Shown: positions 1 through 64,000 of the stretch, piece after piece
Position numbering within the stretch: the stretch's first letter is position 1
Layout: each line of letters begins with the position of its first letter
Assembly (NCBI RefSeq): GCF_947489715.1
Contig: NZ_CANLER010000001.1
Location: 868,001 to 932,000 of the forward strand
Direction of reading: 5' to 3'
Length of the DNA stretch: 64,000 nucleotides
From: an uncultured Roseovarius sp.
GTDB taxonomy: Bacteria; Pseudomonadota; Alphaproteobacteria; Rhodobacterales; Rhodobacteraceae
The notes under the pieces: model-generated
What the model was told of the DNA's origin: nothing
What the model saw: the letters and a program-made list of their open reading frames with translations, nothing else
Databases searched by the model: none
Made by a program: the position numbers and the translations under genes

Positions 1-211
1 CAAATGGCAGATCGGGCGACCTGTTGTAGGTGATCATGCTTCGGGGGCGTTCGACAGAAACATGGGTACGCAAAACCTGCTCTTCACACGGCTGATCCCA
101 GCCATCGGATTCGAAACGCCTGTCCAGCATTTCATACCGACCAACGCGGTTGCTGATGGCGCCGCGCCCGGCGCGCCGCATTGCGGGGTCTGTGCTATTG
201 TCCGATGTCAT
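1..211 (-). CDS. PA0069-like radical SAM protein, N-terminal fragment
   Basis: The gene runs off the left edge, so only about 70 N-terminal residues are present. They include a RAGRGAISN segment and an ERPRSMITYNRSPDLPF segment. Both are typical of the N-terminus of the PA0069 (SplB-like) radical SAM family, just before the CxxxCxxC cluster motif, which lies outside the window. The ATG at 209-211 has a purine-rich AGGGG only two bases upstream, so the exact start is uncertain. The gene is divergent from the corrinoid-protein gene. Family assignment comes from recalled N-terminal motifs; the reaction is not known. Confidence 0.7.
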   Translation of the reverse strand, partial: MTSDNSTDPAMRRAGRGAISNRVGRYEMLDRRFESDGWDQPCEEQVLRTHVSVERPRSMITYNRSPDLPF

Positions 212-325
212 ACCCCTAATTTGGAACATTTAGGGAACATTTGCAATAACACCATATAGACCATGAATGTTTTTCAGTAACGACCGAGTGTAATTAACGG
301 TATAGGTCGGTTGCGGAAGCAGTGA

Positions 326-355
326 TGTCGCAATTCGCAAAGTGCGGATGCGACA
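326..355. promoter_or_regulatory. Inverted repeat upstream of the corrinoid-protein gene
   Basis: TGTCGCA at 326-332 and its exact complement TGCGACA at 349-355 are separated by 16 bases, 67 bases before the ATG at 422. A site of this spacing could be an operator for a dimeric regulator, or a leader hairpin. The regulator is not identifiable here. Confidence 0.35.
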
Positions 356-421
356 AATTGACGAATGCTGCACCTAACGAAACGATGCGCGACCCCTGCG
401 CCAAGATTGAGGAAATCGTTA

Positions 422-1126
422 ATGTCAGACGAAGAAGACGACATCATCCTGTCCGAACTGGACGATGAAGAACTTGTCCAGCAAATGTTTGATGACCTCT
501 ATGACGGCCTGAAAGAAGAGATCGAGGAAGGCGTCAACATCCTGCTTGAGCGCAAGTGGGAACCCTATCAGGTGCTGACCGAAGCGCTGGTGGGTGGCAT
601 GACCATCGTCGGTAAGGACTTCCGCGACGGTATCCTTTTTGTGCCCGAGGTGCTTCTGGCGGCCAACGCGATGAAGGGCGGCATGGCTATTCTCAAGCCG
701 CTGCTGGCCGAAACCGGTGCCCCCCGCGTGGGCAAGATGGTGATTGGCACGGTCAAGGGTGACATCCACGACATCGGCAAGAACCTTGTGTCGATGATGA
801 TGGAAGGTGCGGGTTTCGAAGTGGTCGATCTGGGCATCAACAACCCGGTCGAGAACTATCTGGAAGCGCTGGAAGCTGAAGAGCCCGACATTCTGGGCAT
901 GTCAGCGCTGCTGACCACGACCATGCCCTACATGAAAGTTGTGATCGATACGCTGGTGGAACAGGGCAAGCGCGATGACTATGTCGTTCTTGTCGGCGGT
1001 GCGCCGCTGAACGAGGAATTCGGCAAGGCCATCGGCGCTGACGCCTATTGCCGCGATGCTGCCGTGGCCGTGGAAACCGCCAAGGATTTCATGTCGCGCA
1101 AACACAATCAGGGTGCCACGGGCTGA
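422..1126 (+). CDS. Stand-alone corrinoid (B12)-binding protein, MtbC/MetH type
   Basis: This 234-aa protein has an N-terminal helical B12-binding cap (about residues 15-95) followed by a cobalamin-binding Rossmann domain. The DIHDIGK motif supplies D114, H116 and G119, with H116 the expected lower cobalt ligand. Such proteins carry methyl groups between methyltransferase subunits. In roseobacters I recall that separate polypeptides can replace the domains of MetH, so a role in split methionine synthase is possible but inferred. The ATG at 422 follows GAGGAAATC; an upstream in-frame start at 365 has no good ribosome site. A terminator follows, then a DUF1638 gene. Confidence 0.85.
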   Translation: MSDEEDDIILSELDDEELVQQMFDDLYDGLKEEIEEGVNILLERKWEPYQVLTEALVGGMTIVGKDFRDGILFVPEVLLAANAMKGGMAILKPLLAETGAPRVGKMVIGTVKGDIHDIGKNLVSMMMEGAGFEVVDLGINNPVENYLEALEAEEPDILGMSALLTTTMPYMKVVIDTLVEQGKRDDYVVLVGGAPLNEEFGKAIGADAYCRDAAVAVETAKDFMSRKHNQGATG

Positions 1127-1154
1127 GGCATCCGCTCAGACAATGAGATGATAG

Positions 1155-1182
1155 ACGGCCCGTTTGTGCGGGCCGTTTTTTT
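1155..1182 (+). terminator. Rho-independent terminator after the corrinoid-protein gene
   Basis: ACGGCCCG (1155-1162) pairs with CGGGCCGT (1169-1176) around a 6-base loop and runs into a T-rich tract. It lies between the corrinoid-protein stop and the DUF1638 ATG, so the DUF1638 gene depends on read-through or its own promoter. Confidence 0.85.
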
Positions 1183-1198
1183 GTTGGAAGGAAGTGCC

Positions 1199-1855
1199 AT
1201 GACGATCTTGCCAGCCGACGACACGTTGACTCAGCAAGGCTTTGCCGAGGGCGCGAGCGAGGCGTCGATCCTGCTGATCGCCTGCGGCGCGCTGGCCCAT
1301 GAAATCCTGGCGCTGACCCGGGCCAATGGCTGGACCCATATGACGCTGACGTGCTTGCCCGCCAAATACCACCTTTATCCCGACAAGATCACCGAGGCCG
1401 TGGAGGAGGCCGTTGCCAAGCATCGCGGCGACTATGACGAAATCTTCGTGGTCTATGCAGATTGCGGTACCGGCGGGCAATTGCAGGCGAAATGCGAAGA
1501 GCTGGGCGTGAAGATGGTCGAGGGGCCGCATTGCTATTCGTTTTTCGAGGGCAATGACACATTTTCAGAGCGCTCGGAAAATGGTGAGATCACCGCATTT
1601 TACCTGACCGATTTTCTGGTCAAGCAGTTTGACGCGTTCATCTGGAAGCCTATGGGGTTGGATCGGCATCCCGAATTGCGCGACATGATCTTTGGCAATT
1701 ACACCAAGCTGGTCTATCAGGCGCAGATCAAGAACCCGGCCCTTGTCGAAAAGGCCAAAGCCTGTGCCGAACGGCTGGGGTTGGACTTTGAATATCGATT
1801 TACCGGCTACGGCGATCTTGAAACGACGCTACGGGATGTGTCGAAAAAGGGTTGA
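1199..1855 (+). CDS. DUF1638 family protein
   Basis: The 218-aa protein matches what I recall of DUF1638, a family often found beside B12-dependent methyltransferase genes in alphaproteobacteria and methanogens. Visible features are a hydrophobic opening strand with a Cys (ASILLIACGAL), a VVYADCGTGGQL motif near the centre, and further Cys, His and acidic residues that could bind metal. The biochemical function is not established. The start at 1199 follows GGAAGGAAG; the earlier in-frame ATG at 1148 would place the terminator inside the gene. Its position after the corrinoid protein suggests a role in corrinoid methyl transfer or reactivation. Confidence 0.75.
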   Translation: MTILPADDTLTQQGFAEGASEASILLIACGALAHEILALTRANGWTHMTLTCLPAKYHLYPDKITEAVEEAVAKHRGDYDEIFVVYADCGTGGQLQAKCEELGVKMVEGPHCYSFFEGNDTFSERSENGEITAFYLTDFLVKQFDAFIWKPMGLDRHPELRDMIFGNYTKLVYQAQIKNPALVEKAKACAERLGLDFEYRFTGYGDLETTLRDVSKKG

Positions 1856-1859
1856 AAAC

Positions 1860-2276
1860 TTAACCCCGCGCCTCTTCGGCGGCCACCAGTCGGATACGTT
1901 CGATCATTGCGCGCAAACCGTTTGAGCGTTGGGCCGAAAGGTGATCATTAAGGCCCAGCCGTGCCAGTTCAGCCGGCGCGTCGATCTTGGGCACGTCGGC
2001 CACTGCCGACCCGTTGTAAAGCGCCCTGAGAACCGAGATCAGACCGCGCACGATCATGGCATCACTGTCACCGGTAAAGGAAAACACGCCGTCTTCGATC
2101 TTTGGGTGCAGCCAGACCTGGCTGGCACAGCCGTCAACCTTTGTGGCAGGCACTTTCAGCGCATCGTCCAGCGGGTCCATCGCTTTGCCGTGGTCGATGA
2201 CGTAGCGATAGCGGTCCTCCCAATCCTCGAGAAAGTCGAAATCGGCAACGATGTCTTCAAAGGCGGTCTGGGCCAT
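1860..2276 (-). CDS. sufE: SufE family sulfur acceptor protein
   Basis: At 138 aa it has normal SufE length. SufE accepts sulfane sulfur from the cysteine desulfurase SufS on a conserved cysteine and passes it to the SufBCD scaffold in the cytoplasm. The expected cysteine is C50 in KVDGCASQVW, preceded by the usual loop. The gene stands apart from any suf operon in this window and is convergent with the DUF1638 gene, four bases apart. Confidence 0.9.
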   Translation of the reverse strand: MAQTAFEDIVADFDFLEDWEDRYRYVIDHGKAMDPLDDALKVPATKVDGCASQVWLHPKIEDGVFSFTGDSDAMIVRGLISVLRALYNGSAVADVPKIDAPAELARLGLNDHLSAQRSNGLRAMIERIRLVAAEEARG

Positions 2277-2405
2277 GGTTTTCCGTCCGTAGTACTGATG
2301 TCAAACACCTAAGCGCGCCTCTGAGAAAGGTCCAGCCCCACCTTCTGTCTTTTCAACGCGGGCGCGATGAGGTAACCCGAAGTGAGGTAGCAGAAGGCAG
2401 GTGTG

Positions 2406-2915
2406 ATGCGAAGGTTTGTGGCAATTCTGGTGGTTTCGTCGATAGTATTGTCGGGCTGTTCGCGTCTGCGCGACTCAAGGATCAATCCCGGCAATTGGTT
2501 TGGCGGCGGCAGTTCCCAACCGGCGGTCACTAACGGCAGTGAAGCCAATCCACTGATCCCGAAACAGACCCGTATCCGTCGCAAGGACAAGCGCAAGATT
2601 TACCGGGGCACACCCGTTGATCAGGTGACCAGCGTCCAGGTCGAGCCCACAACGTCAGGGGCGATCATACGTGTCTCTGGCGTGTCGCTGCAACAAGGCG
2701 CCCATGACGTGCGGTTGACCTCGGAAAATGACGGAGAACCGATTGGCGGGGTGCTAACACTTCGCCTGCGCGCATTGCAGCCCACGAACACCCCACAGGG
2801 GCAGGCCCGCCAACGCACACTTCATGCCGGGCGTTTCGTGTCAAACAACGATCTTGCGTTGACCAACACGATCCGCGTCATCGGCGCCCGCAACGAGATC
2901 ACAGCACGCCCCTGA
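2406..2915 (+). CDS. Predicted lipoprotein, roseobacter conserved hypothetical
   Basis: The roughly 169-aa product starts with a short basic n-region, a hydrophobic stretch and the lipobox LSGC, so it is expected to be lipidated and exported. The mature part opens SRLRDSRINPGNWFG, which I recognise as conserved in Rhodobacteraceae without known function. The rest is polar, with no transmembrane helix. An adjacent GTG at 2403 could serve as the start instead. It is convergent with rnd, 10 bases apart. Confidence 0.75.
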   Translation: MRRFVAILVVSSIVLSGCSRLRDSRINPGNWFGGGSSQPAVTNGSEANPLIPKQTRIRRKDKRKIYRGTPVDQVTSVQVEPTTSGAIIRVSGVSLQQGAHDVRLTSENDGEPIGGVLTLRLRALQPTNTPQGQARQRTLHAGRFVSNNDLALTNTIRVIGARNEITARP

Positions 2916-2925
2916 GCAGGCTTGG

Positions 2926-4083
2926 TTAAAGCTCGATAATCTTGATGTTGTTGCCGCGGGCGGTCAGTGCGACCTTGCCTTCGCAGAGCCGGAGCGCATC
3001 CTGCCCGAACACATCCGCCCGCCATCCCCTGAGCGAAGATACGTCCCGGATACCAGCGGCGATCTGATCCAGTTCCGCTGCATTGGCAATCAGCTTGGGC
3101 GCGACCCCATAGCTTTCGGTCTTGGCCTTGAGCAACACGCGCAGAAGATCGGCCAGCGCCGGATTCACCTGTAGTTTTTCCTGCCGTGTATCGGGTTTTG
3201 GTTGGTTTTTCGTCGGACAGTCCAGACCCGCCTTGACCGCAGCCAGAATGCCATCGGCGATTTCCCCCTTGCGGGCCTCGCGCAGCAGCAGGCGTGAACG
3301 GCCCAGATCCTGCTGTGTGGCAGGTTTGGTCGACGCCAATTCAACCAACGCGTCATCCTTGAACACACGGTTGCGCGGGATGTTGCGCGATTGCGCATGG
3401 TTTTCGCGGAACTGCGCCAGCTCGCGCACGATGGCCAGAAACTTGCCTGAATTGTTGCGCGTCTTGACCCGTTTCCACGCCTCTTCGGGATGCGTGATAT
3501 AGGTTTCGGGGTCAGTCAGGATATGCATCTCTTCGGCGACCCATTTTTCACGATTGGTTTCGTGCAGCTTGGCGGCTAGGAATTCGTAAATACCGCGCAG
3601 GTGGGTCACATCGGCCAACGCATAGGTCTTTTGCGCATCGGTCAGCGGACGGCGCGACCAATCGGTAAACCGCGAGGTTTTGTCGAGCTGTTGCTTGGCA
3701 ATCTTTCGCACCAGCGTTTCATACCCGGCCTGTTCACCAAAGCCGCAGACCATCGCCGCCACCTGGGTGTCGAAGAGTGGCGTGGGGATCACGCCGGCAT
3801 CGACATAGAAAATCTCAAGATCCTGCCGGGCGGCGTGGAAAACCTTGACCACCGATGTATCACGGAAAAGGTCATAGAGCGGTTCCAGCGACAGCGCGCC
3901 CTCCAGCGGGTCAACCAGTACCGCGTCATCCTCACCATCGCCCTGCACCGCCAATTGCACCAGGCAAAGCTTGGAATAATAGGTCCGTTCGCGCAGAAAC
4001 TCGGTGTCGACGGTGACATAATCGTAGGTCGCGGCCTTTTGACAGAACGCGGCCAGATCTTCGGTGGTGGTGATTGTTTTCAT
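2926..4083 (-). CDS. rnd: Ribonuclease D
   Basis: The 385-aa protein matches RNase D, a 3'-5' exoribonuclease of tRNA and structured RNA processing. The DEDD exonuclease domain fills the first 200 residues: DTEFLRERTYY carries the first Asp-Glu pair, and later FHAARQDLE and YALADVTHL carry the remaining acidic and aromatic residues. An HRDC-like helical domain follows. The length is normal. The ATG at 4083 lies about 85 bases from the start-distal end of purN, so co-transcription with the upstream purM-purN genes is possible. Confidence 0.93.
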   Translation of the reverse strand: MKTITTTEDLAAFCQKAATYDYVTVDTEFLRERTYYSKLCLVQLAVQGDGEDDAVLVDPLEGALSLEPLYDLFRDTSVVKVFHAARQDLEIFYVDAGVIPTPLFDTQVAAMVCGFGEQAGYETLVRKIAKQQLDKTSRFTDWSRRPLTDAQKTYALADVTHLRGIYEFLAAKLHETNREKWVAEEMHILTDPETYITHPEEAWKRVKTRNNSGKFLAIVRELAQFRENHAQSRNIPRNRVFKDDALVELASTKPATQQDLGRSRLLLREARKGEIADGILAAVKAGLDCPTKNQPKPDTRQEKLQVNPALADLLRVLLKAKTESYGVAPKLIANAAELDQIAAGIRDVSSLRGWRADVFGQDALRLCEGKVALTARGNNIKIIEL

Positions 4084-4167
4084 GTGGTGTTGTCAGTCTC
4101 TGTCACGGGGGGCTGAAGTTGCGACGGTATAGGGCAGCGCAGGGCAAATGGAAATGCCCTCAAAAGC

Positions 4168-4761
4168 CTAGGGCAAGGCAATCATCTGCCTGTTGCCCTC
4201 GGCGAATTGGCGTAGCACGGCGGGGTAAAGAATATGTTCTTGTTCCAGCACGCGCGCGGCAAGGCTCTGAGGCGTATCATCGGGGTGAATCGGCACCTGG
4301 GCCTGCCCTAGGATCGGGCCGTCATCCAGCGCCGGTGTAACCTCGTGCACCGTGCAGCCCGCGCTGGTGTCTCCGGCGTCGAGCGCGCGGGCATGGGTAT
4401 TGAGGCCGCGATACTTGGGCAAGAGCGAGGGGTGGATATTCAGCATCCGCCCCTGCCAGCGGCTGACGAACCCTTCGGTGAGCACGCGCATGAACCCGGC
4501 GAGGCAAAGGATGTCCGGCCTGGCCTCGATCAGGCGGGCATGCAGAACATCCTCGAACGCGGCGCGATCTTCGCCGTAAGGCCGGTGATCAACCACGGCC
4601 GTGTCAACGCCCCGGTCCGCGGCCTTTTGCAACCCACCAGCGTCGTGATTGTTGGACATGACCAGGCAGGCGCGCGCAGGATGATCACCCGTCATGCTAT
4701 CAACCAGCGAGACCATGTTGGACCCGCTGCCCGAAAGCAGGATGGCCACGCGTTTGGTCAA
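4168..4761 (-). CDS. purN: Phosphoribosylglycinamide formyltransferase
   Basis: PurN transfers a formyl group from 10-formyltetrahydrofolate to GAR, step three of purine synthesis. The 197-aa protein has the N-terminal GSGSNM phosphate loop, then [12 protein letters not shown] with the catalytic Asn-His and substrate-binding residues, and [16 protein letters not shown] with the catalytic Asp. The start overlaps the purM stop by four bases, so the two are translationally coupled. Confidence 0.96.
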
Positions 4762-5804
4762 AGAAGCGCCCCGGAATAGCTGACGCCCGGCGTGCCGGTC
4801 ACTTGGCCCAGACGGCAGACAGTCTCGCCTTCGGTCTCAAGCAGGGATTGCAGCGCATCGGCGCGATCTGCCGACACCGCCAGCACCATGCCGATGCCAC
4901 AGTTAAAAGTCTTGAGCATTTCGCTTTCGGCCATGCCGCCTTGCACTGCCAACCAGCTGAAAACAGGCGGTATTTCGCAACTATTCAGATCGATTTCAAC
5001 GCCCATTTCTTCGGGCAGGACGCGCGGGATATTCTCGGTCAGGCCACCGCCGGTGATATGGGCCAGGGCGTGTACGCCCCCTGCCCTGACAGCCGCCAGT
5101 GCCTGTCTCACATATAGCCGTGTCGGGGTCAGCAATGCGGCCCCCAGCGTGCCCTGGGACCAGGGGCAATCCGCCTCCCACTCCAGTCCCGACATCTCGA
5201 CCAGCTTGCGCACAAGGCTGTAGCCATTCGAATGCACCCCGTCGCTTGCCAGCCCCAGCAATACATCGCCCACCGCAACATCAGCGGGCAGGTCGCTGCC
5301 ACGTTCCATCGCGCCCACGGCAAAGCCTGCAAGGTCGAAATCGCCTTCGGGATACATGCCCGGCATCTCGGCCGTCTCACCACCAATCAGGGCACAACCG
5401 GACCGCACGCAGCCTTCGGCGATACCTTCGATAATGCGCGCTGCCTTGTCGGTTTCAAGCTTGCCGGTGGCGAAATAATCAAGGAAAAACAAAGGCTCAG
5501 CGCCCTGACAGACCAGATCATTGACGCACATGGCGACCAGGTCAATGCCCACGCCATCCACGTTTCCGGTGTCGATCGCAATGCGCAGCTTGGTGCCCAC
5601 CCCATCGGTCGCGGCCACAAGGATGGGGTCGACATAGCCCGCGCCCTTGAGATCGAAGAGCGCCCCAAACCCGCCCAATCCGGCCATGACCCCGGACCGT
5701 GTCGTGCGTTTTGCCGCTGGTTTGATCCGATCCACCAAAGCATTGCCCGCGTCGATATCCACACCGGCATCGGCATAGGTCACACCGTTCTTGCCATCGC
5801 TCAT
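4758..5804 (-). CDS. purM: Phosphoribosylformylglycinamidine cyclo-ligase
   Basis: PurM (AIR synthetase) closes the imidazole ring of FGAM using ATP. The 348-aa protein has the expected N-terminal [15 protein letters not shown], the [10 protein letters not shown] nucleotide motif, the GGETAEMPG loop and the [13 protein letters not shown] motif. The ATG follows AGGAGAG at good spacing. It is the first gene of a purM-purN operon, and the upstream spacer contains 11-bp tandem repeats starting 124 bases before the ATG. Confidence 0.97.
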
Positions 5805-6255
5805 GACATTGCCCTCTCCTTGGGTTTTGCGGGCGGGTTAGCCTATGCGCGCGGCAAAGAAAAGCACGTTGGACGGCATGTCTGGGCGAATCGTGGTTAA
5901 CGCACTGATTTCAGGGGAAATTACCAATCGGTATAACGTCGGTATTTTGTCGGTATTACGTCGGTGCAAAAATCGGTAAAAGTGCGGGTTAATGCGGCGC
6001 ACGCCCGACCGCCCCACAAGATGTTGATTGCGCGGCAAGGGTCATAAAGCAGGGTCCATTTCAGGCCAGGTGCCGAAATACCTGCTGGAACGAACGCGCT
6101 TACTTGCCCCCGGCATTGCATTTTGCGAAGAGAGTTTAGCCTGGCCTTGGTCAAGCGATACCCCGAGTAGTGCCCGGCGCGGATGGGCGATATGGCGGCG
6201 CGGGGTCAGAGTGGCTTGACCACCTCTACCGGTCTGCTAGAGACACATTCAGGTC
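5805..6255. other. Intergenic region upstream of purM and the CAT tRNA
   Basis: I see no convincing coding region in these 451 bases. The spacer holds the presumed purM promoter (minus strand), the presumed tRNA promoter (plus strand) and the tandem repeat block at 5928-5966. Two degenerate extra repeat units flank that block (ATCGG at 5927-5931 and ATCGGTAAAAG at 5972-5982). Confidence 0.5.
5928..5966 (+). repeat. 11-bp tandem repeat block, copy 1
   Basis: Three 11-base units TCGGTATAACG, TCGGTATTTTG and TCGGTATTACG are followed by a partial unit TCGGTG. The whole 39-base block occurs again, identically but inverted, at 42245-42283. The 11-base period puts each unit near one DNA turn apart, as in iterons or multi-site operators. 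It lies 124-162 bases upstream of the purM start. Confidence 0.85.
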
Positions 6256-6332
6256 GGGCCTGTAGCTCAATTGGTTAGAGCAGAGCGCTCATAACGCTTT
6301 GGTTGGGGGTTCGAGTCCCTCCGGGCCTACCA
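6256..6332 (+). tRNA. tRNA with CAT anticodon (Met elongator or Ile2)
   Basis: The 77-base gene folds as a cloverleaf with encoded CCA: acceptor GGGCCTG with CGGGCCT, anticodon loop CTCATAA, and a T arm around GGTTCGA. The first acceptor pair is G-T. The anticodon stem lacks the three GC pairs of an initiator, so this is not tRNA-fMet. CAT can be elongator methionine or, after lysidine modification, isoleucine; sequence reading alone does not settle which. Confidence 0.9.
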
Positions 6333-6568
6333 CCATGGTTACTTCAATGGCTGACCTTCCCATTCGGCAGCGAGGCATATCCCCGTAACTTCGGCCTTTC
6401 GATGGTCAAAGCCGACGAAGCGCCCGGTAAAATCAGAAATTCCGTAGCCTGCGCGCCCCGCAGGCATGCCCCCGGTCGGTGGTTTCGCTGGGGTGGTTCA
6501 TATGGAGATGCGAAGCAAGGTTGCGCCACCGGAAATCAGATCATCCCGGAACCGGTGTTTAGAACAGC

Positions 6569-6593
6569 AAAAAGCCCGCCGGATAGAGCGGGC
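6569..6593 (-). terminator. Terminator of the 65-aa membrane protein gene
   Basis: Read on the minus strand, GCCCGC and GCGGGC pair around an 8-base loop and are followed by five T. It sits about 35 bases after the stop of the small gene at 6628. The 236 bases between the tRNA and this terminator contain nothing I can support. Confidence 0.8.
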
Positions 6594-6627
6594 CGTGGTC
6601 AGGCGTTTGTCTGGAATGGTCGCGGTG

Positions 6628-6825
6628 TCAGCGTTTGCCGGTGATCAGATCGGTCTGCTTGCTGGCCCATTGCATCCCGAAAGCGGCGCCAACGAAAAGC
6701 ATGATTGGCCAGATGATGACTTTCAGAGTTTCGACCGGTGCGGCATCCGACGCCTTCCAGGCGATGAAGCAAAGGAAGAATGCCATCCCGGCGGCGATTT
6801 CGCGTTTGAAGGTTTTCTGTTGCAT
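6628..6825 (-). CDS. Small two-helix membrane protein, hypothetical
   Basis: The 65-aa protein has a basic start (MQQKTFKRE), then two hydrophobic stretches (about residues 11-25 and 34-52) and a polar, basic end. No family is recognised. The ATG at 6825 was chosen because the longer reading to 7002 adds a Pro/Arg-rich segment that looks non-coding. A strong terminator follows directly, which supports a real transcript. Confidence 0.6.
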   Translation of the reverse strand: MQQKTFKREIAAGMAFFLCFIAWKASDAAPVETLKVIIWPIMLFVGAAFGMQWASKQTDLITGKR

Positions 6826-6941
6826 GACCCTGATCCTTGATGGCTCCCTTTTAGCGCCCTCGGGATGCAAGGCGATTACCGCGCCGCACGGTCCATAAAG
6901 ACTTGCCGCACCTATGGGGCGCGGATCGGCCCGGCGACACG

Positions 6942-8828
6942 TCATTTTCCCTTCTGGGTCAACCCTGCCAGCGCCAGGCCCAGGATCGAACCGATCGCCC
7001 ATCCCAGAAGGGTCTGAAGCCAGAACCAGCTGCGGATGCCCAGATGATGGATCTGGGCGGGAACATTATCCTCGAACGCTTTGTCGAAGGTGATGACCGG
7101 CACAAGGTTGTCGAGGCTGGCCATGAATTTCCACACCCATGATCCCGATGCCCCGGCGACGATTTCCTTACCGCTCCAGACCTCGTCCAGATGCAGCATG
7201 AAGGCCCCGAAGACCGTCAGCGCGATCATCCACGGCAGAATTCGCCAATACCCCATGCCGATGCCGTACCCAATGAAGATACGTTGCAGAAAGACGCCAA
7301 ACCACTGGCCGTAATGGCCTGTGGCCCAGTATTTCGCAGCCTGTTTCTGTTTCGATTTGCGCAGCAGGTCGTCGGCGATACCGGTTTCCCCGACGCTCTG
7401 AAACAATCCGGCGCTGACGATATAGGGCTGCGCATAACCGGATTTATCCCGATCCAGCAGATCCTTGAAAGATCGCCCCAACGTGTCTGCCTGATCCCCT
7501 GACTGGAGAAACTTGTGAAGTTTCATGCCCTTGAGGTTCAATTCCCTGGGCCAGGTCTCCAGCGCCGTGGTGGTGGGGGTCGACGCCTCAAGATCAAGCC
7601 AGCCCAGATCGCTGCCGGCCAGATCAAGGCATGTCCCGGTGCCCCAGACCGGCACCGGATCCATCCAGTTGCAGAACGACAGCGCGCCCTTGATCGTGGC
7701 ATTGCGGAAGGTGACATGTTTGAAATTTCCCGATGACAGAATGACGTTGCGGCCAAAACTGGCGCGTTCAGCAGAGAAGGAAATCGTGGATGGCCCGAAC
7801 GCCATTTCGACATTGCCCTGAAATTTCGCGTCCTCGCCGTAAAGCTCGATTTCCTCCGCGGCTGCCTCCAGTCGGGTGTTCGCGGCCAGTTCCACCTCTT
7901 TGAAATTCAGGCTGAGCGGGCTTTCCGAGGTCAGCAGAAGCGTCGTGTCATGGCCCACTTTTGCGCGCGACAGGATGAAAAGGGCCGCATTGGAAAGCGA
8001 TGCGTCAAGTTTGGCCTCGAGCGCGGCAAAGGCTTTTCCGGTCTGGTCAAGCGACACCCACAATGTCGTCGCCACTTCGATCGCTTTCAGATTGCAGACA
8101 TCGGTAAAGACCGTTTTGCCGATGAATAGCTCGTTGCATATCAACCGTTCGGCGTTGAGCGTTTCCGCCGACGCCTCGGAAATGTAGATATTTGCGCCAC
8201 TCGTCCCCTCAAGGCTGATCCTGCCAGCACTGAGCGAATTAATCGCCAGGTCGTTGTTCAGCGTGCATTTTTCGATCACCAGCCGCTTCATCCTGGCGGG
8301 AAAAAGCGGCTCGCCCAGCAGTGATACACCCGATACGTTGAAGAACCCACGCGCCTCGACCGTGTTGAAGCGTGCGCCCTCTTCGGCGGTGGTGGCGGTC
8401 AGGTAGACGCCGGTTTCGATGGTGGATTGCGCCACCTCAAGACCACCGGTGATATAGCAAAATTCCAGCGTGAGCCCGCTCAGCGTGCTGTGTTTGATCG
8501 TGATATCCCCGTCGATCCGGCATTGCGTCAGCGACAGGGTGACATGGCCCGGAAGCCGGGAAACAAAGCCGCCGGTTAGTCTGGCCCCGTGGATGATCAT
8601 GCGGACCGGTGTCTTGCTTTCCAGGGCTTTTTCGGTGGCAAATGCGGCCAGCGCTGCCAGTCTTATGGTGCCGCTTTCCGTCCAGCCCTCTTCGGAGGCC
8701 GGGTTCGGGATCACCCCGGTTCGGTCACTGAAATCGGCAATGAAGCCCTGCGAGAACCGGTCGAAAAGCCAGTGTTCAGTCTCGGTCCATCTGTCGGAAT
8801 CGGTCAAGGAATGTGTCACGGGTGCCAA
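6942..8828 (-). CDS. Beta-helix protein with C-terminal membrane domain
   Basis: The 628-aa protein has a long first part (about residues 60-450) built of short, irregular repeats with regularly spaced hydrophobic residues, as in pentapeptide or right-handed beta-helix folds. The C-terminal 125 residues have about three membrane segments (around GMGYWRILPWMIALTVFG and WFWLQTLLGWAIGSILGL). They enclose a segment SLDNLVPVITFDKAFED that resembles the re-entrant loop of channel-like proteins. There is no signal peptide. No named family is certain; a sensor or channel role is inferred only from layout. Confidence 0.6.
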   Translation of the reverse strand: MAPVTHSLTDSDRWTETEHWLFDRFSQGFIADFSDRTGVIPNPASEEGWTESGTIRLAALAAFATEKALESKTPVRMIIHGARLTGGFVSRLPGHVTLSLTQCRIDGDITIKHSTLSGLTLEFCYITGGLEVAQSTIETGVYLTATTAEEGARFNTVEARGFFNVSGVSLLGEPLFPARMKRLVIEKCTLNNDLAINSLSAGRISLEGTSGANIYISEASAETLNAERLICNELFIGKTVFTDVCNLKAIEVATTLWVSLDQTGKAFAALEAKLDASLSNAALFILSRAKVGHDTTLLLTSESPLSLNFKEVELAANTRLEAAAEEIELYGEDAKFQGNVEMAFGPSTISFSAERASFGRNVILSSGNFKHVTFRNATIKGALSFCNWMDPVPVWGTGTCLDLAGSDLGWLDLEASTPTTTALETWPRELNLKGMKLHKFLQSGDQADTLGRSFKDLLDRDKSGYAQPYIVSAGLFQSVGETGIADDLLRKSKQKQAAKYWATGHYGQWFGVFLQRIFIGYGIGMGYWRILPWMIALTVFGAFMLHLDEVWSGKEIVAGASGSWVWKFMASLDNLVPVITFDKAFEDNVPAQIHHLGIRSWFWLQTLLGWAIGSILGLALAGLTQKGK

Positions 8829-8924
8829 CCTATGCGATGCGATTGCAAAAAAACTGCGCGCGGAAATACCGCAAGCGTAAACGCCCGGCGCGAAAAGTCA
8901 AAATGGTGTTTCCGAAGGGCGGCG

Positions 8925-10229
8925 TCAGCGACCGATCACGATATCGGCGCGTAACCCGCCCAGTGTTTCACTGGTGCCCAGCCGCAATGTGCCGCCATGC
9001 ACCCGGGTGATATCGGCGGTGATCGCAAGCCCAAGGCCCACGCCGCTGCCCTTGTCCTGATTGCGCGCCGGGTCCAGCCGGGCAAAGGGCTTCAGTGCCT
9101 CTTCGCGCTGGTGCTCGGGGATGCCGGGGCCGTCATCCTCGACCCGGATGCGCAGGGTCTTGTCGGTCAGCAGAACCGACAACTCGGCCCGGGTGCCATA
9201 GCGCACCGCGTTGTTGATCAGGTTCTCGACCGCCCGGCGAATACCGCCTTCGCGCAAGGCGACCTTGCCGCTCCCTTCGGCACTGACAAGTGTGGCGTCG
9301 ATTTTGGCGCGGTCGCAATCCGCGACAATCTGCTTCATCAACTTGATCGGGTCGATCCGCTTGGGCTCCCCCTCATGGGCGCCGCGGGCAAAGGCGAGGA
9401 ATTCATCCAGCAGGCGTTCCATGTCCGCGACATCCCGCTGCATCAGGTCGACATCTTCATCGTCCAGCATCGACAGGCCCAGTTTCAGCCGCGTCAGCGG
9501 GGTGCGCAAATCATGGCTGACCCCCGACAGCATCAGCGTGCGCTGTTCGATCTGGCGTTCGATCCGCGCCCGCATGTCCAGAAAGGCATTACCGGCGGCG
9601 CGGACCTCGATCGCGCCCGCAGGCCGATAGACATCGTGACGGCCCCGGCCAAACGCCTCGGCCGCGCGGGCCAGACGGGTGATGGGCCGCAGCTGATTGC
9701 GCAGGTAGAGAAAGGCAATGACCGTCATCAAAACGCCAAAGACAGCCATGTAAACCAGCAATTGATGCGGGTTCGAGGCCGAAACTCGGCGGCGATCAAA
9801 GCTGAGCGCCATGGCCCCGTCCTGGGTTTCAAAGAACAGGCGCACGACCTTGTCATTCGGCAGTTCAATCGCCCTGACATTGGGCAGCAGACGGCTGAAT
9901 TCGCTGATCACCACGACCCCGGTGAAATCGTACCATCGCCGCTGATTGGCCTGGGGCATCTCGGACGCGGTGACATCATCGACGGCAATCTGCAGGACCG
10001 ACGCCATCTGCGCCCCCTGCCCGTTATCTGTCGATGCGTCATATTCCAGCAACAGGCTGACCTCGCGGCTGACGGCCTGTGTCATCTGCTTGGTGACCCC
10101 TTCGAAATGGCGCTGGATGAAGACGATCGAGATCACCAGCAGCAATGACGCCACCGGCAGGAGCAGGATCAGAATCGCCCGACCATAAAGACTGCGGGGC
10201 ATGTAGGGTTTGAGCCAGCGAAAGTTCAT
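8925..10229 (-). CDS. EnvZ-like sensor histidine kinase
   Basis: The 434-aa protein has transmembrane helices at about 17-38 and 158-175 enclosing a periplasmic sensor region. A HAMP linker (to about 230), a HisKA domain with the phosphorylated His at 239 in SGVSHDLRTPLTRL, and an HATPase domain with N box NLINNAVRYG and G boxes DDGPGIP and GSGVGLGLAI follow. Architecture and length match EnvZ/OmpR-type kinases. No response regulator gene lies next to it here, so its partner is unknown. It is divergent from the hydrolase gene at 10372. Confidence 0.88.
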   Translation of the reverse strand: MNFRWLKPYMPRSLYGRAILILLLPVASLLLVISIVFIQRHFEGVTKQMTQAVSREVSLLLEYDASTDNGQGAQMASVLQIAVDDVTASEMPQANQRRWYDFTGVVVISEFSRLLPNVRAIELPNDKVVRLFFETQDGAMALSFDRRRVSASNPHQLLVYMAVFGVLMTVIAFLYLRNQLRPITRLARAAEAFGRGRHDVYRPAGAIEVRAAGNAFLDMRARIERQIEQRTLMLSGVSHDLRTPLTRLKLGLSMLDDEDVDLMQRDVADMERLLDEFLAFARGAHEGEPKRIDPIKLMKQIVADCDRAKIDATLVSAEGSGKVALREGGIRRAVENLINNAVRYGTRAELSVLLTDKTLRIRVEDDGPGIPEHQREEALKPFARLDPARNQDKGSGVGLGLAITADITRVHGGTLRLGTSETLGGLRADIVIGR

Positions 10230-10371
10230 GTGCCAAACCTAGAGCGATGGATGGCGAAGCGAAACCATTTTCGCTGTGGACATCACGCAATTTCAGATGG
10301 TTAGAGTAGCTTGGCCATAACACCGCCAAAATTCCGGTATCGCGGTGGGCCGTTCTGCAAGGGAAAGACCG

Positions 10372-11283
10372 ATGGATACAGACCGTGATTTCAACCCGCC
10401 CGTCGGCATCGCCCAGGACGTCGGTGCGGGCGTGCGCCGCATTCTGGCCCCCAACCCATCGCCAATGACCTATCGCGGCACAAACACCTATCTGCTGGGC
10501 GAAAGACAGGTCGCAATCATTGACCCCGGCCCCGAGGACAGCACGCATCTGAAGGCCATTCTGACAGCGCTGCGCCCGGATCAACAGGTAACGCATATCC
10601 TGATCACCCATGCCCATCTGGACCATTCCCCGCTGGCGCAACGGCTCTCGCGCGAAACCGGTGCCCATGTCTATGCCTATGGCGCTGCCGATGCCGGTCG
10701 CAGTGAGGTCATGCAGCAGCTTGCCGATGGTGGCCTTGTCGGCGGGGGTGAGGGTGTGGATGCCGGGTTCTGCCCGGATGTCGGGCTGGATGATGGCGCG
10801 GTGATCGAAGGCGAGGGCTGGCGATTGACTGCCCACTGGACCCCCGGACATTTCGGCAATCACCTATGTTTTTCGATGGGCGGCACGGTCTTTTCCGGCG
10901 ATCTGGTGATGGGATGGGCCAGTTCGCTGGTGTCTCCACCCGACGGCGATCTGACCGATTTCATGGCGTCCTGCCGGAAGCTGCAAAAGCTGGGCGCGGC
11001 GGTCTTCCAGTCCGGCCACGGCGCGCCGATCACCGACCCTGCCGCGCGGCTGAACTGGCTGATCGAACACCGAACCGCGCGCGAGGCCTCGATCCTGGAA
11101 CATCTGGCACAGGGCCCCAGCACGGCGCAGAGCCTTGCGAAGACCATTTATACTGATACGCCATCCGCGCTGATCCCTGCCGCAACCCGTAATGTCTTGG
11201 CGCATCTTGTTGATCTTTATGGTAAAAACCGTGTCGCGCCAGTATCTGAACTGACCGCCGATACGCCCTTCTCACTGGTCTGA
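10372..11283 (+). CDS. Metallo-beta-lactamase fold hydrolase, LACTB2-like
   Basis: The 303-aa protein has the metal-binding motif THAHLDH (H80, H82, D84, H85), a second metal His in TPGHFGNH, and GDLVMGW with the bridging Asp. A C-terminal winged-helix-like segment holds YTDTPSALIPAATRNVLAHL. This order is typical of LACTB2-type hydrolases, a group that includes ribonucleases and thioesterases. The ATG at 10372 follows GGGAAAG; an upstream GTG at 10345 is possible. The substrate cannot be told from sequence. Confidence 0.88.
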   Translation: MDTDRDFNPPVGIAQDVGAGVRRILAPNPSPMTYRGTNTYLLGERQVAIIDPGPEDSTHLKAILTALRPDQQVTHILITHAHLDHSPLAQRLSRETGAHVYAYGAADAGRSEVMQQLADGGLVGGGEGVDAGFCPDVGLDDGAVIEGEGWRLTAHWTPGHFGNHLCFSMGGTVFSGDLVMGWASSLVSPPDGDLTDFMASCRKLQKLGAAVFQSGHGAPITDPAARLNWLIEHRTAREASILEHLAQGPSTAQSLAKTIYTDTPSALIPAATRNVLAHLVDLYGKNRVAPVSELTADTPFSLV

Positions 11284-11365
11284 CCGATAAAATGCAATCC
11301 GGCCAAAAAAGTGTCACATCCCCTCTGGACGGGGAGTATCGGGATTGCTATACGGGCCTCCGTGT

Positions 11366-11440
11366 TCCGGCGTAGCTCAGCGGTAGAGCAGTTGACTGTT
11401 AATCAATTGGTCGTAGGTTCGATCCCTACCGCCGGAGCCA
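11366..11440 (+). tRNA. tRNA-Asn(GTT)
   Basis: The 75-base cloverleaf has acceptor TCCGGCG with CGCCGGA, discriminator G, encoded CCA and the anticodon loop CTGTTAA (anticodon GTT). The 3' 49 bases are repeated at 32722-32770, so this gene is the attachment site of the element that follows. The gene itself is intact. Confidence 0.97.
11392..11440 (+). repeat. Left attachment repeat within tRNA-Asn
   Basis: These 49 bases, from the anticodon arm to the CCA end, are identical to 32722-32770 in direct orientation. Tyrosine integrases commonly recombine in the 3' half of tRNA genes, and the incoming copy keeps the tRNA functional. Confidence 0.95.
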
Positions 11441-11450
11441 GAAATTTCAA

Positions 11451-11480
11451 AGGCTTAGCATAATATGCTAAGCCTTTTTG
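11451..11480 (+). terminator. Element-borne terminator after tRNA-Asn
   Basis: AGGCTTAGCATA (11451-11462) is the exact complement of TATGCTAAGCCT (11464-11475), followed by a T tract. It lies on the element side of the junction and now ends the tRNA-Asn transcript. A different hairpin past the right repeat (32792-32815) is probably the original chromosomal terminator. Confidence 0.85.
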
Positions 11481-11488
11481 CTTTTCGT

Positions 11489-11519
11489 AGTCTCTTTTCA
11501 GTCTCTTTTTCTGTCTCTA
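11489..11519 (+). repeat. 11-bp direct repeats near left end, candidate integrase arm sites
   Basis: AGTCTCTTTTC, AGTCTCTTTTT and CTGTCTCTATT follow one another with an 11-base period. The same units occur at 32587-32608 just upstream of the integrase gene. Short repeats at both ends in one orientation are what arm-type binding sites of a tyrosine integrase look like; binding is inferred. Confidence 0.55.
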
Positions 11520-11569
11520 TTTGTGTTTTCTCGCTATTCGCTAAGATTAGGGGGCGTGTGATCTGAAGA

Positions 11570-11586
11570 GATATCGTGACCGCTAG
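11570..11586 (+). promoter_or_regulatory. Repeated element motif GATATSGTGMCCKCTAG, site 1
   Basis: GATATCGTGACCGCTAG lies 86 bases upstream of the YaaC-family ATG. Near-identical 17-base sites occur at 14718, 17735 (reverse), 17776 and 20206, all in intergenic parts of this element. It may be an operator for the element's XRE protein or a module-boundary sequence. Confidence 0.5.
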
Positions 11587-11671
11587 ACTCAATTGAGTTT
11601 CAATGTACTGCCTGTCCGACTAGAATTTCGTAACAGTGGATCATTATTAATATCGGTGTACTATCTATTCA

Positions 11672-12694
11672 ATGTCAGGAATTCCTCAAGAAACCGTACG
11701 TTTGCTTCGTCCCCTTGGTAGCGTTGATCTCGTCAAGAGAACATTCAATGAAATACATAATCTCACATTAAGTACCACTAGGGCAAAGCAAATTGTCGCA
11801 AGCTACCGTCAGGGGCAAGAGTATTTCAACAACGCTGCCAAATCTGACATTTCAGTTAAACCGTTGTTATTGTTTTATGGCATTTCAAATCTATCTCGCA
11901 GCCTAACGCTCATACTTACCGCCAGAGGTGGCGAAGAGACATTAAGCCCGTCACATGGTCTTTCCTGCGAAGGATGGTCAAATCTACTTGAAACCGACAT
12001 CGGGATCAGTCTGCCAAGACTTGCCGAACTTTCTGTAACTCGTTGCCGAGGGCTGTTCTCGTCATTGATGGAAAAAACCGAGAATACCGTCTTTTTACAC
12101 ACTCAAAGCAGTAAAACTGATTGGTCAGCCTCTTTTGATCCACCGAGTGCTGATATTGCTTTGAGCTTTTCAGACGTAACTTCAAGAATCCCTGACCTGA
12201 TGTCGGAGTACAAATTGTGGACAGGAAACCAATCACTGGTCATTTGTGTTCATGAAATCAGTGCCGTAAATGACCTAGTATCGTTCAAAGTAAACAATCA
12301 GACAAATATCGCTGAGATCTTTCAGTACGCAGGTGGCAAACTAAATATAAAGGATATCGGCAGGCAAAAACAGGTAGAAGCCGCCACCGACGACATCCCT
12401 CTATTTTTGAACTCATTCGTGCACCAATCCTTTGGAACAATTCCCAATTTGTTTGCGGTTTCTCCCACAAATGAAACAACAACTTACTCGCAGATATGCT
12501 TATCTTTTATGCTCTCGTATTTTCTCGGAATGTTGTGTCGTTACCACCCTTCTCATTGGATGGCATTAAGCCGCGATGGAATTTCAGACACTTCTTGGCC
12601 AATGATTGAGGCATCAATGGATTATCTAGAAATTGCGTATCCACGTATGGTTGCTGAATGCATCAACTATAAGGCTGAAAGAAACACCGCCTGA
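11672..12694 (+). CDS. YaaC-like family protein
   Basis: The 340-aa protein resembles the YaaC family of bacilli and scattered mobile elements. It has an early QEYFNNAAK segment, then KPLLLFYGISNLSRSLTL and a following SHGL, with C-terminal helices near SFMLSYFLGMLCRYHPSHW. The molecular function of YaaC is unknown. Base composition is distinctly AT-rich. The gene is convergent with an OLD-like nuclease gene 184 bases away; together they form the first cargo module of the element. A defence role is only a guess from context. Confidence 0.65.
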   Translation: MSGIPQETVRLLRPLGSVDLVKRTFNEIHNLTLSTTRAKQIVASYRQGQEYFNNAAKSDISVKPLLLFYGISNLSRSLTLILTARGGEETLSPSHGLSCEGWSNLLETDIGISLPRLAELSVTRCRGLFSSLMEKTENTVFLHTQSSKTDWSASFDPPSADIALSFSDVTSRIPDLMSEYKLWTGNQSLVICVHEISAVNDLVSFKVNNQTNIAEIFQYAGGKLNIKDIGRQKQVEAATDDIPLFLNSFVHQSFGTIPNLFAVSPTNETTTYSQICLSFMLSYFLGMLCRYHPSHWMALSRDGISDTSWPMIEASMDYLEIAYPRMVAECINYKAERNTA

Positions 12695-12878
12695 TAGAGA
12701 CCCGGCTAAATGTTTTGGATCTTCAAGTTGTACTTCCACAGTGGAACACCGGGTTTCTTCTTAGGTTTGATGGGAATTGGACCTGGTGGGGCGAGTAAGT
12801 GACGTTGGATGTGTTCGTCTTCTGCCGCCCACTGAATCTATCAAATTATAGCTGCTGTGTCTTAAGCTCCGACTAAAC

Positions 12879-14483
12879 TCAGTTGAATGCAAGTTCACTA
12901 CAACGATTTAGAGCGGCAAATACCTCTGGCATCTCTGCTTCAAACTGTTCGCGTGATATCTCAGACGCTACTTGGTTCGCATATTTTACCTTTTCGCGGG
13001 TCATCGCTTTTACTTCATCCTCACTCTTCGTCCATGGTTTAGGGTAACATTCTTCCAGTGAACAGCTCGGGAGTTCTAGTATCCGGCCCTCTGCGAACAA
13101 AAAGGGATATCCTTTCTGGAACAAAGCATATTTCTTTTCTTGAGAAGCATTTGGCTTGTCGATCAATACGACTACCTTATCCCGATAGACGGGATTCTCT
13201 GAATCCGTAAGAGGAACCAAGACCTTATGGACCGCCTTCATGCTTTCTTTTTGCTCATCAATATCACCACCACCAAACAACACTTTTAGACCCTTGAAAT
13301 CTTCTGAATAAAATCGCCGAATTACTGTAGTCAAAAACGCAAATTCGGACTTTCCTTCTACTATGAGAAAGTTTCGGGGTAGCAACAAATCAGCAGGGCT
13401 GCCGCCTAGTAGCTCAAAAATTACGTCTGCCAAACCTAGCTCATCGAGCTCACAGATGTTAGTAACGCCCTCTTCCTTATCGACCCTGAATACTTTCTGA
13501 TGGGCATCGCTATCAGAAACAAGAACTGACGAATGTGTATTCACCAGGACTTGGTCTGTGGAACATATATCCAAGAGAGCGTTTTTGAGAGCCCTTTGAG
13601 CCGAAGGGTGTAAATGCAACTCAGCCTCATCAATTAGAAATAGAAAAGTCCCTCCACCCAGCTGTATTCGCCTGTGATCTGCAAAGGCTTGGATAATCGA
13701 CAACATGATAGCTCTTTGCATACCGTCGCCCTTTGCGTCGGCACCCGTCTCAATGCCATCATTGATCGTAGTGTCAAAGCTCTTAAGCAGCTCCGTAAAT
13801 TGGGGAGGGTTCACCTTGAATTTAACACTCGTTCCGTCTGGAAATTGTTTTTGCAGATATACCTCTACTGCCGCTCCTAAGCGGTCTAATTCTGCACGCA
13901 CTTCAGATTCTTCGCCTTCAAATAAGACTGCGAATTGTTCTCTAAACTTTTTGTACTCTTCAGAAGATTCAATAATCGCGGTGAGTACACCCGACAACAT
14001 TGCCCCAATTGGATTTCTGTCTTTGTATTTTGCTACGTCATCTAGTCTAATCTTGGTGTTTACGTATTCTAGCCTAGGTAAAAATTCATTGATGGCTGTA
14101 TCTAAGCCTTGCGGATTAGGTTTTTCTTCACCGGAAACAATATATTTCCGTTTGTGATCGGTACTCGCCTTAACAACAGAGAATGAAGTCTGGTCACCAA
14201 GCAAATTTCTAATTTTTGTTTTTGCCGCATCTGTTGATAGTTTTTCGATGTCTTCGTCAACGACACCGGAAAACTCAATTTCAACGCGAATAACTTTGTC
14301 CGTTTCCTTCTTGAAGTACTCTTCCTCAGTCGACTTCTTTGCGTTGTAAAACCATTGAATTGCTTCGAAAAAATTTGTTTTGCCGTGATTGTTTTGTCCA
14401 ACAAATACACCAAACTCACTTGGTTCAACCTCAATATTTTCAATTGAACGGTAGTTTTCAACTTTTAATTTCGAAATACGCAT
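12879..14483 (-). CDS. OLD-family-like ATPase/TOPRIM nuclease
   Basis: The 534-aa protein starts with an SMC/RecF-like ATPase: Walker A GQNNHGKT at 29-36, and Walker B with signature FLFLIDEAELHLHP. A C-terminal TOPRIM-like domain follows, with LIVEGKSE (catalytic Glu) and VVVLIDKPN. OLD and GajA proteins of phage defence have this architecture. The TOPRIM DxD is IDKPN here, so the second Asp is not in the usual place. No UvrD-like helicase (GajB) is adjacent, which argues against a complete Gabija system. AT-rich, with an ATG start before an AT-rich promoter region. Confidence 0.82.
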   Translation of the reverse strand: MRISKLKVENYRSIENIEVEPSEFGVFVGQNNHGKTNFFEAIQWFYNAKKSTEEEYFKKETDKVIRVEIEFSGVVDEDIEKLSTDAAKTKIRNLLGDQTSFSVVKASTDHKRKYIVSGEEKPNPQGLDTAINEFLPRLEYVNTKIRLDDVAKYKDRNPIGAMLSGVLTAIIESSEEYKKFREQFAVLFEGEESEVRAELDRLGAAVEVYLQKQFPDGTSVKFKVNPPQFTELLKSFDTTINDGIETGADAKGDGMQRAIMLSIIQAFADHRRIQLGGGTFLFLIDEAELHLHPSAQRALKNALLDICSTDQVLVNTHSSVLVSDSDAHQKVFRVDKEEGVTNICELDELGLADVIFELLGGSPADLLLPRNFLIVEGKSEFAFLTTVIRRFYSEDFKGLKVLFGGGDIDEQKESMKAVHKVLVPLTDSENPVYRDKVVVLIDKPNASQEKKYALFQKGYPFLFAEGRILELPSCSLEECYPKPWTKSEDEVKAMTREKVKYANQVASEISREQFEAEMPEVFAALNRCSELAFN

Positions 14484-14821
14484 AACAATACACTCTTAGC
14501 GGCAGATTCAGCCTACCCTATGACGATATTGGGTCAAGCTATGCCTTACCATCTGAACAAGAACACATTCGAATGACTCAATTTATGGTGTTTTTCATAA
14601 TACAGAAAATCACCTACCCAAATGTCATTTAATAATGCGAGCCGATATTCAGTTGTTGCCCTGATACCTTTCCAGCAAGTCAAACAATGGCTGAATTAGC
14701 TGCATATCAGTTGGGATGATATCGTGACCGTTTCGGCCCCTATCTCGCTCATGTGCACCACCCAGGAGGGAATGTAGCGAGGAGAGTTCGATCTTTGCCA
14801 AGGGTTGGGTCAACATCGGGG
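14484..14821. other. Intergenic region between recombinase and OLD-like gene
   Basis: These 338 bases carry the presumed OLD-like gene promoter near 14484-14600, a copy of the element motif at 14718-14734, and one arm of a long inverted repeat. A reading of 55 codons (14649-14816, minus) starts six bases after the recombinase stop. It lacks a well-placed ribosome site and recognisable features, so it is not called as a gene. Confidence 0.5.
14718..14734 (+). promoter_or_regulatory. Repeated element motif, site 2
   Basis: GATATCGTGACCGTTTC matches the first 13 bases of site 1 exactly, in the same orientation. Sites 1 and 2 bracket the YaaC/OLD cargo, so this copy could mark a module boundary instead of a promoter operator. 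Confidence 0.4.
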
Positions 14822-14836
14822 TCAAAGATCGAACTC
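14784..14836. repeat. 14-bp perfect inverted repeat spanning the recombinase stop
   Basis: GAGTTCGATCTTTG (14784-14797) and CAAAGATCGAACTC (14823-14836) are perfect complements 25 bases apart. The right arm contains the last codons of the serine recombinase. There is no T tract, so this is not a standard terminator. It could be an mRNA 3' stem or a recombination-related site. Confidence 0.7.
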
Positions 14837-16309
14837 CCGAATTACATTCGCAATTTGTTCTTTGGTTCGAGTTCTGTCCTGGTCTGGGGGACCACATAAG
14901 ACACTGATGGCCCATTGCGTATCAGTAAGCCATTTCTGCGGTGTCAGATAAAGGTTTTTGCCGGTGAGTATCCGGTTCGAGAACAGTATTTTGGTCAGTC
15001 GTCGCTTTTTCTGCGAATCCGCCATTTGGTAAAGCAGGGCAACGTGTTTTGCCAGTTCGAGAAAATTTCGTGCTAGTCGCTCATCGGTAGCAATATCACC
15101 TATTTGGGTGCGAGATTGCTCCAAAGCCTGCCGGTCACTCAAGAGCCGTTCCTTTCGTTCCGCAAAGACTTCCTTGTCGATCAAGCCGTCCAGCAACGCA
15201 TCCGTCAGTTGTTCTTGCCGCTGTGCCAGGTTGGTCAGTTGCAGATCAATCGCCTGCAAATCTCCTGCTCTTGAACGTCGCCGCAACCAGCGTTTTATCG
15301 CAACCTGCAATCGCCGGTGGTCAGCATCATTTATCTGCACCGATACCAAAGTGGCTCCAATCTCTGCTTCGAGCTGATCTTGGCGAATGGTGTTAGTTGG
15401 ACAGTCACGGGTGTGGCACCGCATATAGACGTGCCCTTTCTGAAGTTCGCCGCAGAGTGACCGCTGGCAGCCACCGCACTTGATCAAGCGACGGAAGGAG
15501 TGGTTGTGGGTGGTGCGTTTCTTGATCTGTTTATTGGATTTGAATTTTTGCACACAATCAAACAACGCCTGTTCGATGATCGGCTCATGAATACCATCAT
15601 AGGCTCGGCCTGTCCGTTTGAGGACAATCTTGCCGTGATAAAATGGATTATTAAGCAGGTTTTCGAGACACCCCATGGTGATCAGCTTGCCGCTGGTGTT
15701 CATAAAACCACGGCGGTGCAGCTCCTCCAACAACGAGCGAAAAGAGTGTTGCTGGCTAGCATACAATTCAAACGCCTGTCTCACAAACGGTGCCCGCATC
15801 GGGTCAAGCACCTTAGGTTTCCCTGGGCCTTGATCCAAATACCCAATCGGTGCTTTGAAGGGATAGAGTCCCTGTTTCAATCGACCTTCAATTCCTTTGA
15901 TACACTCTTCCCGCAGGTTTCGTACGTAATCGGCGGCAATGACCGCTTGAATGTCAGCAGTGAGGCGTCCGCCTCGGGAATTCATATCCAGGCTTTCGTG
16001 TGCGAACCGCACATCAACTCCACTATCGATTAGCTCCCCGACCATAGCCCAATCCGAAAAATTTCGAGCCGAACGGTCAATTTTGTGAACGATTAACCCG
16101 GCGGCTGTGCCTCGTCGCAGAGCAGCGACGGTACTGTTGAAAACGGGACGCCCTCGCTTAGCAGCGGTTTCCTTTTCCTCAAACCAGGCGGTGATGGTGA
16201 GGCTATGTTTGGCGGCGTAAGCAGCAATAGCATCCCGTTGGGCATCAAGTGAAACACCATCTCCCTGCTTGACGGTACTCACCCGAGTGTATGCAAAGTA
16301 CTTTGTCAT
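14822..16309 (-). CDS. Large serine recombinase
   Basis: The 495-aa protein has an N-terminal resolvase catalytic domain with YTRVSTVKQGDGVSLDAQR (catalytic Ser11) and the Arg residues of KIDRSARN. A recombinase domain follows (FELYASQQHSFRSLLEELHRRG), then a zinc-ribbon with CGGCQRSLCG and CHTRDC, and a coiled-coil tail. This is the large-serine-recombinase layout. It is the last gene of an operon with the ATPase at 17701 and a 54-aa protein. Its presence beside a tyrosine integrase is unusual; it may act in internal rearrangement or be left from another insertion. Confidence 0.92.
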   Translation of the reverse strand: MTKYFAYTRVSTVKQGDGVSLDAQRDAIAAYAAKHSLTITAWFEEKETAAKRGRPVFNSTVAALRRGTAAGLIVHKIDRSARNFSDWAMVGELIDSGVDVRFAHESLDMNSRGGRLTADIQAVIAADYVRNLREECIKGIEGRLKQGLYPFKAPIGYLDQGPGKPKVLDPMRAPFVRQAFELYASQQHSFRSLLEELHRRGFMNTSGKLITMGCLENLLNNPFYHGKIVLKRTGRAYDGIHEPIIEQALFDCVQKFKSNKQIKKRTTHNHSFRRLIKCGGCQRSLCGELQKGHVYMRCHTRDCPTNTIRQDQLEAEIGATLVSVQINDADHRRLQVAIKRWLRRRSRAGDLQAIDLQLTNLAQRQEQLTDALLDGLIDKEVFAERKERLLSDRQALEQSRTQIGDIATDERLARNFLELAKHVALLYQMADSQKKRRLTKILFSNRILTGKNLYLTPQKWLTDTQWAISVLCGPPDQDRTRTKEQIANVIREFDL

Positions 16310-16319
16310 TTTGAAAAGG

Positions 16320-16484
16320 TTAGCTGTCTTCGGACTCTAACAAATCCTCAGAATTTGACGAATCGTCCGGCCACAACCAAGTACCGTTGTCGAGCAGTTC
16401 GAGATAGAACTCCTGACAAATCCGCAGGTATTCGTTGAATGCCTCTTCGGACATGCGGGGTGGGAATTCGTCTGGCCGGTTCAT
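16320..16484 (-). CDS. Small acidic protein, hypothetical
   Basis: The 54-aa protein MNRPDEFPPR... is rich in Asp and Glu at its C-terminus and has no membrane segment. Its ATG shares the last A of the preceding gene's TAA stop (TAATG), and the recombinase starts 10 bases after its stop, so it is translationally coupled in the middle of an operon. No family is recognised. It could be a small accessory factor for either neighbour. Confidence 0.6.
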   Translation of the reverse strand: MNRPDEFPPRMSEEAFNEYLRICQEFYLELLDNGTWLWPDDSSNSEDLLESEDS

Positions 16485-17701
16485 TATCCGATTATATGAA
16501 TGTGGTGTTGTCCTGCATAGCGGCCACCATATCTCCCAGACCGATACCAAGGCATCATGCTAGCGGAGAAGGGCTTGGACTTGGTGCCATCTACCATCAG
16601 CCGCACAAATGCTCGGTGGTTTGGCAGATTGGTCAGATCGTTGGTGCCAAACGTGCCCAGTTCTGTTTGCAGTATTGGAGCGTCACGGGCACCAACCCGG
16701 AACATGATCTGCGTCCCCACATTGCCCAGAATAGCCTCAAAAACGGCACGCTCGGATTGAGCTATGTGTTGGTGGGCCAAGGAAAGGCCCAGACCATACT
16801 TGCGGGCCTCAGACAAAAGCGAGGCAAAGGCGGTTGTGGTGAAATTGGGAAACTCATCAACGTGCAGGAAAAACGGTTTGCGGGCTAGTTCCGGCAAGCT
16901 ATGGCGAGAGAAGGCAGCGTGCATGATGGTCGACACCAACAGGCCCCCCAGCACGTTGCTGATATCCGTCCCCAGTCGTCCCTTCGCCAAATTCACAATC
17001 AGCGGTCTGCCGGTATCCATCAACTGTCGGAACTTGAGCGGGGTCTGTGGCGTGCAGACCGCTTGGCGTACCACCGGGTGAGCCAGAAAAGCCCCTAGCT
17101 TGTTGGCAATTGGTGCCACGCCATCAGCCGCATTTTGGTAGTTCATGTTCTCAAATTCGTGCTTCCAAAAGAACAGTGATTGTGGATCGGTGAGACGTTC
17201 GATGATCTGCTTGCGGAACGATTTCCAGACAAACAGCTTCACGATGTCTCGCAGATCAGCCTGCGGCTGCTCTAACAACGCCAGAATGGCATACCGCAGC
17301 AAGTGTTCCATCCGAGCACCCCAGGCCTCAGGCCATTGCTTTTTGAGGGTGTCTATCAGGGCCGAGGCGATGAGAGGCCTGAATTGAGCGGATACCGGCG
17401 TCAGCGGGTTATATCCAAACCGACTGTCTGCATCAGCCACGTCCCAGTATAGGTGTGGTGTTTCAATTGACTGGTGAAGTCGCAACGCCAAATCGCCATG
17501 CGGATCAATCAGACAAAAGCCGTTGCCATGGACAGCATCTTGCATCGCCAGGTTGCCCAAGAGCGTCGATTTGCCGGTTCCTGTCTGGCCGACGATATAC
17601 AGGTGCAACAGTCGATCTGACAATCTGATCCCAAAGGGTGTCGGGTCGCTATAGCGGTGGAAGGCCAGCCCAAGAGTGCTGGTATTGGGCTGGGTACGCA
17701 T
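16484..17701 (-). CDS. VirD4/TraD-like DNA-translocating ATPase, short form
   Basis: The 405-aa protein is an AAA-type translocase with Walker A GQTGTGKST (38-46), LIDPHGDLA just after, and Walker B FFLHVDEFPNF. A late LAHQHIAQ motif with downstream Arg-rich segment matches type IV coupling-protein and HerA/FtsK ATPases. It lacks the N-terminal membrane helices of full VirD4, so it may work in the cytoplasm or with a membrane partner. It heads the operon with the 54-aa protein and recombinase. A second, longer ATPase of this class is at 23760. Confidence 0.85.
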   Translation of the reverse strand: MRTQPNTSTLGLAFHRYSDPTPFGIRLSDRLLHLYIVGQTGTGKSTLLGNLAMQDAVHGNGFCLIDPHGDLALRLHQSIETPHLYWDVADADSRFGYNPLTPVSAQFRPLIASALIDTLKKQWPEAWGARMEHLLRYAILALLEQPQADLRDIVKLFVWKSFRKQIIERLTDPQSLFFWKHEFENMNYQNAADGVAPIANKLGAFLAHPVVRQAVCTPQTPLKFRQLMDTGRPLIVNLAKGRLGTDISNVLGGLLVSTIMHAAFSRHSLPELARKPFFLHVDEFPNFTTTAFASLLSEARKYGLGLSLAHQHIAQSERAVFEAILGNVGTQIMFRVGARDAPILQTELGTFGTNDLTNLPNHRAFVRLMVDGTKSKPFSASMMPWYRSGRYGGRYAGQHHIHIIG

Positions 17702-17734
17702 ATCCTCCAGTCTCGCCCGATCATTCGTGAGCCG

Positions 17735-17751
17735 CTAGCGGTCACGATAAC
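17735..17751 (-). promoter_or_regulatory. Repeated element motif, site 3
   Basis: On the minus strand this reads GTTATCGTGACCGCTAG, one mismatch from site 1. It is 34 bases upstream of the coupling ATPase ATG and points toward it, the place expected for a promoter operator. Site 4 lies 25 bases away in the opposite orientation. Confidence 0.5.
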
Positions 17752-17775
17752 GCCACAGACGATATCAGCTGTGGT

Positions 17776-17792
17776 GATATGGTGCCCTCTAG
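17776..17792 (+). promoter_or_regulatory. Repeated element motif, site 4
   Basis: GATATGGTGCCCTCTAG faces the DUF3768 gene (ATG at 17909). A 22-base inverted repeat with CCACAG and CTGTGG arms (17753-17774) lies between this site and site 3. The divergent intergenic region therefore has paired motif copies for both transcription units. Confidence 0.45.
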
Positions 17793-17908
17793 TGACCCCA
17801 CTTGAGTTTTGCCATTCTAGACCAAGACCCGTTCTTTCCCGCTTCGCCTTTCGGCGGGTTCGCCTGAGCAATGATGCTCGGACGCACCCAATCGAAAGGA
17901 GATCGAAT

Positions 17909-18439
17909 ATGAGTACAACGAAACAGACCATCCCCGAAACGATAAGCAGCGTGCCCCGGTGCGGGAGCTGTGGATCAGAACGGGTGGTGAAAGACGCCTG
18001 GGCTTGTTTCAACCCGGAGAGCGGGTTGTGGGAACTGGAAAATGTCTTTGACGATGCGTTTTGTCACCAGTGCGAGGAAATAACCAAACTGGAATGGGAC
18101 ACCGCCGACGCAATCCAGAGCAAGCGAGTCCGTGAGCTCAATGATCGGTTTCGCACTAGCGGCCTCGGGAATGGCACGATGCTGGTAACGAGCGGTGTAC
18201 AAGCAGAGGGTAGTGAATTTGTCGTGGCTGCGGTGGATGCTGTTCGCACCTTCAGTGATTTCTCATCGGACAACGATCCGTGGGCTGAGCATGACTATGG
18301 AGCGGTTGAAATTGCCGGACACAAAGTATTCTTTAAAGTCGACTGCTATGACCCAACCTGCACGCAGGGCTCGGAAAATCCGGCCAATGAAGCCCTCACC
18401 CACCGGGTTCTCACGATCATGTTGGCGTCTGAGTATTGA
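17909..18439 (+). CDS. DUF3768 domain protein with N-terminal zinc-ribbon
   Basis: The 176-aa protein has a Cys-rich N-terminus (CGSCGSE and later CHQC) and then a DUF3768 domain. I recognise this domain from LNDRFRTSGLGNG, the FSSDNDPWAEHDYGAVE motif and the C-terminal HRVLTIMLASEY. DUF3768 is common on alphaproteobacterial plasmids and integrated elements; its function is unknown. The ATG follows AAAGGAGATCG, a strong ribosome site, and the longer upstream reading is discarded. A terminator follows. Confidence 0.85.
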   Translation: MSTTKQTIPETISSVPRCGSCGSERVVKDAWACFNPESGLWELENVFDDAFCHQCEEITKLEWDTADAIQSKRVRELNDRFRTSGLGNGTMLVTSGVQAEGSEFVVAAVDAVRTFSDFSSDNDPWAEHDYGAVEIAGHKVFFKVDCYDPTCTQGSENPANEALTHRVLTIMLASEY

Positions 18440-18442
18440 AGC

Positions 18443-18472
18443 ACCGCCGCTTGGGAAAGCGGCGGTTTCCTA
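18443..18472 (+). terminator. Terminator after DUF3768 gene
   Basis: ACCGCCGCTT (18443-18452) and AAGCGGCGGT (18457-18466) pair with a 4-base loop, followed by TTTCCTATT. It separates the DUF3768 gene from the pseudo-signal-peptidase gene. Confidence 0.85.
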
Positions 18473-18542
18473 TTCGATTTTCTTAGATCTGCCGTACAGC
18501 TTTAAATTGATCAAAAAATTTACAGTTTTGTATTAATCGCTT

Positions 18543-19862
18543 ATGGTTGAACTTTTGAGAGACAAATTAATGCCTTCGGTAATTCGCGACTTCAGAAATT
18601 TGTACAACTCCTCCGGCTACTTGGGTAAAGCTCTTACAGTTTTTATGAAGTATTGCCGAACCCTGATTGCCTGCTTGTTACTTAAGAAAGAAATTGCAGT
18701 AAAGAATCCAAAGTTTCTGGAACCTGTAACCTTTTTCGCTCTATCTATCGTGTTCGTCACAGCAATTCTAAAAGCGTATTGGCCTTTGAGCCCTTTGGAA
18801 TACTACGCCGCAGAATACGAAAACGCCCTAGTTAGATTGTTGTTTGAAATACTGCCGTTACCAATCTCTACTATTTTCATTTTGCTGTGTTTGATCATTG
18901 CTATCCCATTCGTTTTGATAGCTTTTTCCTTTAGATTTGATGTCAGAATTGTCCGGGTTTTCAGGGTCATCCTTTATCTCAATGCTTCGGGTCTAGTGCT
19001 TGTTGCTGTTCTATATTTTGGAACGTTGACAGGGCTGGGTTTCTTTACGCAAAGATTTGACAACCTGTACACGTATATCTATATGTTTTCCCTTGTAATT
19101 ATCGGAATTTATTTCGTTTTCGCACTCGGATATTTTCTTTCGGTTAGTTGTGGCCTATCAGCTCCTCAATTTCTGCTCGTCCTTTTGGTTTCTGCAATCG
19201 TTCAGCCATTGATTGTAGCATTGGCATTTGGATTTGATGCAGCAAAGAAGTTCAACGAACTCAGTTACAGTTTCCCAACGCCGGTAACCAATATACACGT
19301 CCGCAATGTCGCAATGGAACCAACCATTCCATACGGCTCATTGGTTCTTGTTGACCGTTTGGCGATGATAGAAGATTTCGATATTGGTGACCTCATAATC
19401 TATCGGACGGACTACGGATCAAGTATTGGTAGGGTTTTCGGCACTCCCCGAAATAACTTAGCTTTGCGAGACGGCCTCTTCTTCCTGGATGGCGATCCAG
19501 TTGAACGCCAGATAGTCGACGAAAAAAATAGCTATCCTGAGTTCGAAGGGGTTTGGGATGACGACGACAACTTCCTCTTTAATCGGGAACATCCTATTTC
19601 CACAAAAACATACCGTGAGAAATTGCCAACTGGCAAATCTTACCAAGTTTTTCAAAGTGCTGGGCTTTTGGATGTTGGAGATTATGAAGCCGATGCGGAG
19701 GATTGGGAGACTTATGTCAGAGAGGATTTGATATATACATTTTCAGACAACCGCCAATACACTGTCGATGACGAATTTGGTTTTGGCTGGGTGCACAGGC
19801 ATGACATAATTGGGAAGGTATTTTTTGTTGCATTTCCTGCCCACATTGGCCCAATCGACTGA
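18543..19862 (+). CDS. Membrane protein with inactive signal-peptidase-I-like domain
   Basis: The 439-aa protein has about five transmembrane segments in residues 60-232, then a domain matching type I signal peptidase boxes: VAMEPTIPYGSLVLVDR (256-272), GDLIIYRTD...IGRVFGTP (282-302) and SDNRQYTVDDEFGFGWV (401-417) ending DIIGKVFFV. In active enzymes the residue before the Met of box B is the nucleophile Ser, and the residue before Arg in the third box is the base Lys. Here they are Ala257 (codon GCA at 19311) and Gly296. The domain should therefore be catalytically dead. AT-rich cargo; function unknown. Confidence 0.75.
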   Translation: MVELLRDKLMPSVIRDFRNLYNSSGYLGKALTVFMKYCRTLIACLLLKKEIAVKNPKFLEPVTFFALSIVFVTAILKAYWPLSPLEYYAAEYENALVRLLFEILPLPISTIFILLCLIIAIPFVLIAFSFRFDVRIVRVFRVILYLNASGLVLVAVLYFGTLTGLGFFTQRFDNLYTYIYMFSLVIIGIYFVFALGYFLSVSCGLSAPQFLLVLLVSAIVQPLIVALAFGFDAAKKFNELSYSFPTPVTNIHVRNVAMEPTIPYGSLVLVDRLAMIEDFDIGDLIIYRTDYGSSIGRVFGTPRNNLALRDGLFFLDGDPVERQIVDEKNSYPEFEGVWDDDDNFLFNREHPISTKTYREKLPTGKSYQVFQSAGLLDVGDYEADAEDWETYVREDLIYTFSDNRQYTVDDEFGFGWVHRHDIIGKVFFVAFPAHIGPID

Positions 19863-20184
19863 GAAAGAAATTGCTGTCTTAACGCTTCTGCTATCACCCT
19901 CAGTGATAACGTGCCCCCTAGCCTCTTTCTCGCTTTCATCTTCGATTGCAAGTCACTGAAAGAAATCACCCCCGAAATACGTCTTAGTAGAAGCAGCTTC
20001 GGGCTAGTCAGCCCTATCTCGGTGCTGTGCCACATTCAGTCGTGGGATGTCGGCAGACAGACAAACTTTGATCAAACGACGCCCATTTGGTGACAGACGG
20101 GCGTTTGTTGCCAGAACCCATTGGGGGTTCTGGTCCCCTCGCTCCCGCCTGCCACCACGGAAGCAACGCAGTCATACAACGTGG

Positions 20185-20217
20185 GGTCACCATATCCTCT
20201 GATCAGATATGGTGACC
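20185..20217. promoter_or_regulatory. Operator-like inverted repeat upstream of XRE gene
   Basis: GGTCACCATATC (20185-20196) and GATATGGTGACC (20206-20217) are perfect 12-base complements with 9 bases between. The right arm is part of a motif copy. The position, 69 bases before the XRE start, fits autoregulation by that protein. Confidence 0.6.
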
Positions 20218-20222
20218 GCTAG
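20206..20222 (+). promoter_or_regulatory. Repeated element motif, site 5
   Basis: GATATGGTGACCGCTAG differs from site 1 at a single base and faces the XRE gene, 63 bases upstream of its ATG. It is the right arm of the inverted repeat at 20185-20217. Confidence 0.55.
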
Positions 20223-20285
20223 AGCCAAAAGACGAACATCCATACACTGATACTCTATCAGGAGAAGATGTAACCAAAGCAAAGT

Positions 20286-20636
20286 ATGAGCACAGAGTTT
20301 GCCCTCGATTTGAGGGCCGCCCGCCGCAAGGCGGGCTATACGCAGGGTGATATCGCCCATTTACTAGATCATCATCAGTCCCATGTGTCTGATCTGGAAA
20401 AAGGGCGGGTGCAGCCGTCTCTCAACCAGATCGTAACGCTGTCACTGATCTATGGCCGGTCGTTTGAGAGCTTCTTCGCCGTGGTCATGGTGGAGTGCCA
20501 GTCGCACCTCACCACCAGGCTGTCAAATTTGCCGCCCTCGGGAGCAACCGCCGCCGGAACGTTCAATCGTGACAGCTCGCTGAAGAAGCTAGAACGTCGA
20601 TTAGCAAATAGCCAACAGCACCATGGCAGCACTTAG
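20286..20636 (+). CDS. XRE-family helix-turn-helix regulator
   Basis: The 116-aa protein has an N-terminal HTH (residues 6-60): LRAARRKAGYTQGDIAHLL and HQSHVSDLEKGRVQPS, the usual Cro/C1 pattern. The C-terminal half is polar and unrecognised. It is the only clear DNA-binding regulator in the element backbone besides AlpA, so it is the natural candidate for the repeated 17-base motif upstream. The next gene starts 14 bases before its stop, indicating coupling. Confidence 0.88.
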   Translation: MSTEFALDLRAARRKAGYTQGDIAHLLDHHQSHVSDLEKGRVQPSLNQIVTLSLIYGRSFESFFAVVMVECQSHLTTRLSNLPPSGATAAGTFNRDSSLKKLERRLANSQQHHGST

Positions 20637-21105
20637 GGTCTTGGCCATAGCGGTCGCCAAAGGTCGAGCCGGGTATGTCTATATGGCCGGGGGCGAGTTG
20701 CGGGATTGGAACGTCTCAGTGAAAGCAGTGGAATCTGCCACCAATCTAGCCGAGTGGATGCAAAAACTGATCAGTGATCTCAAGCCGGACGTGGTGGTAA
20801 CCGAGAAAATCACGGAACACTGCCGCAAAGGCAAGAAGACGAAACGGTTGATCAATGCGGCAGTCGAACTGGCCTCGCACAACTATGTACTGGATGTGTC
20901 GGTTGAGCGACCCCGCAACCATCCATGCAAGTACACCGAGGCCGAAGAGCTGGCCGGACGGTATCCCGAACTCATCGGTTGGCTGCCGAAAAAGCGGCGA
21001 TACTTTGAAAGCGAGCCCCGCAATACCATTCTATTCGAAGCCTTGGCATTCGCAGAAGCGATATTGAACGGTTCGCCGCTCAAGCTGGCGAGAGCCATGG
21101 GATAA
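20623..21105 (+). CDS. RuvC/RNase H-fold-like protein, possibly inactive
   Basis: The 160-aa protein has a RuvC-like size and order: an opening strand VLAIAVAKGRAGYVYM, a second strand VVVTEKITE with a Glu, a helix INAAVELASHN, and a C-terminal helix near ILFEALAFAEAIL. In RuvC the first strand carries a catalytic Asp (IDPG); here that place is Ala. The fold assignment is tentative and nuclease activity doubtful. It overlaps the XRE gene by 14 bases and ends at a terminator. Confidence 0.55.
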   Translation: MAALRVLAIAVAKGRAGYVYMAGGELRDWNVSVKAVESATNLAEWMQKLISDLKPDVVVTEKITEHCRKGKKTKRLINAAVELASHNYVLDVSVERPRNHPCKYTEAEELAGRYPELIGWLPKKRRYFESEPRNTILFEALAFAEAILNGSPLKLARAMG

Positions 21106-21108
21106 GAA

Positions 21109-21142
21109 AACGCCTCGAGCCATGTGCTCGTGGCGTTTTTTT
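21109..21142 (+). terminator. Terminator after XRE/RuvC-like operon
   Basis: AACGCC with GAGC and the complementary GCTC with GGCGTT form a stem over a short loop, followed by seven T. It ends the two-gene operon starting at 20286. Confidence 0.9.
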
Positions 21143-21251
21143 GTTTGGAAGACAAACTTGTTCAATAAATCTGCATCCTTGAGATTTGGGAAGCAGAACA
21201 AGAATACAAATTTGGTTTCAAGGCAATCCGCAAAGTATTAATCATGGTGCA

Positions 21252-22070
21252 TCACTCAAGGCGATCTCTCAATGTTGGTTCATCGAGTGTAAAACTTCTA
21301 TCCTGTTGAAACACAGCGGAAAAAAAGAGATGTCCACACTTTCCACCAGGTGTTGAAAGGATCGGCTCCAACATCGCTAAGCTGTATCCCTCAGGTCCGA
21401 GCTCGGACGCAACCTCCTCAAACGTGCCGATATCACGAGTGTAATCGCAAGATATTTCAATGACATCTTCGGATTTCTGACCCAGCACATCAATAGCTGC
21501 GGGTTTACTTGAATCACCAACATGTACCGTTCTTTGAGTAATTCGGACAGGTTGGGGGCTAAGTCTGCTGGTCAGAAGCGAAAGTTGAGCGAGTATTCGA
21601 TCTTCATCAAAGTCGTCGGTTGCGAAAATCCTAGGTTCGAATGATTTTAACTCGTCTTCTATACCTTGCGAAACCGCTGTCAAAACCCTGATTTCTGTCC
21701 GAAGGCTTTCTAACTCTCTCGAAACATTTGGAGATTGCAAAGCATGAATAGGTCGATTTTCTTCGATTAACGCCAGTTTCAGATTAGCCTCCACCCGCTC
21801 GTTCTCTGCTTTGTTCTTTTCTTGTGTTGCGAGTTGAACAGCTAAAATGGCGGGCAAAATACCCATTACGGCAACTAGCGACAATATAGTGGGAAGATAA
21901 CCTAGAAAACGTTTCCGACGAAACTTCTCTTCACCCGCCTCCAATTGAGACAACAAGAAGACATCATCTTGAGAAAAGTTACTGGTTTGCCCAGAATATC
22001 CGCTTCTTCCTCTGGCACCTCCCCTCACTCCGGGAGGATGGCTTGCCCCTTCGTGCTTTTCGCTATCCAC
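21252..22070 (-). CDS. Membrane-anchored coiled-coil protein, hypothetical
   Basis: The 272-aa protein has a polar N-terminus, one transmembrane helix at about 56-78 (YLPTILSLVAVMGILPAILA), a likely coiled coil (about 85-145), and a C-terminal globular region with no recognised motif. The GTG start at 22068-22070 is chosen because GGAGG lies eight bases upstream and it overlaps the preceding stop by eight bases (GTGGATAG). The longer reading into the upstream gene lacks support. It is the second gene of an AT-rich two-gene cargo module. Confidence 0.65.
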   Translation of the reverse strand: MDSEKHEGASHPPGVRGGARGRSGYSGQTSNFSQDDVFLLSQLEAGEEKFRRKRFLGYLPTILSLVAVMGILPAILAVQLATQEKNKAENERVEANLKLALIEENRPIHALQSPNVSRELESLRTEIRVLTAVSQGIEDELKSFEPRIFATDDFDEDRILAQLSLLTSRLSPQPVRITQRTVHVGDSSKPAAIDVLGQKSEDVIEISCDYTRDIGTFEEVASELGPEGYSLAMLEPILSTPGGKCGHLFFSAVFQQDRSFTLDEPTLRDRLE

Positions 22071-22446
22071 TGGGCAAACCTCCGGTAGCAATGAGGGACA
22101 AGGTTTTAGTCTGGACTTGCGGCAGATTACTACTTGGAGGCGGGCCGAAGGCTTGAGAATAGATATTAAGCCAGTCATTGGCAGTTCTGATTTTGTCACG
22201 AAGGGACAAGAGCGTATAGCACAAGCAACCCCCTGCACCAAAAGTGACCAATCCGCTTGCGGTAACAGCTAATTGCTTGACAAAAACACCTTCGTCTTCG
22301 CCGTATTCACTCCAAAGATAAAAGAACATTACTGTTCCCAAAGCCGTAGCGAGCAAGCCAATAATGCTATGGAAAACAACATCTTCACGATATCGCTTTA
22401 AGCGGGTTTCAATGGCGGGTTGAAGGTTGTCTGCGATAAGCATCAT
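22063..22446 (-). CDS. Small two-helix membrane protein, hypothetical
   Basis: The 127-aa protein has two hydrophobic segments (about 26-45, VFHSIIGLLATALGTVMFFY, and 59-83, LAVTASGLVTFGAGGCLCYTLL) separated by an acidic loop. The C-terminal tail is polar. No family is recognised. It is coupled to the coiled-coil protein gene and divergent from the backbone gene at 22655. The pair may be a membrane-located cargo system. Confidence 0.6.
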   Translation of the reverse strand: MMLIADNLQPAIETRLKRYREDVVFHSIIGLLATALGTVMFFYLWSEYGEDEGVFVKQLAVTASGLVTFGAGGCLCYTLLSLRDKIRTANDWLNIYSQAFGPPPSSNLPQVQTKTLSLIATGGLPSG

Positions 22447-22552
22447 GACTAAAGCATTATTGAACTAATCCTCAACCAATAACAGGTTCCAATTAGGAAA
22501 TCAATTTAGGGTTGAGGTCAGGCAGACAAGGAACCCAGCAAACCAAATCTGT

Positions 22553-22576
22553 CCGCCCTAAGAGGGTGGTTTTTAT
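22553..22576 (+). terminator. Terminator-like hairpin in the 22.4-22.6 kb spacer
   Basis: CCGCCCT (22553-22559) pairs with AGGGTGG (22563-22569), including one G-T pair, followed by TTTTTAT. No plus-strand gene ends immediately before it, so it may be an attenuator ahead of the gene at 22655 or a remnant. Confidence 0.4.
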
Positions 22577-22654
22577 CATACTCACCCGAATGCCGGTTGA
22601 CACCCAACTACCTATGATTGCAGCTTCCTTAAAAAATTTTGGAAAGGAAATTTG

Positions 22655-23203
22655 ATGCGTTCATATGATGCTGCCCGGAATCTGTTTGGGTTCCTGGGCT
22701 TTTGTAGTTGGGGAGTGATTGCTCTTGGTGTCATTGCTGCATTTGGCGGTGTTGCCGCTATCAGCGGTATCGGTCGTGACCCAGGCGGCATGCAAGTGCT
22801 CATGGCTTCCATACCCGGTCTCGGTCTTGCGGTATTTGGATTAGTCGGCCTGGCCATGGTGCAGATTGGCCGGGCCGGGGTTGATAGTGCCGAATACGCT
22901 CAGCAATCACTTGATGTCTCCCGTCAGCAGTTGGAAATCTCAAAGCAACAACTGGCACAGGGCAATAGCGTAGCTCAGTCTTATGCTGCCGCACCGAAGC
23001 CAGCCGACAAGCCAACTGCTGGCGAGCCTATATCGTATGGTACGCAAGCAGGCTCAGCTGCCTCACTTGATACATCCACGAATGGCGATGCCACTCCAAG
23101 TCTGCCTGAAACGAATGGTACTGACGCTCAGATTGAGCAGCAGGAAGCCGTACCATTGGCCCAGCTAGAACAATCGGCTGGAGAAAAGGTCAAAAAATCA
23201 TAA
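22655..23203 (+). CDS. Two-helix membrane protein with polar tail, hypothetical
   Basis: The 182-aa protein has two N-terminal transmembrane segments (about 8-35, FLGFCSWGVIALGVIAAFGG, and 47-70). A helical Gln-rich stretch (SLDVSRQQLEISKQQLAQ) and a long Ser/Thr/Glu/Gln-rich tail of low complexity follow. It precedes the genes for a small protein and a TraD-like ATPase on the same strand, so it may be part of a membrane complex with that ATPase. The ATG follows GGAAAGGAAA. Confidence 0.6.
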   Translation: MRSYDAARNLFGFLGFCSWGVIALGVIAAFGGVAAISGIGRDPGGMQVLMASIPGLGLAVFGLVGLAMVQIGRAGVDSAEYAQQSLDVSRQQLEISKQQLAQGNSVAQSYAAAPKPADKPTAGEPISYGTQAGSAASLDTSTNGDATPSLPETNGTDAQIEQQEAVPLAQLEQSAGEKVKKS

Positions 23204-23213
23204 GCGATGACAC

Positions 23214-23255
23214 CCCCACACAGACCCCCGACCCGTATGGGGGTCAACTGTGGGG
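23214..23255 (+). terminator. Nested hairpin after the 182-aa membrane protein gene
   Basis: An outer stem CCCCACA (23214-23220) with TGTGGGG (23249-23255) encloses an inner stem GACCCCC (23223-23229) with GGGGGTC (23239-23245). There is no clear T tract. It could terminate, attenuate or protect the upstream message. Confidence 0.4.
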
Positions 23256-23400
23256 ACCATTGCACCACATAGCAGCACATATGCGAACAAACTGCTTTGT
23301 TTTTCTGCGTGACTTCATCTGCATTCGCAGCTGAATCTCCATCGCAGTAGATGATGCTCCCTCTAGTGCCCTTATACCGCCCACCCCCTAAGGACCGATT

Positions 23401-23760
23401 ATGCGTATAACGATCAAACATGACACAGTGCGGCGTGGGTTTATCCTCAAGACTACCTATTATCAGGTATCACTCACCGTGTTGTTTTCTCATGAAGAGA
23501 AACAGATTCTCAGGCAGCGTAATTTGCTCAAGACCAAGCTTCTTGACCGTCGACCCGCCACCGCCAAGGTTGACGACCGGGACAGTAAATTTGAACTCTT
23601 GATTGGCGACCTCATAAACGGCCAAACCGATCACTTCCTCGCTGCTGATCCCTCTTCAGCCAAACGATATCAAGATACGCTGATTGAAACGCTTGAGCAG
23701 CTCAAACTGTGGATCAGTGACAATGCGGAACTGGGCGATGACTTTGTGGTAGAACTCTGA
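23401..23760 (+). CDS. Hypothetical protein upstream of TraD-like ATPase
   Basis: The 119-aa protein is soluble, with an N-terminal beta-rich part (MRITIKHDTVRRGF...YYQVSLTVLFSHEEKQIL) and a helical C-terminus ending LGDDFVVEL. The start resembles proteins found next to conjugation ATPases, but I cannot name a family. Its stop overlaps the ATG of the following ATPase gene by one base (TGATG), so translation is coupled and a shared role in DNA transfer is likely. Confidence 0.65.
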   Translation: MRITIKHDTVRRGFILKTTYYQVSLTVLFSHEEKQILRQRNLLKTKLLDRRPATAKVDDRDSKFELLIGDLINGQTDHFLAADPSSAKRYQDTLIETLEQLKLWISDNAELGDDFVVEL

Positions 23761-25835
23761 TGGGGCGGGAATTCGGTGATCTCTTTAGCGGACTGGTAGG
23801 CACCGCCATCATCGTCATTGGCCTATTGATCGGTGCCATAATAATCACCCCACTGTTTCTGATCGGCATTGCTGGCTACGTGGGGTTTCGTCTGTGGCGT
23901 GATAGCCCGGTTCGGGCTGAACGGCTGGCCCGGGCCGAGACAGAGCAGCTGTATCAACATGCTCTTTCCGGCACCGTGCATTTGTCTCCGGCTGAGATTG
24001 ACGACGCACTGTCTGCCCACTGGCCACCCCAGACACCTGACGCACTGCGAATACAGCTGCTAGAGGTCGGACGAGCCCTCTTTGAAGCCGAAGGGCTCAA
24101 TCCTGACGTTCCTCCGCCACCCACGCTCTGCAATACGGTTGAAGGGGGTCGGTATCGTGACCTCCTGGCCAAACTGGGGCAGGCCCGCAATGATCCTCAG
24201 ATGTTGCAATCGGCGTTGTCGGTGATTGGCGAGGCCTTGGCCCCCATCGCCAAAGCCGTGCCGCCAATGCAAGGTGACGTGCTGGTATCAGTATCTCAGT
24301 TTCTTTCCCCACCCGGCCCGGTGATTGATCAAATCATCACACCGTTTTTCCAGGATAACGGATACAACCATTTCAAAGGTGTGCGAGAACAGCTCGACCA
24401 AAACCTGCGTCAAACCCACCGTACTAACCCAGTGTTTCCACGCGATTATCGGGGTGATGATGCGATTGAAACGTATCTCGACGGCACACTCCTACGTGAT
24501 CTGTTTTCCCTGCGTACCCCGTTTACTATTCCCGAAGAGCTACGCTTTGAGCACACGCATATCATTGCCGGTAGCGGGCACGGCAAAACGCAGACCTTGC
24601 AGTATTTGATCGCCAAGGACCTGCCTGACGTGGCTTCCGGCAACAAGTCGGTGGTGGTGATCGACAGTCAGGGCGATTTGATCAACACCATTCTGCGAGC
24701 CAAGCTGCTTGCCCCCGAAGACATTGTGCTCATCAACCCCGAAGACATTGCGTATCCGGTATCCCTGAACCTTTTTTCCATCGGCCAAGAACGGTTGGAT
24801 GGTTATGCACCGCTGGAGCGGGAACGCCTGACCAATTCCATCATTGAGCTCTATGACTTCGTACTGGGATCGCTTCTCTCTTCGGGCATGACCGCCAAGC
24901 AATCGGTGGTATTCCGGTATGTCACCCGGCTGATGTTCCACATCCCCGACGCCACCATTCATACCCTGCGTGACCTGATGGAACCGGGCGGAACGGAAAA
25001 ATACGAAGAGCACATTGCCAAGCTCGAAGGCACCCCCCGCCGCTTTTTTGCCACTGAGTTTAACAGCAAGGAATTCACCGCTACCAAAACCCAGGTCTTG
25101 CGTCGATTGTATGGCGTGCTCGAAAATCAGACGTTTGAACGCATGTTTTCGCATCCCCAGTCTACATTTGATATGTTCTCGGAGCTGAATGCCGGAAAAC
25201 TAATCCTGATCAACACCAGCAAGTCGCTCCTCAAAGAACAGGGTACCGAAATCTTTGGACGCTTCTTCATTGCCTTGATCGCCCAGGCCGCTCAGGAACG
25301 GGCGGTCCTGCACCCATCAGACCGCTTGCCTGCGATGGTCTATATTGACGAGGCCCAAGATTATTTTGATCAGAACATTGGTGTGATCCTGTCTCAAGCC
25401 CGCAAATACCGGGTGGGGATGGTGATGGCCCATCAGTATCTGGGGCAGCTTTCCAACGGCCTGTCTGAAGCCTTTGAAGCCAATACGTCGATCAAGCTGG
25501 CTGGTGGTGTCTCGGCCCGTGATGCCCGGACACTGGCGAGCCAGATGCACGCCACCCCGGAACTGATCCAACAGCAACCCAAAGGTTCATTCGCCACCTA
25601 CCTGCGGGGATTGACCCAGAAAGCTGTGCCGATTGCCTTCCCGTTCTTCGAATTGGAAAAGCTGCCCCGCACCACAAAAGAAGAGCATGCAGCAATCCGG
25701 CAACACAGTCGTGACCGGTATGCAGAAGCATGGGAACCCAAGGGGAACCATAGTGATCCAGAACCGGAAAAACCGGAGATCATCCCGCCAAAAAAAGACG
25801 ATGATGATCCACTCGCACCTTCCCCAGAGCTCTGA
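23760..25835 (+). CDS. VirD4/TraD-like type IV coupling ATPase
   Basis: The 691-aa protein has two N-terminal membrane helices (about 12-44) and an ATPase domain with Walker A GSGHGKTQT near residue 270, VVVIDSQGDLI, and Walker B MVYIDEAQDYF. The MAHQYLGQL segment and a C-terminal TraM-recognition-like region complete it. This is the layout of coupling proteins that bring DNA to a transfer channel. No channel genes are found in the element, so it may use a host or helper apparatus. The C-terminal 50 residues are charged and Pro-rich. Confidence 0.85.
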   Translation: MGREFGDLFSGLVGTAIIVIGLLIGAIIITPLFLIGIAGYVGFRLWRDSPVRAERLARAETEQLYQHALSGTVHLSPAEIDDALSAHWPPQTPDALRIQLLEVGRALFEAEGLNPDVPPPPTLCNTVEGGRYRDLLAKLGQARNDPQMLQSALSVIGEALAPIAKAVPPMQGDVLVSVSQFLSPPGPVIDQIITPFFQDNGYNHFKGVREQLDQNLRQTHRTNPVFPRDYRGDDAIETYLDGTLLRDLFSLRTPFTIPEELRFEHTHIIAGSGHGKTQTLQYLIAKDLPDVASGNKSVVVIDSQGDLINTILRAKLLAPEDIVLINPEDIAYPVSLNLFSIGQERLDGYAPLERERLTNSIIELYDFVLGSLLSSGMTAKQSVVFRYVTRLMFHIPDATIHTLRDLMEPGGTEKYEEHIAKLEGTPRRFFATEFNSKEFTATKTQVLRRLYGVLENQTFERMFSHPQSTFDMFSELNAGKLILINTSKSLLKEQGTEIFGRFFIALIAQAAQERAVLHPSDRLPAMVYIDEAQDYFDQNIGVILSQARKYRVGMVMAHQYLGQLSNGLSEAFEANTSIKLAGGVSARDARTLASQMHATPELIQQQPKGSFATYLRGLTQKAVPIAFPFFELEKLPRTTKEEHAAIRQHSRDRYAEAWEPKGNHSDPEPEKPEIIPPKKDDDDPLAPSPEL

Positions 25836-25855
25836 GCGGCTGGCAGATTGGTGGG

Positions 25856-26692
25856 ATGAAACATTCCCTAGCAACCCCCGCACTTCGCCGCACCGACGTT
25901 AAACCCACCACCAGAGAACTACGCTGGTTTGCCCAGATCGACCGGCATGGACCACAATCGTCAGAATTTCTATACGAGCTCACCCGTGATACCCACCGCT
26001 GCCGCGATACAAGCCTCAGGCGGCTGCAAGCCCTAAGAGAAGCGGGCTATCTGCGGCTACCACCACAGCAGCGTCAGATCGCCAAGGCGGAGTTCAACCC
26101 CTATATCTACGACCTCACACCGCTTGGGTTTGATACACTCGCAGATGAACAAGAATTGGAGCGACAGTGCCGCCCTACCGGTCACTGGTGGCACGGGTAT
26201 TGGGTGTCAGCGGTATCAAGTGCGATTGAAATCACCGTCACCAGGGCTGGTCTCACCTACATCCCCGCCACCCGGATTCTAGCAATCAAAGGAGCTGATC
26301 TAGGCATACCACTCCGACACACCAAACTGATCCCTGATCAACTCTTTGCCATCAAGTACCCTAGCGGATTTCGAGCGTTTGCCTTGGAGGTAGATCGCGG
26401 CACCGAGCCGGTGCAATCGAAAGCAGCCAGGAAATCACTCAAGAGATCGGTGCATCAGTATCGAGAAGTGCTGGAGCAGAAACTCCACCAGCGGCACTAT
26501 GGCCTCAAGTCCAACTTGATAGTGCTATGGGTGTTTTCAAACAAACGTCGACAGCAGCAATTTGAAGCAATGCTCATTCCTGATGATAAGGTGATCAGGA
26601 ACACTGTCGTTTCCGGCTCAACACCACGGTTTCACCGTACCAGTTCAAGCATCACTTCCGCGTTAGCTTTGCCCAAGCCCTCAACCATTTAG
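25856..26692 (+). CDS. Replication-relaxation family protein
   Basis: The 278-aa protein begins with a winged-helix-like region (TRELRWFAQIDRHGPQSSEF to RRLQALREAGYLRL). A second domain holds FALEVDRGTEP, matching the acidic E-x-D-x-GTE motif I recall from the replication-relaxation (Replic_Relax) family of plasmids and conjugative elements. That family is linked to relaxation or replication initiation, but the reaction is not settled. It follows the coupling ATPase gene by 20 bases and is convergent, overlapping by four bases, with the restriction gene. Confidence 0.75.
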   Translation: MKHSLATPALRRTDVKPTTRELRWFAQIDRHGPQSSEFLYELTRDTHRCRDTSLRRLQALREAGYLRLPPQQRQIAKAEFNPYIYDLTPLGFDTLADEQELERQCRPTGHWWHGYWVSAVSSAIEITVTRAGLTYIPATRILAIKGADLGIPLRHTKLIPDQLFAIKYPSGFRAFALEVDRGTEPVQSKAARKSLKRSVHQYREVLEQKLHQRHYGLKSNLIVLWVFSNKRRQQQFEAMLIPDDKVIRNTVVSGSTPRFHRTSSSITSALALPKPSTI

Positions 26693-27525
26693 CGTGTTAG
26701 AGCCTCGACTATCTTTCCCTTGAAGGCATCTTTTGATGGTGCTTCTTTGTATAAGATCGCCTGCTGCAAACTGGCGTGACTGGTGCCTTCCACCCGCTGT
26801 AGCTTGGGTCGGAATTGCCCTGGTTTCTCAGGATCGTCTTCAAACACATACGTCATGAAGATGATGTTCACGTTGTTATCGGCGACATTATCTGATCGCA
26901 TAAAGTCCGCTTTATCAATAACATACTGATATACTTGATCTTGAATGACTGCGACAATCTTGGTGCCCCAGTGGTGGTGGAAATAGCCTTTTCGGATCAG
27001 CTGGGTAATATATCGTTTGTACACATTGTCCCAGTTGAACCCGTAGGTCGGCCTTTTAGGAAGCTGCTCACCAGCCCGCAATGCCTGGTATGCCGGAAAC
27101 ACGGAACCGGTGATATCTATGGCTTGTAACTCGACGGACAAAAAATTGCCGATGCTGCCGTCTGCGTCTTGATCAGCAATCACGAAATCGACGTTGCCAA
27201 AGCCTTTCATTTTGACTTCGGTGGCGACAACCGGATTTACCGGTGGCGAAAAGGGCCAGCAATTCTCAACGACCGCCTTCAGCCAATCGACCTGATAAAA
27301 CCGTTTGGGGCAGACACATATGAGATCGCTCGTTGGCTGCCGCTCGACCTTGCTATTCTTCCATAAGGAACAAACGGGATAGGGTTCTTCACCAAGATTA
27401 GTGGAACGTTTTGGACATCGTTTTTTGATGTATGGGCATAAAAAATCGGACGTGGTGGGATCAACCGCTTGAGACGCCCGCTGCCCTTGAACCTCAGCGA
27501 TGGCGTCAGTTGGATCAAACGGCAT
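26689..27525 (-). CDS. NotI-family type II restriction endonuclease
   Basis: The 278-aa protein has the Cys pattern of the NotI family N-terminal metal site: C30, C37, C52 and C70 in CPYIKKRC, YPVCSLW and LICVCPKRF. The nuclease core shows ATEVKMKGFGNVDFVI and FLSVELQAIDITG. E103, D113, E132 and Q134 line up in order and spacing with the catalytic E-D-E-x-Q set I recall for NotI. Its start overlaps the methyltransferase stop by 11 bases. Specificity cannot be assumed to be that of NotI. Confidence 0.87.
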   Translation of the reverse strand: MPFDPTDAIAEVQGQRASQAVDPTTSDFLCPYIKKRCPKRSTNLGEEPYPVCSLWKNSKVERQPTSDLICVCPKRFYQVDWLKAVVENCWPFSPPVNPVVATEVKMKGFGNVDFVIADQDADGSIGNFLSVELQAIDITGSVFPAYQALRAGEQLPKRPTYGFNWDNVYKRYITQLIRKGYFHHHWGTKIVAVIQDQVYQYVIDKADFMRSDNVADNNVNIIFMTYVFEDDPEKPGQFRPKLQRVEGTSHASLQQAILYKEAPSKDAFKGKIVEALTR

Positions 27526-28672
27526 ACAGTTTTCCAGTATTGCCGCTGCTAAGCGAAACGCTGTGCCTCATTTCGTCAGCTTCCAGCACCGATTCTGCGA
27601 CAGCACGACCCAACAGCGGTGGCACAGCATTGCCAACCTGTACGTATTGCTCAGTTCGACTTCCTGCGAAGGTGAAAAAGTCTGGGAACGATTGCAGTCG
27701 AGCGGCCTCTCGAACGGAAAATGATCGATCTTGGGTTGGGTGGATGTACGCTCCCCAATGCACATCACATTTAGTGAGCACCGTGCAGGCCAAGTCAGTT
27801 TTGTTGGGTCGCCCATACCTTTTCGTGTGATCGCTTCGTTTGGCCTTTTTCATGCCAGCTGGCAGCAAATCAAACGGTATGTCACGCCACGAGCCACCCG
27901 GCGGAATGTGCTGCATCCGATCCATATTTACTTTCGAAAGACGGGGAGCACTGTGGTTTTCGGTCAGCTTTTGATCACCTCTTAGGAGTGCCTGGTACGA
28001 ATTCTGTGGCGTGCGACGGTATTTAGTTGATCCCGCATCTTGGCCGTTTTGCAACGAAGGTAGGTCCGAAATTGCATCCCACACCGTTACAAACGGTTCC
28101 AGCTCAGGGCCGTGTGTAGCGGTTGGAAATAAGATTGGGCATTCGTCTTCGCAGGTTGCAATGAAGAACATACGGCGGCGTTCTTGAGGAACGCCATATT
28201 CCTCAGCCTTCAGCAACTTCATGTCGACCCGGTATCCCAACTTACGCATACCGGCCTGGATTTCACGAACAATACCGCCTCCGGCTATTGAGGTGATACC
28301 AGAGACGTTCTCCATGACCAGCCAACGCGGCTTTATATCTGCAACCAGTCGAAGATATTCTTTGAAGAGCCCTGCTCGTGGATCGTCGATACCCCGTTGA
28401 TGGTTATATACTGAGTACCCTTGGCAGGGTGGTCCGCCGACAAGAACGTCAACCTCCCCCTTCTTTACGCCAGCCGCCGCCAGCAAATCAGTCGCAGATA
28501 CGTCTTGGATAGGACCGTGCACAAAACTTGCACCTGCATGAGTTTGCTCAAATGTGCGACCAAAGGTTGCGTCGATATCCTGTCCCGCCAGCACGTGAAA
28601 CCCAGCCTGTCGAAATCCTTCTGACAGGCCACCCGCTCCACAAAATAAGTCTATTGCCGTTCTACTGCCCAT
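27515..28672 (-). CDS. C5-cytosine DNA methyltransferase
   Basis: The 385-aa protein has the ordered motifs of m5C methyltransferases: AIDLFCGAGGLSEGF (motif I), VGGPPCQGYSVYN with catalytic Cys83 (IV), MENVSGI (VI), a QERRRMFFI motif (VIII), and C-terminal RSFSVREAARLQSFPD and QVGNAVPP (IX, X). It should protect the site cut by the adjacent NotI-like enzyme. The ATG at 28672 has GGGAGG about eight bases upstream and is preferred to the one at 28690. Confidence 0.95.
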   Translation of the reverse strand: MGSRTAIDLFCGAGGLSEGFRQAGFHVLAGQDIDATFGRTFEQTHAGASFVHGPIQDVSATDLLAAAGVKKGEVDVLVGGPPCQGYSVYNHQRGIDDPRAGLFKEYLRLVADIKPRWLVMENVSGITSIAGGGIVREIQAGMRKLGYRVDMKLLKAEEYGVPQERRRMFFIATCEDECPILFPTATHGPELEPFVTVWDAISDLPSLQNGQDAGSTKYRRTPQNSYQALLRGDQKLTENHSAPRLSKVNMDRMQHIPPGGSWRDIPFDLLPAGMKKAKRSDHTKRYGRPNKTDLACTVLTKCDVHWGAYIHPTQDRSFSVREAARLQSFPDFFTFAGSRTEQYVQVGNAVPPLLGRAVAESVLEADEMRHSVSLSSGNTGKLYAV

Positions 28673-29013
28673 GCTCGCCGCCTCCCGCATCTTTTGCGAT
28701 GCCTTTTTCTCAATACAACAGGTTGAGGTGTTCTAGGCAACAGGTTTAACTTATCCAAGGAATGTTCACAATATGTTCTCATCAACTATTCTTCAGAATT
28801 TCAGGGGTTCACACTTAGCTTTGAAGCTGATGGTGATGCTCTGAAAAAACAGTTGTGGTGTAGATAGGGTGGCCGAGTTTGCAACCTCGACCGCCCAAGT
28901 CCTTAAAGCGGGAGCCACAATCCTAAACGAACGGGACCCAACCAGATTTAGCTAAACTGTGAACCAGTGTTAGAGTGTCCGTCGGTTACACATCGTTTTA
29001 TTCGGAGTAAGTT
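28673..29013. other. Intergenic region between methyltransferase and cassette
   Basis: These 341 bases hold the methyltransferase promoter on the minus strand, the left hairpin repeat at 28867-28896, and the promoter of the gene at 29014, whose ATG follows GGAGTAAGTT. I see no additional gene. Confidence 0.5.
28867..28896 (+). repeat. Covarying hairpin, left copy
   Basis: The 30-base stem-loop starts GGGTGGCCGAGTTTGC and ends CGACCGCCC. It aligns over its full length with 31166-31195, with five differences, several of which keep base pairs. Similarity continues about 17 bases further. The two copies bracket the cassette 29014-31072. Confidence 0.65.
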
Positions 29014-29844
29014 ATGACGGACGGGAAACTTGAAGCTCTTCACCCAATACCGCATTCAACCCAGAAATGGGGTTATGACCACCTGCCTTATTTGTACCGA
29101 AAACAAGACCTTCAATGGGAAGCGATCACCGGCACCAAGAGCTTTGAAGCTGGGCTTTGCCGCCTAGTCTCAGGTTGGGATGGCTCAAATTTTTCTCGTG
29201 GACCTGACTCCTGGATTAGTCTTGACACCTATTCAATAGGAATTGCCCATTGGTGGGCAAAAACTGCACCCGAACTTCTGAGTTCGATCTGCGACCAACA
29301 GCCAATTCTGGCTGAATTTGCCTGGGGAAAAACTACTTCCATGGCCATGACTAATCCAGACTGGCTGCTAGAAGTCGTTCCGCCAGTTCGAGGCAAGACA
29401 CCACACCATAAAAATTTGGATTGGCTACTCTCTGGGTGGTTCGCAATTGCTCGGCACCCAAACGTGATAAAAATTTGCGTGGACACCTGGCTTGCAGGCT
29501 ATACGAAGACGCCATTGAAGCTAATGGAGGAATATGGTTGGAACAATGGCACTAGTCTAGCCGGACTTGTCCGAATGACAAATTCTCGGGGGTCGAGCGG
29601 TGTTAAAAAACTGGTCAAAAGGGCTATAAATCTCGTGGGGAACAGCACTGACGAGATGGCTGTAATCAAGTTGGCATTTGAACATCCTGATTTGTATGAC
29701 AAACCAAAGCGTTTAAAATTAATTCAGAGTTGGCCTGAATTTGTTGCCGCCGCACCTCAAGAAGTTGACCACCTCACGCTGTTCTACGATGCAGAGCCAC
29801 AACGTGTCGATGGAACTGTCCCGGTCTTTCCCAAGGAGACGTAA
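29014..29844 (+). CDS. Hypothetical protein, cassette gene 1
   Basis: The 276-aa protein lacks a signal peptide and membrane segments. It is rich in Trp and aromatic residues, with a conserved-looking block FEAGLCRLVSGWDGSNFS and then DSWISLDTYSIGIAHWW in the first third. I do not recognise a family; the block faintly recalls glycan-active enzymes but no catalytic pair is clear. It is convergent with the DUF2272 gene, stops eight bases apart. Base composition is AT-rich, as in the rest of the cassette. Confidence 0.6.
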   Translation: MTDGKLEALHPIPHSTQKWGYDHLPYLYRKQDLQWEAITGTKSFEAGLCRLVSGWDGSNFSRGPDSWISLDTYSIGIAHWWAKTAPELLSSICDQQPILAEFAWGKTTSMAMTNPDWLLEVVPPVRGKTPHHKNLDWLLSGWFAIARHPNVIKICVDTWLAGYTKTPLKLMEEYGWNNGTSLAGLVRMTNSRGSSGVKKLVKRAINLVGNSTDEMAVIKLAFEHPDLYDKPKRLKLIQSWPEFVAAAPQEVDHLTLFYDAEPQRVDGTVPVFPKET

Positions 29845-29852
29845 TGTCAAAG

Positions 29853-30587
29853 TTAACCGACCTTTGCATTTTCGGTAAGTTGCACTTCGCTAACTATAGG
29901 AAAGGTTATGTTGTTTTGTATATGTACCATCCAACTACCGGTCGACGCTAGACGACCGTCGTCTGTGATATCGACTGAAATTCGGCTCACGGTTTGACCA
30001 ACATTTCCGCCAATGATGAATGCTTGTTTCGCGGCAGTGTCGATTTCTACGACAATGTCTGAATGAGATGTATACCATCCAGTACTGGGAGCATTTTCAT
30101 AAGTAACACCATCACCTCGAGGCTTACCTAGCAAATCACCAACCGCAAGAGGTATTTCCGTCGGGCGATACCCAACGAGTGCAGCCTTTGCGTGGCCCTT
30201 TTGGCGGTTTCGAATGGCTTTATTCATCCATTTGTAGTGCCCAGAAGAGTAAGGGAAAGAGGTTCCAGCTCCTGCGGTCTGCATACAGTATGAGATGAAT
30301 GCAGCGGACCACGCCAAATTTACGGTTCCATCCAACTTGCCCTTATCTTTCGCAAATCCCTTGACCAATTTGTTGTAGTCTTTTGAAGGAATTGACAGCC
30401 AGTAGTCCCCAATTCGTTGGGAATAGGGTTTTACTGTCTCCTTGCGTGGATTGGTCGACCCACCGCTCTTTTTCTCTAATGTGGTGTTTCCATCAGGGTC
30501 GATGTAGTGATCTGATTTGCCTTCATCACTACCAAACCAATCCCATTCGCCGACGGTTACATCATAAAGCACCTGATTGAATGTCAT
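29853..30587 (-). CDS. DUF2272 family protein, NlpC/P60-like
   Basis: The 244-aa protein fits DUF2272: QRIGDYWLSI, then WSAAFISYCMQTAGAG, SGHYKWMNKAIRNR, VGDLLGKPR, and HSDIVVEIDT with IIGGNVGQTVS. DUF2272 is thought to be related to NlpC/P60 cell-wall hydrolases. The nucleophile Cys expected before the helix is not present at WSAAFIS, as I recall is usual for this family. There is no signal peptide, so any action on the wall would need export, phage-like release or delivery by another route. Confidence 0.78.
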   Translation of the reverse strand: MTFNQVLYDVTVGEWDWFGSDEGKSDHYIDPDGNTTLEKKSGGSTNPRKETVKPYSQRIGDYWLSIPSKDYNKLVKGFAKDKGKLDGTVNLAWSAAFISYCMQTAGAGTSFPYSSGHYKWMNKAIRNRQKGHAKAALVGYRPTEIPLAVGDLLGKPRGDGVTYENAPSTGWYTSHSDIVVEIDTAAKQAFIIGGNVGQTVSRISVDITDDGRLASTGSWMVHIQNNITFPIVSEVQLTENAKVG

Positions 30588-30688
30588 GTTCCCCTCATTT
30601 GAAGTGGCGTGTCAGTCCAACACGAAAACTCAACTCTGAAACGTTATTAAACACGCGGCTAATGTCTTAGACATGCCATGCAATGTTA

Positions 30689-31072
30689 TCAGCCAGCAAT
30701 CAATTTCGTATAATTTCTAGAAACCCACCCCGACAAACAAGTTCCATCATATTCTCCTTCAGATGGAATCTCACAGGTACCACTCTCGTTTTCCACAACA
30801 ACGCCGAGCCAATCACCATTGTCCGAGCAATACCAAAGGAAATCTCCATTTTGCAGCTTTCCGACATTCGAAAAGTCAGTGCCCGGACCATTCCGTACCG
30901 CTAAAAAATTACCGGCTACATTTTGGAGCCCGACAACTTCGATAGCAGCTTCACAACCAGATTGAGGATCAATCAAAACCGGAACGGTATTCTCAACATC
31001 ATTCGCCAAAGAACAAGATGCATTGAACGCAATAAAAGCGGATGACATCATCAAAACAACTAGTCGCTTCAT
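30689..31072 (-). CDS. Secreted SH3-domain protein
   Basis: The 127-aa protein has a signal peptide (MKRLVVLMMSSAFIAFNA) followed by a bacterial SH3 domain: FLAVRNGPGTDFSNVGKL, LWYCSDNGDWLGVV, and GWVSRNYTKLI at the end. Four Cys in the mature part could form disulfides. Such domains bind cell-wall peptides. The ATG at 31072 is preferred to an upstream TTG. It lies in the same AT-rich cassette as the DUF2272 gene and may target or modulate wall activity. Confidence 0.75.
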   Translation of the reverse strand: MKRLVVLMMSSAFIAFNASCSLANDVENTVPVLIDPQSGCEAAIEVVGLQNVAGNFLAVRNGPGTDFSNVGKLQNGDFLWYCSDNGDWLGVVVENESGTCEIPSEGEYDGTCLSGWVSRNYTKLIAG

Positions 31073-31165
31073 CGCACAGAATTTCAAATGATGCTCCCAT
31101 CGGCTTTAGAATTAGAAATTTTCAAGTTTGGCAGGGCAAGTTTCCTCATCTTCGGCTGAAGTAAC

Positions 31166-31195
31166 GGGTGACCGAGTTTGCAACCCCGGTCACCC
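31166..31195 (+). repeat. Covarying hairpin, right copy
   Basis: GGGTGACCG (31166-31174) and CGGTCACCC (31187-31195) are perfect complements around a 12-base loop. A second small stem CTCCC/GGGAG follows. It sits 19 bases past the AlpA-like stop, so it may end the integrase-AlpA region on the minus strand. The left copy is at 28867-28896. Confidence 0.7.
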
Positions 31196-31214
31196 AGCTC
31201 CCTTTAGGGGAGTG

Positions 31215-31403
31215 TCAGTTTGGCACTTTGCGTTCCGCCAGGCGTTTTTCGAGCCACTCTAGCAGCTCACTTTCCACCCACCCGACCCGGTTCGGGCCTA
31301 GCTGTACCCGCTGGGGGAATAGGCCTGCCTTCTCCAGACGGGCGATGTGTTGCGGTGAGTACAAGACCAGCTCCTTGACCTGGCGTTTTGAAAGTATCCT
31401 CAT
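31215..31403 (-). CDS. AlpA-like regulator/excisionase
   Basis: The 62-aa protein starts MRILSKRQVKELVLYSPQHI and has the winged-helix pattern of AlpA and excisionases, with GLFPQRVQLGPNRVGW and a C-terminal WLEKRLAER. Such proteins activate or direct excision with a tyrosine integrase. The ATG follows GGAGAGATC. It lies just downstream of the integrase on the same strand. Confidence 0.88.
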   Translation of the reverse strand: MRILSKRQVKELVLYSPQHIARLEKAGLFPQRVQLGPNRVGWVESELLEWLEKRLAERKVPN

Positions 31404-31473
31404 CACGATCTCTCCTAGATAGAAGAGCATCGCAATGCTCGGGTTTCGACAAATTCCCCGAGGAGCTTGCAGC

Positions 31474-32583
31474 CTAGCAATCAGATAGCAGTTTGGCGAG
31501 ATATTCATCATAGGCGTCCATCGCCGCCCGCATTTCTTCCATGTATGAATGGCGGTTATACACCGCAGCTACCCCACTAATCGTACCGCTGACATGGTTG
31601 AGCAGCTTCTCAGTGACATGGATCGGCGTGCCAAGCTTCGCATGAATGGTGGAAAAGGTCCGCCTGAGATCGTGCAAGGTAAAGTGGTTAAGACCAGTCT
31701 GTTTAATGATCCGACGTTGTGCACGCGACCAGCCATTGAATGGAGTATCATCGTCGACAGTTCCAAAAACGAAACAGCTCCCCCCGGCAATGCTATGTAA
31801 TAAATCAAGTGCTTGCTGACCTAACGGTACAGTATGTTCACGCTTGTTTTTGGTTCGCTCTGCGGAAAGGACCAACTGATCATCATTGATCTCCTGCCAT
31901 TGCAGTCCAGAAATTTCACCCTTTCGTTGTCCGGTCAGAGCCAGCAGGCTGACGACGTTATTAAACCGGTCACGGTTATTCAGCGTGTAGGTCAACAAAA
32001 CCAGCAACTCTTCATCTGAAAGAAAGCGATTTCGGACTGCGGATTTGTTGGGCCGTTTTAGGGCATTGAGCGGATTGGCAGCGAGATATTGCCTTCGTAC
32101 CGCCCAGTTGAAAAAGACTTTGAAGGTGGTGAATGCATAATTCTGGCTGGACGGGCTACTCGTGTACTTCTCAATTGCCTTGAGGACATCGCCTTGAGTT
32201 ACCTTTGAAATTGGACCTTCAAAGTTGATGTGGCCAAGATAAAGTTCGTACCCCTTAAGGGTGCTGCCTCGCAGACGTTGGTGGCAGTCTTTTAGATACT
32301 CCACAACCACGGTTTCGTAGTCATATTCGATTGGCTGCCTATGCGGTTGGACGTGCGTTGCCTGAAACAACTTTGCCTGCTTTCGGGCGTCTGAAAGTGC
32401 AAGGTGCGGATACCGCCCCAATGTCTTTAGTTGCCGCTTGTCACCGTACATCACAACATATGACTTGCTCTTGGTTGAGCACCTGATGCCGAATCCGGGC
32501 GTGGTTTGATCCCAGTGTGTCACTTGCCCTTGTGGCGGCAACGCAAGCTTCTTTATAGCGAGATCAGTGAGCCTCGTTTTCAT
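31474..32583 (-). CDS. int: Tyrosine integrase
   Basis: The 369-aa protein has an N-terminal arm-binding domain of the DUF4102 type (LTDLAIKKLALPPQGQ, YGDKRQLKTLGRYP), a core-binding domain, and a catalytic domain with Arg220 (TGQRKGEI), HDLRR (H304, R307), His330 (LLNHVSG) and Tyr342 (VYNRH). It is complete and adjacent to the right attachment repeat. It should catalyse integration into tRNA-Asn. Two 11-base repeats directly upstream of its ATG may be arm sites that also affect its own promoter. Confidence 0.97.
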   Translation of the reverse strand: MKTRLTDLAIKKLALPPQGQVTHWDQTTPGFGIRCSTKSKSYVVMYGDKRQLKTLGRYPHLALSDARKQAKLFQATHVQPHRQPIEYDYETVVVEYLKDCHQRLRGSTLKGYELYLGHINFEGPISKVTQGDVLKAIEKYTSSPSSQNYAFTTFKVFFNWAVRRQYLAANPLNALKRPNKSAVRNRFLSDEELLVLLTYTLNNRDRFNNVVSLLALTGQRKGEISGLQWQEINDDQLVLSAERTKNKREHTVPLGQQALDLLHSIAGGSCFVFGTVDDDTPFNGWSRAQRRIIKQTGLNHFTLHDLRRTFSTIHAKLGTPIHVTEKLLNHVSGTISGVAAVYNRHSYMEEMRAAMDAYDEYLAKLLSDC

Positions 32584-32586
32584 CTT

Positions 32587-32608
32587 AGTCTCTTTTTAGT
32601 CTCTTTTT
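32587..32608 (+). repeat. 11-bp direct repeats near right end, candidate integrase arm sites
   Basis: Two units AGTCTCTTTTT lie end to end, starting four bases upstream of the integrase ATG. They match the units at 11489-11519. This supports a shared binding protein at both ends, most simply the integrase itself. Confidence 0.55.
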
Positions 32609-32721
32609 TCTCGTGCATAAGGGCGGTTTTCTATGGTCACCTATGTTCACATAAATCGCCTTACCTATTGTTCTTGTACAGTTTTTATTCAGATATGAAA
32701 ACCTATGATTAGCCCCAATAT

Positions 32722-32770
32722 TTGACTGTTAATCAATTGGTCGTAGGTTCGATCCCTACCGCCGGAGCCA
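32722..32770 (+). repeat. Right attachment repeat
   Basis: These 49 bases duplicate the 3' part of tRNA-Asn exactly. No 5' tRNA half precedes them, so this is the displaced chromosomal end and not a second gene. Confidence 0.95.
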
Positions 32771-33248
32771 ATTTCTTCGAGCTATCCTTTTGAAAGACTT
32801 AAGAATAAGTCTTTCTTGTATTCCCAAGAGCTACTTTGCGGGATACATGGAATAGTGGCTTTGCTAATGAATCTGTCCAGCGTCATCTCCAACACAGGCA
32901 AGTTTGTCTAGAGACACAAAGCCAGATCTCTTTCCCACTATAGTCGTAGCTTCATTTACAAAAGCGTCGGGTTTGAGCGCTACGAACGTTGCTCATGATA
33001 TGGGACCAACGGGTATTTCAACGCGCTTTGAACCGGCGTTGCGACGGCAATCCATGACGACCTGTCTCAAGGCTGGGCGCTCGCCTACCGCTCAAGATAT
33101 TTCAATCCCACCCCGAAAATGAGGAAGATCATCGTTTTGGCAAAGCCACGCGCTCTACGCATAACGGCTATGGTTTGTAATTTCTTCGAGGATGCGCACT
33201 TAAGAGCGCGTGGAGGAAGGGAGCCAAACCGAGTGAAGGAACCAAACA
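32771..33248. other. Chromosomal spacer after the element
   Basis: The first part carries a perfect stem GAAAGACTT (32792-32800) with AAGTCTTTC (32807-32815), followed by TTGTATT: probably the original tRNA-Asn terminator. The rest has short open readings (for example 32904-33122 and 33119-33259) with no ribosome site or recognisable protein. I call no gene. Confidence 0.5.
32792..32820 (+). terminator. Original tRNA-Asn terminator, displaced
   Basis: A 9-base perfect stem with a 6-base loop lies 22 bases past the right repeat. At that distance it would have terminated the tRNA-Asn transcript before insertion. Confidence 0.6.
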
Positions 33249-33416
33249 ATGAGTATCGAGCGTAAATCTACTTACCCCACGCAAGCCGAAGTTGACCAAA
33301 TCATCGCACGAGCGCGCGACATGAGAGCCGAATGCATGGCCAGATGGATACGGTCGGGAATGTCTAAAATTGCGAGCCTGTTCTCGCGTTCTCGCAAGCC
33401 ATCCATCGCGAGTTGA
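33249..33416 (+). CDS. Small basic protein, RSP_7527-like
   Basis: The 55-aa protein begins MSIERKSTYPTQAEVDQIIA and contains RARDMRAECMARWIR, a pattern I recall from short conserved roseobacter proteins (RSP_7527-like). An AAGGAACC ribosome site lies just upstream of the ATG. It is predicted to be an amphipathic helical protein; function unknown. It is too short for length-based gene finding. Confidence 0.6.
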   Translation: MSIERKSTYPTQAEVDQIIARARDMRAECMARWIRSGMSKIASLFSRSRKPSIAS

Positions 33417-33833
33417 CCAACACCTTTAGGCGAAGCAAAGAACGCGATAGATGTTGTGAATTGACCGGGCCGACTGGACAGTCAGTGCACTTGTCATACC
33501 AAGTCGTATCTTGGGAACAACTCTATCGCCTTCGCCAAGTTCTCTATGGTTGGGTTTCCCCGTCGACCACTGCAAGCGCCCGGGAAGGTTGGCCTGAACG
33601 CCGCTTTTGGGGCATATTGGGATACCCAAGGGGATACTTGAGAAGCGGATCAGCGATTTTCTTAATGAATTTCTATAGGGTAGAATGACGTTAACGCTAT
33701 CGCCGGCACCTTCCGCCGGATCCAAAATCCTCTCTCTTCACATCTCCGATGGTTTCATTGCTTTGTCCGCAATTCTGCGCGACTAATGGCGCGTGGGTTT
33801 CCTTGGGGAATTCGCAGGTATCGGAGAGTTTAT
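33417..33833. other. Intergenic region upstream of solute-binding protein gene
   Basis: These 417 bases contain no reading frame I can support. The last part should hold the promoter of the solute-binding protein gene. Confidence 0.45.
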
Positions 33834-35315
33834 ATGCGCGCTGTGCTTTCTGTCGTGGTGTCTTTGTTGTTGAGCATGAACATGGCCACGGCCGAACCAT
33901 CGGGCACGTTCCGGCATGCGCACACGCTTGGGTTCGGCAGCCTGTCCAGCCTTGATCCAATCTCGAAAGGGCGCGTGCTTCAGATCACCGAAAAGATCAT
34001 GAACAGGCTTGTGCGCCCGGGTCTTGACGGCAAGCCGCAGCCCGATCTTGCAACCGAATGGTCGGTCACGGACGACGCGATGTACTGGACCTTCAAGCTG
34101 CGCCAGGACGTGCGGTTTCACGATGGCAGCGCGTTTGATGCAGACGATGTCGTCTATACGTTCGACCGTATTCTCGACCCCGAAATGGACAGCCCCGTAC
34201 GCTCGGTCATCAGCATGATCAAAGGCGTCGAGGCACTGGACCCGATGACCGTCCGCCTGACACTGAAACATGGCTATGCCGACCTGCCCCTGCAATTGAT
34301 GGACGCGCGCCTGCGGATCATCCCCGAAGGGTCGGGAGACACGATCGGACAGACCGGGATCGGCACCGGGCCCTTCAAGGTCCAGAAATTCGATGCCGAC
34401 GGGATCACCTATCTGACCGCCAATACCGATTACTGGGAAGGCCCGCCCAAGCTGGACATGATCGAAGTGATCGGCATTCCCGATGCGCAGGCGCGGCTGA
34501 CCGCTTTCCTGAGTGGACAGCTGGACATGGAGCGTGGGATTGATCCATCGCTGCGCCGCGTCTTGCAGAATTCCGGTGATTACAACGTGCAGGACATTCC
34601 CACCGGCAACTGGATCGGCATGGTGTTTCGCACAGACGTGGCCCCCTATGACGATGTGCGCGTACGCCGCGCCATCCGGCTGGCGGTGGACCGGGCCGAC
34701 CTGCTGAAACTGGCCGTTGGCGGCAATGGGATCGTCAGCTGTGACACGCCTGTGGGGCCAAACGATCAGTATCGCGCCGATCTGGACTGCCCGCAGGATA
34801 TCGAAAAGGCCCGCGCATTGCTGGCCGAGGCCGGATATCCGGACGGTCTGGAGATCGAGGTCAATATCGCCACGCTTGAGCCGTCCTGGCCGTCGATGGC
34901 CGTCGCACTGCAGGAACAGCTGGCACCCGCTGGCATTCGGGTCAAGATCGTCAAAGTGGCCAATGACGGCTACTGGTCACAGGTCTGGATGCAGAAGGAT
35001 GCGGTCGGCACCGCCTGGGGAGAGCGCCCCGCCGACCAGGCCCTGAACGAGATCTTCCGTTCGACCGCGAAATGGAATGAGAGCTATTTCAAGGATCCGA
35101 CCTTTGACGCCATGCTGGATATCGCCAGCCAGGAACTCGATTTCTACAAGCGCCGTGCCCTGTATCAGGGTGCCCAGGAATACCTCTTTGAAAATTCGGG
35201 CACGCTGATCCCCTATCACATCACCCAACTGGTCGGCCTGTCGCCCCGGGTGCATGATCTGGACGCGGTCAAGAACGACGCGGTGCGCTGGCACCTGGTG
35301 CGTATCGAAGACTAG
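33834..35315 (+). CDS. Family-5 ABC transporter solute-binding protein
   Basis: The 493-aa protein has a signal peptide (MRAVLSVVVSLLLSMNMATA) and the family-5 (DppA/OppA-like) order: RHAHTLGFGSLSSLDPIS, LATEWSVTDDAMYWTFKLRQ, VRFHDGSAFDADDVVYTFDR, and TGIGTGPFKV. It binds peptides or other oligomeric solutes in the periplasm. No permease or ATPase genes are next to it, so it is an orphan that must share a transporter or serve as a sensor. The ATG at 33834 follows GGAGAG and starts the signal peptide. Its stop overlaps the convergent cytochrome gene by four bases. Confidence 0.9.
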   Translation: MRAVLSVVVSLLLSMNMATAEPSGTFRHAHTLGFGSLSSLDPISKGRVLQITEKIMNRLVRPGLDGKPQPDLATEWSVTDDAMYWTFKLRQDVRFHDGSAFDADDVVYTFDRILDPEMDSPVRSVISMIKGVEALDPMTVRLTLKHGYADLPLQLMDARLRIIPEGSGDTIGQTGIGTGPFKVQKFDADGITYLTANTDYWEGPPKLDMIEVIGIPDAQARLTAFLSGQLDMERGIDPSLRRVLQNSGDYNVQDIPTGNWIGMVFRTDVAPYDDVRVRRAIRLAVDRADLLKLAVGGNGIVSCDTPVGPNDQYRADLDCPQDIEKARALLAEAGYPDGLEIEVNIATLEPSWPSMAVALQEQLAPAGIRVKIVKVANDGYWSQVWMQKDAVGTAWGERPADQALNEIFRSTAKWNESYFKDPTFDAMLDIASQELDFYKRRALYQGAQEYLFENSGTLIPYHITQLVGLSPRVHDLDAVKNDAVRWHLVRIED

Positions 35316-36034
35316 GTATTGGAGCTCCAGAAGCAGCGGTCGAAATCGACATATTTCAGCATGTCCTCGGTGCGGCCAACCGGCACCAGACGCGAACATC
35401 CCTCAAACGCGTCAGCATGTTCAAAAACCGTGACCGTGCCGGTCCTGACCGTTTCCGCCACGCTGGTGCAGAGCACCTCACCCGGCTTCAGCATCTCTAT
35501 CCGCCGATCCGCGCCCGGCGCGTCGACGGCAAAGAGGTGTTCGTGACTATTGAGGTTGCGCACGCAGACGGCGTTGGCGGCGGTCTCCACCGGGCCCTGA
35601 TCTGGCAGTGCCGATTGCGCCCCCTGCGCCGCGCCTTCGCTGAAACTTGCCAGATAGGCGATGACATCTTGCCGATCCTCTTTTTTCTTCAGTCGGAACG
35701 TCATCCTGGCTTTGGCCCCGGGATCGTCCAGCTGCGCCCGCAAAAACCTGGTCGGGTCGGACAGGTAATCTGAAAGGTTTTCCGTGTCCCACACCAGACC
35801 GGCTGCGCCTGCCACCGTCATGCTCTTGCTGAATTTATAGCCATCAACACTGCCAGCGGCCCGGCCAACCACCCCGGTCAGCGCCGGGCCAACCCGGTTC
35901 CGGGCCCCCTCGCCCACCTGATGACAGGCGGCGCATTTCTTGAAAATCTTCTCACCATTTTCCGCATCCTGCGCCGCGGCGCCAACTGACAGCATGGCGA
36001 TGACAAAACTCAGGCCGATCCCTGATTTCTTCAT
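35312..36034 (-). CDS. Cytochrome c with C-terminal extension
   Basis: The 240-aa protein has a signal peptide and a class I cytochrome c domain with heme site CAACH (C34, C37, H38). MTFRLKKKEDRQDVIAYLASF then carries the likely Met ligand and last helix, as in cytochrome c2/c550. About 90 residues with four Cys follow, not part of the cytochrome fold and unrecognised. The start at 36034 begins the signal peptide MKKSGIGLSFVIAML. It is likely a periplasmic electron carrier. Confidence 0.88.
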   Translation of the reverse strand: MKKSGIGLSFVIAMLSVGAAAQDAENGEKIFKKCAACHQVGEGARNRVGPALTGVVGRAAGSVDGYKFSKSMTVAGAAGLVWDTENLSDYLSDPTRFLRAQLDDPGAKARMTFRLKKKEDRQDVIAYLASFSEGAAQGAQSALPDQGPVETAANAVCVRNLNSHEHLFAVDAPGADRRIEMLKPGEVLCTSVAETVRTGTVTVFEHADAFEGCSRLVPVGRTEDMLKYVDFDRCFWSSNT

Positions 36035-36199
36035 GACTTTTCTCCGATGGATACCCCAAGGATCGGGCATGACCCGGGTGTCGGTCAAATCCCATTCCAG
36101 TCCGAAAGTTACACAAACAGGTGATTGCAAAGTGATCCTAGGCGACCGGTTTTCGCATTAGGCTATGGAAATCATAACCAAAAGGGAGAGGGTGAGGCT

Positions 36200-36748
36200 A
36201 TGAAAAAGCAATTGATTGCCGGGATATCGGCACTGATACTTGGTGCCACATCTGCGCTGGCTCAGGACGCGCCATTCGGCACCGATGCCGACGCAGACTA
36301 TGCGGCCAAAATCTGGTCCGCGATGGAAGCGGCCAACCTGGCGGGGGACGGTATGCTGCGCAGCTTTCCGTATGAGGGCGTGGCCCCGCATGGTATGATG
36401 CTCGAGACATTCTACAGCTCGGCCACGATCGACGGCCATACCGGTGATCTGATCGTCAAGCGCAACTACGGTCCCGAAGGCATCGGTACGGATGAGGTGC
36501 TGGCCGATCCGGGCAAACATCTGGGTGCGGTCACGGTCATGTTCCGGCGCGAAAAGGGCTTTGATGCCGACAACCAGGACTGGTTCTGGGTCAAGTTCCT
36601 GCCCGACGGATCGCTCGACAAGAATCCCAAGGGCATGCGTCTGGCCGGAAAGGTCGCCAAAGGGGCCGACAAGGGCTGTATCGCCTGCCATTCGGGGGCT
36701 GAAGACTACCTTTTCACCACCGATCATGTCGGCGCGATGATGCAATAA
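36200..36748 (+). CDS. Cytochrome P460-family protein
   Basis: The 182-aa protein has a signal peptide ending ALA at residue 21 and one heme motif CIACH near the end (C160, C163, H164). The preceding beta-rich part, including HGMMLETFYSS and VKRNYGPEG, fits the cytochrome P460/c'-beta fold. P460 enzymes oxidise hydroxylamine or bind NO; which applies here is not visible. The ATG at 36200 follows GGGAGAGGG. It is divergent from the previous cytochrome gene. Confidence 0.85.
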   Translation: MKKQLIAGISALILGATSALAQDAPFGTDADADYAAKIWSAMEAANLAGDGMLRSFPYEGVAPHGMMLETFYSSATIDGHTGDLIVKRNYGPEGIGTDEVLADPGKHLGAVTVMFRREKGFDADNQDWFWVKFLPDGSLDKNPKGMRLAGKVAKGADKGCIACHSGAEDYLFTTDHVGAMMQ

Positions 36749-36778
36749 CCACTCACGTGATATGCGCATCGAAACGAA

Positions 36779-36805
36779 TGCCCTGACAGCAATGTTGTCA
36801 GGGCA
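36779..36805 (+). terminator. Hairpin after the P460 gene
   Basis: TGCCCTGACA (36779-36788) and TGTCAGGGCA (36796-36805) form a perfect 10-base stem, followed by CTTTCCTT. It probably ends the P460 transcript. Confidence 0.7.
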
Positions 36806-36892
36806 CTTTCCTTGCGGCATCGATCCGCCGGTCGATAACCCTTTCCCACCTTGACCCTGCTGGGCCAACATCCTATCTCCAATGCGCTGAGC

Positions 36893-36966
36893 GCGGGTAT
36901 GGTGAAAAGGTATCACAGCAGCTTCCCAAGCTGTTATTGCGGGTTCGATTCCCGCTACCCGCTCCA
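36893..36966 (+). tRNA. tRNA-Gly(CCC)
   Basis: The 74-base cloverleaf has acceptor GCGGGTA with TACCCGC, discriminator T, encoded CCA, and anticodon loop CTTCCCAAG with anticodon CCC. The T arm has GGTTCGATTCC. Confidence 0.95.
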
Positions 36967-37061
36967 CCCCTCACATAAACCCATTGGTCGACGCGACGTC
37001 GCACTGGACGCGCGCTTTGTGCGCGATACATTTCAACAATATCCCGAAGACAGGTTTGCCC

Positions 37062-37520
37062 ATGAAACTGACGGTGAATGGAACGCGTCACGACGTCGAT
37101 GTCGAACCCGAGATGCCGCTTTTATGGGTGCTGCGGGATGAACTGGGGATCACCGGGCCGAAATACGGCTGTGGCATTGCCCAATGCGGTGCCTGTACCG
37201 TGCATGTGGACGGTCAGCCGGTGCGGTCCTGCCAACTGCCGGTCGGCGATCTGGACGGTGAGGTCACGACGATTGAGGCGCTGGGCACGCCCGACGCGCT
37301 GCATGCGGTTCAGGCCGCCTGGATCGACCATCAGGTCGCACAATGCGGATATTGCCAATCCGGGCAGATCATGACCGCCGCCGCCTTTCTGGAGGTGAAC
37401 GCCACCCCCACCGATGCCGAGATTGATCAGGCGCTCAGTGCCAATCTTTGCCGTTGCGGCACCTATCCCCGCATCCGCGCCGCTGTGAAATCCGCCGCCG
37501 CGCGTTTGAACGAGGCCTGA
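37062..37520 (+). CDS. Molybdenum hydroxylase small subunit (2Fe-2S)
   Basis: The 152-aa protein holds two [2Fe-2S] sites: plant-type C37, C42, C45, C57 in [17 protein letters not shown] and RSCQLP, and C95, C98, C130, C132 in QCGYCQSGQ and LCRCGTYPR. This is the IorA-like small subunit of xanthine-oxidase-family enzymes. It passes electrons from the Mo site of the partner. The ATG at 37062 starts MKLTVNG. The large subunit gene begins three bases after its stop. Confidence 0.93.
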
Positions 37521-37523
37521 AGC

Positions 37524-39752
37524 ATGGGACGCATCCGCACCATCGCACGTCGCAGTTTCCTGATCGGATCGGCTGCCCTTCTGGGCGGTGTGGCGTTTGG
37601 TGCGGTGATGTACAGACGACCGCATAAAAACCCGCTGCCGGAACAGCTTGTGGCCGGTGAGGCTGCGATCACGCCCTATGTTCTGATCACGCCGGACGGG
37701 ATCACCCTGATCGCCCCGCGCGCCGACAAGGGCCAGGGGGCCTATTCCGTTCAGGCCGCGCTGATCGCCGAAGAACTGGATGTGCGTCTGGATCAGGTGA
37801 CCGTCGACCCCGGCCTGCCCGCGCCGGTCTATTACAACACCGCGCTGGCCAGCGACCTGCTGCCGATCCGGTCGACCAATACGAACTACTTGGCGGACTT
37901 GGCCCGCCGTGTCGCCGACGCGCCGGTCAAGTTTCTGGGCATCCAGATCACCGGCGGATCGACCACTGTGCCCGATGGCTATGACAAGCTGCGCCATGCC
38001 GGGGCCGTCGCCCGCGAAACGCTCAAGGCCGCAGCGGCCCGGAAAACCGGGCTGGACACGGCGCAACTGACCACCAAAGACGCCCATGTGGTCCTGCCGG
38101 ATGGAACTACGCTCAGTTATACCAGCTTGGCTGCCACCGCTGCGGGGATCGAGCCGGCAGATGCGCCGGCACTGCGTGATCCGTCGGAATGGCGCTATCT
38201 GGGCAAGCCCATGCAGCGCCTTGATATGGTGGCAAAATCCACCGGGGCGCAGGAGTATGGCATTGATGTGCAACTGCCCGACCTTCTGCATGCAGCGGTC
38301 CGGCTGAACCCGCGACGTGGGGTGGTAATCAGCCATGACGCTACTCAGGCGGAAACCATGCGCGGGGTACGGTCAATCCTGCCCATCACCGGCGGCCTCG
38401 GTGTCATCGCCGACAACACCTGGCGCGCGATGCAGGCGGCGCAGGCGATCACCGTGGAATGGGGCCCTGCCCCCTACCCGGCCGGAATGGACGCGCATTG
38501 GCAGGCCCTCAGCGACAGTTTCACCAAAGAACAGATCGACAGCCAGTACCGCGACGATGGCGATGCAGCCGTCGCCGAACGCCCCATCACCGCCGAATAC
38601 CGCGCGCCCTACCTGGCCCATGCCCCGCTGGAGCCGATCAACGCCACCGCGCTGGTCACCGACACCCGCATCGACATCTGGACCGGCACCCAGATCCCGC
38701 GCTTCATCCAGTCGAACATCTCGGCCCTGACCGGGATCGACACTGACAACATCCATGTTCACGTCCAGATGATCGGCGGCAGTTTCGGGCATCGCCTGGA
38801 AGATCAGGTCGTGCGCCACGCGGTCGAGCTGGCGATGAGCATGAAAGGTACCCCGGTCAAACTGACCTATAGCAGGGAAGAGGATTTCGCCCAGGATTTC
38901 ACCCGCCAGATCGCCATGGCGCGGATGGCGGGCAGCGTGACGAGCGGCAATGTCGAAACCTGCGATCTGGGCATCGCCATGCCCTCGATCATCGCGTCAC
39001 AGATGGGCCGCCAGGGCTTTCCCGCTGCCGGGCCGGACACGCAGATCGTCGCCGGTGCCTGGGACCAGCCCTTCGACATCCCGAATTACCGCGTCACTGG
39101 TTATCGCGCCCCCGACCTTGCACCGATCAGTTCCTGGCGCTCCGTCGGGGCTTCCACCAACGGCTTCTTCCACGATTGTGCGCTGGATGAGCTGATCCAT
39201 GCCGCCGGGGCCGACCCGCTGGCCGAGCGTATTCGCCTGTGCAATCACGCCCCCTCGCGCAAGGTGCTTGAGGCCGTGGGCGAGATGTCGGATTGGGGCA
39301 GCGACATGGGTGAAACCCGTGGCCGCGGCGTGGGTTTCTGCCTGTCCTTCGGCGTACCTTGTGCGGTGGTGGTTGAGGTGACGAACTCGGCACAGGGCAT
39401 CCGCCTCGATAAGGTCTTTGCCGCCGCCGATGTGGGCCGTATCATCGACCCGGTGAATTTCGAGGCGCAGGTCTCGGGCGGTGTCATCTTTGGAATGGGC
39501 CACGCCATCAATTGCGAAATCACCTATGCCGACAGCGCAGCGCAGCAGACGAACTATCATCAATACGAGGCGATGCGCCTCTATCAATGTCCCGAAGTAA
39601 CCGTCCGGGGTCTGGAAAACGGCGATCGCATTCGCGGCATCGGTGAACCGGGTGTCCCCCCGGCCGCCCCAGCCCTGGCCAATGCGATCTTTGCCGCCAC
39701 CGGGCAGCGTATTCGCGAGATGCCGTTCAACAAACATATCCGCTTTGTCTAA
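37524..39752 (+). CDS. Molybdenum hydroxylase large subunit, IorB-like
   Basis: The 742-aa protein starts with a Tat-type signal ([16 protein letters not shown]), as in isoquinoline 1-oxidoreductase beta subunits, so the mature enzyme acts in the periplasm. The molybdopterin-binding domains show [31 protein letters not shown], and the C-terminal [19 protein letters not shown] with the active-site Glu. Length is normal. It forms an operon with the 2Fe-2S subunit and a diheme cytochrome, giving a complete aldehyde- or N-heterocycle-type dehydrogenase with a c-type acceptor. Substrate unknown. Confidence 0.92.
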
Positions 39753-39761
39753 GGGCGCGCC

Positions 39762-40325
39762 ATGAAATACCTCCCCCTCGCCATCCTTCTGCTCTTCCCG
39801 CTCAGCGCCGCCGCGCAGGACAGTGAAGGGCTTGAAGCATGGGACCGCATCTACCAGGTCACCGCGCACCCACGCTGCGCCAATTGCCATGTCGGGCCTG
39901 ATAACATCCCAGTCTGGTCCGGTCCCAGCCTTGGTGCGCCGCGTCCGCACGGCATGAACATCACCGCCGGCGACAGCCGCATCGGTGCCGAAACCCTGCC
40001 TTGTGCGGCCTGCCATGTCAGCAGCACACAGCCCAATGACACGCCCCATGCGCCGCCGCATATCGACGGATTCTGGCAGCTTGCCCCGGTTGAATTCGAA
40101 TGGTTCGGCAAAAGCACCAAAGAGGTCTGCAATCAGTTGCGCGATCCGGACCGCAACGGCGGGCGCAGCTTTGTCGAACTGGCCGACCATCTGAAACATG
40201 ACGCCTTTGTCGCCTGGGGGTTCAACCCCGGCGGCAAACGACAGCCCGCTCCTTTCACGCTGCGCGACCATGTGAACGACGTGCTGGCCTGGGGCGTTGC
40301 CGGGCAGCCCTGCCCCGGCGATTAG
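39762..40325 (+). CDS. Periplasmic diheme cytochrome c
   Basis: The 187-aa protein has a signal peptide (ending AAAQ) and two heme motifs, CANCH (C39, C42, H43) and CAACH (C81, C84, H85). It starts nine bases after the molybdenum subunit stop, so it most likely accepts electrons from that enzyme. The rest has no recognised domain, but HGMNITAGDSRIGAETLPC and HIDGFWQLAP are typical of cytochromes in IorAB-like clusters. Confidence 0.82.
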   Translation: MKYLPLAILLLFPLSAAAQDSEGLEAWDRIYQVTAHPRCANCHVGPDNIPVWSGPSLGAPRPHGMNITAGDSRIGAETLPCAACHVSSTQPNDTPHAPPHIDGFWQLAPVEFEWFGKSTKEVCNQLRDPDRNGGRSFVELADHLKHDAFVAWGFNPGGKRQPAPFTLRDHVNDVLAWGVAGQPCPGD

Positions 40326-40362
40326 GCTTGCAGGCGCATCGGCACACTGGTTCAAGAGGGCC

Positions 40363-41415
40363 ATGCGCCAGACCGCCACCACGATTATCCTGATCAGCAT
40401 CTCGGCCCTTGCCGGGATTGCGGCAGAATGGATCGGGTTGCCACTGCCCTACCTGCTGGGGCCGCTCAGCGTCACCGCGCTGATCGCGACTGCCTTGCCC
40501 GCGCAACTGCCAACCGGGTACACTTTCCCCAACTGGCTGCGCATGATCTTTATCGCCGTGATTGGCCTGATGATCGGCGCGCAGGTCCGGCCTGAACTTT
40601 TTGCCGATGCCGGTCGCCTGGTGGCCAGCCTATTGGCGCTGGTGGCCTTTGTCGGGCTAGCATTAGCCTATAATTACCTGATATTCCGCAAGCTTGGCGG
40701 CTATGACCGCCCCACTGCCTTTTATTCCAGCACGCCGGGCGGGCTTTATGAATCGCTGGCAATGGGCGAGGCTGCGGGCGCCGACATGCCCCGCTTGATC
40801 CTGCAACAATTCCTGCGCGTCATCGTGGTGGTCACCGTCCTGCCCATCGGCCTGTCACTCTGGCTAGGGGCGCCCGTGGGCAGCGCGGGCGGCATGACGC
40901 TGGCCCGCCCCTCGGTCCCGCTAGAGGTGCTGCCTGTAATCATCCTTGCCAGCGCCATCGGGATCGTCGCGGGCAAAGTCCTGTGCCTGCCTGCCGGGCA
41001 ATTGACCGGGCCGATGGCGGTGGCAGCGGCGCTGTCGCTCACCGGGCTCTGGCCGCTTGATATCCCGCAATGGCTGGTAAATGACGCGCAGATCATCATC
41101 GGCACTGCTTTGGGCATGCGTTTTACCGGCCTCAGCCGGGCGCTGATCCTGCGCGGGCTTGGCCTGTCGCTGGTTTCGGTCGGTGGCATGCTGATCGTCG
41201 CCGCCCTCTTCGCCGTTCTGCTCGCCCCGCAGGCGGACGAAGGCTTTGACGTCATGCTGATCAGCTTTGCCCCCGGCGGCGTCACCGAAATGGCCCTGGT
41301 CGCACTCAGCCTTCAGGCCAATCCGGCATTCGTCACCCTGCATCACATCGTGCGCATCCTGATCACCGTCATCGCCCTTGGCCTCACTCCCAAACGCCTG
41401 CGTCGCCCCCTTTGA
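40363..41415 (+). CDS. AbrB-family (PF05145) membrane protein
   Basis: The 350-aa protein has about ten transmembrane segments and the two-fold repeated pattern of the family often misnamed ammonia monooxygenase or AbrB regulator: LPYLLGPLSVTAL and later GQLTGPMAVAAAL, with FYSSTPGGLYESL and SFAPGGVTEMAL. Its function is not established; a transporter role is plausible. The ATG at 40363 is chosen to begin with the hydrophobic helix. It follows the cytochrome gene by 37 bases. Confidence 0.85.
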   Translation: MRQTATTIILISISALAGIAAEWIGLPLPYLLGPLSVTALIATALPAQLPTGYTFPNWLRMIFIAVIGLMIGAQVRPELFADAGRLVASLLALVAFVGLALAYNYLIFRKLGGYDRPTAFYSSTPGGLYESLAMGEAAGADMPRLILQQFLRVIVVVTVLPIGLSLWLGAPVGSAGGMTLARPSVPLEVLPVIILASAIGIVAGKVLCLPAGQLTGPMAVAAALSLTGLWPLDIPQWLVNDAQIIIGTALGMRFTGLSRALILRGLGLSLVSVGGMLIVAALFAVLLAPQADEGFDVMLISFAPGGVTEMALVALSLQANPAFVTLHHIVRILITVIALGLTPKRLRRPL

Positions 41416-41474
41416 CAGACACCTCGCTTTGGTTTATCTGAACACTTGTTCATTTACTGACAAAGGGCAGAGCC

Positions 41475-42230
41475 ATGCGCATCACCGACACAGCCGCGAT
41501 CATCACCGGGGGCGCCTCGGGCCTGGGCGAGGCAACGGCCCGCCATTTCCGCGACATGGGTGCGCAGGTCACGCTGCTGGACCGCGATACCGACCGAGGC
41601 CAGGCCATCGCCACCGAAATCGGGGCGACCTTTGCCGAAACCGATGTCACCTCGGAAAGCTCGGTCAGCGCCGCGATTGCCGCCGCCAAAGCTGCGATGG
41701 GTCGCATCACTGCCGCCGTGAACTGCGCTGGCATCGCCACCGGGGCGAAGACGCTGGGCAAGGACGGCCCGCATGATCTGGCGGCGTTTCAGCGCACCAT
41801 CGACATAAATCTGGTGGGCAGCTTCAACGTAGCCCGCCTTGCCGCAGCCGAGATCGCCCAAAACGATCCCCTGCCCGATGGCACCCGCGGCGTGATCATA
41901 AACACTGCCTCCATCGCCGCCTTTGACGGCCAGAAGGGCCAGACCGCCTATGCGGCCTCCAAGGGCGGCATCGTCGGTCTCAGCCTGCCAATGGCGCGTG
42001 ATCTGTCCCGCGAAGGCATCCGCGTCATGGCCATCGCGCCGGGCACCTTCCTGACACCGATGCTGCAGGGTCTGCCCGCCGAGGTGACCGAGGCATTGGC
42101 GCAGGACGTGACCTTCCCAAAACGGCTGGGCGATCCGGCGGAATTTGGTGCATTGGCACGCTTTATCGTCGAATGTGATTACCTGAACGGCGAGGTGATC
42201 CGCCTGGACGGCGCATTGCGGATGCAGTGA
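41475..42230 (+). CDS. SDR oxidoreductase, HSD17B10-like
   Basis: The 251-aa protein is a short-chain dehydrogenase with the NAD motif TGGASGLG (11-18), DRDTD near the NAD-ribose Asp, NCAGIA, and the catalytic Ser146, Tyr159 and Lys163 (YAASK). The order and length match 3-hydroxyacyl-CoA dehydrogenase type 2, which works on short branched acyl-CoAs. Other SDR roles are possible. A ribosome site AAAGGGCAG precedes the ATG. Confidence 0.88.
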   Translation: MRITDTAAIITGGASGLGEATARHFRDMGAQVTLLDRDTDRGQAIATEIGATFAETDVTSESSVSAAIAAAKAAMGRITAAVNCAGIATGAKTLGKDGPHDLAAFQRTIDINLVGSFNVARLAAAEIAQNDPLPDGTRGVIINTASIAAFDGQKGQTAYAASKGGIVGLSLPMARDLSREGIRVMAIAPGTFLTPMLQGLPAEVTEALAQDVTFPKRLGDPAEFGALARFIVECDYLNGEVIRLDGALRMQ

Positions 42231-42244
42231 TCTTACCGACAGTC

Positions 42245-42283
42245 CACCGACGTAATACCGACAAAATACCGACGTTATACCGA
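42245..42283 (-). repeat. 11-bp tandem repeat block, copy 2
   Basis: The minus strand reads the same 39 bases as 5928-5966, in three full 11-base units and a partial unit. It lies in a 73-base convergent intergenic region, so it is not near a promoter here. A short palindrome ACCGA/TCGGT followed by five T (42280-42294) may act as a weak terminator for the SDR gene. Confidence 0.85.
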
Positions 42284-42303
42284 CATCGGTTTTTCAGCGG
42301 TTT

Positions 42304-44127
42304 TCAACCCGATTGCTCGGCTTTTTCGGCCAGCATCAGCCACTCTTCCTCGGCGCTCAAAAGCTTTTCCTGACGCTCCGCCAGCGCCTCTGACGCCTTC
42401 TTGAACTTGACCGGTTCACGGGTGAAAAGCTCGGGATCCGCCAACAAACCTTCCAGCTTTCCAATCTCTGCCTGCCAGCGTTCCATCAACCCCGGCAATT
42501 CCTCCAACCGGTGCTTTTCGGTAAAGGATAACCCCTTTTGCGCGGCTTTAACTTGCGTTAACTTCTTGTCATTTCGCTTTGTTTTTTCAGCATTATTTTT
42601 GAGGTTTCCAAGCGCATCGCTGCCTTTCTGCGCCTGGTAATCGCTCCACCCGCCCGCATAGACCGTTGTGCGCCCATCACCCTCAAATGCGATGGTCGTC
42701 GTGGCAACACGGTCAAGGAAATCTCTGTCGTGACTGACCAGCATCACCGTGCCGTCATAATCGTCCAGCAATTCCTGTAACAGGTCCAGTGTTTCGATAT
42801 CCAGATCGTTCGTCGGTTCATCCAGCACCAGCAGATTGCTTTCCCGCGCCATCAGCTTGGCCAACAGCAACCGGGCTTTTTCCCCGCCTGACAAGGACTT
42901 AACCGCCGCCCGCGCCTGCCGTTCATCAAACAGGAAATCCTTGAGATAGCCCACCACATGGCGCGGCTGGCCCCGTACCAAAACCTGATCCGCCTGGCCC
43001 GACACCCGCATCTCCTTGTCGCCGGTCAGGCTTTCCCAAAGGCTCATTTCCGGGTCCAGCTGGGCGCGGGTCTGATCAAACACCGCCGGCAACAGGTTGG
43101 TGCCATGCACCACCTCGCCCGCATCCGGTTCTATCTGTTTTAGCAGCAGCTTCAGAAGCGTGGTCTTGCCCACGCCATTCGGCCCGACAAAAGCCACCCG
43201 GTCGCCGCGCTGCACCTTGAGGTCAAACTTTCTTAAGATTTCCCGCCCATCATAGGATTTCTCGATCCCGCGCGCCTCGATCACCTTTTTCCCGGATTTC
43301 GGCCCAGATTCCAGCGCCATCGCCGCGGCACCCTGCCGCTTGATCTGACTGGCCCGTTCCGCGCGCAGCGCCTGTAGCGCCCGTACCCGACCCTGATTGC
43401 GTTTGCGCCGGGCGCTGATGCCTTCCACGGCCCACCGCGCTTCGGATTTGATCTTGCGGTTCAGCTTGTGGCGTTGCTGATCCTCTTCTTCCCACATCTT
43501 GTCGCGCCAGGCTTCGAACGCATCGAATCCTTTTTCCTGACGTCGGGTCATTCCCCTGTCAATCCATAGGGTTGCACGCGAAAGTTCACGTAGAAATGCG
43601 CGGTCATGACTTATCAGAATATAACCGGCGCGGGTCTGTTTCAGCTCTGCTTCAAGCCAGGAAATCGCCTCGATATCCAGATGGTTGGTGGGCTCATCCA
43701 GCAGCATCAGATCGGGCGCTTCCGCCATCAGCTTGGCCAGCGCCGCGCGCCGCCGTTCCCCGCCAGAGGCGGTTGCGACCGGTCGGTCAGGATCGAATTT
43801 CAGACCTTCGCCGGCGCGCTCCACCCGGTACATCTCGCCCGCGTCCAATGCGCTGGCGGCATAATCCCCAAGCGTGGAAAAGCCTTTCATTTCAGGCTCT
43901 TGCTCCATGTAGCCCACGCTGATACCCGGCGTGACGACGCGATTTCCCCGGTCCGGTTCGACCAGTCCGGCCATGACTTTCATCAGTGTCGATTTTCCGG
44001 ACCCGTTGCGTCCGACCAGTGCCACCCGGTCGCCGGGATGCACGATCAACGACAGATCATCAAAGACAGGTTCCCCGCCGAAAGTCAGCGAGATATCCGT
44101 CAGTTGGAGAAGAGGAGCCTGTGCCAT
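42304..44127 (-). CDS. ABC-F family ATPase, Uup-like
   Basis: The 607-aa protein has two ATP-binding cassettes without membrane domains: first Walker A GRNGSGKST (39-47), signature ATASGGERRRAAL and LMLLDEPTNHLDIEA. The second Walker A is GPNGVGKTT, with LSGGEKARL and LLVLDEPTNDLDIET. A C-terminal helical tail fits Uup-type ABC-F proteins, which act on the ribosome. The ATG at 44127 excludes an Arg-rich upstream reading. Length is normal. Confidence 0.93.
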   Translation of the reverse strand: MAQAPLLQLTDISLTFGGEPVFDDLSLIVHPGDRVALVGRNGSGKSTLMKVMAGLVEPDRGNRVVTPGISVGYMEQEPEMKGFSTLGDYAASALDAGEMYRVERAGEGLKFDPDRPVATASGGERRRAALAKLMAEAPDLMLLDEPTNHLDIEAISWLEAELKQTRAGYILISHDRAFLRELSRATLWIDRGMTRRQEKGFDAFEAWRDKMWEEEDQQRHKLNRKIKSEARWAVEGISARRKRNQGRVRALQALRAERASQIKRQGAAAMALESGPKSGKKVIEARGIEKSYDGREILRKFDLKVQRGDRVAFVGPNGVGKTTLLKLLLKQIEPDAGEVVHGTNLLPAVFDQTRAQLDPEMSLWESLTGDKEMRVSGQADQVLVRGQPRHVVGYLKDFLFDERQARAAVKSLSGGEKARLLLAKLMARESNLLVLDEPTNDLDIETLDLLQELLDDYDGTVMLVSHDRDFLDRVATTTIAFEGDGRTTVYAGGWSDYQAQKGSDALGNLKNNAEKTKRNDKKLTQVKAAQKGLSFTEKHRLEELPGLMERWQAEIGKLEGLLADPELFTREPVKFKKASEALAERQEKLLSAEEEWLMLAEKAEQSG

Positions 44128-44164
44128 GCCGGGCGGGCTACCCCGCCACCTCGGGCGCGTCAAG

Positions 44165-44893
44165 CTATTGCGCAACCGCCCGCAGACGCCGCTTGCGCGC
44201 GGCGGGTATGGCGCGGATTTCAAGCCCGGTGAAAACATGCAGCGTGTTCAACTGCCGGTCCACCACCGCATGATCGCTGACCCAGCCTCCCATCGACAGG
44301 TAACTGCGCAACAAAGGCGGCATTTTGGTCAGCGCCTTGCGCATATCCGGCTTATGCCAGGTCTCTGCGAACCGAAAGATGGACGCCGCCTTTACCCTTG
44401 GGGCCCAATGTATTGGGGCAACGTGCCGCTTTTTCAGCAGGCCGAAAGCATCAAGGTATTGCCCCGCGTCCGTACCGGGAAAGGAGGAGCAACCAAATAG
44501 TATTTCCACAGTGTTTTCATCGACATAACGCGTCATGGCACCCCATGCGATGCGCAGGATATCGGGATCGTTCAATCCGGGCAGAACACAGAACCTGCCC
44601 ATCTCAACCATCTTGCCGGGAAACCTTTGAAGGGCGGATAGATCATAAAACTGGGCGGCATAACTACGGTCGATCTCGGCGCCGGACGGCAGCGGCAGAA
44701 TGCGAAAGCAACAGACCAACTGACCGGTCTGACATTCTTCGATCAGCATATGGGTGCAGATGTCATCGAAACGATCCTGATCCAGCCCCTCACCGCCGAA
44801 AAACGCTTGGTGCCTCAGGCGCTGCGCCGCCCTGAGATCGTCCTTTGTCTGCCCAATCCGGGCGCGGTAGCGACCATTGATCAGATCGTGCAT
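44165..44893 (-). CDS. olsB: Ornithine lipid N-acyltransferase OlsB
   Basis: The 242-aa protein matches OlsB, a GNAT-like enzyme that transfers a 3-hydroxyacyl chain from ACP to ornithine, the first step of ornithine-lipid synthesis. Typical segments are RLRHQAFFGGEGLDQDRFDD, VEMGRFCVLPG, and LLRSYLSMGGWVSDHAVVDR with the following LNTLHVFTGL. OlsA is not next to it. The gene is on the same strand as ABC-F, 37 bases apart. Confidence 0.9.
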   Translation of the reverse strand: MHDLINGRYRARIGQTKDDLRAAQRLRHQAFFGGEGLDQDRFDDICTHMLIEECQTGQLVCCFRILPLPSGAEIDRSYAAQFYDLSALQRFPGKMVEMGRFCVLPGLNDPDILRIAWGAMTRYVDENTVEILFGCSSFPGTDAGQYLDAFGLLKKRHVAPIHWAPRVKAASIFRFAETWHKPDMRKALTKMPPLLRSYLSMGGWVSDHAVVDRQLNTLHVFTGLEIRAIPAARKRRLRAVAQ

Positions 44894-44972
44894 GTCAAAC
44901 CTCGGTCAAACTTGTGCAGGCATCATCTGCCCGCACATGCTCACGCAAGATACCACAACGGCATGACACTGA

Positions 44973-45428
44973 TCAGTTCAGAAAATCTGCCGGATCGAAG
45001 TTGCCGATATTGCCCAGAAGCTGACGCAGGAAGCCGTTATTCACAACGGACGAATCCGTCACCCGCCGGGTCAGCGGAATGATGTTCCCGTCCGCCAGAC
45101 TAAACCGTTCGATATTGGCGACCGTGTCACTATCGTCAAAACTGATGGCAAGCACCTGACGCTCGACCACTTCGGGTTTGAACATGCCAAAGGTACGGAT
45201 GCGGCTGCGGATGTAATAATAGTCACCCTCGCTCAGCACGCCCGAGGCCGAGGGTGGACCGATCACATCGTCCACCGTTGCCCGGCTATCAACGCCCACA
45301 ACCAGCTCTGCCAGCTCGTTCTCGTTCGGGACATACCCGTGATTCTGATAGATGGCCGTGCAGGACGTCGCCGCAAAAAGGCAGAGCAACGCGAACAGTT
45401 TACTCAAACGAAAGTTGACCACGAACAT
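44973..45428 (-). CDS. bamE: Outer membrane assembly lipoprotein BamE
   Basis: The 151-aa protein has a signal peptide with lipobox ATSC and the SmpA/OmlA fold pattern: NHGYVPNENELAELVVGVDSRATVDDVIGPPSASG, then a beta-rich segment with YYYIRSRIRTFG. BamE is a lipoprotein of the outer-membrane protein assembly complex. It is divergent from the DUF177 gene, as often seen in roseobacters. Confidence 0.92.
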   Translation of the reverse strand: MFVVNFRLSKLFALLCLFAATSCTAIYQNHGYVPNENELAELVVGVDSRATVDDVIGPPSASGVLSEGDYYYIRSRIRTFGMFKPEVVERQVLAISFDDSDTVANIERFSLADGNIIPLTRRVTDSSVVNNGFLRQLLGNIGNFDPADFLN

Positions 45429-45488
45429 ATACGACCCCTTGATCCTGGCGTTTTGCGCCTTTCATCCCGCTTACAACAAGGTGATACA

Positions 45489-46067
45489 ATGGTTCAAGAA
45501 AGGATGCGAGATTCGCCTATGCCAGATGACATTCCCCCCATCACGATCCTGCGCGTGGCCGATCTGCCGCAGAACCGTGCAACACCATTTCATCTAAAGC
45601 CGGACAGCACCGGTAATGCCGAGATTGCCCATGAACTTGGTATTCTGGGCATCCGGAAACTGGATTTCAAAGGTACGGTGCAAGCTGAAGGCAAATCCGA
45701 TTGGCAACTTACCGCCCAGTTGGGCGCGACCGTTGAACAGGCTTGTGTCATTACGCTTGATCCGGTGATCACGCGGATCGACCAGCCCGTGACGCGCAGC
45801 TTTGTTGCGAACTTATCGGCCGATCTGGCCGAAGAAATTGAAATGCCAGAGGACGACACGACCGAAGCGCTTGGGGCAGAAATCGACCTGTTCCGGGTGA
45901 TGACAGAGGCCCTGGCACTGGCGTTGCCCGACTATCCACGCCGCGATGATGCCACCCTGGATCAAAGCGAATTTGCCGCCCCCGGCGTGACCCCGATGAA
46001 AGACGAAGATACCAAGCCATTTGCCGGTCTGGCGCAGTTGAAAGACAAACTAGAAAAAGGCGATTAA
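45489..46067 (+). CDS. DUF177/YceD family protein
   Basis: The roughly 192-aa protein has the DUF177 pattern: LGATVEQACVITLDPVITRI, then LPDYPRRDDATL and a C-terminal PFAGLAQLKDKL. YceD-type genes precede rpmF-plsX-fabH in many bacteria; a role in 23S rRNA accumulation is known in plants and E. coli. Two further ATGs at 45504 and 45519 could serve as starts; AAGGTG upstream of 45489 favours this one. Confidence 0.88.
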   Translation: MVQERMRDSPMPDDIPPITILRVADLPQNRATPFHLKPDSTGNAEIAHELGILGIRKLDFKGTVQAEGKSDWQLTAQLGATVEQACVITLDPVITRIDQPVTRSFVANLSADLAEEIEMPEDDTTEALGAEIDLFRVMTEALALALPDYPRRDDATLDQSEFAAPGVTPMKDEDTKPFAGLAQLKDKLEKGD

Positions 46068-46220
46068 TGGCAGCAGAAAACGCTTGCCCCGGCAGCAATT
46101 CACTGTATTTTCGCGCTTCCATCGGAATTTGGGGTTGAAACGTCGGCTCATCACAGATTAAGAGCCGCGAACACTCGTGAAACCGGGCTATCTGAGGCCC
46201 ACAGGAATTGAGGTTGTGAC

Positions 46221-46427
46221 ATGGCTGTCCAACAGAACAAAGTATCGAAATCGCGTCGCAACAACCGTCGCGCGCATGATTCACTGGTTGCGGCAAACCC
46301 GAATGAATGCCCCAACTGTGGTGAGTTGAAGCGCCCGCATCACGTCTGTGCCGCATGTGGCCACTATGCCGATCGCGAAGTTGTCGCGCTGGCGGACGAG
46401 GTCGATCTGGACGACGACGCGGCATAA
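46221..46427 (+). CDS. rpmF: 50S ribosomal protein L32
   Basis: The 68-aa protein begins [20 protein letters not shown] and has the zinc-binding set [14 protein letters not shown], normal for L32. The order DUF177-rpmF-plsX-fabH is highly conserved. The 150 bases upstream may hold the rpmF promoter. Confidence 0.97.
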
Positions 46428-46450
46428 CTGCCCAAAGGACGCTCGCCCGA

Positions 46451-47557
46451 ATGACCGCGCTAAAGGATCAGTCCCAGGCCGGTGCAGGGCGCACCATCAT
46501 CTCCATTGACGCCATGGGCGGCGATAAAGGGCCGGCGGCAGTAGTCGCCGGCATTTCGTATTCGGCCAAGAAAAACCCGGATATCGGCTTTATTCTGCAT
46601 GGCCCCAGGGACAAGCTGCAAAAGCTTGTCGAGCGCCGCAAAAACCTGGCGGACCGTTGCGAAATTCGTGATGCCAAGGACATCGTCTCGATGGAGGACA
46701 AACCCGCACAGGTCATGCGTTCCGGGCGCGAGACCTCGATGTGGTCCGCTCTCGAATCGGTGCGCAATGGCGAGGCGACCGTTTGCGTTTCCTGTGGCAA
46801 TACCGGTGCACTGATGGCGCTTTCGATCCTGCGCTTGCGCAAGCTCAGCGGTATTTACCGCCCGGCAATCGCAGTAATGTGGCCGTCCAGCAACCCGCAG
46901 GCGTTCAACATCATGCTGGATGGCGGCGCGGATATAAGGGCAGATGCCAAGGATTTGATGCAATACGCGTTGATGGGCACATCTTATGCCCGCAACGGGT
47001 TCGGCATCGAACGACCGCGAATCGGCCTGTTGAACGTGGGCACTGAAGAACACAAAGGTCGTTCCGAATTAAAAGAGGCACATGATCTGATTTCCGCCAA
47101 TGCGCGCCGGGCAGAGTTTGAATTCGTGGGCTTTGTCGAAGGCCGCGATATCCCGGGAAACACCTGCGATGTGATTGTAACCGATGGCTTTACCGGCAAT
47201 GTCGCATTGAAGACCGGTGAAGGCATTGCCGGGCTGATCTCGGATCAGTTGAAAGAGGCTTTCAAGTATTCTCCTCTGTCACGACTGGCCTCGGTTCTGG
47301 CCTACACATCCCTGCAACGGCTGAAGAAACGCATCGACCCGCGTCGGGCCAATGGCGGGGTCTTTCTGGGGCTGAATGGAACAGTGGTCAAATCCCACGG
47401 CGCAGCGGATGCAACAGGCATATCCGCTGCAGTAAAGCTTGCGTTTGAATTGGCGCAATCCGGCTTTACGGAAAAACTTGCCGCACGGGTTGCATCTGCC
47501 GCCATGCTTGACCAAGATGACGCAACCGAAGCCAAATCCGACGGTGAAAATCAATGA
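46451..47557 (+). CDS. plsX: Phosphate acyltransferase PlsX
   Basis: PlsX makes acyl-phosphate from acyl-ACP for phospholipid synthesis. The 368-aa protein has the IISIDAMGGDKGP N-terminus and FVSCGNTGALMAL, and a later VTDGFTGNVALKTGEG. The start at 46451 follows the rpmF stop by 23 bases. The stop overlaps fabH by four bases (ATGA). Confidence 0.96.
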   Translation: MTALKDQSQAGAGRTIISIDAMGGDKGPAAVVAGISYSAKKNPDIGFILHGPRDKLQKLVERRKNLADRCEIRDAKDIVSMEDKPAQVMRSGRETSMWSALESVRNGEATVCVSCGNTGALMALSILRLRKLSGIYRPAIAVMWPSSNPQAFNIMLDGGADIRADAKDLMQYALMGTSYARNGFGIERPRIGLLNVGTEEHKGRSELKEAHDLISANARRAEFEFVGFVEGRDIPGNTCDVIVTDGFTGNVALKTGEGIAGLISDQLKEAFKYSPLSRLASVLAYTSLQRLKKRIDPRRANGGVFLGLNGTVVKSHGAADATGISAAVKLAFELAQSGFTEKLAARVASAAMLDQDDATEAKSDGENQ

Positions 47558-48528
47558 CATTGCGCGCCGTCGTCCACGGTATCGGGCACTACCTTCCCGA
47601 GCGTATCGTGCCGAATTCTGCGTTCGAAGAGACGCTGGACACATCGGATGAATGGATCCGGACACGGTCCGGTATTGAACGCCGCCATTTCGCTGCCGAA
47701 GGACAAACAACCTCGGATCTGGCGGTTCGCGCGGCGCAGAATGCGTTGGACGATGCTGGCCTGCAAGCGAACGACATTGATGCGCTGATCGTTGCCACGT
47801 CAACGCCCGACCTGACCTTCCCATCTGTTGCCACCATGGTGCAGGAAAAGCTGGGTATGACGCAGGGCTTCGGATTTGACGTGCAGGCCGTTTGTGCCGG
47901 ATTCATCTTTGCCCTCACCAATGCCAATGCGCTGATCGTTGCAGGGCAGGCCAAACGGGTGATGGTAATCGGTGCGGAAACGTTCAGCCGGATCATGGAT
48001 TGGTCAGACCGATCCACCTGCGTACTATTCGGTGATGGTGCAGGCGCACTTATCCTTGAAGCCGGTGAAGGGGCTGGCACAAGCGAGGACCGTGGTGTGC
48101 TGTCGGCGGACATCAATTCCGACGGCCGGTATCGCGACATGCTTTATGTCGACGGTGGTGTGTCTTCTACGGGCACGTCGGGAAAACTGCGGATGCAGGG
48201 CAACCCGCTGTTCCGTCAAGCCGTGGAAAAGCTGACATCAACCGCTGAAACCGCGCTTGAAAAGGCGGGTCTTGGCAATGCCGATGTGGATTGGATTGTC
48301 CCGCATCAGGCCAACATTCGGATCATTCAGGGCACCGCGAAAAAGATGGGCGTCTCGATGGATCATGTGATCGTGACGGTTCAGGATCACGGCAACACAT
48401 CTGCCGCCTCAATCCCGCTTGCCATGTCCGTTGGTGTGGCCGAGGGGCGCATCAAAAAGGGCGATTTACTGGTTTCCGAGGCAATCGGAGGTGGTTTGGC
48501 CTGGGGTGCTGTGGTTCTCAGGTGGTGA
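47554..48528 (+). CDS. fabH: 3-oxoacyl-ACP synthase III
   Basis: FabH starts fatty acid synthesis by condensing acetyl-CoA with malonyl-ACP. The 324-aa protein has the catalytic Cys in DVQAVCAGFIFAL, the His in VPHQANIRII and the Asn in HGNTSAASIPLAM. Length is normal. It is translationally coupled to plsX. Confidence 0.97.
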   Translation: MTLRAVVHGIGHYLPERIVPNSAFEETLDTSDEWIRTRSGIERRHFAAEGQTTSDLAVRAAQNALDDAGLQANDIDALIVATSTPDLTFPSVATMVQEKLGMTQGFGFDVQAVCAGFIFALTNANALIVAGQAKRVMVIGAETFSRIMDWSDRSTCVLFGDGAGALILEAGEGAGTSEDRGVLSADINSDGRYRDMLYVDGGVSSTGTSGKLRMQGNPLFRQAVEKLTSTAETALEKAGLGNADVDWIVPHQANIRIIQGTAKKMGVSMDHVIVTVQDHGNTSAASIPLAMSVGVAEGRIKKGDLLVSEAIGGGLAWGAVVLRW

Positions 48529-48585
48529 ATTACTGCTAGTTTTGGGAAATCATTCGCTTAAAGAGCATTGTGCAAGTTGTTGACA

Positions 48586-48614
48586 TTGACTCGGAAATTC
48601 CCTTCGCCCTAAAG
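48586..48614 (+). promoter_or_regulatory. Candidate sigma-70 promoter for ihfA
   Basis: TTGACT (48586-48591) and CTAAAG (48609-48614) are 17 bases apart, with an overlapping TTGACA at 48580. They lie 25 bases before the ihfA ATG, which is consistent with a promoter giving a short leader. Confidence 0.45.
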
Positions 48615-48638
48615 TCTGTCAAAGACAGAGGGGAAGTT

Positions 48639-48941
48639 ATGAGCGAAAAAACTTTAACCAGAATGGATCTGAGTGAATCGGTATTCCGAGAGGTCGGTCT
48701 CTCCAGAAACGACTCGGCCCAACTTATTGAAAATGTACTTGAATACATGTCCGATGCCCTGGTGCGCGGCGAGCAAGTCAAGATTTCATCTTTTGGCACC
48801 TTTTCCGTACGTGACAAATCGGCTCGTGTTGGGCGTAACCCGAAAACTGGCGAAGAGGTTCCAATCAACCCCCGTCGTGTGCTGACTTTCCGTCCTTCGC
48901 ATCTGATGAAAGATCGTGTTGCCGCCGGTAACAAGCGTTAG
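48639..48941 (+). CDS. ihfA: Integration host factor alpha subunit
   Basis: The 100-aa protein [20 protein letters not shown] has the HU/IHF fold with [21 protein letters not shown] and [19 protein letters not shown], including the DNA-intercalating Pro. IHF bends DNA and supports integrase, promoter and replication complexes, possibly including the island's integrase. The start follows GAGGGGAAGTT. Confidence 0.95.
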
Positions 48942-48954
48942 GACATAGGCGGTT

Positions 48955-49977
48955 ATGGCCAAATCAGCCGACGCTTTTCGCACAATCAGTGAAGTTGCCG
49001 ACTGGCTGGAAACGCCGGCGCATGTGCTGCGTTTCTGGGAGAGTAAGTTCAGCCATGTAAAGCCTGTCAAACGGGCCGGTGGGCGCCGGTATTACCGCCC
49101 GTCAGACATGCTGTTGCTGGGGGGTATCAAAAAACTGCTCCACACCGACGGCATGACGATCAAGGGCGTGCAGAAGCTTCTGCGCGAAAAAGGTGTAAAG
49201 CACGTCGCGGGGCATTCTCAGCCGCTTGATGACGTGACCGTCGCCGAAGCAAGCGACGCTGCACTCGAACTACCCGGCGAAGCGGTCAGCCCCCCAGAAG
49301 AAACTGTTGTGGACTTTCAACGCGGCGCGTTGAAGGGAACGGATCAACCTGTTGCGCCTGATGAGGCAGCGCAAGCGCAGCCTGCGGAAGAGTCGCTTCA
49401 GGAGGAAGAGCCACCACAGGAAAGCGCAGATGAGCCGCCGCAAGACATTGCGGAGGAACCTGATCAGCAAGAAATGACGCTTCAGGAGGAAACGGCGGAC
49501 AATGAGCCTGCTGTAACCGAGGACGAGCCTGGCGCTGTCGAGCAAGAGCCCGCCAACGAAGTTGAGGCTGAGCCCGTTGCCGAAATTGAGGCCGAGGCAG
49601 ACGCTGCCGTCGAAGACGAGAGCGCGAAAGAAGAACCCGAGCCTTTGCCGATAGAAGAAGCGCAGGAAGAAACGCCAGACGCACCAGTCGAAGAGCCGCC
49701 GGTCATGCCCAGCTTTTCACATCGTCCGGCCCAGCCTGAGCCCGAAGAGGAAGTCCCTGCACCCGCGGCTGAGATCACCGCCCCCCCTACCCCTAAACCC
49801 AACAGCGTAGATCTGCCAGACGATCCTACCGATGACATCGAGGCTGAACCCGGTGTTCTGACGCAGATTGCCGCCTTGCGACCACCGATCTCAAACGACA
49901 TGGCAGATCGACTGGGGTTGGTTCTTGACCGCCTGCGTCACGGTGACGACGGGAATGGGCCCAGTCAGGGCAGCTAG
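48955..49977 (+). CDS. MerR-family regulator with long acidic tail
   Basis: The first 75 residues form a MerR winged helix: [20 protein letters not shown] and [22 protein letters not shown]. The remaining 265 residues are very rich in Glu, Pro and Ala, with no cysteine metal site, and end in a short helical segment ([20 protein letters not shown]). Proteins of this form follow ihfA in many Rhodobacteraceae. The acidic tail length probably varies. Target genes are unknown. Confidence 0.88.
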
Positions 49978-50039
49978 GGCAAAAAAGTGGGATTTAGTGC
50001 TTGTCCCTGTTGGGAAAACCAGTATGAAAGCCCAATCGT

Positions 50040-50116
50040 CGGGCTATGGCGCAGCCTGGTAGCGCGTCCGTCTGGGGGACGGAAGGTCGCAGGTTCGAGT
50101 CCTGCTAGCCCGACCA
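50040..50116 (+). tRNA. tRNA-Pro(GGG)
   Basis: The 77-base cloverleaf has acceptor CGGGCTA with TAGCCCG, discriminator A, encoded CCA, and anticodon stem-loop CCGTCTGGGGGACGG with anticodon GGG. Confidence 0.95.
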
Positions 50117-50186
50117 TCAACACCACACTCCCCGCCCTTGAACCCTTGTCAGGGGTCGCGCCCGGGGCGCGGAACCGCCAGGGGGC

Positions 50187-51272
50187 ATGGACATGACCGG
50201 TGTTCTTTCCAGTCAACAACTGAAGGCATTGATCGCTGACGGTCGTCTTGCCGCTGATCCCTGCATCATCCCTGAGCAGATACAGCCCGCCAGCCTTGAC
50301 CTACGCCTCGGTCACACGGCCTACCGCGTACGTGCCTCGTTTCTGGCAGGTCATGGTCGTACAGTTGCCGACCGGCTGAGCGAATTCGAGATGCATCAGA
50401 TTGACCTCAGCGACGGGGCCGTGCTGGAGAAAGGCTGCGTCTATGTCGTGCCTTTGATGGAAACGCTTGATCTACCCGCTGACGTCACGGCCGTAGCCAA
50501 TGCCAAATCATCTACTGGCCGTCTTGACCTTCTGACGCGCACCATTACCGATGGCAGCGAAGAATTTGATCGCATCGCATCGGGTTACAATGGGCCGCTC
50601 TATGCCGAAATTTGCCCGCGTTCTTTCTCGGTTCTGGTACGTCCCGGGATGCGCTTGAACCAAATCAGGTTTCGCGACGGCCAGGCCGTACTGGATGATG
50701 CCGCGCTGCGGGCGCTGCATAGTGAAAGCCCCTTGGTTGATGGTGCCGCGGTAATTGACGATGGTCTTGGATTTTCCGTAGATCTAAAACCGACCTCAAC
50801 CACCTTGGTGGGATATCGCGCCAAGCCGCATACAGGCGTGATTGATTTGGATCTTATTGATCACTACGCACCTGCGGATTTTTGGGAAGAAGTTCATGCG
50901 GACAAAGGCCATATCATCCTTGATCCGGGTGCTTTCTACATCCTGGTGAGCCGCGAAGCCGTGCACATTCCGCCGGCCTATGCTGCCGAAATGGCCCCCT
51001 ACCTAGCGATGGTGGGCGAATTTCGGGTGCATTATGCGGGCTTTTTTGACCCTGGCTTTGGCCATAACGCAGCCGGTGGTGCCGGGTCTCGTGGCGTGCT
51101 TGAAGTACGCTGCCACGAAGCACCTTTTGTGCTGGAACATGGCCAGATTGTCGGTCGCCTGGTTTATGAGAAAATGCATCAAGTTCCCGAGCAACTTTAC
51201 GGCGCTGGAATTGCCTCAAACTATCAGGGCCAGGGGCTGAAACTTTCCAAGCATTTTCGGACAGTTGGCTAA
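50187..51272 (+). CDS. 2'-deoxycytidine 5'-triphosphate deaminase, long form
   Basis: The 361-aa protein is a two-domain version of Dcd found in alphaproteobacteria. It has IQPASLDLRLGHTAYRV in the first half, then ANAKSSTGRLDLLTRTITD and YAEICPRSFSVLVRPGMRLNQIRF. HYAGFFDPGFG and LEVRCHEAPFVLEHGQIVG follow in the second half. It makes dUTP from dCTP for thymidylate synthesis. An alternative ATG is two codons later. Confidence 0.9.
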   Translation: MDMTGVLSSQQLKALIADGRLAADPCIIPEQIQPASLDLRLGHTAYRVRASFLAGHGRTVADRLSEFEMHQIDLSDGAVLEKGCVYVVPLMETLDLPADVTAVANAKSSTGRLDLLTRTITDGSEEFDRIASGYNGPLYAEICPRSFSVLVRPGMRLNQIRFRDGQAVLDDAALRALHSESPLVDGAAVIDDGLGFSVDLKPTSTTLVGYRAKPHTGVIDLDLIDHYAPADFWEEVHADKGHIILDPGAFYILVSREAVHIPPAYAAEMAPYLAMVGEFRVHYAGFFDPGFGHNAAGGAGSRGVLEVRCHEAPFVLEHGQIVGRLVYEKMHQVPEQLYGAGIASNYQGQGLKLSKHFRTVG

Positions 51273-51398
51273 AAAATTTCGGCTAGAATCCGCCAATGTT
51301 GAAATCCCCTATACGAAAGGATATACTTTAATACATCTTTAAGTAATATTACAGATACATTAGATAACTTTAAATTGTTTCGTGAGTAGGAACACAAC

Positions 51399-51554
51399 TT
51401 GCATATATTGCGGCTATTGCCTTCCAGACCACTTGTTATTCTTGCTGGCTTTTCTCTTTTTCTCGCATATGTCTCTGTCAGAGACCTGATAAACGCGGTC
51501 CCGCAAGGGCAAACCGCCACGCCAGCATCGCACCAGCTTATCCCTGATAACTAG
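51399..51554 (+). CDS. Possible small membrane protein
   Basis: A 51-aa reading begins with TTG after AGGAAC and contains a hydrophobic stretch (RPLVILAGFSLFLAYVSV) followed by a polar, Pro-rich tail. It lies in the 367-base spacer after the dCTP deaminase gene, which otherwise holds nothing I can support. A stop just upstream in frame limits the start. The unusual start codon makes this uncertain. Confidence 0.35.
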   Translation: MHILRLLPSRPLVILAGFSLFLAYVSVRDLINAVPQGQTATPASHQLIPDN

Positions 51555-51639
51555 CTGTTCGAAAACGCACATTTCTTTAAGCAGATTGGCAGGACCAACC
51601 GTTTTGCGATCTGAATTGATGTGCCATAACGACTAGGGA

Positions 51640-51837
51640 TTAACGGAGACGTCGCATCATCCGCATTGTCTGTTTCGCGCGCTTGCCCGTCTCGGCGGTG
51701 TCGGTCATCTTTGGACCGTCCTCTTTTCCACGGTTCATGCGTTTTCCCACTGCATCCATGCCCGCGTTGACGCCCGACCGCATCAGCTTACGCATCACGA
51801 TGCGCACCACCATATTGACGATTTGATTGGCGTTCAT
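51640..51837 (-). CDS. Small basic roseobacter hypothetical protein
   Basis: The 65-aa protein MNANQIVNMVVRIVMRKLMR is helical and basic, with NAGMDAVGKRMNRGKED in the middle. I recognise it as conserved in Rhodobacteraceae, where it follows scpB. Function unknown. The ATG at 51837 is preferred because it has GGAGG upstream and starts the conserved part. Confidence 0.65.
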   Translation of the reverse strand: MNANQIVNMVVRIVMRKLMRSGVNAGMDAVGKRMNRGKEDGPKMTDTAETGKRAKQTMRMMRRLR

Positions 51838-51907
51838 TGCGCCCTCCTCAACTGCCTCTGGCCTTTGATATAGCACGTAAACATGAAAATTTCAGGGCAA
51901 AGCGGCG

Positions 51908-52570
51908 TTAATCTTCAAAAAGCTCATTCTGCCCTTCGTTGGTTTGCTCTTCTGCATCCTCGTCACCATCACCGATTTGAGGCATTGTTCCCGGTGGCGG
52001 ACGATTTTCCAACAGGCCAGCCGAACGCAATTCCTTGAGGCCTGGAAGGTCGCGAGCGCTTTCGAGGCCAAAGTGATCAAGAAAGGTCTGGGTCACGACA
52101 AATGTCACCGGACGCCCTGGCGTCATCTTGCGTCGCCCGAAGCGAATCCATTCCATTTCCAAGAGTTGATCAACTGTGCCCCGGCTGACGGAAACACCCC
52201 TAATCTCCTCGATTTCTGCGCGCGTAACCGGTTGATGATACGCAATTATCGCAAGCGTTTCTGTGGCCGCACGACTTAGCTTGCGGGTCTCGATGGTTTC
52301 CCGCTGCATCAGAAAGCCCAGATCCGGCGCTGTGCGCATGGCCCAGGCATCACCGACCTTGATCAGGTTCACACCGCGTCCTTCGTACCGTTTCCGAAGA
52401 TGTACCAAGGCCTCGGCAGCATCGCTGCCATGCGGCATGCGCGCTTCCAATTCGCGCACGGTCACCGGTTCAGCCGTCGCGAACAGGATCGCTTCGCACA
52501 TACGTTCCTGCTCACCCATTGGTGGCGCTTCAAACAGGCTTTCGCCCTCATCTTCAATATCTTCCGTCAT
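51908..52570 (-). CDS. scpB: Segregation and condensation protein B
   Basis: The 220-aa protein has two winged helices: ERMCEAILFATAEPVTVREL and ATETLAIIAYHQPVTRAEIEEIRGV, typical of ScpB. ScpB binds ScpA in the SMC condensin complex. It starts four bases after the scpA stop; the C-terminal acidic tail is variable. Confidence 0.93.
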   Translation of the reverse strand: MTEDIEDEGESLFEAPPMGEQERMCEAILFATAEPVTVRELEARMPHGSDAAEALVHLRKRYEGRGVNLIKVGDAWAMRTAPDLGFLMQRETIETRKLSRAATETLAIIAYHQPVTRAEIEEIRGVSVSRGTVDQLLEMEWIRFGRRKMTPGRPVTFVVTQTFLDHFGLESARDLPGLKELRSAGLLENRPPPGTMPQIGDGDEDAEEQTNEGQNELFED

Positions 52571-52574
52571 ACTC

Positions 52575-53363
52575 TTAATCCTTGCGCCTCAACTCAATTG
52601 GCGCGAACACATCTGATTGCCTTATCTCGACTTTGCCTTCTTTGACCAGCTCTAGCGAGGCCGCAAAGGTCGATGCAGTGGCCGATCTTCTGCGTGCCGG
52701 ATCAGTGGTGAAGCCGTCAGGAAGATAACTTGAGATATCGGTCCATGTACCAGCAAATCCTATCAGGCCGCGCATGCGTTCCAACGCCTGTTCCAGCGTA
52801 AAGACTGCGTCCCGGTCCATCACGTAGGGACGGAACTCATCCTTGGTGCGAATTCGGGCATAGCCTTGCATCAGGTCCAGCAGCGTGGCGGTGTAGGTCA
52901 CGCGTTTGATACGGGTCACATCTTCGGGGATACCGCGGGCAAAGAAATCACGGCCCAACCGGTCGCGCGCCATCAACTTGGCAGCGGCTTCGCGCATGGC
53001 CTGCAACCGCTCTAGCTGGAATGCTAGATGCGCTGCCAATTCTTCACCCGATGGTCCTTCTTCGGTGGGATCTGGCGGTAACAATAAACGGGACTTCAGG
53101 AATGCAAGCCAGGCCGCCATCACCAGATAATCAGCCGCCAGCTCAATCCTCAGCGCTTTGGCCTTCTCGACAAAACCCAGATATTGTTTGGCCAGTTCCA
53201 GAACCGAAATCTTACGCAAATCTACCTTCTGCGTACGACTGAGCATCAATAAAAGGTCCAGCGGGCCCTCAAACCCGTCCACATCCACAATCAGCGCTTC
53301 GGCGGCCATACGGTCGGCCACGTTATCGAAGCTGCTTATGTTTTCATACGTGTTCTCAGACAT
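52575..53363 (-). CDS. scpA: Segregation and condensation protein A
   Basis: The kleisin subunit of SMC condensin. The 262-aa protein has the N-terminal FEGPLDLLLMLSRTQKVDLR motif, the ELAADYLVMAAWLAFLKSRLLLP helix that contacts SMC, and a C-terminal winged helix (VTFLASLELVKEGKVEI-like ending). The ATG at 53363 starts MSENTYEN; a GTG at 53375 is possible. Its start overlaps the nagZ stop. Confidence 0.93.
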   Translation of the reverse strand: MSENTYENISSFDNVADRMAAEALIVDVDGFEGPLDLLLMLSRTQKVDLRKISVLELAKQYLGFVEKAKALRIELAADYLVMAAWLAFLKSRLLLPPDPTEEGPSGEELAAHLAFQLERLQAMREAAAKLMARDRLGRDFFARGIPEDVTRIKRVTYTATLLDLMQGYARIRTKDEFRPYVMDRDAVFTLEQALERMRGLIGFAGTWTDISSYLPDGFTTDPARRRSATASTFAASLELVKEGKVEIRQSDVFAPIELRRKD

Positions 53364-54384
53364 GTCCGCGCCCACCGATCAGCGCGCCAAGCTTTGCCTC
53401 AAGGGCCGGAATGTCAACCTCGTCCGGCGCTTTCCGCTGCGCCAGGGCTTTTTCCGCGCGCATTTGAGCCAAGTCATCCATCTCACCAGAGGCGTCAGCC
53501 ACCTCGTGACGCTCCTCGAGTGTTCCATTACAATGCAGGATTACATCACAGCCAGCCTTCAGCGCATCGCGGGAAATCTGCCCCAAAGACCCTTTAAGGG
53601 CTCTCATCGATATATCGTCGGTCATGATCAGGCCATCGAACTCAATCTGGTCGCGGATCATCTGCATCATCACCGGTGATGTCGTGGCAGGCCGACTGTC
53701 CACCGCGCTATAAACCAGATGCGCCGTCATTCCCATTGGCAGATCATTCAGAGCGCGAAACGGTTCGAAATCCACGCGATCAAGTTCCTCCATGACGGCG
53801 TTGACAACCGGTAAATCCATGTGACTGTCCACGATTGCGCGTCCATGGCCGGGGATATGTTTGAGTACGGGCAAAACACCGCCATCCAGCAGGCCATTGG
53901 CAACGGCCCGGCCAGTTGTCGCAACGCTGTTAGGGTCAAATCCATAGCAACGGTTTTTCAGGAAATCATGGGTCTTCGGGACTGCAACATCCACCAAAGG
54001 CGCGCAATTACTGTCGATTCCCAGTGCGCGCAGCTCAGATGCGATGATCCGGTAGCGCAGATACATGGCCTCGGGTGCGTCATCTCCGGCAGCCGTGACG
54101 TGATCCAGCGGTGGCAACCATTCCCGCCATTGCGGGCTACGCAGGCGTTGCACACGCCCACCTTCCTGATCAATGGTGATCGGGGCCGCGCGCCCTACTG
54201 TCTCGCGTAGTTCGTCACAAAGCGCCCGAACCTGATCTGGCGTGTCGATATTCCGCGCAAAGAGAATAAAACCAAACGGATTAAACTGCCTGAAAAGCAC
54301 CTTTTCCTCTGCCGTCAGCCGCAGCCCCTCGGCATCGAGGATCGTGGCGCCGTATCGGGTCAACGGGTGACCACCGGGATACAT
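53356..54384 (-). CDS. nagZ: Beta-N-acetylhexosaminidase NagZ
   Basis: The 342-aa GH3 enzyme removes GlcNAc from anhydromuropeptides in cytoplasmic peptidoglycan recycling. Typical motifs are PITIDQEGGRVQRL, KHIPGHGRAIVDSH with the catalytic His on a mobile loop, and GLIMTDDISMRAL with the catalytic Asp. It overlaps the SPOR gene by 25 bases and scpA by eight, so the four genes form one operon. Confidence 0.94.
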   Translation of the reverse strand: MYPGGHPLTRYGATILDAEGLRLTAEEKVLFRQFNPFGFILFARNIDTPDQVRALCDELRETVGRAAPITIDQEGGRVQRLRSPQWREWLPPLDHVTAAGDDAPEAMYLRYRIIASELRALGIDSNCAPLVDVAVPKTHDFLKNRCYGFDPNSVATTGRAVANGLLDGGVLPVLKHIPGHGRAIVDSHMDLPVVNAVMEELDRVDFEPFRALNDLPMGMTAHLVYSAVDSRPATTSPVMMQMIRDQIEFDGLIMTDDISMRALKGSLGQISRDALKAGCDVILHCNGTLEERHEVADASGEMDDLAQMRAEKALAQRKAPDEVDIPALEAKLGALIGGRGHV

Positions 54385-55274
54385 TCAGCGTTTTCTGCCA
54401 CGAGGGCCGAGCAGAAACGACGCGCATCATTCAGATCGGCAAAGCCCATTGCACGCAGGCGATAGAAAGTCCGCCCGCCACTTTTTGCCTTCTGCACGAC
54501 ACGGTTCTTGCCTTCCAGATATTCACCAAACTTGCCCGAGAGGCGTTGCCATTCGCTGCGCGCAATCTCGGCGCTTTCGAAAGCCCCCAATTGCGCCAAA
54601 CGTGTGCCGGTCGGAACCGCACCTGCATCAACCTCGACCGATTCAGCGGTTGTCACCGCCATTGCCGGTTGAGGCGCTGTGGACAGTGAAGCAGGGCGTA
54701 TGAGTGGACGTAAGGATTTGCTCAAGCCGCCCGCGACCTTTGGTGTTTCGGCAATATCACTAGTGTCATCAGTCGTTGCAGTCTGGATGTCGTCCAGCGG
54801 TTCTGCATCCTTAATGATCTGTGCCACCAGGGCGTCAACCGATGCGAATTGAACATTGTCTTCTTCGGTTTCGGGAACAGGCTCGCCCGCCTCGGCGGAG
54901 GGCGTCGTATGCTCGGTCTCCTCAACCTCCACGATCGGCTCGTCTTCCAGCGACAGTTCCAAAGGTTCCGGTGCCAACACCAACCGGTCTGCTGGGTCCT
55001 CAGCAGTCCCTTCGGCGGCGACGTTATTCACGGCCAACCCCTGATTAAGAGCTTGAGCGCCGCCCGGCTCTTCGGGTTGAACCCGCATCGGACCCTCTGC
55101 CGCACGCACCACCGGGACGCCGCTGACATCACGCACCAGTAGCTTGTATCCCCAGACACCGATACCAACGACCAACCCGACCGAAATCGCTGCCCCCAGA
55201 AAGTTGGTCAATTTCTTGATTGATTGTGCCCGTGTTGGCGCAGCCATCTGCTGCATACCCTGAACCTGTGCCAT
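54360..55274 (-). CDS. SPOR-domain cell-division-associated membrane protein
   Basis: The 304-aa protein has a cytoplasmic N-terminus, a single membrane helix (about 27-49, FLGAAISVGLVVGIGVWGY), a long acidic, disordered periplasmic linker, and a C-terminal SPOR domain (GTRLAQLGAFESAEIARSEW to FYRLRAMGFADLNDARRFC). SPOR domains bind denuded septal glycan. The start follows AGAGGCGAG. A position next to nagZ is usual in the group. Confidence 0.9.
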   Translation of the reverse strand: MAQVQGMQQMAAPTRAQSIKKLTNFLGAAISVGLVVGIGVWGYKLLVRDVSGVPVVRAAEGPMRVQPEEPGGAQALNQGLAVNNVAAEGTAEDPADRLVLAPEPLELSLEDEPIVEVEETEHTTPSAEAGEPVPETEEDNVQFASVDALVAQIIKDAEPLDDIQTATTDDTSDIAETPKVAGGLSKSLRPLIRPASLSTAPQPAMAVTTAESVEVDAGAVPTGTRLAQLGAFESAEIARSEWQRLSGKFGEYLEGKNRVVQKAKSGGRTFYRLRAMGFADLNDARRFCSALVAENAECIPVVTR

Positions 55275-55359
55275 GTCTCGCCTCTCGTCCACCGGCGCTA
55301 CGTGACGACCGGGGTTGATACAATCTGCCTCATCCCCGGTTTTCATTGTCGTGCGATTG

Positions 55360-57105
55360 CTACCGCATCTCTTCTGCCGGAGTTACGCCAAGAATACCAA
55401 GACCTGCGGAAATAACAACGGTTACGGCACGGGCCAGCGCGATTTTCGTCTGTGTGCCCGCTACGTCTGCATCATCCAGAAAGCGCAGCGATGGTTCATC
55501 ATGGCCACGGTTCCAAAGCGCATGCAATTCACTCGCCAGATCATAGAGATAAAACGCGACGCGGTGCGGCTCGTTCGTGCGGCCTGCGATTTCGACCAGG
55601 CGCGGCCATTCGGCCACTTTCTTGGCAACCGCGATCTGCGCCTCGTGGTTCAAAGCGTTCAAATCTGCCTTGGCCAGCGTTGCATCATCCACATCAATCT
55701 TCGCCTCACGCGCCTTGCGGAGTACCGAATTCACCCGAGCATTGGCATATTGGACGTAGAAGACCGGGTTGTCCTTGGACTGCTCCAGCACCTTATCAAA
55801 ATCAAAATCCAATGGCGCGTCGTTCTTGCGCGTCAACATGACAAATCGGGTCACGTCGGCGCCAACCTGATCCACAACGTCACGTAGGGTCACGAATGTA
55901 CCTGCGCGTTTGGACATCTTGAAAGGTTCGCCATTCTTGAACAGCTTCACCAGTTGGGTCAGCTTGATATCCAGTGTCACCTGACCGTCGCTGAGCGCGC
56001 TGACCGCGGCTTTCATTCGTTTGACATAGCCACCGTGATCGGCGCCGAATACATCAATTAATGCATCGAAACCCCTGGAAACCTTGTCGAAATGATAGGC
56101 AATATCCGGTGCAAAATAGGTCCAGTTACCATCTGATTTTTTCACCGGACGATCCACGTCGTCCCCGTGATCAGTAGATTTGAAAAGCGTCTGCTCACGC
56201 GGCTCCCAATCTTCGGGCTTTTTACCCTTCGGCGGCTCCAGCACCCCCTCATAGATCAAGCCCTTGGAGTTGAGCAAATCCAATGCCTGCTCGATCCGGC
56301 CCGTGCCATAGAGTGATTTCTCTGAATAGAAAACATCAATCTCGACGCCCAATGCCTTCAGGTCGGCGCGGATCAGGTCCATCATTGCCTGAGTTGAGAA
56401 TTCACGTATTTCTACCAGCCAGACATCTTCTGGCTGGTCAACATAGGCATCGCCGACCTTGTCTTTCAGCGCCTGTCCGACATCGATCAGGTAATCGCCG
56501 GGATAAGTGCCATCCTCAAACGCCACCGCCTGCCCGTGTGCTTCGAGGTAGCGCAAATAGACGGATCGCGCGAGCACATCAACCTGCGCCCCGCCATCAT
56601 TGATGTAATATTCACGCGTCACTTCATGGCCGGTAAAATCCAGCAGGCTGGCCAGCGCATCACCAAAAACAGCGCCACGAGTGTGGCCCACATGCAGCGG
56701 TCCGGTGGGGTTGGCACTGACATATTCGACGTTAACCTTGGCACCCTGCCCCATGTCTGAACGCCCAAATTCGTTTCCGGCGTTAAGTGCGGCCTGTAAA
56801 ACCTTTTGCCAGATGCCGGTATCCAACCGCAGATTCAGAAAGCCCGGGCCAGCAACTTCGGCACCGGTGATACGGTGATCAGCTATCAGTTTTGCGGCCA
56901 GTGCCTCGGCAATGTCGCGCGGTTTCAGACCCGCGGGCTTGGCAAGTACCATTGCCGCATTGGTCGCCATATCCCCATGTGCCGCATCGCGCGGAGGCTC
57001 GACCGCTACGTTGTCGAAAGACAGCCCTTCGGGCAGCGTACCTTCAGCCTGCAACGCGCCCAGCGTTTCAAGTACCAGTTCCCGAATTTCGGTGAACACA
57101 TTCAT
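55360..57105 (-). CDS. argS: Arginyl-tRNA synthetase
   Basis: The 581-aa class I synthetase has the arginine-specific N-terminal Add-1 domain, the HIGH-like motif in [15 protein letters not shown], the KMSKR-like [11 protein letters not shown], and a C-terminal DALR anticodon-binding domain. It starts 91 bases after the antiporter stop and lies upstream of the SPOR gene. Confidence 0.97.
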
Positions 57106-57196
57106 TGCAACATTCCTTCCAGCGTCGCGCCGGGTTTACCACTAACAGCCAGGGCGTCAACGCGTCATTCCTTCTGACGCCTGATCGAATGCTAGG

Positions 57197-59029
57197 CTAT
57201 TGCTCGGCCTTCGCCTGAAGCTCATTATTGTCACCATCCGGACCAAGCCACAGCATCCGCATGCCAGCCTCGGCACGCAGATTTGCGTTCTCATCCAGCA
57301 GACGAAGTGCTCCCTGGTCGCCGATTTCGGCCAGCGGAACAGCTTCAGGGTTCTTTGCCTGCCAATCTTCTAGGCTGAAATCATCGGTCAACAGCGTTGA
57401 TTTGATTTTCCAATCTTTTCGCATATGCCGCGCGATCTCCAGAAAGCTCATCCCCGCTGCAAAAGGCCGCCCGCCCAGTGAAGGTGGCAGGGCATGGCGC
57501 TTATTCTCTTGCTTGGCCTGTTTAAGTTGAAAGACATTCTCGCGTCCGAATTCCGGAGCCAGATCAGTTGCAACAAGCGTATTATATGCTTCGTTGTCGC
57601 TGACGGCGACAACCCTACCAAAGCTCATCAGTTCGACACCATGTTCAGCCGCTTCAGACAGGATATCACCATAGAAAACCGGCACACCGGCTTCGCGTGC
57701 GCTGCGCAATCGTCCGCGGTTCGCATCTGCGACCAGCACATCAATCTCGTGTTTCTGCAAGGCTTCGCCCAAAGCAGTCGCGAATTGCGATCCGCCGACG
57801 ATGATAACACCGGGTGTGTTGCCGCCCGCCAAACCGAAAAGACGCGCCATTGGGCGCAAAGAAAACCCATGCAAAACAACCGTTGCTGCCACCAGCGCGA
57901 AAGCCAGTGGCGACAGAAGCGCGGCATCATCTATACCCGCTGCGACCAGGCGTTCACCAAAAAGGCCTGCCACGGCCACCAGAACCACACCACGCGGACC
58001 GGTGAACGCGACCAGCAAACGTTCCCGAAACGGAATCTTGGTGAATGCAAGCGAGGTCATGACCGTCATCGGGCGCACGACAAAGATCACTGCAACGACC
58101 AATGCGGCGGCGGGCCAACCAAGCAGGGACAGCGTTTCAACATCCATTGACGCAGCCAATAGGATGAAAACACCCGACACCAATAGAACCGTGGCGTGTT
58201 CCTTGAAACGCCGCAACTCCGTGTAGCTAGGCAAATGTGCATTGGCGATCCAGATGCCCATGACCGTAACGGCCAGAAGACCACTTTCATGCAACACGTA
58301 ATCGGACAAGGCGAAGACGCCCAGTAGCACTGCAAAAAGCACCGGCACTTTCATATATTCCGGCACATAGGCCCGGCGAAATGCTTCAGCCAAGATCCAG
58401 CCCGACGCCAACCCCATCACTGTTGCTAAGACAATGCCGCGGATCATGTCGAAAACCGCATCGCCGAAGGTTTCCGCGGCCTGCATGACCAAAACCAACT
58501 CGAACGCCAGAACAGCCGCCAATGCGCCGATCGGATCGTTTACGATCGCTTCCCATTGTAACAATTGAGCCGGGCGTTTCTTTAATCGTGCTTGACGCAA
58601 CAGCGGCGCGATCACCGTAGGACCCGTGACGATCATGATTCCTCCAAACACGGTAGACGAAGCCCAACCCAGCCCGGCCACATAATGCAACGCCAAGGTC
58701 GACCCGAGCCACCCTAGCGGTGCGCCTAAAAAGACCAACCTGCGAACACCTTCCGCAGCGCCTCTCAGGCTTTCGAGGTTCAGGGTCAATCCTCCTTCGA
58801 AAAGGATGATGGCAACCGCGATGGCGATCATGGGTTGCATCAGGGGACCGATGTCGCGCTCCGGATCAAAAATCCCGAGACCCGGACCGACCGCGAGCCC
58901 GGCGACCAGCATCAGGACGATGGCAGGCATACGTAATCGCCAGGCCAACCATTGCGCGCCAACACCCAACGCGCCGACCAGCGCAAACCCCATGACCGGG
59001 GGCATTCCGACCGCTGCCTCAACCGCCAT
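57197..59029 (-). CDS. CPA1-type cation/proton antiporter with RCK domain
   Basis: The 610-aa protein has about 12-13 transmembrane segments in the first 400 residues (ALGVGAQWLAWRLRMPAIVL, EGGLTLNLESLRG, GPTVIAPLLRQ, VNDPIGALAAVL). A TrkA-N-like nucleotide domain follows (GVIIVGGSQFATALGEAL, DANRGRLRSAREAGVPVFYG). This is the layout of Na+/H+ or K+/H+ antiporters gated by nucleotides. It lies between dgt and argS, two bases after the dgt stop. Confidence 0.88.
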   Translation of the reverse strand: MAVEAAVGMPPVMGFALVGALGVGAQWLAWRLRMPAIVLMLVAGLAVGPGLGIFDPERDIGPLMQPMIAIAVAIILFEGGLTLNLESLRGAAEGVRRLVFLGAPLGWLGSTLALHYVAGLGWASSTVFGGIMIVTGPTVIAPLLRQARLKKRPAQLLQWEAIVNDPIGALAAVLAFELVLVMQAAETFGDAVFDMIRGIVLATVMGLASGWILAEAFRRAYVPEYMKVPVLFAVLLGVFALSDYVLHESGLLAVTVMGIWIANAHLPSYTELRRFKEHATVLLVSGVFILLAASMDVETLSLLGWPAAALVVAVIFVVRPMTVMTSLAFTKIPFRERLLVAFTGPRGVVLVAVAGLFGERLVAAGIDDAALLSPLAFALVAATVVLHGFSLRPMARLFGLAGGNTPGVIIVGGSQFATALGEALQKHEIDVLVADANRGRLRSAREAGVPVFYGDILSEAAEHGVELMSFGRVVAVSDNEAYNTLVATDLAPEFGRENVFQLKQAKQENKRHALPPSLGGRPFAAGMSFLEIARHMRKDWKIKSTLLTDDFSLEDWQAKNPEAVPLAEIGDQGALRLLDENANLRAEAGMRMLWLGPDGDNNELQAKAEQ

Positions 59030-59031
59030 TT

Positions 59032-60201
59032 CTACCTTTCCCCTCGTTCACCGATACCGCCGGGCCCACCCAGCAATCGCTTATGAGATTGCAACGCAAA
59101 TCGGTCCGTCATGCCCGCGATATAGTCGCTGACCAGACGCGCCAGCGCGGTTTCATCGTTTGCACGCTCAATATCTTTACGCCATTGCTCTGGTAAATGT
59201 TCCGGTTGACGCAAATAAAAAGCAAATAGTTCGTCTACGACACCGGTAACGCGCTGGCGCATTTCCATCACCGAAGGCGCGCGGTACATCTGAGCAAAAA
59301 GGAAATCACGGATCACGTGAAGCTCCCGCCACAACCGGTCAGAAAACCGAATGACCGGGGTGCCATGTTGCCGAACCGCGGCCGCATCCTTCGGTTGCGC
59401 CTCAGATAGAAGCGAGGTCGAGGTGGTTATCACATCCTCGACCATAACACCGAAAACGCGCCTGAGCGCTTCGTGCCGCCGTCGGTAGGCGTCCAGCCCG
59501 GGATATTTTGCGTCAACCGCTGCGTAACATGGGCCAATGATCGGTAATTCCCGAACATCATTCTCGGAAAACAATCCGGCGCGCAGGCCATCATGCAAAT
59601 CATGATTGTTATAGGCAATATCATCGGCAAGAGCGGCAACTTGCGCCTCAGCGCTGGCATGGGTGTCCAGTTCCAAATCATGCAGGGCGTTGTAATCGGC
59701 TAAGGCATACGGCAAATCACCGATCACCGGCCCGTTATGTTTGGCAATACCCTCAAGCGTATCCCAAGTCAGGTTCAACCCTTCAAATTCGGCATAGTGA
59801 CGTTCCAGCGATGTGACGATCCGAACGGCTTGGGCGTTATGATCAAAACCGCCGTACGGGGCCATCAGCACATTCAACGCGTCTTCACCTGTATGACCAA
59901 AGGGCGTGTGACCCAGATCGTGCGCAAGCGCTACGGCCTCGGTCAACTCTCCATTCAACAGCAAAGCCCCCGAGATCGTTCGCGCCACCTGCGCCACTTC
60001 AATCGAATGGGTCAAACGCGTGCGGAAATAATCCCCCTCATGCTCCACAAAAACCTGGGTTTTGTGTTTTAGCCTGCGAAACGCACTGGAATGAATAATT
60101 CGATCCCGGTCCCGTTGATAACAGGACCGAAACGCACTTTCTTCCTCCGTCACCAAACGGCCTCTTGTCTGGCCCGGGTCAGAGGCATAGGGCGCTTTCA
60201 T
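59032..60201 (-). CDS. dgt: Deoxyguanosinetriphosphate triphosphohydrolase-like protein
   Basis: The 389-aa HD-domain enzyme hydrolyses dNTPs to nucleoside and triphosphate. It has HSSAFRRLKHKTQVF, TRLTHSIEVAQVAR with the first metal His, and LAHDLGHTPFGHTGE with the HD pair, followed by later DIAYNNHDLHDG. Length matches class 2 (short) dGTPases. It is first in the dgt-antiporter-argS-SPOR-nagZ-scpAB run and divergent from the IscA-like gene. Confidence 0.92.
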   Translation of the reverse strand: MKAPYASDPGQTRGRLVTEEESAFRSCYQRDRDRIIHSSAFRRLKHKTQVFVEHEGDYFRTRLTHSIEVAQVARTISGALLLNGELTEAVALAHDLGHTPFGHTGEDALNVLMAPYGGFDHNAQAVRIVTSLERHYAEFEGLNLTWDTLEGIAKHNGPVIGDLPYALADYNALHDLELDTHASAEAQVAALADDIAYNNHDLHDGLRAGLFSENDVRELPIIGPCYAAVDAKYPGLDAYRRRHEALRRVFGVMVEDVITTSTSLLSEAQPKDAAAVRQHGTPVIRFSDRLWRELHVIRDFLFAQMYRAPSVMEMRQRVTGVVDELFAFYLRQPEHLPEQWRKDIERANDETALARLVSDYIAGMTDRFALQSHKRLLGGPGGIGERGER

Positions 60202-60279
60202 ATCGGATGTCCTTGTCGCCTGTTCCCTGGGTCCATATATTGTATCGCGAAGCTATTAGAAACCGTTGGGACGTTTGAA

Positions 60280-60603
60280 ATGAACCTGCCACCAAAAGTC
60301 ACGGATCGTGCCTTTTCCCGCCTGGCCGATATTGGTGCTGGCGATCAGGGTCAGGCCCTGCGTGTTGCAGTCGAAGGCGGAGGATGCTCGGGCTTTCAGT
60401 ATGAAATTAAACTCGATGCACCGGCCAAGGACGATCTGATCTTGGAAGGTCAAGGACAAAAAGTTGTGGTTGATTCGATCTCACTGCCTTTTTTGGCAGG
60501 CGCGACGATTGATTTCACGGAAGAGTTGATCGGTGCGCGGTTTATCATCGACAATCCCAATGCCAGCAGCTCCTGTGGCTGCGGAACCTCTTTTTCCATG
60601 TAA
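60280..60603 (+). CDS. A-type iron-sulfur carrier (ErpA/IscA family)
   Basis: The 107-aa protein has the HesB/IscA fold with the three conserved cysteines: C36 in VEGGGCSGFQY, and C99 and C101 in SSCGCGTSF. A-type carriers pass iron-sulfur clusters to apo-enzymes. The ATG at 60280 starts MNLPPKVTDRAF. Whether it is closer to ErpA or IscA is not settled by eye. Confidence 0.9.
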   Translation: MNLPPKVTDRAFSRLADIGAGDQGQALRVAVEGGGCSGFQYEIKLDAPAKDDLILEGQGQKVVVDSISLPFLAGATIDFTEELIGARFIIDNPNASSSCGCGTSFSM

Positions 60604-60631
60604 ATCATAGGATTGATGGCGAAACTTAATC

Positions 60632-61552
60632 TTATTCTGCCGGGATGATACCGGGTTTTTTCGCTGCCACAATGTTCGGCTTGGGCGCAGCCTGATCGTA
60701 AATCAGCCAAGCACCTGCCGCGATGATAATTGCAGCACCAACGAACACCATCGCGCCGGGCATCTCTCCGAAGATGAGGATTCCAATCGCAACCATCCAT
60801 AAAAATTGAAGGTTCATCAGCGGTGTGACCACGAAGGCGGGCAACATTTTCAGTGCCGCGACCAACACCCACCGCGCGCCGAAGAGAAAGACCGCGTAGG
60901 CCAGTGCCCAGCCCAGATCAATAAGTGCCATCGGTTTGTACACAAAGGGCAATGCGGCACCCATCACCAGCATCAAGGCAAGATTTGGGTAGAAAACCTG
61001 TGCCAGTAGGTTGTCGTCTCGTTTCCCAATGTAGCGTGATGCCACCATCGACACGGTCCCCAGAATCACGGCGGCCAGAGCGATCAGATGTCCTCCTCCA
61101 ATCGACTCTAGGCCCGCCGGAAACAAACACATTACGCCAACGGACCCAAGTGCAAGTGCGGTCCAAATTTGCGGACGCACCGCCTCTCCCAATATTGGCC
61201 CCGACATCAGCGCTGCCAACAACGGTATCAGCGCGATGAACAGAAATACCTCTGCGAAGGGCAACAACCGGAAGGCATAGAAAAAGGCGATGGTGCCTCC
61301 GATGGTCGCCAGCACCCGAATTGTCATGGCAATGGGGCAACTTGTGCGCATATTACGCGGCCTTGCGCCTTTCCGGTTCACCAGGAAACTCAAGAGCGCA
61401 ACGATCCCACCGGACAACGCAAAAAGCTGCGGGGCGGCATAGTTTGCGGCGAACAGCTTGGTAATGCCATCCGCACTTGAAATCAGCAGGGTATAAAGTG
61501 CCGTCAGCCCGACACCCGCGGTAACCGGGCCGGTGACACTTCGTGCGATCAT
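60632..61552 (-). CDS. EamA/DMT-family transporter
   Basis: The 306-aa protein has ten predicted transmembrane segments in two EamA repeats (ALSGGIVALLSFLVNRKGARP early, and TPLMNLQFLWMVAIGILIFGE in the second). Members export amino acids, nucleosides and small metabolites. Its start overlaps the preceding DUF6902-like stop by four bases. It therefore belongs to the same operon as the FTSSM-repeat protein and could be its exporter, which is inference. Its substrate is not known. Confidence 0.85.
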   Translation of the reverse strand: MIARSVTGPVTAGVGLTALYTLLISSADGITKLFAANYAAPQLFALSGGIVALLSFLVNRKGARPRNMRTSCPIAMTIRVLATIGGTIAFFYAFRLLPFAEVFLFIALIPLLAALMSGPILGEAVRPQIWTALALGSVGVMCLFPAGLESIGGGHLIALAAVILGTVSMVASRYIGKRDDNLLAQVFYPNLALMLVMGAALPFVYKPMALIDLGWALAYAVFLFGARWVLVAALKMLPAFVVTPLMNLQFLWMVAIGILIFGEMPGAMVFVGAAIIIAAGAWLIYDQAAPKPNIVAAKKPGIIPAE

Positions 61553-62625
61553 GCGCTTACGCCCCGCAGGCCGACACGGGCAAACCCGGCAAAAAATTCG
61601 TCGAACCGGTCATTTGCCGCTTCTGCGGCGGTCAGTACAGTGTGCGCTTCTTCCGAAAGCCGGGTGGAGACGGCGCGCCGCATCTTTTGCCAGTCACCGC
61701 TTCTTTCATCGCCCATCTCATAGACACATTCCGAAAGCTCATGCAGTGGTAAGCTTGACGGTCGGGGTTGGTGAAACGTCACCCTTCCTGTCGGCACATT
61801 CGTGCCAAATCCTCCATACCCGACGACGGCCATGAACCAATTGACCATCAGATACTGGTGATAGTCATCTTGCAAAGGTTCATTCTCTTCATCGCTCAAT
61901 ACGAAATTCTTAGCCTGTGAGATAAGCCAGTTCTCCCAAATTATCGAAGGATTTTGGCCCGCAAACCTCAGTGCGATGCAAATTTCGGAAAGCAGGTCGA
62001 CATTCAAATCAAGAAACGCAAGCGTCCCTGCGAAATTCAGGCTTTCGACGATCTTATCGTCAATCTGCGGGTCTTTCCGGCCATATTCAGAAAGATAGAA
62101 AACGATATGCGTCAGTTCATACGCCGCTTTTTTGTTGGGCATTGAAAAGGTTTGCGACCTGCGGGCAAAACGGCGCAAACGATCATCCAACCCTATATCT
62201 GCGCGCAACGGGTCGATCCCGCGCCGAAGGCAAAGTCGACGTGCCTCTGCTCTTTGCAAATCAGATATTTCGGCGCCGGCCAATTGCTGTTCGGCAACCC
62301 AATCTACAAGTTTGGAACCTTTTCCGCCCGGCACACCCAGATCTTCGATGTCCAGGCAGATCGAAAGTAAGAACCTGTAATATTGCGGGAAAAACTCCAT
62401 CCGCTTTTCGATATCTTCATAAAAATGCCCATGTATAGCCAGAGCGCTGGCGTCAGGCCTGGCCCCGGTACATTCTAAAACATTAAGGGCTTCGGCATTT
62501 TCCTTCAGCCAAAAGACATCATCCCCAAAGCGGCGGTGTTTGGCGAAAAGGGCCAGCAGGGCCGCCTGGCGGGCAGCCGTGCTGTTTTGCCGGAACGGAG
62601 TGTTCAGCCTGATAACATTGGTCAT
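61549..62625 (-). CDS. Uncharacterised protein, DUF6902-like
   Basis: The 358-aa soluble protein is largely helical, with FFPQYYRFLLSICLDIEDLG, AYELTHIVFYLSEYGRKDP and LVDWVAEQQLAGAEISD among the recognisable parts. I recall a roseobacter family now called DUF6902 with such a protein, but cannot verify it. No signal peptide, membrane segment or known catalytic motif. AAGGATATC upstream of the ATG is a good ribosome site. It lies 53 bases downstream of the FTSSM-repeat gene and overlaps the transporter gene by four bases, so it probably acts on or with the repeat protein. Confidence 0.75.
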   Translation of the reverse strand: MTNVIRLNTPFRQNSTAARQAALLALFAKHRRFGDDVFWLKENAEALNVLECTGARPDASALAIHGHFYEDIEKRMEFFPQYYRFLLSICLDIEDLGVPGGKGSKLVDWVAEQQLAGAEISDLQRAEARRLCLRRGIDPLRADIGLDDRLRRFARRSQTFSMPNKKAAYELTHIVFYLSEYGRKDPQIDDKIVESLNFAGTLAFLDLNVDLLSEICIALRFAGQNPSIIWENWLISQAKNFVLSDEENEPLQDDYHQYLMVNWFMAVVGYGGFGTNVPTGRVTFHQPRPSSLPLHELSECVYEMGDERSGDWQKMRRAVSTRLSEEAHTVLTAAEAANDRFDEFFAGFARVGLRGVSA

Positions 62626-62678
62626 ATCACTGATATCCTTGTCAAAATTTCAGGCCAAAGCCCCGTTCCGCTTATGGC

Positions 62679-63164
62679 TTACATGCTCGAGGTGAAAATC
62701 TCGCAGCCATCTCCTTCGGTTGTGTCACTCTTCAACGTTGGCGCCATCGACGAAGTAAAGCTTCCCACCGCATCGCCGGAGGCTGTAGCACTCGCGGAAA
62801 CGGGGGTCATGGAAGACGTGAACATCTCGACCGCGTCGCCTTTCGTTGCATCCGTCAACGCTACCGTTGCCATTGACGATGTGAACATTTCAACCGCCTC
62901 ACCAACGCTGGCTTCGGTGCTTGTTGTCGGGCTCATGGACGAGGTAAACATTTCGACGGCGTCGCCCAATCCGGCTTCGGCCGTGGTCGCAGGACCCATC
63001 GAGGACGTGAACATTTCGATCGCATCACCCTGCCCAACCGAGGCGGTAGTGGCTGGCCCCATCGAAGAGGTGAAAGCCTCTACCGCCTCACCGCCATGCA
63101 GGCTGGTGTTGGGTAGGATTTTGGTAACTTTTGCAACAGATACTTCTTTGCGTAGTGCAGACAT
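62679..63164 (-). CDS. FTSSM-repeat protein, candidate multi-core peptide precursor
   Basis: The 161-aa protein consists of about 25 leader residues (ending SLHGG) and seven C-terminal-like units, each ending FTSSM. After the first at residue 35 the units recur at exactly 21 residues. Six of seven have G[DE][AG] near the start of the conserved part, and four read AVEMFTSSM or AIEMFTSSM. The protein ends exactly at the seventh FTSSM. All seven use different codons for TSS, so the pattern is held by selection on protein sequence. No catalytic domain or membrane helix. GGGAG precedes the ATG. Confidence 0.85.
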   Translation of the reverse strand: MSALRKEVSVAKVTKILPNTSLHGGEAVEAFTSSMGPATTASVGQGDAIEMFTSSMGPATTAEAGLGDAVEMFTSSMSPTTSTEASVGEAVEMFTSSMATVALTDATKGDAVEMFTSSMTPVSASATASGDAVGSFTSSMAPTLKSDTTEGDGCEIFTSSM

Positions 63165-63508
63165 CTTTAGTCTCCCAGGTTGTGTGATTGCAGCCTAAAA
63201 ACGCTTGCACTTAAAACGTGTTTTGCCAAGCCACTTTGCTCGTTAACCGGGTGTTTGAGATGCCAAAAACAACTTGCACAAATAGGCAAGTTTCTGAAAT
63301 CAATGCAAGATTCGTAGTAAAAAAAATTTCACAAAGCAGGCCTGTCAATACTTTGATTCATCCCGCAACTACGAGTTATCCACAGGGAGGCACAGCGAAT
63401 CATCACTTCAGGCCGGGCCGCTTCCTGCGCTCGCGAATTGCTTCCCGACCCCTTGTCAGACCGCGCGGCCTGAGCGATAGATAAGATGGCCAATTAGGGG
63501 ATCGAGTG
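63165..63508. other. Divergent intergenic region of the FTSSM operon and xth
   Basis: These 344 AT-rich bases must contain promoters for both directions. Seen are a small inverted repeat CTTGC (63273-63277) with GCAAG (63286-63290), which is a possible operator, and no gene. The AT richness exceeds that of the nearby coding DNA. Confidence 0.5.
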
Positions 63509-64000
63509 ATGAAAATTGCCAGCTTCAACATCAATGGAATCAAGGCACGGATTCAGGCCCTGCCCGATTGGTTGGATGAGGCGGAACCGGATGTCGTTCT
63601 CCTGCAAGAGATCAAATCAATCGACGAAAATTTTCCCCGCGAGTTGTTCGAAGACAAAGGTTATATCGTGGAGACCCACGGCCAGAAAAGCTTCAATGGC
63701 GTGGCAATCCTGTCGAAACTTCCGCTCGAGGATGTCACGCGCGGGTTGCCTGGCGATGACGAAGACGAGCAGGCGAGATGGATCGAGGCAACGGTGATGG
63801 GCGAAAAGACCGCCGTACGTGTTTGTGGCCTCTACCTGCCCAATGGCAACCCGGCGCCAGGCCCAAAATACGATTACAAATTGGCTTGGATGGAGCGTTT
63901 GCGTGATCGCGCCGCCGATCTGATGGCGGGCGAAGAACCCGCTTTGATGGCAGGGGATTACAATATCATCCCGCAAGACGAAGACGCCAAGCGTCCAGAA
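63509..64000 (+). CDS. xth: Exodeoxyribonuclease III, N-terminal fragment
   Basis: The gene runs off the right edge; about 164 residues are visible. MKIASFNINGIKARI and VVLLQEIKSID carry the first metal Asn and Glu of the endonuclease/exonuclease/phosphatase fold. SFNGVAILSK and MAGDYNI, with the later Asp-Asn pair, match Xth/ExoA-type AP endonucleases of base-excision repair. The ATG at 63509 follows GGGGATCGAG. Confidence 0.93.
   Translation, partial: MKIASFNINGIKARIQALPDWLDEAEPDVVLLQEIKSIDENFPRELFEDKGYIVETHGQKSFNGVAILSKLPLEDVTRGLPGDDEDEQARWIEATVMGEKTAVRVCGLYLPNGNPAPGPKYDYKLAWMERLRDRAADLMAGEEPALMAGDYNIIPQDEDAKRPE

Follow-up and report, generated by a model that had tools for sequence, protein, structure and literature searches.

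The 161-aa repeat protein encoded close to the end of a 64,000-nucleotide stretch of DNA from an uncultured Roseovarius sp. (hereafter the window) seems, on balance, to be the precursor of a short ribosomal peptide, which a predicted enzyme of the DUF6902 family would modify before release. Cores of this kind are near-uniform within each precursor, differ between genomes and lie directly before DUF6902; the likely product of the operon is therefore a small peptide specific to its lineage, and such uniform, jointly changing cores fit a multi-copy precursor of one product. The window locus is one case of a Rhodobacteraceae-wide system that lies between xthA and erpA and comprises a repeat protein and DUF6902, usually joined by an EamA transporter. 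The system is classed here as RiPP-like rather than as a proven RiPP, its modification and release being predicted. The original prediction of a peptide-precursor operon was partly supported and right in outline, and the system turned out to be broader and stranger than it had stated: the pairing with DUF6902, the selection on the cores and the kinship with DUF6895 speak for it, whereas the GG leader proved not to be conserved, EamA is missing from some loci and a 21-residue product became less likely. Neither a paper on DUF6902 nor a description of the repeat-precursor/DUF6902 system was found in the literature searched, mainly open-access papers.

The three genes of the operon lie on the minus strand in the order repeat protein (62679..63164), DUF6902 protein (358 aa, 61549..62625) and EamA/DMT-type transporter (306 aa, 60632..61552; PF00892, E 3.4e-12), the last a predicted exporter, and no protease is among them. 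EamA follows DUF6902 with the four-base overlap that had been described, the two reading frames sharing 61549-61552. The boundary genes, both on the plus strand and outside the system, encode an A-type Fe-S carrier (ErpA-like, 60280..60603, PF01521), which marks a conserved site, and a divergent exonuclease III-like protein (XthA, 63509..64000, PF03372), which runs off the window. The repeat protein was recognised as a predicted multi-core precursor from its ORF, codons and relatives. Since FTSSM starts at residues 31, 52, 73, 94, 115, 136 and 157, the seven units are spaced by exactly 21 residues and the last one ends the protein, as originally claimed. Motif positions and codons place the cores, all on the minus strand, at 63060..63074 (core 1, residues 31-35), 62997..63011 (core 2, residues 52-56), 62934..62948 (core 3, residues 73-77), 62871..62885 (core 4, residues 94-98), 62808..62822 (core 5, residues 115-119), 62745..62759 (core 6, residues 136-140) and 62682..62696 (core 7, residues 157-161, the C-terminus). 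The TSS of the seven cores is indeed encoded in seven ways, all different (ACCTCTTCG, ACGTCCTCG, ACCTCGTCC, ACATCGTCA, ACGTCTTCC, ACTTCGTCG and ACCTCGAGC).

The occurrence of the system was evaluated in 97 loci together with the best 80 of 374 from a second genome set, which overlaps the first (177 loci). A script located a repeat precursor upstream of DUF6902 in 170 of the 177, 143 of these being distinct, and because the same order recurs in this way the window arrangement is not due to chance. Three more precursors were recognised by eye, at L096 (units cut by an assembly gap) and at L135 and L139 (short arrays). L164 is a contig end, and no precursor was seen at L129, L146 and L147; key DUF6902 residues are also lost in the first two, and the third, a relative similar to DUF6895, scores under the DUF6902 cut-off. 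Among 60 relatives, repeat-protein matches were obtained in 16, and the same 16 carry DUF6902; two extra DUF6902 matches corresponded to a contig end and to a weak relative. When 295 family genomes were searched, with one query for the precursor, DUF6902 was present in 82 and a precursor match in 70, all within the 82, and the 213 genomes lacking DUF6902 gave zero precursor matches. The pairing of precursor and DUF6902 is firm. A repeat gene standing alone, named beforehand as contrary evidence, was not encountered, 16/16 relatives and 70/70 family-sample genomes being paired.

XthA lies upstream in 165/177 sampled loci and ErpA downstream in 157/177, defining one chromosomal site. This site was also compared in relatives (30 loci, 28 readable, 15 with the operon and 13 without), and 12 of the 13 readable operon-less relatives present it empty, with xthA and the ErpA motif separated by 276-374 bases. 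EamA follows DUF6902 in 151/177 sampled loci; no EamA gene was found in 24, and 2 are undecided (123, 18 and 2, respectively, among the 143 distinct loci). Consequently the transporter is not a constant partner. A dGTPase-like gene comes next in 16 of 22 EamA-less loci viewed by eye (two longest ORFs each). The DUF6902 stop codon falls within ATGA in 93/177 loci and within GTGA in 43/177, as is typical of coupled starts. A phage or defence origin was considered and dropped: PHROGs and PADLOC gave no match at E 0.1, and nothing was found on viral contigs scanned with the single window protein, a scan that reaches close relatives only.

The likeness of the neighbouring protein to DUF6902, suggested earlier, was confirmed by Pfam family PF21843 (E 7.1e-162; 538.7 bits, curated cut-off 27). 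The same protein also exceeded the cut-off of PF21836 (DUF6895), with a score far below the PF21843 match (67.7 bits, cut-off 23.8; E 1.4e-18). Residues H173, D210, E214, D253 and H256 are all retained in 172/177 sampled loci, and the same five polar residues (H, D, E, D, H) show no variation across an alignment of ten DUF6902 and DUF6895 members. On the grounds of homology and association, DUF6902 is predicted to be a peptide-modifying enzyme. A natural loss case was observed in Roseovarius litorisediminis (L168, 6001-7062), where DUF6902 is interrupted by an internal stop codon and has Asn at the position of H256, and where one of the five units of the precursor has decayed to FTFSM. The name iron-containing redox enzyme, with which the UniRef name of one relative begins, was rejected, as no Pfam or NCBIfam model supports it for the window protein.

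The structure model points to a likely alpha/alpha-toroid fold for DUF6902, the fold match itself being only suggestive. Foldseek with this model returned no significant match, and the best structural neighbours were class II terpene cyclases and the GGTase3 beta subunit (prenyltransferase), at 10-13% identity over 225-237 residues (three rows). LanC is likewise an alpha/alpha-toroid enzyme, and chemistry shared between DUF6902 and any of these toroids is not implied. A viral fold library gave nothing with E under 0.001, and a single-sequence structure model was set aside (pLDDT 35.6). Searches of solved structures by sequence gave no relative for DUF6902 and none for the combined profile, and a DUF6895 protein matched only an amino acid racemase, at chance level (E 0.26).

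Lasso-peptide systems carry B and C proteins beside the precursor. No such genes were recognised by eye among the ORFs and annotations of the DUF6895 regions, and neither a B nor a C protein adjoins the precursor in the window, where the neighbours are DUF6902, EamA, ErpA-like and XthA-like proteins. A lasso-peptide epimerase of the DUF6895 family has been reported, as stated by the title of the work (Shi et al., ACS Catal 2026, 16:1757; reference in PMC13352647). DUF6902 and DUF6895 fall within one superfamily. DUF6902 resembles DUF6895 in the PF21836 match and in adjoining a small peptide gene; it differs in having its own Pfam family, PF21843, and a multi-unit repeat protein as partner, and with the first DUF6895 protein (L258) DUF6902-type rows share 17-19% identity. 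In the Pseudomonadota sample, 6/6 DUF6895 regions inspected contain a small or repeat ORF upstream of the gene, as do five Actinomycetota/Bacillota plasmids, immediately upstream in four. Such small ORFs, directly 5' of DUF6895, were seen at L266, L267, L268 and L270 (Kitasatospora, Pseudalkalibacillus and Streptomyces plasmids) and at L258-L260 and L263; their leaders follow a similar pattern, they contain a short aromatic motif, and by eye they resemble undescribed peptide precursors.

It is possible, if rather unlikely, that DUF6902 modifies the repeats by chemistry other than epimerisation, such as cyclisation, dehydration or the addition of a group within the cavity of the toroid. The nearest structural neighbours are toroids of varied chemistry, including cyclases and a prenyltransferase subunit, and the five nearly invariant polar residues of DUF6902 would suit such a reaction as well; however, those residues are common to DUF6902 and DUF6895, and the one relative whose function is on record here bears the name epimerase in the title cited above. 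Epimerisation is the preferred reading, and, given the link between DUF6902 and DUF6895, a single purified protein and a short substrate would suffice to test the chemistry.

The cores were analysed in 141 precursors with 962 units, after duplicates and two misplaced anchors had been dropped. The units number 2 to 20 per precursor and are mostly 20 or 21 residues apart, and 110/141 precursors terminate exactly at the core. Altogether, 40 core pentamers were found, among them FTSSM, FTSSL, FTSGS, FSSGS, FTSGL, FTSWS, FTNWC, FSTSC, MMCCS and YIAGL, forming a ready natural library for studies of substrate scope. Of the pattern put forward for checking, the varying repeat number was found, but FTSSM does not stay fixed: the core varies between proteins and is near-uniform inside each. 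Positions 2-5 are identical across all units in 133/141 precursors, and all five positions in 109/141. Identity at core positions 2-5 is 0.985-0.997 within a protein and 0.31-0.76 between proteins (0.43, 0.36 and 0.31 at positions 2, 4 and 5, respectively), whereas the flanks, apart from G, which as the anchor has an identity of 1.0 by construction, give 0.29-0.78 within and 0.14-0.63 between proteins. Between-protein identity is 0.84 for F and 0.63 for the x-P behind the core, with only 0.35-0.42 at positions -5 to -1. The GG that ends the leader of the window protein (...SLHGG before the first unit) was correctly noted for that protein, but across the family the first unit is preceded by GG in 9/141 precursors, by AG in 7/141 and by DG in 80/141; release from a double-glycine leader by a C39-type enzyme was dropped as a candidate, GG not being conserved.

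Among unit pairs with diverged flanks, 1252/1281 keep the same positions 2-5, and core codons were identical in 2972/6040 comparisons against 2940 expected when codons were re-dealt within the precursor. As the DNA is mixed and the core amino acids are held, selection acts on the amino acids, and strong selection at the level of the protein maintains the cores; the earlier view, drawn from the window, that the repeats are selected as protein thus extends to the 141 precursors. Eight of the 141 precursors are not uniform at positions 2-5. L201, L110 and L241 present two core types per protein (FTSGS with FTTSA; FSTSC framed by FSSGS), perhaps giving two products, and L261 and L262, of the window's family and with diverged DUF6902-type proteins, carry STSSF arrays in which F closes the core rather than preceding it.

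Between lineages, the cores are replaced together. On a quick DUF6902 tree of 139 rows, with 43/136 inner branches well supported, the core needs at least 57 changes. Precursor pairs with a DUF6902 identity of at least 0.72 and different cores were compared, some of them lacking any matched unit; flank-matched units differed in core as expected in 98/98 cases, from 66 precursor pairs that share members and are not independent events. The DUF6902 proteins of L192 and L073 show 96% identity, yet the arrays, of six and seven units, have no core in common, FSSGS standing opposite FTSGS in four matched units, and the changed codon of the last unit shows a single-base difference. As all matched copies change together, a requirement that every copy spell the same product is the simplest explanation, and these arrays offer a clear example of selection for the identity of a product. 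Two Marivita records with 80% identical DUF6902 proteins (L238 and L244) carry IMSAS seven times and FTSGL in 8/10 with YTSGL in 2/10 units, respectively; no units could be matched between the two arrays, a pattern suggestive of array replacement.

Uniform cores and joint changes would also be expected if the repeat protein stayed uncleaved and served as a multivalent scaffold, its many identical sites being bound by one DUF6902 pocket and changing with that pocket. The operon without a protease, the 110/141 precursors that stop exactly at the core and frame positions no better conserved between proteins than the core are in keeping with this alternative, which is nevertheless judged quite unlikely. 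A binding site should persist across species, yet core positions 2, 4 and 5 have the low between-protein identities given above; the cores of all units differ between L192 and L073 despite nearly identical DUF6902 proteins; and the DUF6895 relatives sit behind small ORFs with one or two cores, so multivalency is not the point. Tandem duplication with gene conversion and without any product, for which recent near-identical units in some arrays (L170, L073, L069) could be quoted, is very improbable and largely refuted by the mixed core codons, by flanks that diverge while cores stay fixed and by matched units that retain their own flanks across strains while their cores differ.

For the preferred reading, a modified peptide from a multi-copy precursor, the following steps are proposed. 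The unit G[DE]xxx[MLA]-F would be the recognition frame read by DUF6902, and the four residues after F (TSSM in the window) would specify the product. DUF6902 would act on every core, most likely epimerising one residue, as homology and association suggest; a housekeeping protease encoded elsewhere may then release the cores, with the x-P found after most of them as a possible cleavage site, and EamA, where present, would export the small product, which would most likely serve as a lineage-specific signal. The 21-residue product envisaged at first has become less likely, near-fixation within proteins being confined to core positions 2-5 while the rest of the unit varies; more likely, the product is a core of 4-5 residues in a frame of 20-21 residues, and a transporter of small-molecule type fits a product of few residues better than one of 21. 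This provides a function hypothesis for a Pfam family of unknown function carried by the 82 of 295 sampled family genomes; should the product be a signal, this widespread bacterial family would have one specific to each lineage. In its layout, the repeat protein is similar to the yeast alpha-factor precursor, in which several identical short species-specific peptides and spacers are contained in one protein; alpha-factor undergoes eukaryotic secretory processing with no modifying enzyme of the DUF6902 kind, and no homology is claimed. The microviridin precursor AMdnA, with three cores processed by one ligase (PMC5934393), is alike in its multiple cores and adjoining gene for one modifying enzyme; the window operon differs in having no ATP-grasp ligase, and the family in reaching 20 units and in the joint replacement of its cores.

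Upstream of the precursor gene, the window carries a perfect DnaA-box sequence, TTATCCACA, at 63376..63384 on the plus strand. TTATCCACA is the perfect DnaA box of E. coli and has also been used to search for Rhodobacteraceae origins (PMC6699656). A perfect copy occurs in 84/137 precursor upstream regions (300 bases), near -110 and -186 relative to the precursor start and often in two copies, with 116 copies oriented one way and 16 the other; 54/137 regions are without it at these places. Among the relatives, which are not independent, it was present in 13/15 with the operon and 0/13 without (Fisher p 2.8e-6), and genome-wide the window's own genome holds 28 copies, close to the 26 of a reversed control pattern. 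In this genome, dnaB too is preceded by a pair of boxes, 78 bases apart, at distances of about 100 and 180 bases (L301 2471-2557; G000 contig 1, 434470-434556). Given the upstream enrichment and the pair before dnaB, control of the precursor operon by DnaA is a good guess. A wider proposal, tentative and unlikely when taken as a whole, is that of an undescribed class of bacterial signal: a four-letter core written 2 to 20 times, epimerised in each copy by a toroid enzyme under a DnaA-tied promoter, would yield a D-residue 'name tag' of the lineage's own in step with chromosome replication, its code being rewritten in all copies simultaneously as lineages diverge. A second enriched upstream element was noted around GTGCAAGCGT, its 8-mers occurring in up to 40/137 upstream regions.
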